From: Rickettsia endosymbiont of Culicoides newsteadi
Lineage (GTDB): Bacteria > Pseudomonadota > Alphaproteobacteria > Rickettsiales > Rickettsiaceae
NCBI RefSeq assembly: GCF_002259525.1
Contig: NZ_MWZE01000001.1
Span: 32,984 to 71,244 of the forward strand
Direction of reading: 5' to 3'
DNA length: 38,261 bases
The notes beneath the pieces were generated by a model. That model was not told the DNA's origin. It worked only from the letters and a program-made list of their open reading frames with translations, and did no database searches. Shown here one piece after another: positions 1 to 38,261 of this stretch. Position numbers and translations under genes: made by a program. Within the stretch, counting starts at the first letter, position 1. The number at the start of each line of letters is the position of its first letter.

Positions 1-1
1 T

Positions 2-592
2 TACTACCAAATAATGGGTCTTGAAGCTGTTTATCCTAAAATGAATTTGAGTAAAAGAAATCAGGCACATAAAATATATCCTTATTTATTAAAAGATTTA
101 GAGGTAACATACTCAAATCAAGTATGGTGTTCAGATATCACTTACATAAGGTTGCAACAAGGATTTGTTTATTTGGTAGCCATTATGGATTGGCACAGTC
201 GTTATATACTTAGCTGGCGGGTATCTATTAGTTTAGAAAGTACTTTTTGTGTAGAGGCTCTTGAGGAAGCTATAGAACAATATGGTATACCAAAGATTTT
301 TAACACAGACCAAGGAGTGCAATTTACGTCTGAGCAATTTATCTGTATTTTAAAAAAATATAATATTCAAATAAGTATGGATGGCAAAGGTAGAGCTTTG
401 GACAACGTGTTTATTGAGCGATTTTGGCGTTCGTTGAAACAGGAAAAAATTTATCGAATAATTTTAACAATTGTAAAGGAGGCAAAAGCAGCTATTAAGG
501 AATATATCGATTTTTATAACCACGAAAGAATGCACCAAGCATTGGGGTATAGGACTCCTAGCTTGATGTACTATAAACAAAAAGTTGCATAA
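2..592 (+). CDS. IS3-family transposase OrfB, 5' end cut by window edge
   Basis: This is the catalytic (rve integrase-core) half of an IS3-type transposase, which cuts and joins the ends of its insertion sequence. The DDE triad is visible: Asp in WCSDITY, Asp in NTDQG, and Glu in VFIERFW, with exactly 35 residues between the second Asp and the Glu, the classic D35E spacing. The C-terminal YNHERMHQALGYRTP block is typical of the family. The reading frame is open to the first base of the window, and the upstream residues (YYQIMGLEAVYPK) match the usual IS3 linker. The ATG at 14 is therefore internal, and the N-terminal HTH part and orfA lie outside. No frameshift or stop is seen in the visible part, so this half may be functional. 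Confidence 0.9.
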   Translation, partial: YYQIMGLEAVYPKMNLSKRNQAHKIYPYLLKDLEVTYSNQVWCSDITYIRLQQGFVYLVAIMDWHSRYILSWRVSISLESTFCVEALEEAIEQYGIPKIFNTDQGVQFTSEQFICILKKYNIQISMDGKGRALDNVFIERFWRSLKQEKIYRIILTIVKEAKAAIKEYIDFYNHERMHQALGYRTPSLMYYKQKVA

Positions 593-666
593 TAGTGACA
601 ATAATAATTTCATGGGAATTATATCTCTAAATTGCTAAATTTTTGTCTAGACAAAGGAGACCACCA
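2..666 (+). mobile_element. Right part of an IS3-type insertion sequence
   Basis: The transposase is followed by about 75 bp of non-coding DNA. A plausible right terminal inverted repeat lies at about 640-666: it contains the palindrome TGTCTAGACA and ends in ACCACCA, so the outside strand would begin TGGTGGTCTCC. The left end is outside the window, so the inverted repeat and target duplication cannot be confirmed. The transposase assignment is firm; the exact right boundary is inference. Confidence 0.5.
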
Positions 667-765
667 TATTCCTTCTTACTGTTGCAACTTATTTATTCTC
701 CTCTGATAACTTAACATAAAATTTTGTCAACAGAACCTAGCTCTCTTTTATCATTTTGGCGTTAT

Positions 766-2298
766 TTAGTACGATAAATGATCCCATACATCCTGAGTCC
801 ATAAAACCATTTGACCAATTATCCCTACATTCTCTTCTTTGACTTCTGGCATTGGCGGTATTATTGCAAGGTCTTGACGAGTTTGAAACAATAATTGCTC
901 GATAGAATGCCCCGCTTCATTAGAAACTAGTAGATTATGATTTTTCCATAGCTCTGCTATCAAGCACGCCAGTTCAGAATGAATAGTTGGGACATCCTGT
1001 TTGGAACTAAAACCTACTCCTTCGACTTCAATATGATAACCTTTTTTATCTAATTCATATTTTTGTAATATTTTATCAACTTCTCTTTGAGTAGCAATTG
1101 TTTGGCGTTGAATGTAAGGGTTATTGCTGATAAATAAAATAACATAATCTTTTTGCTCACCAAGCCCCCCACTCAAAATCTTATCAACAAGAGTAACTGC
1201 AGCATCATAAGCAGTAGTAGCGGTATTAGGTCTTGAGTTATTGTTGCCCAGTTCGGTATTTATTACTTCAGCTGAGCTTCTCTGCTCCTTATTAAGGAAG
1301 TTATTTAATAAATCCTCACTCATCAGGCTTTCTGTGAGCTTTGTTTCATCTGTAGTTGCATAATTAGGATAGACTCTTCCAGGAAAGAAACCTGCAGGAC
1401 ATTCTTCTTTTGTGGTATATTGAATGAAGGGTTGTGTTAGTTCTAAAACAATATTATAACTTTTAGCAAGTGACCCCATATATTCCTTCCCTTCCTCTGT
1501 ACGAGCTGAATCTTCTCCAACTAATAAAGAAGCATCTAATTTATTGATATCCCCCTTATCTTGCCATATTTTTAGTAATTTATCGTATGTCTCTGGGTTA
1601 ATACCATCAATATTAGCCCATAATGGTCTTGCTCCGGCTAATACTAATACTGATCCATTAATTTTAATTTGTTCTATTATTTTATTATAGTAAATTATCC
1701 GTGCCAATAAGCCAATTCTAGAGGCTCCAGCAATCCAGCTTTCAGCATATTCCTGATGTTGGGGTGGTATTTCATCAATAAGCCCTAATTGTTTGGCAGC
1801 ATCAATATATTGAGAGGCATATTTAATCATCCAATTTTCATTGGTTAGTTCATTACGTTCCTGACCAACTTTACGATTAAATGCATTCTGAGCAACATAT
1901 AGTAACCAATCTTCAACATCTCGTACACTCAATTCATTAGTAGCTTTAAATAAATTTTTACGCAATAATTTAGCATCGAATTGATCAGGAGCATCTTGAG
2001 TAGCTCGAGATTTAATTAAACTTCTAGAAATTGAAGCAAATATTTTTTCTGAATTACTAGTTTTATCAAAACATGCTAGATCACGCCATAATTTTTCTGG
2101 TTGTAAATATCCGGCTAGATGAAGAATCTTTAACAAACTGTCTTGCTGAGTTGGGGAAGTGAAACCTAATCCCTTAGCAGCTATCTCAAATTTAGAAAGT
2201 TCTGACGAGCGTTTATAACCTTCATATGTTACCCCAGTAAACATCCCTGTTACTATAATAGGTAGCATCATTTTTTGTAAGAGTTTAGCTTTAGACAT
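766..2298 (-). CDS. Hypothetical protein with N-terminal membrane anchor
   Basis: I do not recognise this 510-residue protein. Residues about 10-25 (KMMLPIIVTGMFTGVTY) form a short hydrophobic stretch that could be a signal anchor, so most of the chain may lie in the periplasm. The rest is a mixed helical, soluble-looking sequence. Two segments look like cores of a nucleotide- or sugar-binding alpha/beta fold: VLVLAGARPLWANIDG near residue 218 and KDYVILFISNNPYIQRQ near residue 385. These weakly recall DUF218-like proteins, but I would not assign that. The start is ATG with AGGAT upstream. It lies between the IS3 fragment and secD, with no close operon partner. There is no truncation or frameshift, which suggests it is maintained. 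Confidence 0.75.
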   Translation of the reverse strand: MSKAKLLQKMMLPIIVTGMFTGVTYEGYKRSSELSKFEIAAKGLGFTSPTQQDSLLKILHLAGYLQPEKLWRDLACFDKTSNSEKIFASISRSLIKSRATQDAPDQFDAKLLRKNLFKATNELSVRDVEDWLLYVAQNAFNRKVGQERNELTNENWMIKYASQYIDAAKQLGLIDEIPPQHQEYAESWIAGASRIGLLARIIYYNKIIEQIKINGSVLVLAGARPLWANIDGINPETYDKLLKIWQDKGDINKLDASLLVGEDSARTEEGKEYMGSLAKSYNIVLELTQPFIQYTTKEECPAGFFPGRVYPNYATTDETKLTESLMSEDLLNNFLNKEQRSSAEVINTELGNNNSRPNTATTAYDAAVTLVDKILSGGLGEQKDYVILFISNNPYIQRQTIATQREVDKILQKYELDKKGYHIEVEGVGFSSKQDVPTIHSELACLIAELWKNHNLLVSNEAGHSIEQLLFQTRQDLAIIPPMPEVKEENVGIIGQMVLWTQDVWDHLSY

Positions 2299-2400
2299 AT
2301 TGTAAATCCTGTAGTTTAATTATTGTGTTATCCATACTAATACTATATGTCACCCCTGCTCTCTTGTCACCACTACTCATCTTGTCATACCTACTCTCTT

Positions 2401-2450
2401 GTCATACCTGCGTAAGCAGGTATCTAGATTCCCGCCTACGCGGCAATGAC
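2401..2450. repeat. R2 palindromic repeat, 50 bp
   Basis: The unit begins GTCATACCTGCGTAAGCAGG and ends CCCGCCTACGCGGCAATGAC. Each half holds its own short palindrome (CCTGCGTAAGCAGG and CCGCCTACGCGG), and the ends GTCAT/ATGAC are inverted. It is the most complete early member of a family that recurs at 10219, 22359, 23633, 23700 and 28671. Degenerate copies of the left half lie just upstream (2350-2400). Confidence 0.85.
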
Positions 2451-2483
2451 AAAAAGTCAGATGTCATGTATGGACGGTTATTA

Positions 2484-4037
2484 CTACAATCCCAGATTTT
2501 TTGGATTTTGGTATTTAATCCAAATATCAATTAACAATTTAGTAATAATAATCGCAGAAAACATCGATGATATTATACCAATAGTTAGTGTTACCGCGAA
2601 GCCTTTTATAGCACCAACACCAAACATAAAAAGTAAAAACGCCGCTATCAAAGTTGTCACGTTTGAGTCAAGAATTGTCGCAAAAGCTGATTCAAACCCT
2701 GTCCTTATAGCATACAGGTTAGATGCCCCCTTTTTAAGCTCTTCCCTTATTCTCTCATAAATGAGTACATTGGCATCAACCGCCATGCCAATCGTTAATA
2801 TTATACCAGCAATTCCCGGTAGAGTTAATGTCGCTTGGAAAAGTGACAATAAAGCTAGAATATAGAGTAGGGCTAGACTTAATGCTATATTGGCAAAAAT
2901 TCCAAGAATTCCGTACGACCAAATCATAAATATCACCACACTGGCAAAACCAATCATCCCTGCTTTCTTACCTGCCTCTATTGAGTCTGCCCCAAGATTT
3001 GGCCCTATGGTTCGTTCCTCTATTATCTTTAAAGGAGCTGGTAACGAACCAGCTCTAAGTAATAAGGCTAATTCATTGGCTGATTCAACAGTAAAATTAC
3101 CTGAAATTATACCACTTCCTCCAAGAATTGGTTCATTAATTACTGGAGCACTTAATAATTTATTATCAAGCACGATCGCAAGCCTTTTACCAGAATTATT
3201 TTTGGTTATTTCCGCAAATAATTTGCTACCAAGATTATTAAAGGAAAAAGCAACGGCTGGTTGAGTATTTTGGTTAAAAGAAGCTTGAGCAGTTATTAGC
3301 TGCTCACCACTAACAATAACTTTTTTCTTAACAACTACATAATATTCTTTTTTATCTGAATTTTCTCCTTTAACTAAGATTGAGCCAGAGGGTAAACGCC
3401 CATTTATTGCTTCTTGTATGTTGGCATTTTCGTCAACTAAATGGAAGGTTAATTTTGCAGTTTTACCAAGAATATTTTTCAGTTGTTGTGGGTTTTCCTC
3501 ACCTGGTACCTGGAGCAATATATGTTTATCGCCTTGCCTCTGTATGTTAGGCTCTTTGGTACCTGTACTATCCACTCTCATTCTAATTATTTCGATTGAT
3601 TGAGCAATTACTTTTTGCCTTAATTCGGCAAGTTTAGAATCATTATAGCTAAGCTTAATATTAGAATTATCTTGTTCTACAGTAATTTCTCGGTCAATTT
3701 TACCTAAAATCTTTTTTATTGTTTTGTAATCTTCTGGGTTTCTTAATTCAAACTGTACCATGTGATTTTTAGCAATAAGATTTTTATAGCCTACCTTATC
3801 TTCCCGTAAATATTTTCGTAAATGGTCAGTCAAACCTTCCATTACATCATTTAAATAGGCGTCAAAATCGACATCTAGCAATAGATGAGCACCACCTCTT
3901 AAATCAAGACCAAGATTTACCCTATAATTGGGTAATATTTTTGAATCTATAGTTGTAAAATTAGGTAAAGCACAAATAAATGCTCCTATTGTACATAAAA
4001 TAGACAAGAATATTTTCCATTTAGCAATATTATGCAC
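2484..4037 (-). CDS. secD: Protein translocase subunit SecD
   Basis: SecD works with SecF in the inner membrane, using the proton gradient to help SecYEG release exported proteins into the periplasm. The 517-residue length is normal for a stand-alone alphaproteobacterial SecD. There is an N-terminal membrane helix (about 8-26), the conserved LGLDLRGGAHLLLDVD block right after it, a large periplasmic P1 domain, and a C-terminal bundle of hydrophobic helices with the GMAVDANVLIYERIREEL signature. The start is GTG at 4037 with AAGGAA about seven bases upstream. It sits 2 bp downstream of yajC, so the two are co-transcribed as in most bacteria. secF is not in the window. Confidence 0.96.
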   Translation of the reverse strand: MHNIAKWKIFLSILCTIGAFICALPNFTTIDSKILPNYRVNLGLDLRGGAHLLLDVDFDAYLNDVMEGLTDHLRKYLREDKVGYKNLIAKNHMVQFELRNPEDYKTIKKILGKIDREITVEQDNSNIKLSYNDSKLAELRQKVIAQSIEIIRMRVDSTGTKEPNIQRQGDKHILLQVPGEENPQQLKNILGKTAKLTFHLVDENANIQEAINGRLPSGSILVKGENSDKKEYYVVVKKKVIVSGEQLITAQASFNQNTQPAVAFSFNNLGSKLFAEITKNNSGKRLAIVLDNKLLSAPVINEPILGGSGIISGNFTVESANELALLLRAGSLPAPLKIIEERTIGPNLGADSIEAGKKAGMIGFASVVIFMIWSYGILGIFANIALSLALLYILALLSLFQATLTLPGIAGIILTIGMAVDANVLIYERIREELKKGASNLYAIRTGFESAFATILDSNVTTLIAAFLLFMFGVGAIKGFAVTLTIGIISSMFSAIIITKLLIDIWIKYQNPKNLGL

Positions 4038-4039
4038 CG

Positions 4040-4447
4040 TTATTTTCCTTTGTCTTTTTTACTTTTATTAACAGCTATAGCTTCTTTTTTATGACGACTT
4101 GTAATATCGAGTATTGCAGATTTTAAAACTTTGATTCGTATATTTTCAGATATTTCAAGGTCTATTGTGTTGTCAGTATCGTTAATCTTGCTGACTATAC
4201 CAAAGATTCCGCTATTAGTTACTACCTCTTCGCCCTTTTTTACGCTACTCACCACACTTTCTTTCTCCTTACGACGTTTTTCTTGCGGTCTAATTAGGAA
4301 AAAATAAAATACAATGAAAATTAATACCATCGGCACCATGCTTGTTAATACTGACTGCATAGATGATTCAGGTGCTGCTGGAACTACTTCTACAGTTTCT
4401 TTGATTGATATTGTATCGTCATCTGCATAGGCATTTTCTATAAACAT
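4040..4447 (-). CDS. yajC: Preprotein translocase subunit YajC
   Basis: YajC is a small inner-membrane partner of SecDF. The 135-residue protein has one transmembrane helix (VPMVLIFIVFYFFLIRPQ, about residues 37-55), immediately followed by the family hallmark IRPQEKRRKE, then the conserved VKKGEEVVTNSGIFGIVSKI segment and a basic tail. The N-terminus (IENAYADDD) resembles the end of a signal-like segment seen in other alphaproteobacterial YajC proteins. The ATG is preceded by AGGAGA at good spacing. Its stop lies 2 bp before the secD start, which indicates a yajC-secD operon. Confidence 0.95.
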   Translation of the reverse strand: MFIENAYADDDTISIKETVEVVPAAPESSMQSVLTSMVPMVLIFIVFYFFLIRPQEKRRKEKESVVSSVKKGEEVVTNSGIFGIVSKINDTDNTIDLEISENIRIKVLKSAILDITSRHKKEAIAVNKSKKDKGK

Positions 4448-4510
4448 AATATATCTCCTGATGTTTATCTTTTACTGTAGTAAAAGTAGTTGTGTTAACT
4501 AGCAAACTAC

Positions 4511-4600
4511 GTCATTGCGAGGAGTGTGTAAACACGACGAAGCAATCCATATGATAAGCTTCATGGATTGCCACGCTCACGTACGTTCGCTCGCAATGAC
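4511..4600. repeat. R1 palindromic repeat (a/b type)
   Basis: Outer arms GTCATTGCGAG and CTCGCAATGAC are exact inverted copies. Inner arms GCAATCCA and TGGATTGC also pair. The left half carries the mini-hairpin GTGT-gtaa-ACAC. The right half has the ACGTACGT variant, which pairs less well. It lies between yajC and atpC. Confidence 0.9.
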
Positions 4601-4619
4601 AGAAGTGCCTTACCCAAAC

Positions 4620-4710
4620 CTCATTGCGAAGAGCCGCTTTACGGCGACGAAGCAATCCAGGAAAACGATAAATTTGGATTGCTTCGGGCTTCACCCCTCC
4701 TCGCAATGAC
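4620..4710. repeat. R1 palindromic repeat (a/a type)
   Basis: This second copy is 19 bp after the previous one. The left mini-hairpin is GCCG-cttta-CGGC. The inner stem is long because both halves have GAAGC next to the CAATCC core. Open reading frames of 64 codons cross it on both strands but are by-products of the repeat. Confidence 0.88.
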
Positions 4711-4737
4711 GGTAATGTTAGCTATATAATGACATAC

Positions 4738-5136
4738 TTACTCAAAACAAGCTAGTAAAGATTCGTATCTAGCTATATCTAATTTTATAATATCATTCTT
4801 TGTCTCACCCTTTTCTTCGCTTATTTCTTTTTTTAACAATACTATCTTTTCAGCTATTTCATGGGTTTGTAAGTTGTTGGTATCAACAGCAAATTCAGTT
4901 ACTATATTAACGTTGGTCTTAGTAACTTCAGCTAATCCCGAATAAACAAAATACTTTAATACAGAATTACCTACTGTTATTTTTGTTAAACCAGCTTTTA
5001 AACTAGAAATCAGTAACTCATGACCAGGTAAAACACCAAATTCTCCTAATTCTCCATGCATTGTTACTTCTTGAGCTTCCTGGTCAAATACAATACTTGT
5101 AGGTGTTACAATTTTAACCCTAATTATTTTGTTCAT
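4738..5136 (-). CDS. atpC: ATP synthase F1 subunit epsilon
   Basis: Epsilon is part of the central rotor stalk; it couples gamma to the c-ring and can inhibit ATP hydrolysis. The 132-residue protein has the N-terminal beta-sandwich with the signature GELGEFGVLPGHELLISSLK (residues about 28-47), and a helical C-terminal region rich in Lys and Glu. The start is ATG at 5136, 13 bp downstream of atpD, so it is the last gene of the atpHAGDC cluster. The gap to yajC-secD holds two R1 repeats and probably marks the end of the transcription unit. Confidence 0.95.
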   Translation of the reverse strand: MNKIIRVKIVTPTSIVFDQEAQEVTMHGELGEFGVLPGHELLISSLKAGLTKITVGNSVLKYFVYSGLAEVTKTNVNIVTEFAVDTNNLQTHEIAEKIVLLKKEISEEKGETKNDIIKLDIARYESLLACFE

Positions 5137-5149
5137 TTATGCAATCCAT

Positions 5150-6598
<1,449 letters not shown>

Positions 6599-6645
6599 TT
6601 ACCTTACATTATATTTGTCTATCTATAGTAAATTAGACCCTAATT

Positions 6646-6739
6646 GTCATTACGAGAAGCTACTTTAGTAACAACAAAGCAATCCATTTCTAATTACCTT
6701 TATGGATTGCCACGCTCACATACGTTCGCTCGCAATGAC
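6646..6739. repeat. R1 palindromic repeat between atpG and atpD
   Basis: It begins GTCATTACGAG (one change from consensus) and ends CTCGCAATGAC, with the core AGCAATCCA ... TGGATTGC. The right half is the GCTCACATACGTTCGC variant. It lies inside the ATPase gene cluster. Confidence 0.85.
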
Positions 6740-6757
6740 GGAACTGATTTACCAAAC

Positions 6758-6810
6758 GTCATTGCGAGGAGGCGTGAGCCGACGAAGCAATCCATTCGCT
6801 CACAATGAGC
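6758..6810. repeat. Half copy of R1 in the atpG-atpD gap
   Basis: A complete left half (GTCATTGCGAGGAGGC then the GGC-gtga-GCC mini-hairpin and GACGAAGCAATCCATTCGC) runs straight into CTCACAATGAGC. The second half has been deleted to its last few bases. The rest of the 234-bp gap holds nothing else that I can recognise. Confidence 0.75.
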
Positions 6811-6829
6811 ATCCAGCAACCTAATTAAT

Positions 6830-7717
6830 TTATATAGCTTCTGCTCCTGCAATAATTTCAATTAAATCCCGAGTAATTATATCTTGTCTAGACCTATTCA
6901 GCGTTAATGTTAACTTATTAATAAGCTCATCAGCATTTTTTGTGGCATTATCCATCGCTGTCATTCTAGCTCCTTCTTCACTAACTCTACTTTGTAGTAG
7001 AGCATAATTAATTTGTGCGGTTACATAAAGATTAATCATATTCAAAACAAGCCCCTCGCCTTCATATTCATAGCTTAAATACTGCTCACTTGAGTATTGC
7101 TCACTTGAAGATAGCTGCTGTTCAATTGGTAATATTTGCTGTTTAGTGGCAATCTGGGTTATAGCATTTTTACATTTATTAAAATATATCTGACAACTGC
7201 TAATTTTACCACTATCCACCATCTCCGTTATTTTATCTTTAATCTGAAATGCCAAATTATTATTATGATATTTGGGAAAATCATAATAATTGTCAATATA
7301 ATGGGAATATTGCCATTTGAATAGATCGTAGCCTTTTTTACCAATAATAATAAGCCTTACTTGTTTACCAGCATTTTCCAAATTTGCAATATCAAATTTC
7401 ACCTGTTTGAACACTGCAAAATTGAAAGAACCACATAAACCGCGTTCCGAGGTAACTACTACCAATAAATGAGGCTTATTTATATTTACATCACTTGAAA
7501 AGAATTTTTTTTCTTCTTCAGTCATATTTTGCAAATTATTCCTAGATGCTACATTAGACATTGTATTCCGCAAAATCTCAATATAATCTTCTGAGTCCTT
7601 AATTTGGCTTTTGGCTTTGGTAAATTTGGTAGCCGAGACTATTTGCATAGCCTTAGTAATTTTTTGCGTTGATTTAACACTTTTAATACGAGATCTTAAT
7701 TGCTTTAAACCTGACAT
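6830..7717 (-). CDS. atpG: ATP synthase F1 subunit gamma
   Basis: Gamma is the rotating shaft inside the alpha3-beta3 ring. The N-terminal helix (LKQLRSRIKSVKSTQKITKAMQIVSATK) and the C-terminal helix (MTAMDNATKNADELINKLTLTLNRSRQDIITRDLIEII) carry the usual conserved residues and together form the coiled-coil shaft. SERGLCGSFN is the central Rossmann-like motif. At 295 residues the length is normal. A Glu/Ser-rich insert near residue 195-210 (SSSEQYSSEQYLSYEYEGEG) varies in the family. The stop of atpA is 2 bp upstream of its start, so the pair is translationally linked. Confidence 0.95.
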   Translation of the reverse strand: MSGLKQLRSRIKSVKSTQKITKAMQIVSATKFTKAKSQIKDSEDYIEILRNTMSNVASRNNLQNMTEEEKKFFSSDVNINKPHLLVVVTSERGLCGSFNFAVFKQVKFDIANLENAGKQVRLIIIGKKGYDLFKWQYSHYIDNYYDFPKYHNNNLAFQIKDKITEMVDSGKISSCQIYFNKCKNAITQIATKQQILPIEQQLSSSEQYSSEQYLSYEYEGEGLVLNMINLYVTAQINYALLQSRVSEEGARMTAMDNATKNADELINKLTLTLNRSRQDIITRDLIEIIAGAEAI

Positions 7718-7719
7718 AG

Positions 7720-9279
7720 CTACCCAACTTTATTGTCAGTAAGAAAGTTCTGTACAAATTTTTCTAAGAAAAATTTTAACTTTTCTTCCGTTTCTTTAAT
7801 GATTTGTCCCTGATTTTTAATGGATAATAAAATATCGTTTTCTTTAAGCTTTATTTCTTGGAGTAATTTAAGCTCAAATTCTTTTACTAACTCAACAGGA
7901 ATATTATCGAGATAATTTTTCACCCCAGCATAAAGACTTACTACCTGTTCTTCAACAGAGAAGGGAGCATATTGATCCTGCTTCAATATCTCACTTAACC
8001 TTGTACCATGTGAGATAAGCTGCTTAGTTGAGCTGTCTAAATCTGAACTAAACTGAGCAAAAGCGGCTAATTCCCTAAATTGGGCTAATTCAAGTTTGAC
8101 ACTTCCTGCTACTTGTTTCATAGATTTTACTTGAGCAGCTGATCCTACCCTACTCACTGATATACCAATATTTACCGCCGGTCTGATACCTTTATAAAAT
8201 AGTTCATTCTCTAAAAAAATCTGTCCATCAGTAATTGATATAACATTGGTTGGAATATATGCAGAAACATCACCTGCCTGGGTCTCAATAATCGGCAAAG
8301 CCGTAAGAGAACCCCCACCATCTTTATCCGACATATTTGCTGCTCGTTCCAGTAACCTAGAATGTAGGTAAAATATATCTCCCGGATATGCTTCACGCCC
8401 TGGTGGTCTTCTGAGCAATAGAGAGATTTGTCTATAGGCAACAGCATGTTTACTCAAATCATCGTAAATAACTAATGCATGCATGCCATTATCACGAAAA
8501 TACTCACCAATACTACAGCCAGTGTAAGGTGCCACATATTGCAACGCAACAGGATCAGAGGCGGTGGCTGCAACAACTACTGTATATTCCATAGCCCCTG
8601 AATCTTCCAATTTTTTTACTACCTGTGCGACAGTCGACCTTTTTTGACCAATAGCTACGTAAATACAATAAATCTTATTTTTTTCATCGCCATCAAGATG
8701 AGCTTGTCTTTGGTTAATAATCGTATCGATGGCAATAGCCGTTTTTCCTACTTGCCTGTCACCAATAATTAACTCCCGCTGACCTCTACCAATAGGAATT
8801 AGGGAATCAATCACTTTGATACCCGTTTGCACCGGGTCTTTAACACTTTGTCTAGAAATGATCCCCGGAGCCTTTTCTTCTATATTCCTGTAGCTATCAG
8901 TTATAATTTCGCCTTTACCGTCAATAGGACTTGCCATACCATCAACGACCCTACCAAGCAATGCTTTACCGACTGGTACTTGTATAATCTTACCAGTTCT
9001 TTTGACCGAATCTCCTTGCTTTACTTCGCGATCGTCACCAATCAATATGATATTTACCGAGTCTGTTTCAAGATTAAGAGCAAGACCTTTCACCCCCGAG
9101 GCAAACTCAACTACCTCACCAGCTCCTACATTATCGATACCGTATACTCTAGCTATACCATCTCCAACTGTTATAACTTGCCCTACTTCTTGTAAATCGC
9201 TAAATTGTTCAATATTAGCAATTTCTTTTTTTAGTACTTCAGCAAGTTCAACAGCCTTTAATTTTTGGGAAGAACCCAT
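7720..9279 (-). CDS. atpA: ATP synthase F1 subunit alpha
   Basis: This is the non-catalytic nucleotide-binding subunit of the F1 hexamer. The 519-residue chain carries the P-loop [13 protein letters not shown] (about residues 172-184), [25 protein letters not shown], and [16 protein letters not shown], which contains the arginine that reaches into the catalytic site. The N-terminus ([17 protein letters not shown]) is the delta-binding region. ATG start at 9279. It is 2 bp upstream of atpG; the ~100 bp upstream, to atpH, holds a half R1 repeat. Confidence 0.97.
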
Positions 9280-9324
9280 AATTATTTACCTCGTAAATCT
9301 TATTTAATAATTTTTAATCCAAAC

Positions 9325-9360
9325 GTCATTCCGAGACCACATAGTGGTCGTGGCAATCCA
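9325..9360. repeat. Half R1 repeat between atpH and atpA
   Basis: A single b-type half: GTCATTCCGAG, then the mini-hairpin GACCAC-ata-GTGGTC and GTGGCAATCCA. The second half is absent. The same mini-hairpin sequence appears in the copies at 15872 and 29174. Confidence 0.75.
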
Positions 9361-9380
9361 TTTCTAACTATCTATATAAC

Positions 9381-9929
9381 CTAAATCTTTGTAGTTTTTA
9401 AGGTTTTTATTATCTTTTTTAACATTCCATCAATAGAGTAATCCCTAACTACGCTATCATATTGTATAATAATACCACCAATAATTGACTGATTCTGACT
9501 AAATTTTATCGCAACTTTCTGCTGAAAATCAGTTTCTAAATGTTTTGTTAACCATTGTTTTTCTTCACTATGCAAAATTTTAGCAGAAGTGATTGTTACC
9601 ATCTTAATATTTCTACTTTTATTAAGTAATTGTTGGTACAATACAACTATATTTGATAAAATAGGCATACGTGAATGTTTTAGTAATATTAATAATAACT
9701 GCTTAACTGTAGATTCAACACTAAAGTTTTTTGCAATTAATTCAATTATTTTACATTTATCAATATTTTTCACTATAGGAGAAAATATCGCCTCCTTGAT
9801 TTGTGCATTATCATTGATAAGCTGATCAATAATCTTAATCTGCTCAAATATTTTATCTTCCAAAGCATTAGCTAGTGCATTATTAAATAACGCAGAAGTA
9901 TAATTTTGTACTAATTTAGTATTGATCAT
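9381..9929 (-). CDS. atpH: ATP synthase F1 subunit delta
   Basis: Delta caps F1 and ties it to the peripheral stalk. The protein from ATG 9929 has 182 residues, the usual length: MINTKLVQNYTSALFNNALANA matches the N-terminal six-helix domain, and IGGIIIQYDSVVRDYSIDGMLKKI matches the conserved C-terminal block. The frame is open further upstream to 10016, but that extra hydrophobic segment (MGSLTWFVFMALCGLLLLG) overlaps the small membrane protein in another frame and is not typical of delta, so I chose the inner ATG. It is first of the atpHAGDC order. Confidence 0.9.
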   Translation of the reverse strand: MINTKLVQNYTSALFNNALANALEDKIFEQIKIIDQLINDNAQIKEAIFSPIVKNIDKCKIIELIAKNFSVESTVKQLLLILLKHSRMPILSNIVVLYQQLLNKSRNIKMVTITSAKILHSEEKQWLTKHLETDFQQKVAIKFSQNQSIIGGIIIQYDSVVRDYSIDGMLKKIIKTLKTTKI

Positions 9930-9952
9930 TATACTGTTACATCCATAAAACT

Positions 9953-10150
9953 CTAATAAGCCAAGCAATAATAAACCACATAAAGCCATGAAAACAAACC
10001 ATGTAAGACTGCCCATAACACAGAGTGGTTGATGTTAAATGAAATAGCCATAGCCAATGCCGAGCCAAATGATACACCATGCCGCATAACGATATTTATT
10101 CGCCGCTTTCGTGGAAAAGTTTCATAATCCTCAGCATTCATCTTACTCAT
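9953..10150 (-). CDS. Small conserved membrane protein upstream of atpH
   Basis: This is a 65-residue protein with a basic N-terminus (EDYETFPRKRRINIVMRHG) and then hydrophobic residues ending HSVLWAVLHGLFSWLYVVYYCLAY. The pattern RHGVSFGSALAMAISFNINHSVLWAVLHG...WLYVVYY matches a short uncharacterised membrane protein that I recall from many bacteria. The function is unknown. It starts at an ATG with GAGGTACAGGC upstream and stops 23 bp before atpH, so it probably shares the ATP synthase transcript. It should not be taken as AtpI, which is longer and different. Confidence 0.75.
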   Translation of the reverse strand: MSKMNAEDYETFPRKRRINIVMRHGVSFGSALAMAISFNINHSVLWAVLHGLFSWLYVVYYCLAY

Positions 10151-10218
10151 TGCCTGTACCTCATATTTAAATTTAATTGCAAGTTGTTATTCTTGCTCTC
10201 TTGTCATCCGCCTCTCTT

Positions 10219-10269
10219 GTCACCCCTGCGTAACCAGGAGTCTTAGATTCCCGCCTACGCGGGAGTAAC
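10219..10269. repeat. R2 palindromic repeat
   Basis: GTCACCCCTGCGTAACCAGG ... CCCGCCTACGCGGGAGTAAC: an R2 copy with one arm partly decayed. It sits in the 177-bp gap between lpdA and the small membrane gene. Confidence 0.8.
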
Positions 10270-10327
10270 AAATAGTACTTATAACACAATCTATCCTTAC
10301 CACTAAGTATATTTAGAAAAAAATAAA

Positions 10328-11716
10328 TCAAATATGAATGGCTCTACCATAGGCCTGCAATACTGACTCACTCATCATTTCCGATAAAGTTGGGTGAGGG
10401 AAAATGGTATTGATTAAATCAAGCTCTGTACCTTCCATAGTTCTAGCAATTACATAACCTTGAATTAGCTCGGTAACCTCTTCGCCTATCAAGTGCGCCC
10501 CTAGCAATTCCCCAGTTTTTGTATCAAATATTGTTTTAATCATCCCTTCAGTACACCCATCAACCAGGGCTTTCCCATTAGCGATAGATGGGAATTTGCC
10601 AATTTTCACTTGGTAACCAGCTTTTTTCGCTTGTTCTTCAGTAAGCCCTACACTAGCAATCTGCGGTGAGGAATAAGTACAACCTGGAATATTACGATTT
10701 TCTAGAGGATGAGCTTTAAGACCGGCAATAGTTTCTACAGCAATAATACCTTCATGACTTGCCTTGTGTGCAAGCCACGGGGGAGATGTGACATCACCTA
10801 TTGCATAAATTCCTTGTTCATCAGTTTGCATAAACTGATTGGTAACAATATGACCTCTATCTATTTTTATATTAGTTTTTTCTAAATTAAGATTTTCCGT
10901 ATTGCCAACTATACCAACTGCCATAAGCAAAGTTTCAGCTTGTATTTTGTGGTTCTTACCTTCTATCTCAACTTCAATCATAACATGATCTTGTGTTTGG
11001 CTATGATTTAACAACTTACTATTAGTATGAATTTTTATACCCTTTTTCTCAAAAATTTTTCGTGCCATTAAAGAAATTTCTTCATCTTCAGCTTGTAAAA
11101 TCCTATTTTGTACTTCAATTATGGTGACGTTTGTTCCTAAAGAGTTATAAAATGAAGCAAATTCTATACCAATCGCTCCTGATCCAACTATAATCATAGA
11201 TTTTGGTAATTTATCCAAAATCATAGCCTCCTTAGAAGTAATAATTTGCTTACCATCTGGTTTAAATCCATCTAAAATCCTAGCTCTTGCACCTGTAGCA
11301 ATTATTATATCTTGTGCTTTAATTGAAATTTTTTGACCGTTACTATCAATATTTACCACTTTGCCAGCTCCAAGTACAGCAGTGCCATCAATTACCGTAA
11401 CCTTATTTTTCTTTAGTAAGGACTTAATGCCAGATGTTAACTGCGTCGATATATCTCTAGAACGCTGTACTATTTTTTTTAAGTCAAAGCTTGGTTCATT
11501 GACTATAATACCATAATCTTGAGCATGCTTAATTTTCTGAAATAATTCAGCTGATTTAAGTAGTGCTTTTGTTGGTATACATCCCCAATTTAAACAAACC
11601 CCTCCTAAATGCTCTCTCTCAATCAACACAACTTTTTTATTTAGTTGTGCCGCCCTAATTGCCGCAACATAACCACCAGGCCCACCGCCAATAATTGCTA
11701 TATCATAATTTTCCAT
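10328..11716 (-). CDS. lpdA: Dihydrolipoyl dehydrogenase
   Basis: This is the E3 flavoenzyme that reoxidises dihydrolipoamide in the pyruvate and 2-oxoglutarate dehydrogenase complexes, passing electrons to NAD. An N-terminal FAD-binding GGGPGGYVAAIRAAQ is followed by the redox-active disulfide in GGVCLNWGCIPTKAL, a second Rossmann motif (IVGSGAIGIEFASF), a second FAD contact (YAIGDVTSPPWLAHKASHEG), and the C-terminal HPTLSEMMSE with the catalytic His. The start chosen is ATG 11716 (462 residues), with GGAAA upstream; a GTG at 11728 in the same frame is less likely. A MITE end with a promoter-like sequence lies 58 bp upstream. Which complex it serves cannot be told from sequence. Confidence 0.93.
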   Translation of the reverse strand: MENYDIAIIGGGPGGYVAAIRAAQLNKKVVLIEREHLGGVCLNWGCIPTKALLKSAELFQKIKHAQDYGIIVNEPSFDLKKIVQRSRDISTQLTSGIKSLLKKNKVTVIDGTAVLGAGKVVNIDSNGQKISIKAQDIIIATGARARILDGFKPDGKQIITSKEAMILDKLPKSMIIVGSGAIGIEFASFYNSLGTNVTIIEVQNRILQAEDEEISLMARKIFEKKGIKIHTNSKLLNHSQTQDHVMIEVEIEGKNHKIQAETLLMAVGIVGNTENLNLEKTNIKIDRGHIVTNQFMQTDEQGIYAIGDVTSPPWLAHKASHEGIIAVETIAGLKAHPLENRNIPGCTYSSPQIASVGLTEEQAKKAGYQVKIGKFPSIANGKALVDGCTEGMIKTIFDTKTGELLGAHLIGEEVTELIQGYVIARTMEGTELDLINTIFPHPTLSEMMSESVLQAYGRAIHI

Positions 11717-11773
11717 TAATATTTCCACTTATTCATTCATTGCTATTTTTAATGCTTTATTTACTCCAACCAG

Positions 11774-11801
11774 ATTATAGTGAATTAACTTGAATTAGCA
11801 A
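11774..11801 (-). promoter_or_regulatory. Outward-facing promoter-like sequence in MITE-1 A, upstream of lpdA
   Basis: On the minus strand this reads TTGCTA, 16 bases, TATAAT. The -10 box is a perfect consensus match and the -35 matches 4 of 6. Transcription would start near 11767 and run out of the element into lpdA with a leader of about 50 bases. Both boxes lie inside the terminal repeat region of the MITE. Prediction from sequence only. Confidence 0.5.
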
Positions 11802-11973
11802 CGTTATAAATCCTATTAGTATTTAGCTTCAGCGTCATTGCGAGAAGTCACTTTAGTGGGGACGAAGCAATCCAAAAAACTATTAAAATGGATTGCTTCG
11901 GAGGCTTATGCCTCCTCGCAATGACAGTATGATGGGTGCTTATTCGGCACTAATTCAGGTTAATTGACTATAA
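11775..11973. mobile_element. MITE-1 copy A, containing one R1 repeat
   Basis: The ends are imperfect inverted repeats: left TTATAGTGAATTAACTTGAA, right TTCAGGTTAATTGACTATAA. The interior carries a full R1 (11834-11925) flanked by ATTAGTATTTAGCTTCAGC on one side and ATGGGTGCTTATTCGGCAC on the other. The same flanks recur in copies B (22266-22500) and C (30110-30467, opposite orientation). No protein is encoded. The TA dinucleotides at the tips suggest a TA-targeting (IS630/Tc1-like) transposase acting in trans; this is inference. Confidence 0.75.
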
Positions 11974-11997
11974 CTTATAACCAGTGGCTAATTGCAG

Positions 11998-12720
11998 TTA
12001 ATCTAAGAAAACCTTTTGAAGAGATTTTTTTGCTAATTTTCCTTCAGTAAGAAAGTCCTTATTTAAATGAGTAACTTTATTATTTAATAACCTTAACTGT
12101 AAGTAATCACTAATTGCCTGGGTAAATTCACCAATTTTGTTCCGAAAAAAATGATCGGCTCCATGGATGAGCTTATAGTCGACAGTTATATGTTTCTGCT
12201 TAGACAGCTTTCCTACCAGTTCAAGTACTGATTCTTCTGACACAATACTATCATTGTCCCCTTGTATTACAAAACCGGAAATAGGGCATTGAGACAAGAA
12301 GGAAAAATCATATTTATTTACTGGTGGGGATACCATAATAAAATTATTAATCTCTGGTCTTCTCATGATAAGTTGCATGGCTATCCAGGCTCCAAAAGAA
12401 AAGCCTGCTATTAAATTTATACTACCTGTAGGATTGTTAAGCTGCAACCAATCAAGTGCTGTCGCCGCATCAGTCATTTCCCCAATACCATTATCAAACT
12501 CTCCTTGAGAGCGTCCAACTCCTCGAAAATTAATTCTGAGTACTGTGAATCCATTCGATACTAGTGTTCTATATACATTATAAACCACTTTGTTATTCAT
12601 AGTGCCACCGTGAAGTGGATGTGGATGTAATACCAAAGCAAGTGGAGCCTTAGAATCGCTAGATTTAGTATACAGCCCTTCAATCCGACCAGCAGGACCA
12701 TTAAAAAAAACTTCAGCCAT
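11998..12720 (-). CDS. Alpha/beta hydrolase (COG2945-like)
   Basis: A 240-residue serine hydrolase of the dienelactone-hydrolase/X-Pro-peptidase-like group; the substrate is unknown. The oxyanion region is HPHPLHGGTMNNKV, the nucleophile elbow is GFSFGA (Ser near residue 107), the catalytic acid is probably the Asp in QGDNDSIV, and the His is in HGADHFF near residue 187. RINFRGVGRSQG is the family-specific motif after the second strand. It is probably cytoplasmic, as there is no signal peptide. A good promoter candidate lies upstream (12813-12841), so it may be expressed independently of ftsZ, which precedes it on the same strand. Confidence 0.85.
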   Translation of the reverse strand: MAEVFFNGPAGRIEGLYTKSSDSKAPLALVLHPHPLHGGTMNNKVVYNVYRTLVSNGFTVLRINFRGVGRSQGEFDNGIGEMTDAATALDWLQLNNPTGSINLIAGFSFGAWIAMQLIMRRPEINNFIMVSPPVNKYDFSFLSQCPISGFVIQGDNDSIVSEESVLELVGKLSKQKHITVDYKLIHGADHFFRNKIGEFTQAISDYLQLRLLNNKVTHLNKDFLTEGKLAKKSLQKVFLD

Positions 12721-12812
12721 AATTATACACTATCATATATTAATTTATATCGATCGCTAAGCTATATGAATAATTTAAATTTTGTTACATAGCCTAAGAA
12801 CAATAAGTGAGA

Positions 12813-12841
12813 ATTATAGCACGCTACTTGATATATTTCAA
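12813..12841 (-). promoter_or_regulatory. Predicted sigma-70 promoter for the hydrolase gene
   Basis: The minus strand reads TTGAAA, 17 bases, TATAAT. Expected start is near 12806, giving a leader of about 85 bases to the ATG at 12720. It lies in the 139-bp gap after ftsZ, where no other element is seen. Confidence 0.55.
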
Positions 12842-12859
12842 GATAACTAATGTATTCTA

Positions 12860-14227
12860 TTATTTTGGTTTCCTTAAAAAAGCTGGAATATCATGGATAT
12901 CAACGTCTACATCGCTCTTTTGGGAAATTGGAGGAATATGGTTTTTGATTTGCTCTTGATTTTGATTAGTATTGGATTTTAGTGAATTCCACATTCTACT
13001 GAGTAAAGATGCTTTGGCATCATTGCTACTTATAGTTGGCTGATTTGGTATATTAATTGATGTCGCCTGAACGTTTAAGTTTAAAGGCTGTACTCCAGAA
13101 TCTACTAAGCTAGCTTTTTCACCAGTATATTGGGCAAAATCTGGAATTTCTTCTAAAACTGTTGTCTCTATTAAATCATGGTTATTAGCTACTTGTTCAC
13201 AACTTGCAGGACTACTAGTTACTGATTCAATAGGTTGGGGTTTGTTGCTTATAACTTGATCAGCATCAATACCAGTAGCAACTACCGATACCCGAATAAC
13301 ACCATTTAATTCTTGATTAAACGTTGAACCAAAAATAATATTAGCATCACTATCCCCTACTTCTTCTCTAATTCTATTAGCCGCACTATCAACCTCAAAT
13401 AAGGTCATATCCGCACCACCAGTAATGTTAATTAACACCCCTCTAGCACCACGCATTGAGTTATGATCTAATAGTGGATTAGAGATAGCCGCTTCAGCTG
13501 CCTTAACCGCTCTATCCTCACCAGATGCTTCTCCCGTACCCATCATAGCTTTACCCATTTCGCTCATCACTGTTCTAATGTCAGCAAAGTCTAGGTTAAT
13601 CAGACCTGGCATGATCATCAAATCAGTAACCCCTCTGACTCCGGCATGTAATACATCATCTGCCATTTTAAAGGCATCGGCAAAGGTAGTATTTTCATTT
13701 GCTATACGAAATAAATTTTGATTCGGTATTACTATCAAAGTATCAACAAATCTTTGTAGTTCTAGTAAACCTTGTTCAGCAGTTTTAATTCTATGTTTTC
13801 CTTCAAAATGAAAAGGTTTAGTAACTACCCCCACAGTAAGAATTCCTAGCTCCTTAGCAATCTTTGCCACAACCGGAGAAGCACCTGTACCAGTACCTCC
13901 ACCCATACCGGCAGTGATAAACACCATATTGCTACCTTCTAAATGCCCCTTAATCTCGTCAGCTGATTCTTCAGCTGCTAAAGCCCCGATTTCTGGAGAC
14001 GCACCAGCTCCAAGACCTTTAGTAATCGCAACACCTAACTGTATTTTGTTGTCGCATAAGGAATGTTCGAGTGATTGGGCATCAGTATTGGCAACAACAA
14101 AGTTTGCTCCTTGCAATTTGGCAAGTAGCATATTATTTATTGCATTACCACCAGCTCCTCCAACACCAAATACTGTGATAATTGGTTTAAGAATTACATT
14201 TTCTGGTGCTTTGAGATGTAAAGCCAT
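12860..14227 (-). CDS. ftsZ: Cell division protein FtsZ
   Basis: FtsZ is the tubulin-like GTPase that forms the division ring. Visible motifs are [14 protein letters not shown] near the N-terminus, the GTP-binding tubulin signature [10 protein letters not shown] (about residues 109-118), [11 protein letters not shown] (T7 loop region with catalytic acidic residues) and the C-terminal [10 protein letters not shown] peptide that binds FtsA and other partners. Between the globular domain (ending near residue 320) and that tail is a ~120-residue Asn/Gln/Ser-rich linker. Total length is 455, typical for Rickettsiales. ATG start at 14227. It is not beside ftsA or ftsQ here, which is usual in Rickettsia. 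Confidence 0.96.
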
Positions 14228-14325
14228 AATAATATTTTACCTGTTAAATATAAATTGTTTTTAGTATAATAAAGAATCTGAAAATTTCTACCATAAAATA
14301 TATTTCATAAAGAGCATCAGTCTAA

Positions 14326-15708
14326 TTATACCATATTTTTTGCTACCACTAAGCGATCAAACTCCTCACCTGATAAAAAATTTAATTTTATAGCAGCTTC
14401 TCTTAAAGTTATACCTTCTTGATAGGCTTTTTTTGCAACTTTTGCCGCATTATCATAACCTATATGCGGATTTAAGGCTGTCACTAACATCAGCGATTGC
14501 TCTCTCAGCTTATTAATACGTTCTATATTCGGCTCTAAACCTTCAATACAATGCGTAACAAAACTATTGATGCTAGCAGAAATCAACTCTATTGACTGCA
14601 AAATATTATATATTATAACCGGCTTAAATGTATTTAATTCAAGATGGCCGTTTGATCCGGCTATAGCTACTGCAAGATTATTGCCCATAACCTGCACGCA
14701 AACCATAGTCAATGCTTCAATTTGTGTTGGATTAACCTTACCTGGCATAATTGAAGAACCAGGCTCATTTTCCGGTAAATGTAATTCACCAAAACCACAT
14801 CTTGGTCCCGATCCTAATAGCCTAATGTCATTAGCCATTTTCATTAAACTTCCTGCTATGGTATTTAGAGTACCAGAAAATTCTACTAATGCATCATGAG
14901 TAGCTAATGCTTCAAATTTATTAGCAGCACTTTTGAAAGGATAGTTGGTATATGCAGCAACTTGATCAGAGAATCTTACAGCAAATTCTTTACGGCAATT
15001 AATACCAGTCCCCACTGCAGTTCCACCTTGGGCTAAAAAATATACTCTTTTTAGTGACTCCTCAACTCGTTCTATGGCATAGGCTATTTGCGTTACATAA
15101 CCAGAAAATTCTTGCCCAAGCGTTATTGGCGTAGCGTCCTGCAAATGAGTACGTCCTATCTTAACTATATTATTCCAAGCTGTAGCTTTGGTATTTAACG
15201 CCGAATATAGGCTGGTTAATGCTGGAATTAATTGTTGTTTACTAGCGAGTATGGTTGCGATATGCATAGCAGTTGGAAACGAGTCGTTGGATGATTGTGC
15301 CATATTTACATGATCATTTGGATGAATTGGCGATTTACCACCCTTCTTGCCTACTAATTGTTCATTACCAATAGAGGCTATTACCTCATTGATATTCATA
15401 TTAGTCTGAGTACCAGAGCCAGTCTGCCATACTACTAAAGGAAATTGATCATCAAATTCCCCTTTTAATATTCTAGAGGTAGCTTGATCTATTGCTTCTG
15501 ATATTTCAGGCTTAAGATCGCCTAATTCTTTATTGACCTTTGCTGCACATTTTTTTAAAATTGCTAGTGCCTTAATCAACTGAATAGGCATTTTTTGATC
15601 GCCTATCTTAAAATTCTCAAGAGACCTTTGAGTTCCCGCCCCCCAGTAAAATTGATCGTCTACTTTGATTTCTCCAAATGAATCGGTTTCAATTCTATAA
15701 TTTTTCAT
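14326..15708 (-). CDS. fumC: Fumarate hydratase class II
   Basis: A homotetrameric, iron-free enzyme that converts fumarate to malate in the TCA cycle. The family signature [15 protein letters not shown] is at about residue 316, with the catalytic Ser in [13 protein letters not shown] and [20 protein letters not shown] are the other two conserved regions that build the active site. The 460-residue length is standard. ATG at 15708; no strong ribosome site is visible. The 98 bp to ftsZ are AT-rich with no recognisable element. It is flanked on the upstream side by three R1 repeats. Confidence 0.96.
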
Positions 15709-15755
15709 ATAAATTTTTCTTTTTCGCTTTTATTATATTTATAACTAATCCGACT

Positions 15756-15854
15756 GTCATTGCGAGGAGGTCGCCAGACCGACGAAGCAACCCATTTCTA
15801 TTCACTTTTTCTTGGATTGCCGCGTCGCCGCTTTTAGCGGCTCCTCGCAATGAC
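15756..15854. repeat. R1 palindromic repeat
   Basis: Outer arms GTCATTGCGAGGAG and CTCCTCGCAATGAC. Left mini-hairpin GGTC-gcca-GACC; right mini-hairpin GCCGC-tttta-GCGGC. Inner arm CAACCCA shows one change against TTGGATTG. Confidence 0.88.
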
Positions 15855-15871
15855 GAGTTATAGAAGTATAC

Positions 15872-15952
15872 GTCATTGCGAGACCACATAGTGGTCGCGG
15901 CAATCCACACATTATTGGATTGCTTCATCGGTTTACGCCTCCTCGCAATGAC
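15872..15952. repeat. R1 palindromic repeat (b/a type)
   Basis: Left half is the b-type with GACCAC-ata-GTGGTC, right half the a-type with GGTTTACGCC. Outer arms GTCATTGCGAG/CTCGCAATGAC are intact. Confidence 0.88.
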
Positions 15953-15984
15953 GGCTTGAGGACGTAAGGTCTTCTCGCAATGAC
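15953..15984. repeat. Terminal fragment of R1
   Basis: GAGGACGTAAGGTCTTCTCGCAATGAC is only the right end of an R1, fused directly to the previous copy. It ends 17 bp before the stop of the DUF2278 gene; the bases between (GGTTAGTCAATTCA) resemble a MITE tip. Confidence 0.6.
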
Positions 15985-16001
15985 AAGTCTGGTTAGTCAA
16001 T

Positions 16002-16661
16002 TCACTCATCATCAACAGGGTTACCTGAATCATCAGTATTCAAAGATTGTTCATCAAACATGAAGAAAAAGGCTTTAATACTATTATTAGGGGTTTCTAT
16101 GAATATAGCCCCATCTTGATAAATGCCATTATCTTTACTGTGTGAGTTATAGTTCCCCTGATTCAGATGTATATCATGTATACCTCTAGGAGGAAGTTGA
16201 GAATGTTGTTGTTTTAGCTGTAATCCATAAGGTACTACTTCCCTTGTTTCAGTATCATCATAAGACTCACCTAAAATACATATCTTTGTACCACGGATAA
16301 TATGCATGTCTAGCAAAGATGAAATTTCTTGCCATGATTTTGCTAAACTATTCTTTAAATAATCTACTGGCAAAATTCCACTGCGAAAATAATCAAGTCT
16401 ATAGGCTTGATTTAACTTATCTAAGCGAAATAATCCCTCATTTCCTAGTTTAGCTAAATTAGTTAACAATTCATTATTATCCAACTGATCGACATAGTAT
16501 AGTTTAACATTAGCTCTAGAATCAGACTGAATATCTATATTTACTTGATAGTCTAGTTGGTTAGCTTGCACTATAAAATTATGGTGAGTCATTGTGTGTT
16601 TTGTACTATCTTCTAAATCCTCTAACACAGTACCTTTTACACATGTATAGTTTTTTAGCAT
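16002..16661 (-). CDS. DUF2278 (YukJ-like) family protein
   Basis: This 219-residue protein shows the pattern of the uncharacterised DUF2278/YukJ family: an N-terminal KGTVLEDLED...HHNFIVQANQLDYQVNIDIQSD segment, GILPVDYLKNSLAKSW in the middle, KICILGESYDD, then the most conserved block GIHDIHLNQGN...DNGIYQDGAIFIE and a C-terminal FFFMFDEQSLNTDDSGNP. The family has no established biochemical role that I can cite. The protein has no signal peptide or membrane helix. The start is ATG with GAGGT six bases upstream. It stands alone between lepA and an R1 cluster on the same strand. The gene looks intact. Confidence 0.75.
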   Translation of the reverse strand: MLKNYTCVKGTVLEDLEDSTKHTMTHHNFIVQANQLDYQVNIDIQSDSRANVKLYYVDQLDNNELLTNLAKLGNEGLFRLDKLNQAYRLDYFRSGILPVDYLKNSLAKSWQEISSLLDMHIIRGTKICILGESYDDTETREVVPYGLQLKQQHSQLPPRGIHDIHLNQGNYNSHSKDNGIYQDGAIFIETPNNSIKAFFFMFDEQSLNTDDSGNPVDDE

Positions 16662-16726
16662 AATAATACCTCATAAGCTTTAATTTATATTATATTAACT
16701 TGTCGGTGAGTCAATCTTTTTATAAC

Positions 16727-16740
16727 TATAGTCAATCAGG
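16727..16740. repeat. Solo MITE tip next to lepA stop
   Basis: TATAGTCAATCAGG matches the first bases of the MITE-2 ends (TATAGTCAATTCAGG) but no partner end is present nearby. It lies 9 bp beyond the lepA stop codon. Could be a remnant or chance. Confidence 0.4.
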
Positions 16741-16749
16741 GTAGCTATA

Positions 16750-18552
16750 TCACTCATCTCCTATTCTAAGAGCAGCTATAAAAGCCGATTGCGGAATTTC
16801 AACATTACCAATATTACGCATACGTTTTTTGCCAGCTTTTTGCTTTTCCAATAATTTACGTTTACGAGTTATATCTCCACCATAACATTTAGATAAAACA
16901 TCTTTACGCATTGCTTTAACGGTTTCTCTAGCGATTATTCTGCTACCAATAGCAGCTTGAATAGCGATCTGAAATAATTGCCTTGGGATTAAATCGCTAA
17001 GGCGTTTACACAATTCTCGACCACGATATTCTGATCGTGACCGATGTACTATAGTAGATAGAGCATCAACTGGCTCGCTATTAACCAAAATAGATAATTT
17101 TACCAAATCACTTTCCTCATAACCATCCATTTCCCAATCAAAGCTAGCATAGCCTTTTGTGTAACTTTTTAACTTATCGTAAAAATCAAATACTATCTCA
17201 TTTAAAGGTAATCGGTAAATTACCATAGCCCTACCACCGACATAAGTTAATTCAATTTGTACTCCTCTTTTATCAGTACACAAAGATAAAACATTACCTA
17301 AAAACTCATCTGGCACTAATATTGTTGCCTTAACCCAAGGCTCTAACATTGATTCTATATTTTGAGTAACAGGTAAGTCAGCCGGATTATGTATTTCTAA
17401 TTGATGTCCATCACGCATATTAATCTTATAAACCACACTAGGAGCAGTAGTTATCATATCAAGATCAAATTCACGCTCCAGTCTTTCTTGCACTATTTCA
17501 AGATGTAGTAACCCCAAAAAACCGCAGCGAAATCCTAATCCTAAGGCAGTTGAACTTTCTGCTTCAAATTCAAAGCTAGCATCGTTAAGCCTTAATTTAG
17601 CTAAAGAATCTTTTAGATGCTCAAATTGTGAAGCGTCTGAAGGATATAATCCACAAAATACTACCGGTAAATGTGGCTTAAAACCAGGCAAAGGCTCCTT
17701 ACAAGGTCTTTTTTCATCAGTTATTGTGTCACCAACTTTACAGTCGACAACTTGCTTGATTGAAGCAGTAAAAAACCCTATTTCTCCTGAATATAAAATA
17801 TCTGATATATGTTTCTTAGGAGTAAAATACCCAACATTCTCAACATTATAACTACAATTGCTAGCCATCATCCTAATACGCATATTTTTGCGTAAAGTTC
17901 CATCGATAACTCTAACCAAAATTACTACTCCTAGGTAAGAATCGTACCAACTATCAACCAATAATGCCTTTAAAATATCTGTTTGATTAGTTGCAGGACA
18001 GGGTAGTCTATTAACAATTGCTTCAAGTACTTCTTCTATTCCTATACCACTCTTTGCCGAAATCAATAATGCATCGCTTGCATCTATACCAATTACGTCC
18101 TCTATTTGTTGTTTGACTTTATCAGGATCAGCGGCTGGTAGATCAATTTTATTGAGTACAGGAACAATTTCATGCTTATTATCAATCGCTTGATAAACAT
18201 TTGCGAGAGTTTGTGCCTCAACACCCTGGCTACTATCTACCACTAATAACGAGCCTTCACAAGCAGCGAGTGACCTACTAACCTCATAAGAAAAATCCAC
18301 ATGACCAGGAGTATCCATTAGGTTTAGATAATAGGTATTACCATCTTTGGCTTTATAAACTAATCTAACAGTCTGTGCTTTGATAGTAATTCCCCGCTCT
18401 TTTTCTATGTCCATTGAGTCAAGTACCTGCTGACTCATTTCTCGAGCTACCAATCCTCCACAATATTCAATTAACCTGTCTGCTAAAGTAGACTTACCAT
18501 GATCAATATGAGCGATGATTGAAAAATTTCTGATAAACTTTTGATTATTCAT
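16750..18552 (-). CDS. lepA: Elongation factor 4 (LepA)
   Basis: A ribosome-associated GTPase related to EF-G, thought to assist in translation under stress or in 30S assembly. The GTPase motifs are all present: [14 protein letters not shown] (G1), [10 protein letters not shown] (G2), DTPGHVDF (G3), NKIDLPAAD (G4) and SAKSG (G5). The C-terminal domain unique to the family ends in [21 protein letters not shown]. At 600 residues it is full length. ATG at 18552. It is preceded by an R1 and a MITE-3/R1 block separating it from divergent prfB. Confidence 0.97.
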
Positions 18553-18599
18553 TGTATATGCGATATAATGTTAAAATTAGAAAAATGCTAACCCGACTC

Positions 18600-18691
18600 G
18601 TCATTGCAAAAAGTAGCAAAGCTCGAACGAAACGATCCAATTTAATAAATAGTGGATTGCCACGACCTAACTTACGTGATCTCGCAATGAC
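18600..18691. repeat. R1 palindromic repeat, diverged
   Basis: GTCATTGCAAAAAG ... ATCTCGCAATGAC with inner GATCCAA/TGGATTGCCACG. The left half has several changes, so this is one of the older copies. Confidence 0.8.
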
Positions 18692-18861
18692 GCATAGGCA
18701 TCAGTTTAAGAAAATAAAGTAAAAAAGTCGTCTATTAGCGAGCCACCGTAGGTGGCGTGGCAATCCATTTTTAATCACTTTTTTGGATTGCTTCGTTGAC
18801 CTTACGGTCTCCTCGCAATGACAGTTTCTCAATTATTGGCTTCTTAAACTAACACTTATGC
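18692..18861. mobile_element. MITE-3 element carrying an R1
   Basis: Inverted ends: left GCATAGGCATCAGTTTAAGAA, right TTCTTAAACTAACACTTATGC, imperfect but clearly related over about 20 bases. Inside is an R1 (18730-18822) whose left tip is the variant GTCTATTAGCGAG, with left mini-hairpin GCCACC-gta-GGTGGC and right GACC-ttac-GGTC. The same inverted ends surround the R1 nested in the MITE-2 copy at 35427-35691. Confidence 0.65.
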
Positions 18862-18924
18862 ACAATGACATCGGTTTATCTTATCTTTATATAGTAAAAT
18901 TCCATTTTATAGTAGGAAATAATA

Positions 18925-20035
18925 GTGCGTGCTGAAATTGAACATTATGTAAAAAAAATCGAACAGTCTTTAGAGCTGCTCAGGAGGTCACTTTGATTTT
19001 GATAACGCAACCAAAAGGCTTGTAGAGCTGGAAAATATATCAGAAGATCCAACTTTGTGGGATAATCAGGAAAAGGCTCAAAATATTCTGAAAGAAAAAA
19101 GACTTCTAGAGACTAAGCTTAATTCGTTTAAACAACTTCAATCTAATCTTACGGAATGTTTAGAACTTGAGGAATTGGCGTTTGCCGAAAATGACCAGCA
19201 AGTTCTAGAACAAGTTCAAGAAGATTTAAGAAAACTATCTATTATTGCCGGAAAATTTGAGACTGAATGCTTATTTTCTGGGGAATTTGACAGTAATAAT
19301 TGTTTTCTTGAAATCAATGCTGGAGCTGGCGGTACAGAGAGTCATGATTGGGCATCAATTATGATGCGTATGTATTTGCGTTTCGCGGAAAGACAGGGTT
19401 TTAAAAGTGAAGTTATTCATCTTATTAACGGTGAAGAAGCAGGAATAAAATCATGTACTATTAAAATTAATGGCTACCAAGCATATGGTTGGTTTCGAAC
19501 AGAATCAGGAGTGCACCGTTTAGTACGGATATCGCCTTTTAATGCAGCGGGTAAAAGGATGACTAGCTTTGCTAGTAGTTGGGTATATCCAGAAATTGAT
19601 GATAGTATTGCAATTGTAATAGATGAAAAAGACCTTAGAATTGATACTTACCGTTCTTCCGGAGCTGGGGGACAACACGTAAACACTACTGATTCTGCCG
19701 TAAGGATTACCCACTTACCTACTAATATCGTAACACAGTGCCAAAATGATAGATCACAGCATAAGAACAAAGCACAGGCTATGAAAATGCTTAAAGCAAG
19801 GCTTTATGAACTAGAGTTAAAAAAACGTACTGAGGATATTCAAGAACAGAATGCATCAAAAACTGAGAATGGCTGGGGACATCAAATAAGATCTTATGTA
19901 TTGCAACCTTATCAAATGGTTAAGGATTTACGTACCAATCATGAGACTTCTGATACTAAAGGTGTACTTGACGGAGATTTAGAAAAATTTGTTTCAGCTA
20001 GCCTATCAATTAGTGTTGGTAATATATATAGTTAA
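18925..20035 (+). CDS. prfB: Peptide chain release factor 2, with programmed +1 frameshift
   Basis: RF2 ends translation at UGA and UAA codons. The gene is in two frames: 23 codons from GTG 18925 (VRAEIEHYVKK...LLRRSL) to an in-frame TGA at 18994, then a +1 shift continues from GAT 18995 to the stop at 20035, giving about 369 residues. The shift site has the standard elements: an internal Shine-Dalgarno AGGAGG (18982-18987), three bases, then CTT TGA. The codon recognition tripeptide SPF is seen in VRISPFNAAG, and GAGGQHVNTTDSAVRITH carries the GGQ that acts in the peptidyl transferase centre. TAGGAAA precedes the GTG. The last residues and stop come from a MITE end (20027-20133). Confidence 0.96.
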
Positions 20036-20133
20036 TTCAGGAGAATTTGGTGCTAGGAACGATGGAGCGACGCCTATAAGTAATAGGCGAGCGACGAGTG
20101 ACGACGTCACCAACTTCTCATTAATTGACTATA
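20027..20133. mobile_element. MITE-2 copy D, 107 bp, overlapping prfB 3' end
   Basis: Ends TATAGTTAATTCAGGAGAAT and TCTCATTAATTGACTATA are inverted. It is the same length (107 bp) and nearly the same sequence as copy F at 37636-37742, including the central palindrome GCCTATAAGTAATAGGC. No coding capacity. Its first bases form codons of prfB. Confidence 0.8.
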
Positions 20134-20234
20134 GTTAATTTAGGATAGATTGGCTATATATAATTAAGAAACGTGCTAAAATGTCTATATTTCAAAGAGA
20201 AATATAAAATCTATGGATATTTTCTTATCCTTTG

Positions 20235-20263
20235 TTGACAATTATCAAAAAAAGGAGTACCAT
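20235..20263 (+). promoter_or_regulatory. Predicted promoter of the cold-shock gene
   Basis: TTGACA (perfect), 17 bases, TACCAT (4 of 6). Expected start near 20270, which leaves a leader of about 125 bases before the ATG at 20395. Long structured leaders are typical of cold-shock genes, where they govern mRNA stability and translation with temperature. Confidence 0.55.
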
Positions 20264-20394
20264 GTTTTTTGGGTTTAATAATTAACTCTTTAATAGCATG
20301 AAAGCCTTATTTCTGCCTGTCAGTTATTGGGTTTAATTTCTACGGAAGAGTTCGAATTAAGTTCAGATAAGTAACTCTATACTAAAAGGTTTTT

Positions 20395-20604
20395 ATGACT
20401 ACTAAAGTAGGTAAGGTCAAATGGTTTAATACAACCAAAGGTTTTGGTTTTATTCAACCAGACGATGGTGGGAGCGACGTTTTTGTTCACATCTCAGCTG
20501 TAGAGCGTGCCGGGATCCGTAATCTTAATGGAGGTCAAAGTGTAGGCTTTGATCTAGAAGACAATAAGGGAAAAATTTCTGCTGTTAATCTGCAAATAAA
20601 ATAA
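20395..20604 (+). CDS. cspA: Cold-shock protein
   Basis: This is a 69-residue single-stranded nucleic acid chaperone with one cold-shock domain. The RNA-binding motifs are KGFGFIQ (RNP1, residues 15-21) and VFVHIS (RNP2, about 29-34), preceded by [12 protein letters not shown]. The total length is normal for the family. ATG with AAAAGG upstream. It is preceded by a long leader and followed by a hairpin terminator, so it is probably a single-gene unit. A DEAD-box helicase gene follows, a frequent cold-response partner, but separated by 426 bp. Confidence 0.95.
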
Positions 20605-20626
20605 TATTTATTTAAAACTACAAGCA

Positions 20627-20686
20627 ACTACTCAAAATTTATGAGTGGTTATTAAACTAGTGAATTTTGGGTAGTATCATCTTTTT
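20627..20686 (+). terminator. Probable intrinsic terminator after cspA
   Basis: ACTACTCAAAATTTA pairs with TGAATTTTGGGTAGT over 15 positions (two G-U pairs), followed after a few bases by CTTTTTAT. A second, competing hairpin uses the same left arm with TGAGTGGT just after it. The T-run is offset, so efficiency is uncertain. Confidence 0.5.
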
Positions 20687-20928
20687 ATACACTCTGTGCA
20701 TTATCTTTTATAATTCAGTGTTCACTGTAAGTAAAGCTGTAATTTTATTGGACTATTTTAAGTATACTCGAATGATTTGGGGAAATGGATTTTCAAAGCA
20801 AAAGAGTATCTATGATAGGATTGTATTTATAATTACAGCCGCTTTTACTATACAACAATTAATAACCCGCTTTATAACATAAGAACTTAATCATAAATTT
20901 ATTTTTTAAGGTATAGAATATATGTTTG

Positions 20929-21000
20929 CTCAAATGCTTTGAAGATTTGGAGTTTAATTGCATTTAACCTTTCAATTCCTTAAAGCATTTGAGTATTTTT
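20929..21000 (+). promoter_or_regulatory. Long stem-loop with T-run just upstream of the helicase gene
   Basis: CTCAAATGCTTT pairs exactly with AAAGCATTTGAG (12 bp) across a 41-base loop, followed by TATTTTTAATTT. The T-run ends about 30 bases before the helicase ATG at 21031, so this could be a leader attenuator or the 3' end of a small RNA rather than the terminator of cspA. The stretch 20690-20925 between it and the cspA terminator holds only a weak 71-codon frame that I reject. Confidence 0.5.
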
Positions 21001-21030
21001 AATTTACGATAAATAACATTGGATTTAATA

Positions 21031-22263
21031 ATGAAAAATTTTAATTTACCAAACGAAGTGATTATATCACTTGAACAGATGAACATCACCTCTCCTACAG
21101 AAATTCAAAGAGAGGCTATACCGATTGCGATGCAAGGTAGTGATATTCTTGCTTCTAGTCAAACTGGTTCAGGTAAAACCCTTGCCTATTTACTACCAAT
21201 CGTCAATTCTTTTATACAGACAAAATCAATGGCTTTGGTACTTGTACCAACTCGGGAATTAGCTAGCCAAGTACGCACTACTTTAACCAATGTAACTACT
21301 CAAATTAAGCTTCCTAGTGCGGTTTTAATAGGTGGTGAACCAATGCATAAACAATTTACGCAGCTAAAGGCAAATCCTAAAGTGGTGATTGGAACCCCTG
21401 GTCGTATTATAGATCATTTACTACGTGGTACCTTAAAATTAAACACAGTACAATTAGTGGTACTTGATGAGATGGATAGGATGCTTGATATGGGCATGAA
21501 AGAACAGTTGGAAGAAATAAATAAATATATACCTGAAAAAAGACAGGTTTTAATGTTTTCAGCTACTATGCCAAAACATATTATTGCACTATCGCAAAAA
21601 TATGTGATTAACCCTAAACGCATTACTATTGGCTCAACTACTCAGGCTGCTTCTCAAATAAAACAAGAAACTTTGCGAGTTTCTGATAAAGAGAAATTCC
21701 CTGAGCTTATAAAGCAATTAAAACAACGTGATGGTTCTATAATTATTTTTGTGAAAACTAAGCGTAGTGCCGATCAGTTGGCAAAAATGTTAAAATTTGA
21801 AGATCACAAAGCTGAAGCTATCCATGGTGATTTAACACAAGGTAGAAGGGATCACGTAATTGCATCGTTTCGCTCTTCTCGTCACAGAATTATGGTGGCA
21901 ACAGATGTTGCGGCTCGTGGCTTAGACATACCACATACACAGCATGTTATCAATTATGATTTGCCAATGTCTCCAGAAGATTATTTACATAGAATAGGTA
22001 GAACTGGTAGAGCAGGACTTTCAGGTTGTGCATTATCCTTCATTTCGCCAGAAGATAATATTAGGTGGAAAGCTATTGATCGCCTAATGAACCAAGGTGA
22101 GAGTACTTCAAGAGAAGAAATGACCGGAAATAAGAATCGTAGAAGACCATTTAATGGTAATAATAGCAACAATAACAATAATGGTAGAAAAAGTTATTTT
22201 CCTCGTAATAATAACGATAAAAAGCCTTATTCTGGTCGCTCTAGAAATAGCCAAGCGTCCTAA
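21031..22263 (+). CDS. rhlE: DEAD-box RNA helicase, RhlE-like
   Basis: An ATP-dependent RNA helicase likely acting in ribosome assembly or RNA decay. Motifs appear in order: TSPTEIQREAIP (Q), SQTGSGKT (I), PTRELA (Ia), TPGR (Ib), DEMD (II), SAT (III), DVAARGLDIP (V) and HRIGRTGRAG (VI). After residue ~360 the tail is low-complexity, rich in Asn, Arg and Ser (NGNNSNNNNNGRKS), an RNA-binding extension typical of RhlE-type proteins. I chose ATG 21031 with GGAT upstream over the TTG at 21019, giving 410 residues. RhlE, SrmB and CsdA are hard to separate by eye. Confidence 0.92.
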   Translation: MKNFNLPNEVIISLEQMNITSPTEIQREAIPIAMQGSDILASSQTGSGKTLAYLLPIVNSFIQTKSMALVLVPTRELASQVRTTLTNVTTQIKLPSAVLIGGEPMHKQFTQLKANPKVVIGTPGRIIDHLLRGTLKLNTVQLVVLDEMDRMLDMGMKEQLEEINKYIPEKRQVLMFSATMPKHIIALSQKYVINPKRITIGSTTQAASQIKQETLRVSDKEKFPELIKQLKQRDGSIIIFVKTKRSADQLAKMLKFEDHKAEAIHGDLTQGRRDHVIASFRSSRHRIMVATDVAARGLDIPHTQHVINYDLPMSPEDYLHRIGRTGRAGLSGCALSFISPEDNIRWKAIDRLMNQGESTSREEMTGNKNRRRPFNGNNSNNNNNGRKSYFPRNNNDKKPYSGRSRNSQAS

Positions 22264-22265
22264 TT

Positions 22266-22500
22266 TAGTAAAAGTAGTTATGTTATACCCGATTAGTATT
22301 TAGCATCAGCGTCATGGCTCAGAGCCACTTTAGTGGGCGACGAAGCAATCCTGTTTGTGTCATACCTGCGTAGGCAGGTATCCAGATTCCCGCCTACGCG
22401 GGAATGACAACTTACAATTGCTTCGAAGGTTTACGCCTCCTCGCTAATAGACAGCACGATGGGTGGTTATTCAGCACTAATTCAGGTTAATTGACTATAA
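22266..22500. mobile_element. MITE-1 copy B with R1 interrupted by R2
   Basis: The right end TTCAGGTTAATTGACTATAA and the inner flanks (GATTAGTATTTAGCATCAGC and ATGGGTGGTTATTCAGCAC) match copy A. The left tip is diverged (TAGTAAAAGTAGTTATGTTA), resembling 4480-4500. Inside is an R1 (22311-22452, right tip in the variant GCTAATAGAC) whose central loop holds a whole 50-bp R2 (22359-22408). Three families are nested here. Confidence 0.75.
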
Positions 22501-22550
22501 CAAACTTACTATAGCTAAATAACTATAAAAGGAAAAATCAAAAAATTCAT

Positions 22551-22586
22551 TAGACCTTATATCTTGAAAATGCGATATAAGGTCTA
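22551..22586 (+). promoter_or_regulatory. Perfect 13-bp stem-loop in the rpe leader
   Basis: TAGACCTTATATC and GATATAAGGTCTA are exact inverted copies around a 10-base loop, followed by TTATTTAAGG. The right arm ends 21 bases before the GTG start. It may be an intrinsic terminator or attenuator, or a translational control hairpin. Confidence 0.5.
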
Positions 22587-22607
22587 TTATTTAAGGATAA
22601 AAATACA

Positions 22608-23258
22608 GTGAAAGTAATTAAGATCGCACCTTCATTGCTATCAGCCGATTTTGCTAATTTACAAAAAGAAATCAATTCTTTGGAAAAAGCGGGGGCTGAT
22701 ATGATCCATATAGACGTTATGGATGGTCATTTTGTACCTAACTTAACATTTGGACCTCCTATAATAAAAGCCTTAAGATCTCATACTACCTTGCCGTTTG
22801 ATATACATTTAATGATTAATAACCCAGAATATTCGATTAAAGAATATGCTAGTAGTGGGGCAGATATTATCACTATCCATCCTGAAACAACTATTCATCT
22901 TGACCGAACTTTAGACATTATTCAAAATTTAGGAGTAAAAGTCGGAGTGGCACTGCTTCCTTCCACCAACCCAAATTCTATAGATTATATTATTGATAAA
23001 GTAGATTTGATTTTAGTAATGACTGTAAATCCCGGGTTTTCTGGTCAAAAATTTATAGAGAATCAGTTAGAGAAAATCAAAATTATTTCAGAAAAAATCA
23101 AAAATTCCAACAAAACTATATTACTTTCTGTAGATGGAGGAATAAATAATATTACCGGTAAAAATTGCATCAACGCAGGAGCTGATATTTTAGTATCAGG
23201 TAATTTTATTTTTCAATCAAAAAATTATCAAAAACAAATAGATTTACTAAGACATTAA
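22608..23258 (+). CDS. rpe: Ribulose-phosphate 3-epimerase
   Basis: It interconverts ribulose-5-phosphate and xylulose-5-phosphate in the non-oxidative pentose phosphate pathway. The 216-residue TIM barrel has IAPSLLSADFANL at the N-terminus, HIDVMDGHFVPNLTFGP with the metal-binding His and catalytic Asp, DIHLMINNP, MTVNPGFSGQKF (phosphate and metal site), and SVDGGIN with the second catalytic Asp. GTG start at 22608 with AAGGA about ten bases upstream; no internal ATG would keep the first strand. It sits alone, downstream of a hairpin and the MITE-1 B copy. Confidence 0.95.
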   Translation: MKVIKIAPSLLSADFANLQKEINSLEKAGADMIHIDVMDGHFVPNLTFGPPIIKALRSHTTLPFDIHLMINNPEYSIKEYASSGADIITIHPETTIHLDRTLDIIQNLGVKVGVALLPSTNPNSIDYIIDKVDLILVMTVNPGFSGQKFIENQLEKIKIISEKIKNSNKTILLSVDGGINNITGKNCINAGADILVSGNFIFQSKNYQKQIDLLRH

Positions 23259-23305
23259 CTATCTCACCTTACGCATAACCCAGAATAATTTAAAAATTGC
23301 AAGAC

Positions 23306-23398
23306 GTCTATTAGCAAGGAGCTACTTTATTAGCATTGAAGCAATCCAGAAAGCGACCAAAATGGATTGCCACGACCACTATGTGGTCTGGCAATGAC
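23306..23398. repeat. R1 palindromic repeat (variant tip)
   Basis: The left tip is the variant GTCTATTAGCAAG; the right half has CCAC-tat-GTGG and ends GGCAATGAC. It abuts the MITE-4 element that follows. Confidence 0.8.
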
Positions 23399-23400
23399 GC

Positions 23401-23609
23401 CACAACTGTTGAAAGTTAGAAGAGGAAGAGGTTTTAGACCGAATAGTTTAAAAGTCGTATGTGGTCAACGTCATTGCGAGAAAGACCGCAGGTCGACGAA
23501 GCAATCCACAAAATTAACCAAAAATGGATTGCCACGACCACTACGTGGTCTCGCAATGACGAAAAAGCTATCTAAAATCCGCTCCACCTTCTAACTTTCA
23601 ACAGTTGTG
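23401..23609. mobile_element. MITE-4 element with 22-bp perfect terminal inverted repeats and an internal R1
   Basis: The left end CACAACTGTTGAAAGTTAGA (plus AG) and the right end at 23588-23609 are exact inverted copies over 22 bp, with weaker pairing further in. The interior is an R1 (23470-23560) with left mini-hairpin GACC-gca-GGTC and right ACCAC-tac-GTGGT. A single related end is at 35695-35716. A 75-codon frame across the element is not a gene. Confidence 0.8.
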
Positions 23610-23632
23610 ATGTCCCCCCTGCCTGACTTAGT

Positions 23633-23754
23633 GTCACCCCTGCGTAAGCAGGGGTCTTAGATTCCTGCCATTGCTAAGAACGACAATTTACTTTTTTATG
23701 TCATCCCTGCGTAAGCAGGTATCTATACTAGATTCCCGCCTAGGCGGGAATAAC
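23633..23754. repeat. Two R2 repeats in a row
   Basis: Copies at 23633-23684 (CCTGCGTAAGCAGG intact, other arm decayed to CTGCCATTGCTAAG) and 23700-23754 (both arms intact, with a short duplication CTATACTAGA in the centre). They lie 3' of the autotransporter gene. Confidence 0.82.
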
Positions 23755-23801
23755 AACTTGCTCAACTTTATGTTGATTAACTATAAAGAACAATAATATA
23801 A

Positions 23802-23839
23802 ACAAAAAAGGCTTCCTCTTTGAGAAGGAAGCCCTTTTT
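23802..23839. terminator. Bidirectional intrinsic terminator after the autotransporter gene
   Basis: GGCTTCCT pairs with AGGAAGCC around an 8-base loop, with a T-run on the minus-strand side (read as CC then TTTTTTG) and CTTTTT on the plus side. Best placed to end the autotransporter mRNA, 34 bases past its stop. No gene on the plus strand ends close by. Confidence 0.85.
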
Positions 23840-23872
23840 GTAGTAATAGATAAGTAAACTTAAATGATTAGT

Positions 23873-26800
23873 TTAGAAGTTTACACGAACTTTTAAAGTA
23901 CCTTGATGAGCAACATAGTTCTTAGCTAAATTTGCGTCATAACCAGCTCCATACTCCATAACACCAGCTTTAGCAATAACGCCTAAACCAACATTAAATG
24001 ATGTTTTTGCAGCTTTTTCAGACTTAGTAATAAAGGAATCAGTCATACCCTCTAATCTAACATCAACTTTTCCTAACGAATTAGCACCTAACTTTTGTGA
24101 AACAAAAGCATGTAATTCAGGAGTCACTACAACACCATCAGTATCTATAGAGGTTGAAACTTTAGCACCAACTATAGCCTCAATGTTATTAACACCTCTC
24201 TCACCAACAATCTTATTTTGATTTGTTGTACCAGTTTCCTTATAACTTTCATCGTTAAACCTTGTATAACGAACTCCAGCCATCGGAGTTAGTAATGCTG
24301 AGTCAGCTATTTTAGCGTTGTAACCAAATAACACCTCTCCGCCGTAAGACATAGTGCCATAATCAGCTTTAGCAGTTTCCTGACCACTAGAATGAGTCTT
24401 AGTAGAAACTATTCTAGGATCAGTACCTTTAATTTTACTTGAACCCAAAGAAGCCACAGCTTGTACAAAGAAATTTTGAGGAAGTGATTGTGCTGCATAA
24501 ATAGAACCCATGAAAGTACCTATTTCAGTTTTTCCAGCGTAATCACCTTTGTACTTCATGTCACTCTTAACAAAGCTAACAGCAGCACCAATTGTTAGAT
24601 CATCATTGACTAAAGTATCAAAACCAACGACTCCACCAAAAGATTTTACTCCATACCCAGCATCATCACCGCTCTTCTTTTGAGTAGCTTGACTATAATA
24701 TGGCATAGCCCATGCACCCATTAAAGTATCATCAGAACCAGCAGAAACTGCAGCAGCATTAGCTTTAAGCATTCTGTTACGAAGAGCAGCACCAAACATT
24801 TCACCAACCTTTCCGACTTGGCTTGTTGATTCAACATTGTTAGTTGTTGAAACCACTTTTCTGACTGCATGAGCACGAAGATCTGCATATTCTTCTGGCT
24901 CTTCCCCTTTTGCATGGTCTTCAGACATAAAGCTTAGATCATTTACAAAACCTTTTGCTTTAACAAGGCGTTTGACATTTTCAGCACTAACAACAGCACC
25001 AACTTTTTTCAAGTCCGCTGTAATACCACCTTCTATATCAACCTTACGTTCAAACATTAGTTTATTATCTTTAGTTATAATATCCCAATCTACATAGGCT
25101 CGATTGTGTGCTACTCCTTCTACACCTACTAGATTGAATGCACCACCATCTAAGTGATTAGCACCATCTATAAGTATAAATGGCTTGTTATTATACTCTG
25201 TTACGTCAGCTTCGTCAGAAATTCTAACGGTAACTCCTACATTGCTAGCAACAGTAACTTTGTCCTTAAGCACTATATTACCAAATGCACCTCCTTTACT
25301 TAAGACAGTACGAATACTGGTTTTTTCTCCCCAAGTTCCGGATTTTTCGAGGCTCAACTGATTAGATTCTAGATCAATATTTGCATTATTCTGTGAAATA
25401 CCATGAATTGCTACCTTGCTAGCAGCAATTTTAATATTTTCATTACCAAAGTTAATATTTTTCGCATGCAAACCAGAAGATTTCAAAGTTGCAGTATGTG
25501 TATTATCACCAGTAAAGTTAATCGCCTCAAAGGCCTTGTTAGCTGTACCAAAAGTCTTGCTACTAATTTCAGCATTACCTGCAAAGGCGATGGTATTTTT
25601 AGTTCCCACACTGGTCATATCAGCTTTCAGAATAACGTTATCTCTGAATTCAACAGAAGCAACACCACCAGCGTCAGTTTCAGTATGACCAAGCTGTATT
25701 GCCCCGTCTACTGTTCCACCAGCTGCATAATATACATTATCATGAACAACAACCTTATTAGCAAAGGTATCGCCATAGTTTGTGACTTTTGATTTTAAAT
25801 TTACTAGTTTTAAGTTGTAATTCTCACTACCTAAACCATAAATAGCACCATCAACTCCTTTACCCAAATCATAGTTAACAGTACCTTTCTCTTTAGCTAC
25901 AGTAGTTACACTAATAAAGGCTTTTTGACTCTTAACATCTAAAATAGTATCTGCAGTAAATGCTAAATTAACAGGATGAGCATCACTCCCAATATTTTGA
26001 CCTGAGATAATTTCGTCTTGATTTATTGCACTTGCTAACCGAATTGTAGGGCTTTTATCTGCAACAGTACTTTCAACCTCTATCCCACTAAGTTTCATGT
26101 CCTTAGATAAAGCTAAGGTTGAAGCATTGCTGAAAGCAATTTTTTTGAATCTAAGACCATTACCTTCTAATGTAACATTACCATCACCTTGTAACTCTAA
26201 TACCGCTACTGCATTAACAGGAGCAAGAGTACGAACACGTCCACCAGGAGCAACAGTAGTAGCTGTTTCAAATGTTGCTGCACCTTTATTGGTAAATCTT
26301 AATACTCCACTACCATCAGTTTTAACAGCAAAGTTTTTAACCTTATAGTCATTATCTACAACTAATACAGAACTATCCCCCAAGGCTATATTTGTGACGT
26401 AGGCTTTACCAGATGTAGTTGCTTCAACACTATCCATTACCTCAAGTGTTTTAAAAAATCTAATATAGCTTCCTATATTTCCTTTCAAAGCACCAGCTTT
26501 AGCAAAAACTATCTTACCTTGATTATTGTTAGAAGTTGTTATAGAGTCAGCAGTAATGTCAATATCACCAATAGTTAAAGTCTTATCTGCTTTAAAGTTA
26601 ATTTCCTCTAGCTTATCATCACCAGTTGTTTTGGTATTAAGTAATGAGATATTCTCAGAAATTTTAACTTTAACTTTCTTCGCCTTCTTCAACTCTCCTA
26701 AAGCATAACTAGCATCAGCAGTTTTTAAACCAATTGTTGAAGCTTTTTCATTAAATTCTATTCCAGCAATATTAACCGATTTTCCATTTCCAGGCTGTAA

Positions 26801-28627
26801 ATTAAGATTTTGTCCACTCAGTGATATTTTATCTAAAGGCGTATTATCAGTTCCTATGTCACCAATAATTGTTAAGATTCTCTTATCTGCCATTTTAGTT
26901 GCATCAATATTACCACCAAATTTACTAATTTGCTTAGATTCAATGGTTACGTTCTCTGCTGAATTAAGTGCTAATGTTCCTTTCGCATTACCAAATACTA
27001 TAGTATTAGCCTTAATCGTAGTACCACCTACCATTAATGTTTTATCCTGTGCAATATTAATCTCATTAACATCTGTAATATTACCAGCAACTTCAGCGTT
27101 TTCAAAATTTAAGGTTCGAGCCTGTTCAATATTACCGGCGAATTTATAATCGTTAACAAACTCAAATATGCTACCATTTGCTCCCTGTATTTTAGTGGCA
27201 CTATTAGTACCAGCTTTTGTGAATCTCAAAGTACCCACACCTGCATGTGTAATCAAATTCAAGTCAGTTACAGTACCATCGAATTCACTATTACCTGCAT
27301 CAAAATTCAGTGTTCCGGTTTTGTGTTTGTGTCTTTTATTAGGGCTACGATCACCACAGAAATCTCCAGAAAGATTTTTGTTAGCTGCAACGTTAATAAT
27401 ACTATTGACGTCATGGAAATCTACTCTACCAAGATTACCACCCTTAGTAAGAATTAAGGTTGTTACATTAGGTCCTGTTAGATTGGTAGTATCTACGTTA
27501 AGTTCGTGATCAAAAGTTACTATACCACCATCTACACTAAAGGCATCAATAAATGCTTCGGTATGAACTCGTACTGCAGTTGCTGCTAGTATATTTGTAA
27601 ATTTAAGCTCTTTTAATCTATTCTCCTTAGTACCGATAGAATAAGCGATATTATGAGCAATGTTACCATTTAAATGTAGAGTACCTGTTCCATCTTTTGT
27701 AGTTGTAATGCTAGTAGCCTCAATAGCATTGTTGACTTGCAAGGAAGAATCATCCCCATTGAATACGATGTTAGTAGCTTTAGTAACAGCAGCATTCTGG
27801 AATTCTACTTTTCCTCCAATTTCAATTCTATGTAATTTAGCATCAATAGCGTTCCCAATCAGTGAAGTAACAACAGAATCTCCTGCAAAAATTACAGTAC
27901 CAGTATTATTATACGCACCCTTTATTTCACGTGCTGTTACGTTCCCATTAAATGTAATAGTACTGCCAGGAGTATCAACAGCACCCCCTAGCGTTACATC
28001 TTCAACAAGATGTAAATTATTAGTTATAGTTACCGATTTACCAGCATTAACTTCTAAGTTTTCCACAGAGTCATTACCAGCAGCCCAAGTTCCTCTTAAA
28101 ACTACTCCAGTGGAATCAATCACAACCTTACCAGTTCCGCCGCCTCTGAAGTCAACATCAGAATTGAAATTGTCTCCAGAAATCGTAACAGTCGCAGTTC
28201 TCCCGTCAAGATCAATATTTTTTAACACTTCAAAATTACCTGTAGTACCATTCATACCTAATATAATTCTAGCAGCATCATTGGTTGCAAGAATTTTTAA
28301 TGTTTTTCCTCCAAGAACATTCTTAATAGTAAGAGTATTACCTGGCACGCTAACCTGAGCACCAACAACTCCGTTGGTATTAAATGAAACTCTCCGATTC
28401 GCATTCGCAATTACATTAAATGTAGGATTTGCGGGATCAAAGTCGATCATATCATCGTCTGCAATTACACGAACTTCACTCCAGTGTCCATTATCATTAA
28501 ACTCAGAACCGACCCGATTTGGTGTAATACCAAACGCTGAACTACTTGCCCCAACTATTACCGAAGCAACAGAAGCAGTAGCCAGCAAACTTCTTAAAAA
28601 ATTGCTTTTTTTTCTTTCTTTATTCAT
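23873..28627 (-). CDS. Sca-family autotransporter (OmpB/Sca5-like)
   Basis: A 1584-residue type V secreted surface protein. Residues 1-33 are a signal peptide (basic MNKERKKSNFLRS, then a hydrophobic core ending SSSAFG). About 34-1200 is a passenger rich in Asn, Asp, Val, Gly and Thr, with repeated short beta-strand units such as TVTISGDNFNSDVDF and LVLAxxx-like turns, as expected for a beta-helix. About 1290-1584 is the membrane barrel (MGAWAMPYYSQ ... VGFDTLV ... ending KVRVNF with a terminal Phe as needed for BAM insertion). Rickettsial OmpB has about 1650 residues and is cut between passenger and barrel; the 1210-1280 stretch (SEDHAKGEEPEEYADLRAH) may be the linker. AGGAAA precedes the ATG. 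Which Sca it is needs comparison. Confidence 0.85.
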   Translation of the reverse strand: MNKERKKSNFLRSLLATASVASVIVGASSSAFGITPNRVGSEFNDNGHWSEVRVIADDDMIDFDPANPTFNVIANANRRVSFNTNGVVGAQVSVPGNTLTIKNVLGGKTLKILATNDAARIILGMNGTTGNFEVLKNIDLDGRTATVTISGDNFNSDVDFRGGGTGKVVIDSTGVVLRGTWAAGNDSVENLEVNAGKSVTITNNLHLVEDVTLGGAVDTPGSTITFNGNVTAREIKGAYNNTGTVIFAGDSVVTSLIGNAIDAKLHRIEIGGKVEFQNAAVTKATNIVFNGDDSSLQVNNAIEATSITTTKDGTGTLHLNGNIAHNIAYSIGTKENRLKELKFTNILAATAVRVHTEAFIDAFSVDGGIVTFDHELNVDTTNLTGPNVTTLILTKGGNLGRVDFHDVNSIINVAANKNLSGDFCGDRSPNKRHKHKTGTLNFDAGNSEFDGTVTDLNLITHAGVGTLRFTKAGTNSATKIQGANGSIFEFVNDYKFAGNIEQARTLNFENAEVAGNITDVNEINIAQDKTLMVGGTTIKANTIVFGNAKGTLALNSAENVTIESKQISKFGGNIDATKMADKRILTIIGDIGTDNTPLDKISLSGQNLNLQPGNGKSVNIAGIEFNEKASTIGLKTADASYALGELKKAKKVKVKISENISLLNTKTTGDDKLEEINFKADKTLTIGDIDITADSITTSNNNQGKIVFAKAGALKGNIGSYIRFFKTLEVMDSVEATTSGKAYVTNIALGDSSVLVVDNDYKVKNFAVKTDGSGVLRFTNKGAATFETATTVAPGGRVRTLAPVNAVAVLELQGDGNVTLEGNGLRFKKIAFSNASTLALSKDMKLSGIEVESTVADKSPTIRLASAINQDEIISGQNIGSDAHPVNLAFTADTILDVKSQKAFISVTTVAKEKGTVNYDLGKGVDGAIYGLGSENYNLKLVNLKSKVTNYGDTFANKVVVHDNVYYAAGGTVDGAIQLGHTETDAGGVASVEFRDNVILKADMTSVGTKNTIAFAGNAEISSKTFGTANKAFEAINFTGDNTHTATLKSSGLHAKNINFGNENIKIAASKVAIHGISQNNANIDLESNQLSLEKSGTWGEKTSIRTVLSKGGAFGNIVLKDKVTVASNVGVTVRISDEADVTEYNNKPFILIDGANHLDGGAFNLVGVEGVAHNRAYVDWDIITKDNKLMFERKVDIEGGITADLKKVGAVVSAENVKRLVKAKGFVNDLSFMSEDHAKGEEPEEYADLRAHAVRKVVSTTNNVESTSQVGKVGEMFGAALRNRMLKANAAAVSAGSDDTLMGAWAMPYYSQATQKKSGDDAGYGVKSFGGVVGFDTLVNDDLTIGAAVSFVKSDMKYKGDYAGKTEIGTFMGSIYAAQSLPQNFFVQAVASLGSSKIKGTDPRIVSTKTHSSGQETAKADYGTMSYGGEVLFGYNAKIADSALLTPMAGVRYTRFNDESYKETGTTNQNKIVGERGVNNIEAIVGAKVSTSIDTDGVVVTPELHAFVSQKLGANSLGKVDVRLEGMTDSFITKSEKAAKTSFNVGLGVIAKAGVMEYGAGYDANLAKNYVAHQGTLKVRVNF

Positions 28628-28670
28628 AAATTTTTCCTAATTTAAGTTAATTTTTTAAATCGGTTTTTAT

Positions 28671-28722
28671 GTCATTCCCGCGTAGACGGGAATCCAAGAC
28701 CCCCTACCTTCGCAGGGATGAC
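28671..28722. repeat. R2 repeat in the autotransporter leader
   Basis: GTCATTCCCGCGTAGACGGG ... CTTCGCAGGGATGAC: an R2 in the opposite orientation to the others, 44 bp upstream of the autotransporter ATG. Confidence 0.8.
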
Positions 28723-28794
28723 ACAAAACCTTATGCCATTCTTGTGTTCTAATCACACCCTTCCTACCCGAGTCTTTGGTCATTTTTCCTCATC

Positions 28795-28925
28795 TTATGT
28801 CATTGCCGCTTCGATGTGGAATCTAAGGTTTTTTAGCTCCATGCCGTTGCCAGGAATGACATCATTTTTGTGGGAATGACGCATTTTTCGTGTAGATGAC
28901 AGCCTTTTACAGGAATGACATACCT
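28795..28925. repeat. Degenerate R2-like block
   Basis: Several decayed GTCATTGCCG/GGAATGAC pieces follow each other (for example 28799-28860). The palindromic arms no longer pair well. Apart from this, the preceding R2 and the R1 copies downstream, the 878-bp gap 28628-29505 holds only the two predicted promoters. Confidence 0.5.
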
Positions 28926-28965
28926 ATTCTATATAAAACCTTTTAGAATATCTAGCACGCAGAAT

Positions 28966-28994
28966 ACTATATATGCAAAACTAATTAATTACAA
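28966..28994 (-). promoter_or_regulatory. Candidate promoter of the autotransporter gene
   Basis: The minus strand reads TTGTAA, 17 bases, TATAGT, with TGCATA just before the -10 box. Transcription would start near 28960 and the leader would be about 330 bases, crossing the R2 repeats. A moderate match only. Confidence 0.35.
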
Positions 28995-29074
28995 GCTACT
29001 TAGACTATTTTTTTTGATAAATCCTTATCTATTGTGTTATATTTGAAACAGTACTAATTTAGATAGGTTGTAAA

Positions 29075-29156
29075 AGCAATCAAAAATGGATTGCTTAGTC
29101 AGCTTACGCCTCCTCGTAATGACGGGAAAGCCTATAACCCACCTCTTCGCAATGAC
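29075..29156. repeat. Fragmentary R1 (right halves)
   Basis: AGCAATCAAAAATGGATTGC ... TCCTCGTAATGAC keeps the core and right half; a second right tip (CTCTTCGCAATGAC) follows directly. Confidence 0.65.
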
Positions 29157-29173
29157 GTTTGTGGTGCATATAA

Positions 29174-29261
29174 GTCATTGCGAGACCACATAGTGGTCGT
29201 GGCAATCCATTTGGGTCACTTTCCTGGATTGCTTCGTCGGCTCACGCCTTCTCGCAATGAC
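29174..29261. repeat. R1 palindromic repeat (b/a type)
   Basis: GTCATTGCGAG with the GACCAC-ata-GTGGTC mini-hairpin on the left, GGCTCACGCC on the right, ending CTCGCAATGAC. Confidence 0.88.
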
Positions 29262-29274
29262 GTATAAACCTCTC

Positions 29275-29343
29275 GTCACTGCGAGAAAACATAAGCTTAC
29301 CACTCGTCATTGCGAGCGAACGTATGTGAGCGTGGCAATCCAT
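29275..29343. repeat. R1 left ends, truncated
   Basis: GTCACTGCGAGAA and then GTCATTGCGAGCGAACGTAT ... GTGGCAATCCA; only left halves, with no right partner. Confidence 0.65.
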
Positions 29344-29416
29344 CAGACTTGTCATATGAATATACCTACAGCTCCTAGGAATAATATCAATATTACAAGG
29401 TATTTTAAATTATTAG

Positions 29417-29445
29417 TTGACTTATTAGAGATTTGGTATTGTAAT
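29417..29445 (+). promoter_or_regulatory. Predicted promoter for the peroxiredoxin gene
   Basis: TTGACT, 17 bases, TGTAAT: five of six matches in each box. Expected start near 29452, leader of about 54 bases to the ATG at 29506. Confidence 0.5.
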
Positions 29446-29505
29446 AGGTTATAATTTTGTGTATCATAATAAATGTTTTTAATCATTATTAATTGGAGAA
29501 TTTTA

Positions 29506-30108
29506 ATGCAAGTGTTCGTTGGAAAAGCTGCTCCGGATTTTACAGCTAAAGCTATTATGCCTGATAATAGTATAGAATCTGAATTTAATCTTAGAAATTA
29601 TGCTAAAAATCATAAAGTGGTATTGTTTTTTTACCCGCTTGATTTTACTTTTGTTTGTCCATCAGAAATTATAGCTTTTAATAATAGGTTAGGAGAATTT
29701 ACTGAGAGAAATACAAAATTAGTAGCAATAAGTGTTGACTCGCATTTTTCTCATTTAGCTTGGAAAAATACCCCTTACAATAAAGGTGGGGTTGGTAATA
29801 TCCAGATTCCTATGGTGTCAGATATTAAAAAGAGTGCGTCACATAGTTATAATGTACTACATGATGAAGGAATATCGCTGCGTGGTACTTTTGTTATTGA
29901 TGAAACATTTATAGTACGGCATTTACTAGTTAATGATTTGCCAATTGGTAGAAATATTGATGAAGTAATAAGAGTGATCGATGCTATAGACTATAATACC
30001 AAACATGGCGAAGTATGTCCAGCTGGATGGCAGAAAGGTGACGAAGGTATTACTCCATCGCATAAAGGAGTGTCACATTACTTAGCTTCTAATGCAGAAA
30101 AGTTATAG
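29506..30108 (+). CDS. 2-Cys peroxiredoxin (AhpC/TSA type)
   Basis: A thiol peroxidase that reduces hydrogen peroxide and organic peroxides in the cytoplasm. The peroxidatic Cys51 lies in PLDFTFVCPSE (PxxxTxxC motif), and the resolving Cys is in GEVCPAGW near residue 167, so it is a typical 2-Cys dimer. The third active-site residue, Arg, is in LRGTFVIDE. The chosen ATG (29506) has GGAGA seven bases upstream and gives 200 residues, close to the family norm; the ATG at 29473 in the same frame lacks this. No ahpF is adjacent, so thioredoxin is the probable reductant. The stop lies 1 bp before the MITE-1 C element. Confidence 0.94.
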   Translation: MQVFVGKAAPDFTAKAIMPDNSIESEFNLRNYAKNHKVVLFFYPLDFTFVCPSEIIAFNNRLGEFTERNTKLVAISVDSHFSHLAWKNTPYNKGGVGNIQIPMVSDIKKSASHSYNVLHDEGISLRGTFVIDETFIVRHLLVNDLPIGRNIDEVIRVIDAIDYNTKHGEVCPAGWQKGDEGITPSHKGVSHYLASNAEKL

Positions 30109-30188
30109 CTATAGTCAATTGCTGAACTAGTGCCGAATAGGCACCCATCGTGCTGTAATTGTGCATAAGTGTCAGTTGACGCCTATGT

Positions 30189-30269
30189 GTCATTGCGAGA
30201 AGGCGTAAGCCTTTGAAGCAATCCACTCTTTTATGGATTGCCACGCCACCTACGGTGGCTCGCAATGAC
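30189..30269. repeat. R1 repeat inside MITE-1 C (a/b type)
   Basis: Outer arms GTCATTGCGAG/CTCGCAATGAC, both side mini-hairpins perfectly paired, inner arm GCAATCCA/TGGATTGC. Confidence 0.9.
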
Positions 30270-30295
30270 GCATAGGTGTCAGTTATTGAGAAACC

Positions 30296-30390
30296 GTCAT
30301 TGCGAGGAGACCGTAAGGTCGACGAAGCAATCCATTTTAATCGCTTTTTTGGATTGCTTCGTTGCCACTAAAGTGGCTCCTCGCAATGAC
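30296..30390. repeat. R1 repeat inside MITE-1 C (a/a type), best four-way fold
   Basis: All 95 bases are used: a 13-bp outer stem, left hairpin GACC-gtaa-GGTC, a 14-bp inner stem (one G-U) with a loop of about 14, and right hairpin GCCACT-aa-AGTGGC, leaving almost nothing unpaired at the junction. Confidence 0.92.
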
Positions 30391-30438
30391 GCTTATGTGC
30401 AATGACGCTGATGCTAAATACTAACCGGATTTATAACG

Positions 30439-30466
30439 TTGCCAATTAAAGTTAATTCACTAATAT
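30439..30466 (+). promoter_or_regulatory. Promoter-like sequence in MITE-1 C, upstream of dprA
   Basis: TTGCCA, 16 bases, TAATAT, at the equivalent place in the element to the promoter-like sequence facing lpdA in copy A. Start expected near 30473. Weaker -10 box than in copy A. Confidence 0.4.
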
Positions 30467-30477
30467 ATAGTCAATTG

Positions 30478-31635
30478 ATGCTGAAGGAGCTATTTTTGGA
30501 TACTAACCCAGTATCTTATACAAAAGAAACTATTGACATCCTAAGATTGATTAGGAGCGAAAATGTTGGCTCAAGAACTTTTTGGAGCTTAATAAAGCTA
30601 TTTGGTAATAGCAGTGCTGCAATTGACAAAATACAAGAATTTTCTCTGAGGGGTGGGCGTTCTAAGCCCGTAAGGGTATTTTCTCAGAGCGATGCAAGTA
30701 AAGAACTTGAATTGTTGCAAAAGCATAATGCTCAGATTATTACCTATAAATCTCCAGGATATTCAAGGTTATTGTTAGAGATTTTTGATTGCCCGCCAAT
30801 ATTAAGTTATAAGGGCAATATTGGGTTATTAGCACACGAAAGATGTTTAGCAATTGTTGGAGCAAGAAATGCTTCAGTAAATGGTCGTGCCTTTGCTGCT
30901 AAAATTGCTAAGGAATTGACTGATGCAAATTATATAGTGGTTTCTGGACTTGCCAGAGGTGTTGATACAGCAGTGCATCAAGTAAATACCTCTAAAACAA
31001 TAGGAGTTATAGCTGGAGGAATTGATTATGTTTACCCCCCAGAGAATGTTAGATTATTTGAGCAAATCCAACAAAATGGCTTGATAATTGCTGAATTACC
31101 AGTAGGTTCAAAACCACTTGGGCAACATTTTCCACAGCGTAATCGATTAATTTCTGGTATATCTCTTGGAACAGTAGTGATTGAAGCAAGTCTAAAATCT
31201 GGATCGTTAATAACAGCACGGTTTGCTTTAGAACAGAATAGAGAAGTATTTGCTGTACCAGGATTTCCGCTGGATCCTAGGTGTCAAGGTACTAATAAAC
31301 TTATCAAGGAAGGAGCTCATATGGTGGAATCTACTGAGGACATAGAGACTAATTTACCACCTTTTAGCAAAATTATCAGTAAATCTAAGGATGTAGCAAA
31401 TGATTCAATCGAAAATAATCAGTTTAGAACGTTAGATATCAAATATGATAATGTAATTACCAATGATATGCGTATGAGGGTTAAGGAGCTTTTATCTTCA
31501 ACTCCTATAGATTTTGATTGTTTACATCAAACACAGCTACCTTTGCCGGCTATATATATGATAATATTAGAGCTAGAATTGGCTGGAAAAATAACCAGAT
31601 ATCCTGGCAACAAGATATCTTTAATTTATAAATAA
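30478..31635 (+). CDS. dprA: DNA processing protein DprA/Smf
   Basis: DprA loads RecA onto incoming single-stranded DNA during natural transformation. Here the role is uncertain, since Rickettsiales are not known to be competent. The N-terminus (ETIDILRLIRSENVGSRTFWSLIKLF) is the SAM-like domain. The central Rossmann fold shows AIVGARNASVNGRAFAAKIAKEL, VVSGLARGVDTAVH, VIAGGIDYVYPPEN and FPQRNRLISGIS. The C-terminal ~60 residues form the winged-helix DprA tail. The ATG at 30478 has no ribosome site; a TTG at 30496 has AAGGAG six bases upstream and may be the real start, losing six residues. The stop is 2 bp before topA. Confidence 0.92.
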   Translation: MLKELFLDTNPVSYTKETIDILRLIRSENVGSRTFWSLIKLFGNSSAAIDKIQEFSLRGGRSKPVRVFSQSDASKELELLQKHNAQIITYKSPGYSRLLLEIFDCPPILSYKGNIGLLAHERCLAIVGARNASVNGRAFAAKIAKELTDANYIVVSGLARGVDTAVHQVNTSKTIGVIAGGIDYVYPPENVRLFEQIQQNGLIIAELPVGSKPLGQHFPQRNRLISGISLGTVVIEASLKSGSLITARFALEQNREVFAVPGFPLDPRCQGTNKLIKEGAHMVESTEDIETNLPPFSKIISKSKDVANDSIENNQFRTLDIKYDNVITNDMRMRVKELLSSTPIDFDCLHQTQLPLPAIYMIILELELAGKITRYPGNKISLIYK

Positions 31636-31637
31636 AT

Positions 31638-34067
31638 ATGAAATTAGTAATAGTAGAATCGCCGGCAAAGGCGAAAACGATAAATAAGTATCTGGATAGT
31701 GATTTTAAGGTTATTGCTTCGTTTGGACATATTAGAGATTTACCATCTAAAAATGGTTCAGTTCTGCCAAATGAAGATTTTTCTATGAAATATGTTATAT
31801 CAGATAAAGCAGAAAAATATGTTGAAGCAATAACTAAGGATGCTGCCAAAGCTGAAATGGTTTATCTAGCAACAGATCGAGACCGAGAGGGAGAAGCAAT
31901 TGCCTGGCATGTTGCAGAAATAATAAAAGAAAAAAACTTGATTAAATCTAATGATTTCTTTAAGAGAGTAGCATTTGATGAGATTACCAAAAAAGCTATT
32001 TTACATGCAATGGACAACCCAAGAAATATTGATATTGATTTGGTTAATGCTCAACAAGCAAGGAGAGCATTGGATTATTTGGTAGGATTTACTTTATCAC
32101 CGATATTATGGCGTAAATTACCGGGATGTAGATCCGCAGGTAGAGTTCAGTCTGTAGCACTCCGACTTATTTGCGAGCGAGAAGATGAAATTGAACGTTT
32201 TAAATCGCAAGAATATTGGGATATTACCCTTAATGTTCTGAATAGTAATAACGAGCCGTTTTTAGCGAGATTAACTCATGTCAATGGTAATAAATTAGAG
32301 AAATTCTCAATTATTAATCAATCGGCAGCTAATGATCTAGTCAAAGAAATAAAATCAAAGAATTTTCATATTGCATCTTTAGAAAAAAAGCAGCAAAAAC
32401 GTCAGCCTCAACCGCCTTTCATTACTTCTTCGTTACAGCAAGAAGCAGCTCGAAAATTAGGGTTTACTGCTAAAAAAACTATGCAAATTGCCCAAAAACT
32501 TTACGAAGGCATGGATATAGGTAATGAAACGATAGGTTTGATTACCTATATGAGAACTGATGGTACTACCCTTGCTAGTGAGGCTGTTGAACAAATACGT
32601 CAGTTGATACATAAGAATTTTGGTGATAAATATCTACCAGCTAGCCAGCGAGTTTATAAATCTAGAGCCAAAAATGCTCAAGAAGCTCATGAAGCTATTA
32701 GACCAACCGATGTTACTCTGTTACCAGAAAAATTAAAGGATACACTAGATAAAGATTATTATAGGCTTTACGACTTGATTTGGAAAAGGACGATAGCCTG
32801 CCAAATGGAAAATGTTATTATTGATTTAGTGGTCGCTCAGCTTGATACAGAAAATAAAGAATTCACCGCCAGGGCAACTGGTTCAATTATTGCCTTTGAT
32901 GGTTTCTACAAAATTTATCGTGAGGGTCTAGATGATGAAACGGAAGAAGAAAATAGGCTTCTACCATTACTACAAGAAGGAGAAAAATTAACTACAACTT
33001 CAGTGAATCCAGCACAGCATTTCACCGAACCACCACCAAGATATTCTGAAGCCAGTCTCGTCAAGAAGCTTGAAGAACTTGGAATTGGTCGTCCTTCTAC
33101 TTATGCTTCTATTATATCAGTATTGCAAGATAGGAACTATGTGGTTGTTGAGAAAAAACGTTTCTTTCCAGAGGAATTAGGGCGTTTAGTGACAACATTT
33201 CTGACAGGGTTTTTCAAAAAATATGTTGAATATGATTTTACAGCTGATCTGGAGAATGATTTAGATGAAGTGGCAGAAGGTAAAATAGAATGGAAAAATT
33301 TACTAAAAAAATTCTGGGATGGGTTTAATAATAACGTAGAAATAGTTAGTGATAAGAAAATATCTGATATAATCCTTTATGTTGAACAAGCATTAGATTA
33401 TCACCTATTTGGAGAAAAATCAGAAAGCAACAATTCGAAAAATTGTCCCTCCTGTTCTACAGGGCAATTAGGGTTAAAGCTTGGTAAGTTTGGAGCGTTT
33501 TTAGCTTGCAGTAACTATCCTGAATGTACTTTCAAAAAACAAATTACTTCGAAGAATAGTGATATTGTTGATATGGCTGAAGAGAACAGATTATTAGGAG
33601 TAGATAAAGAGGGTCATGATGTTTTATTAAAGAAAGGTCCATATGGTTTTTATGTACAGACTAGCAAACCAGTTGCCAAGGGTGAAAAACCAAAGCGTGT
33701 GTCATTGCCACCGTCAGTAGCACAAAATGACGTGACTCTTAGTTTGGCTCTAAGGCTTCTTGAGTTACCGGTTAAGTTATGCCTGCACCCTGAATCTCAT
33801 CAAGAGATTATACTGGGTATAGGTAGATATGGTCCGTATCTTAAATATCTTGATCGGTTTATTTCAATACCTAAAAGATACGATCCTTTTACCATCACAT
33901 TAGAAACTGCTGTGGAAATAATTGAGGCTAGTAATAATAGGCTGAAGAATAAACCGGAGAAAGATACTGATAAGCCAGGAGTAGTGGTAACAACAATTCC
34001 TAAAAAGAATATTAGGACAAGGACTGGTGCTGCAAAAAAAGTAACAAAAAAGAAAAAAGCAAAATAA
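31638..34067 (+). CDS. topA: DNA topoisomerase I (type IA)
   Basis: It relaxes negative supercoils by cutting one strand through a 5'-phosphotyrosine. The Toprim domain opens the protein (VESPAKAKTINKYL; DRDREGEAIAWH with acidic metal ligands). The catalytic Tyr is in GLITYMRTDG near residue 300. LGIGRPSTYASI and the rest of the core follow. One zinc finger is visible (CPSC ... CSNYPEC, about residues 600-626), fewer than the three of E. coli, then two TopA_C-like repeats and a Lys-rich tail (KKVTKKKKAK). At 809 residues it is typical. It is coupled to dprA (2 bp) and gltX (14 bp). Confidence 0.97.
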   Translation: MKLVIVESPAKAKTINKYLDSDFKVIASFGHIRDLPSKNGSVLPNEDFSMKYVISDKAEKYVEAITKDAAKAEMVYLATDRDREGEAIAWHVAEIIKEKNLIKSNDFFKRVAFDEITKKAILHAMDNPRNIDIDLVNAQQARRALDYLVGFTLSPILWRKLPGCRSAGRVQSVALRLICEREDEIERFKSQEYWDITLNVLNSNNEPFLARLTHVNGNKLEKFSIINQSAANDLVKEIKSKNFHIASLEKKQQKRQPQPPFITSSLQQEAARKLGFTAKKTMQIAQKLYEGMDIGNETIGLITYMRTDGTTLASEAVEQIRQLIHKNFGDKYLPASQRVYKSRAKNAQEAHEAIRPTDVTLLPEKLKDTLDKDYYRLYDLIWKRTIACQMENVIIDLVVAQLDTENKEFTARATGSIIAFDGFYKIYREGLDDETEEENRLLPLLQEGEKLTTTSVNPAQHFTEPPPRYSEASLVKKLEELGIGRPSTYASIISVLQDRNYVVVEKKRFFPEELGRLVTTFLTGFFKKYVEYDFTADLENDLDEVAEGKIEWKNLLKKFWDGFNNNVEIVSDKKISDIILYVEQALDYHLFGEKSESNNSKNCPSCSTGQLGLKLGKFGAFLACSNYPECTFKKQITSKNSDIVDMAEENRLLGVDKEGHDVLLKKGPYGFYVQTSKPVAKGEKPKRVSLPPSVAQNDVTLSLALRLLELPVKLCLHPESHQEIILGIGRYGPYLKYLDRFISIPKRYDPFTITLETAVEIIEASNNRLKNKPEKDTDKPGVVVTTIPKKNIRTRTGAAKKVTKKKKAK

Positions 34068-34081
34068 GCAATTAGAAAATT

Positions 34082-35416
34082 ATGAGAAAAGTTATCACAA
34101 GATTTGCTCCCTCACCAACTGGTATGTTGCATATAGGTAATACTAGGACAGCTCTGATAAATTGGTTATATGCTAGAAAGCATAATGGCATATTTATTTT
34201 AAGGTTTGATGATACTGATCTTGAACGTAGCAAACAACAATATAAACATGCCATTGAAGAGGATTTTAAATTTTTAGGACTTAACTGGGATCAAACTTTT
34301 TGCCAATCTGATAGATTTGATAAGTATGAAGCAGTAAAAGCATTATTATTACAAAAAAATAAATTATATCCTTGTTTTGAGACCCAGGAAGAGCTGGAAT
34401 TAAAGCGTAAGTTACAACTATCTAGAGGGCTTCCTCCGATATATGATCGTGCGGCTTTGAACCTTACTGAACAACAAATAAATGACTATATTAGTCAAGG
34501 AAGAAAACCGCATTATCGATTCTTGGTATCGCATACTCCAATTATTTGGCAAGATATGATTAAGGGTGAAGTTAAATATGAAGGCAAGAATATTGGTGAT
34601 CCGATAGTTATCAGAGAAGATAACAGTATGACTTATATGCTTTGTTCGGTTGTTGATGATATTGATTATGGCATTACCGATATTGTTCGAGGCGAGGATC
34701 ACGTAACTAACACTGCCATTCATGTGCAAATGTTTGAAACTCTAGGGGCAAAGGTACCAAATTTTGCTCATCTTAGTCTAGTTATCAGTCGGGATGAAAA
34801 AATATCTAAAAGAACAGGGGGATTTGAGATTGCTGCTCTAAGGGATAAAATTGGATTAGAACCAATGGCAATTAATAGTTTCTTTAGTTTGCTTGGCTCA
34901 TCATCGCCTATTATACCATTTAAAAATTTAGCTGGGCTAATAAAAGAGTTTGACATTAATAATTTTTCTAAAAGTCCAACAACTTATTTACCAGAAGAGC
35001 TAGAGCGTTTAAATCATAAATTACTAATTAGCTTGAGTTTTGATGAAGTAAAAGATCGCTTAAAAGAGATTAAAGCTGAACAAATAAATGAGCAATTTTG
35101 GTTAGCAGTTAGAGGTAATTTACAAAAATTATATGAAATAAAAGATTGGTGGAATATTTGTTATTCCCCCTCTAAAGTTGAAGGATTAGATAAAGAGTTT
35201 TTAAAACAAGCAGCTACCTTATTAATAGACGAACCAATAACCATCGATAGTTGGAGCATATGGACTAAAAGAATTATGGAAATAACTGGTAAAAAAGGTA
35301 AAGAAGTATTCCTACCTTTAAGACTTGCTATAACAGGAATGACATCTGGACCAGAAATGTCAGTAATATTACCTCTGCTCAGCAAAGATGAAATTACAAA
35401 AAGATTAACAAGTTGA
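34082..35416 (+). CDS. gltX: Glutamate--tRNA ligase
   Basis: A class I aminoacyl-tRNA synthetase that charges tRNA-Glu, and in bacteria lacking GlnRS often also tRNA-Gln, followed by amidation by Gat[22 protein letters not shown] carries the HIGH motif and DEKISKRTG the KMSKS-type motif. [21 protein letters not shown] is the usual Rossmann segment. At 444 residues it is slightly shorter than the ~470 average. Rickettsia usually has two gltX genes; which one this is cannot be told here. ATG 14 bp past topA: same operon as dprA and topA. A MITE-2 copy begins 10 bp after its stop. Confidence 0.95.
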
Positions 35417-35426
35417 TTTATGCAAA

Positions 35427-35691
35427 TATAGTCAATTCAGAAGAATTTGGGGCTAGGAGCGATGGAGTGCATAAGCGTCAGTTTAAAAAATAATAATTGA
35501 AAAACCGTCATTGCGAGGAAACCTTAAGGTTGACGAAGCAATCCAGAAAAGTGATTAAAAATGGATTGCCACGCCACTTACGGTGGCTCGCTAATAAACG
35601 ACTTTTCTACTTTATTTTCTTAAATTAACGCCTATAAGTAATAGGCGAGCATTGAGCAACAACGTCTCCAACTTCTCATCAATTGACTATA
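35427..35691. mobile_element. MITE-2 copy E with MITE-3 and R1 nested inside
   Basis: Ends TATAGTCAATTCAGAAGAAT and CTCATCAATTGACTATA match the 107-bp copies D and F. After GGAGCGATGGAG (35467) the sequence is split by about 158 bp that begins TGCATAAGCGTCAGTTT, contains an R1 at 35507-35602 (left AACC-ttaa-GGTT, right GCCAC-ttac-GGTGGC, right tip in the variant GCTAATAAACGAC), and ends TTTTCTTAAATTAACGCCTA. Then the copy-F sequence resumes (AAGTAATAGGCGAGC). Confidence 0.8.
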
Positions 35692-35694
35692 GCT

Positions 35695-35716
35695 CTTCTA
35701 ATTTTCAACAATTGTG
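35695..35716. repeat. Solo MITE-4 end
   Basis: CTTCTAATTTTCAACAATTG (plus TG) matches the MITE-4 right end at 20 of 22 positions. No partner end is found nearby. It touches the 3' end of the AAA/PD-(D/E)XK gene (stop at 35718) and starts 4 bp after MITE-2 E. Confidence 0.6.
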
Positions 35717-35717
35717 C

Positions 35718-37553
35718 CTAAGATACCTGAGCTATTTGGTATTCTAGAGCCACTTCTTTACCACAAAAAGCCATAGCAATTTTGATAATTTTCTGAACAT
35801 GAGAGTGTTCTTTTATTTTAGTCTCATATTTTTTTCTCATGATTTGATCTAGCCCATCTTTTGCGATAGATTCTAGAGTATCAGGAGATTTGCATATTTT
35901 ATATTCAATAATAATAGCATTATTCTGCTTCCCAGCCTTAGGTAGCAATATAATATCAGCTCTACCACTGCCTGTTTCTCTCTCACTATCTATGACATAG
36001 CCAGGAGATAAAGTGTTAATTAAACCTAGCATAAAGCCGCTATAAAATAACTCGGCTTTTTTCTCGCCAGTTTGATGAAAACTAGTAGCATTTAGTAATA
36101 ACTCTTGTAATTTCTCTTTAAATTCTTCTATTTTACCTGCCGGCAGCAAACTAGCAAAAGAATAATATAAAGAACTATCCATTTGTAACTTGCTACTCAC
36201 CCATTGTAATAGCCTGGTTTCATATATATATTCTACTTCCTTATTAGGCACTGATAATTCGTAGATATCTTTTGCAGGTTCGATAGCTGTTGGGTTTAGA
36301 TAACCACTAAATAGCAACAGACTAAATAACCCACTTCGCGTATTAATATCGCTGAAACTGATTTGTTTGGTAATAGGTGCGATGATACTTTTACCGCTAG
36401 CTAATTGTTGGATATCAATTTGTATTTCATCTGATAACAATGCTTTATCAACAAGCCCAGTGCCACCGCTATCAAGCCAATAATGATCAAGCTTACCTCT
36501 AGTATCTAGGCATAACATAATTGACCATGGATTATAGATGATTTCTCCACCAAAACTATAGCCATTATACCAAGCTTTAATTTGTTCAGGACTTGTGTCA
36601 AGTGGTACTTTGGTTAATAACTCATCAACCTCTGCTTGAGTGAAACCATAAAACTTAGCAAATTTTTCATCTAGCAGAGTATATTCACGAACATTATTCA
36701 AATCCGAAAATAAATTAGCTTTAGCAACCCGTAATATGCCAGTTATTAGCCCTTTCTCTAAATAAGGATTAGTTTTTAAACTACTGCCAAACATTCCGCG
36801 GAATATTTTTAGTACATCATCAAATTCTTTTAATTTATCACCAAATTCAATGTATGAACTATTGATCGGCGTATCGTATTCATCGATCAATATATAAACT
36901 TTTTGACCAAAATGTTTGTACAGTACTTCACTCAAAACCCGTAAACTATCTTTTAAGTCTTCCTTATCAAGTTTTCCTGTAAAATATCGATTTAACTTTT
37001 CCTTTTGTGCATCATCTAGTAAATTTTCATCTGTTGTTATATAACGCTTTAAGTATCGATGGTTTGTAAATAAATTAGTTACTTGATTTTTTATCCCATT
37101 TTCAATTTCTTGGTAGTTACTGCCTTTAACATCCTTAAAATTTATGGAAATAACTGGATAATTACCTTGCTGAGCCATGGCATATTCATTGCCGTTAATC
37201 TTTAAAGGCTCTAAAGTTCTTTTTCCCTTAATGCCTAAATCGATTTCTCCACCGGTAAATAGCTTGTTATTTACTCTATCTTCTATAGGTAAAGGAACAC
37301 CATTTTGATCCACCTCTATCTCAAAAAATTTCTGGAGCATGTTCATATTCAAACTCTTACCCCAACGCCTTGGTCTAGTGATCAATATAACCTTACCACT
37401 ATCTTCCAATAATTCTTTGATCATTAGACTTTTATCAACAAATACATCACTATTAACTAGCAAGTCATAGAATTCATCGGTACCTATCCTCATTCTTGGT
37501 GGTTTATTGTTATCTTGCATGGTGCTATTAGAATCAGAAAGCTTAAAGGTCAT
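35718..37553 (-). CDS. AAA-ATPase-like / PD-(D/E)XK nuclease family protein
   Basis: A protein of the AAA_ATPase-like plus DUF1703 (PD-(D/E)XK) family, common in multi-copy sets in insect and protist symbionts. The N-terminal ATPase half has ITRPRRWGKSLNMNM (variant P-loop) and VYILIDEYDTPI (Walker B). The C-terminal nuclease half has an early Glu in KAELFYSGFMLG, Asp in GRADIILL and the Glu-x-Lys of IIEYKICKS, so the catalytic core looks complete. The biological role is not established. The frame is open to a TTG at 37625, but the added start is hydrophobic and unusual; I use ATG 37553 (611 residues). Neither start has a good ribosome site. MITE-2 copy F lies upstream and a solo MITE-4 end downstream. 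Confidence 0.85.
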   Translation of the reverse strand: MTFKLSDSNSTMQDNNKPPRMRIGTDEFYDLLVNSDVFVDKSLMIKELLEDSGKVILITRPRRWGKSLNMNMLQKFFEIEVDQNGVPLPIEDRVNNKLFTGGEIDLGIKGKRTLEPLKINGNEYAMAQQGNYPVISINFKDVKGSNYQEIENGIKNQVTNLFTNHRYLKRYITTDENLLDDAQKEKLNRYFTGKLDKEDLKDSLRVLSEVLYKHFGQKVYILIDEYDTPINSSYIEFGDKLKEFDDVLKIFRGMFGSSLKTNPYLEKGLITGILRVAKANLFSDLNNVREYTLLDEKFAKFYGFTQAEVDELLTKVPLDTSPEQIKAWYNGYSFGGEIIYNPWSIMLCLDTRGKLDHYWLDSGGTGLVDKALLSDEIQIDIQQLASGKSIIAPITKQISFSDINTRSGLFSLLLFSGYLNPTAIEPAKDIYELSVPNKEVEYIYETRLLQWVSSKLQMDSSLYYSFASLLPAGKIEEFKEKLQELLLNATSFHQTGEKKAELFYSGFMLGLINTLSPGYVIDSERETGSGRADIILLPKAGKQNNAIIIEYKICKSPDTLESIAKDGLDQIMRKKYETKIKEHSHVQKIIKIAMAFCGKEVALEYQIAQVS

Positions 37554-37635
37554 GTTATTTATTATATTTGATTTAAGCAAAGTGTAGCATAAATAAGCTA
37601 ACAACACCAGAAATCTAAAGAACAAATTGAAAAAT

Positions 37636-37742
37636 TATAGTCAATTCAGGAGAATTTGGGGCTAGGAGCGATGGAGCGACGCCTATAAGTAATAGGCGAG
37701 CGACGAGTGACGACGTCACCAACTTCCCATCAATTGACTATA
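37636..37742. mobile_element. MITE-2 copy F, 107 bp, uninterrupted
   Basis: Ends TATAGTCAATTCAGGAGAAT and CCCATCAATTGACTATA. Central GACGCCTATAAGTAATAGGC forms a palindrome. The outward left end creates a TATAAT on the minus strand (37634-37639) toward the AAA/PD-(D/E)XK gene, but with no good -35 box. Confidence 0.82.
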
Positions 37743-37824
37743 TATTCAAATTTCTTTTGAACAACCTACTATTTATAAGCTCTATAAAAAACTTGATTAT
37801 GGAGTATTACTATTTCATCTATTT

Positions 37825-38184
37825 TTACCCTGCATTCGTGCCTTGAGATGCTACTATTGACCCAATAAGCTCAACTATTTTTTGTCTAATTTGCGGATTT
37901 TGAATTTTGCTAAATACTCTAACAAGATAGGATACTTCCTCTTCTGCATCGTATTTTAAAGGGGCTAAATATTCTGCTCTATCTTTCTCAATAATATCAT
38001 TCAAAAACTTATGATTGTCTTGTATCTCAAATAAGTAACCATCTGATGCATCAGTAATTTCAGTTGTATCAAGAAAATACTCAATAGATACATTTAATAA
38101 TTTTGCAAAAAAATACAATATACTACTAGCTATTGGGGTAGTAGCATCTTCATATCTTTGTATCTGCTTTACACTAAACGTCAA
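37825..38184 (-). pseudogene. XRE-type regulator lacking the first half of its HTH
   Basis: The chain begins within the helix-turn-helix: FSVKQIQRYEDATTPIASSILYFFAKLLNVSIEYFLD matches the second half of the XRE domain (recognition helix QIQRYE onward), and the C-terminal 75 residues are acidic with a helical tail. The usual N-terminal half (R-x-x-R ... L-S-Q-x-x-L-A) is missing. The frame continues upstream of the TTG at 38184 with unrelated residues (PLFFLIPYPEL) and then meets a stop. The break is near 38184-38190, and the last 75 bp of the window do not hold the missing part in any frame. So this is a 5'-truncated gene, unless a new start is used. Confidence 0.55.
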
Positions 38185-38261
38185 TTCGGGATAAGGGATA
38201 AGAAAAAATAAAGGAGATATAGGAGTTGCAAGGAGTTAATGCCTGTGATAAATGTTTTTTT

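Follow-up and report, generated by a model that had tools for sequence, protein, structure and literature searches.

The RPE-4, RPE-6 and RPE-7 families of Rickettsiaceae are high-copy palindromic repeats of about 95-136 bp with ATGAC ends, and RPE-7 of R. conorii, 99 bp long and present in 223 copies, has a predicted common fold (PMC3767692, PMC2267715). REP repeats are described in several forms, including the REPINs and BIMEs with RAYT, in which a short spacer joins two inverted REPs into a composite foldback (PMC3116915, PMC2817692), and the CGTC-tagged families. Di Nocera et al. reported a preference for heterodimers in other REP families without an explanation and suggested that it gives protection from SbcCD (PMC3733652).

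Here, we analyzed a window of 38,261 nucleotides, to which all bare positions below refer, that belongs to the Torix group of Rickettsia ('Ca. Tisiphia'); topA of its genome is 93-99% identical to that of four Torix-group assemblies, including the complete RiCimp chromosome. The window spans 32984-71244 of contig 1 of an insect-symbiont genome (1.46 Mb, 99.9% complete), which holds about 200 paired hairpin repeats of one kind, R1, which a preliminary description had interpreted as complete four-way junctions that are either selected as structures or copied by a mechanism making inverted duplicates. We consider R1 to be, probably, a non-autonomous palindromic family whose whole units are swapped between copies, presumably via recombination.

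Results

R1 is a pair of hairpin units

Two inverted units of 36-42 nt make up R1, each with the layout CGTC-ATTGC-variable hairpin-GCAAT-CCA, and its natural building block is this half-unit, not the junction. Each half-unit runs from (C/T)GTC through ATTGC, an internal loop that interrupts the stem, and an apical hairpin of variable sequence (stem 3-6 bp, loop 3-5 nt) to GCAAT and CCA; in perfect-arm units, GTC is preceded by C in 70-81% of cases and by T in most of the rest. Perfect half-units matching GTCATTGCGAGN{4,34}GCAATCCA occur 344 times in the 1.46 Mb genome, and the reversed control pattern 0 times. Most units face each other head to head with their tags outward, usually spaced by 14-16 bp, and neighbors within 40 bp were arranged head to head, tail to tail and head to tail in 65, 17 and 3 cases in this genome and in 96, 27 and 6 in RiCimp. 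The dimers measure 81-95 bp, end in CGCAATGAC and are almost all intergenic in this genome; some units in the window are unpaired singles, as at 9325-9360 and 29306-29342. The family is present in 89 of 217 Rickettsiales genomes and 47 of 112 genera; most of the Rickettsiaceae genomes with R1 hold at least 40 units, and copy number among relatives runs from 0 to about 500. A plasmid search with the 95-bp dimer gave no match, an Rfam scan of the window gave nothing at the gathering threshold, and searching the literature for GTCATTGCGAG, the sequence of the arm, returned unrelated matches only.

The copy at 30296-30390 consists of an A-type half-unit on the plus strand (30296-30334; outer arm GTCATTGCGAG, hairpin GACC-gtaa-GGTC, inner arm GCAATCCA, inner end AAGCAATCCA), a spacer, ttttaatcgcttttt, that is the terminal loop of the inner stem (30335-30349), and an A-type half-unit on the minus strand (30350-30390; side hairpin GCCAC-ttta-GTGGC). 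Beside it lie a plus-strand half-unit (30189-30225; AGGC-gtaa-GCCT) and, as the right half of this neighboring dimer, a minus-strand G-type half-unit (30234-30269; inner end GTGGCAATCCA, hairpin GCCACC-gta-GGTGGC). Further dimers occupy 4511-4600 (head to head, a GTGT hairpin and a CGAACGTACGTGAGCG unit), 4620-4710, 6646-6739 (followed by another unit at 6758-6794), 15756-15854, 15872-15952, 23470-23560 (GACC-gca-GGTC and GACCAC-gta-GTGGTC) and 29174-29261 (GACCAC-ata-GTGGTC and GGC-gtga-GCC).

The four-armed fold follows from unlike halves

In the 30296 copy, four stems do use nearly all 95 bases, as had been described, since DNA and RNA folding both give an outer stem, an inner stem and a pair of side hairpins and leave nothing but the loops unpaired. 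The predicted energies are -34.9 kcal/mol for DNA (z -11.75) and -56.4 kcal/mol for RNA (z -12.31), and 0 of 200 shuffles folded equally well. Extended to R1 as a whole, the junction is not a general rule: among 106 dimers, it was predicted as the lowest-energy form for 41 under RNA parameters and for 55 under DNA parameters (39-52%), and the minimum had both cross-half stems but no side hairpins in 55 (RNA) and 28 (DNA) of the 106, so that many other dimers take a long foldback as their minimum-energy form.

Of the features listed in the preliminary description, the arms are present, as are nearly all of the side hairpins. With the CACT/AGTG stem listed for 11849, the loop would be 2 nt long, and the real hairpin there is GCCAC-ttta-GTGGC, the left hairpin of the dimer at 11834-11925, broken in the window by two changes and intact in the same-species genome G135. 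The outer arm is also not shared by every listed copy, being altered on the left of 18730-18822 (variant GTCTATTAGCGAG opposite a canonical right arm) and degraded on the right of 35507-35592 (CTCGCTAATAAAC). Inverted halves share their arms, which can therefore pair across the dimer, and unlike apical hairpins cannot pair across halves, so each folds alone and a four-way junction results; the four-armed shape is thus the automatic outcome of placing two unlike inverted units head to head.

Covariation is confined to the apical hairpins

The side hairpins were said to differ in sequence and to stay self-complementary, and this agrees with what we found, as 46.6% of 324 distinct units have an apical stem that pairs perfectly over 4 bp or more, versus 26.9 ± 1.8% when 3' halves are re-dealt; GACC..GGTC and GGTC..GACC hairpins both exist among the units. 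Across all helices, the apical hairpins covary and the cross-half stems do not. None of the 71 changes in the outer-arm ATTGC among 148 distinct dimers was matched by the other half, and inner-arm changes included one dimer altered alike on both sides. Over four genomes, the canonical arm (C) and the variant GTCTATTAGCGAG (V) combined as CC in 179 dimers, CV or VC in 40 and VV in 3, with about 2.4 VV expected under independence, and a canonical arm stood opposite the variant in 40 of its 43 carrier dimers, as chance predicts. The variant recurs in several genomes, for instance at 18730-18742 in the window, in L047 near 6410 and in L061 near 7530. Because it combines at random with the canonical arm, copies spread despite an interrupted outer stem, and this, with the lack of cross-half compensation, argues against selection on the four-way junction itself. 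Side hairpins that drift freely had been named as evidence against a maintained structure, and such drift is partly what we see, with 134 one-sided and 16 compensated stem changes within subfamilies, yet apical pairing stays above chance.

Whole units are swapped at orthologous sites

A comparison with 400 kb of G135, which carries 443 R1 units, yielded a small sample of 30 orthologous unit pairs with flanks at 97% or better, of which 20 were identical, 7 had point changes and 3 were whole-hairpin swaps, with 0 compensatory double substitutions. Two of the three swaps fall inside 30189-30390. At 30189, G135 has a GACC-gtaa-GGTC unit and a new spacer in place of AGGC-gtaa-GCCT, and at 30350, a G-type GCCACC unit and the spacer gaaaagtgattaaaaa replace the GCCAC-ttta unit and its spacer; the left hairpin at 30296 reads GACC-gtaa-GATC there, one uncompensated change. 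In RiCimp, the single dimer at the 30296 place retains the AGGC-type unit next to a ctctttta spacer. The arrangement in G135, which is similar to the common GACC-gaaaagtgattaaaaa-GCCACC dimer, therefore appears to be the derived one. On its left side, the 30189 swap has only about 11-12 bp of homology, which is short for RecA-dependent exchange. Against RiCimp, swaps with unchanged neighbors were found at 4564 (the right half of 4511-4600 is a different unit there), at 6703 (the middle unit of the group beginning at 6646) and at L054:8221. R1 arrays also expand and contract between close relatives, as at 9325, with one unit here and five in G135, at 15756, where G135 has a contracted array, and at 30296.

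Exchange of a whole unit between copies changes both stem sides in one event, and the apparent covariation among R1 copies is largely such exchange. Between the two origins first considered, a selected structure or the copying of inverted duplicates, these data favor a third, the exchange of whole hairpin-bearing units.

Some copies are carried by MITE-like elements

Some dimers lie inside MITE-like carriers with TATAGTCAATT-type ends, a TA target duplication and lengths of 107-350 bp. The carrier M2 at 30110-30463 (ends TATAGTCAATT... and ...TTAATTCACTA) encloses both neighboring dimers, is absent from Lappe4 (L031) and has one dimer, not two, in RiCimp (L032). A second M2-type element (11776-11972) holds the dimer at 11834-11925, an M1-type MITE with TATAGTCAATT termini (35427-35691) has the dimer at 35507-35592 at its core, and two 107-bp M1 MITEs (20027-20133 and 37636-37742) are without R1. 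Inserts at L058:5676 and RiCimp 1010131 are absent from relatives and show the TA duplication and TATAGTCAATT-like ends. Inward termini bracket 13 of the 105 R1 clusters, versus 0.7% of random positions, and MITE carriage accounts for a minority of R1 copies.

In the stretches examined here and in RiCimp, dozens of TIR pairs span exactly 107 bp. Those spaced at 0.7-2.6 kb in the stretches examined mostly enclosed ordinary genes and revealed no obvious autonomous copy of a full IS with TATAGTCAATT ends; the genome holds three DDE_3 (IS630-type) matches. An AAA-ATPase/PD-(D/E)XK nuclease gene at 35718-37625 is flanked by the MITEs at 35427-35691 and 37636-37742. A second palindromic repeat (e.g., TGTCATACCTGCGTAAGCAGGTATC...CCCGCCTACGCGGGAATGACA), which resembles the continuous-stem CGTC REP type, lies beside R1 at 2400-2452, 10218-10255, 22358-22410, 23632-23751 and 28670-28707, and at L033 4234-4372, other palindromic repeats sit within the spacer between R1 halves as a nested mosaic.

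A Y1 transposase does not accompany R1

The preliminary description had pointed to a possible associated Y1 (REP-type) transposase. The layout of paired inverted REPs with unpaired tags outside would suit a REPIN-type element moved by RAYT or another Y1 HUH transposase, but PF01797 (Y1/RAYT) has no match in this genome and none in G135 with its 443 units, and no positive association with R1 number appears across 36 family members (Spearman -0.25; Y1 present in 5 of 19 genomes with at least 100 units and in 7 of 17 with fewer). We therefore regard this origin of R1 as extremely improbable, and, short of an unrecognized HUH enzyme, mobilization by RAYT is effectively ruled out for this genome, which has no match to the cognate transposase. 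In the same family, G034 and G011 each have about 48 or more Y1 (IS200-type) transposase copies, unrelated to R1 number.

R1 dimers join unlike units

By inner end, units are classed as AAGCAATC (A) or GGCAATC (G), and the dimers of this genome comprise 127 AG, 69 AA and 1 GG, against 87, 89 and 21 expected. AA is nearly absent from the other genus of the family with the most genomes, judged by copy number and size to be Rickettsia proper (e.g., AG 135, AA 1, GG 30), and mixed pairs exceed expectation in most, though not all, repeat-rich genomes of several Rickettsiales families. When halves are classed by hairpin subfamily, they are likewise rarely alike (1 among 97 distinct dimers versus 6.6 expected). 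A rule called unexplained for other REPs in 2013 thus has a quantitative statement across Rickettsiales.

The explanation suggested then, SbcCD removing perfect palindromes, is without its enzyme here to the extent that TIGR00619 (SbcD) finds no match in the genome, which is 99.9% complete, with a control matched in 13 of 14 genomes; we rejected removal of homodimers by SbcCD as the cause of the rule on this search for SbcD. Palindromes are abundant in the genome despite the absence of an SbcD match. The rule may be inherited, may arise because perfect palindromes are unstable through some other route or may be a constraint on the pair. It is doubtful that a pair of AAGCAATC and GGCAATC with unlike hairpins is selected as a unit whose four-armed form is copied or spared; some rickettsial DNA-processing enzyme would then need or tolerate such pairs, in a genome with no SbcD match.

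Discussion

When the repeat copies of a single genome covary, selection on the structure does not have to be the cause, since swapping whole units changes both sides of a hairpin at once. In the explanation that we favor, the basic unit is a CGTC-tagged REP-like hairpin, mostly in head-to-head pairs of different units, and copies come and go in pairs, within short arrays and in some cases inside TA-target MITEs. The near-invariant arms would let copies recombine, and an event resembling gene conversion or template switching would then exchange hairpin-bearing halves and their spacers among loci. Founder types with perfect hairpins may be copied whole while individual copies drift, with the result that perfect-hairpin families coexist. 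Recombination through the conserved arms is presumably the mechanism of the swaps, and the copies would be mostly passive. Against this explanation stand the 16 compensated stem changes within subfamilies, the short left-hand homology at the 30189 swap and the strong unlike-pair rule, which simple decay plus recombination does not predict; the same-species sample is also small, at 30 units.

That the four-way junction is itself selected, as RNA or as an extruded DNA cruciform, through a protein that binds or cleaves junctions, would fit the complete fold at 30296, the hairpin pairing above chance and the unlike-unit pairing favored in most genomes, which keeps side hairpins from pairing together. 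We hold it to be quite unlikely, as only about two-fifths to half of the dimers fold completely, no change in one half is compensated in the other, and variant arms interrupt the outer stem of nearly all their carrier dimers and still recur. Intrastrand template switching during replication, which can make and keep stems in one step (PMC8794818), would rewrite one hairpin arm from the other and give compensation without selection, and the occurrence of GACC..GGTC and GGTC..GACC hairpins agrees with it. Such switching would, however, copy one local arm, and the same-species swaps change loop, stem and spacer together and match other existing copies; with subfamily stems mostly left unrepaired, this origin appears unlikely.

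A role for R1 as a putative RNA element at gene 3' ends, in mRNA stability or transcription coupling, is conceivable but not probable. RiCimp has 40 convergent and 23 divergent among 164 non-genic clusters, where about 26 and 42 are expected, and the ratio of wobble to A-C mismatches is 34:17 in units sense to flanking genes and 22:26 in antisense units (Fisher p 0.044). Promoter avoidance gives the same placement, however, the unit order has no orientation bias (30 versus 30), and copies drift, are swapped or lost within species and vary in number among relatives as widely as given above. Placement and wobble bias hint weakly at an RNA-level effect and fit insertion tolerance equally. Together, the compensated changes and the wobble excess in sense units make some structure-level constraint possible. 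Strand-specific selection was rejected as a reading of the GT and AC mismatches, for which the overall counts (91 to 75, p 0.24) gave no excess and sense and antisense units differed only at a borderline level.

Among described systems, R1 resembles the CGTC-tagged REPs (PMC3733652) in its unpaired CGTC or TGTC tag at one end (CCTC also occurs among the tags of that group), its AT-opening stem and CCA tail (both in our search pattern, so that this likeness is partly by construction), its predominant head-to-head dimers with a preference for heterodimers, the absence of an associated transposase gene and its convergent and unidirectional placement. CGTC families 1 to 4 have one continuous 8-9 bp stem with a 4-5 nt loop, whereas R1 has 5 bp, an internal loop and a variable apical hairpin of 3-6 bp, and its 36-42 nt units belong to none of these four listed families. 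R1 shares the composite foldback of two inverted REPs across a short spacer with REPINs and BIMEs (PMC3116915, PMC2817692), but differs in its tag sequence and in lacking RAYT or another Y1 transposase. The likeness to MITEs is partial, as some dimers are enclosed by elements of 107-350 bp that have TATAGTCAATT-like termini and a TA duplication, but most copies are outside such elements and R1 shows no target duplication of its own. In its ATGAC ends, length and many Rickettsiaceae copies, R1 agrees with the RPE-4/-6/-7 group, although some RPEs lie within genes (PMC3767692, PMC2267715) and R1 is almost entirely intergenic. Compared by description, R1 very probably corresponds to part of this Rickettsia group and, within it, likely to RPE-7, a match of descriptions and not of consensus letters. 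Apart from the interruption of its stem, R1 has the CGTC-tagged REP layout and is a rickettsial version of known REP repeats.
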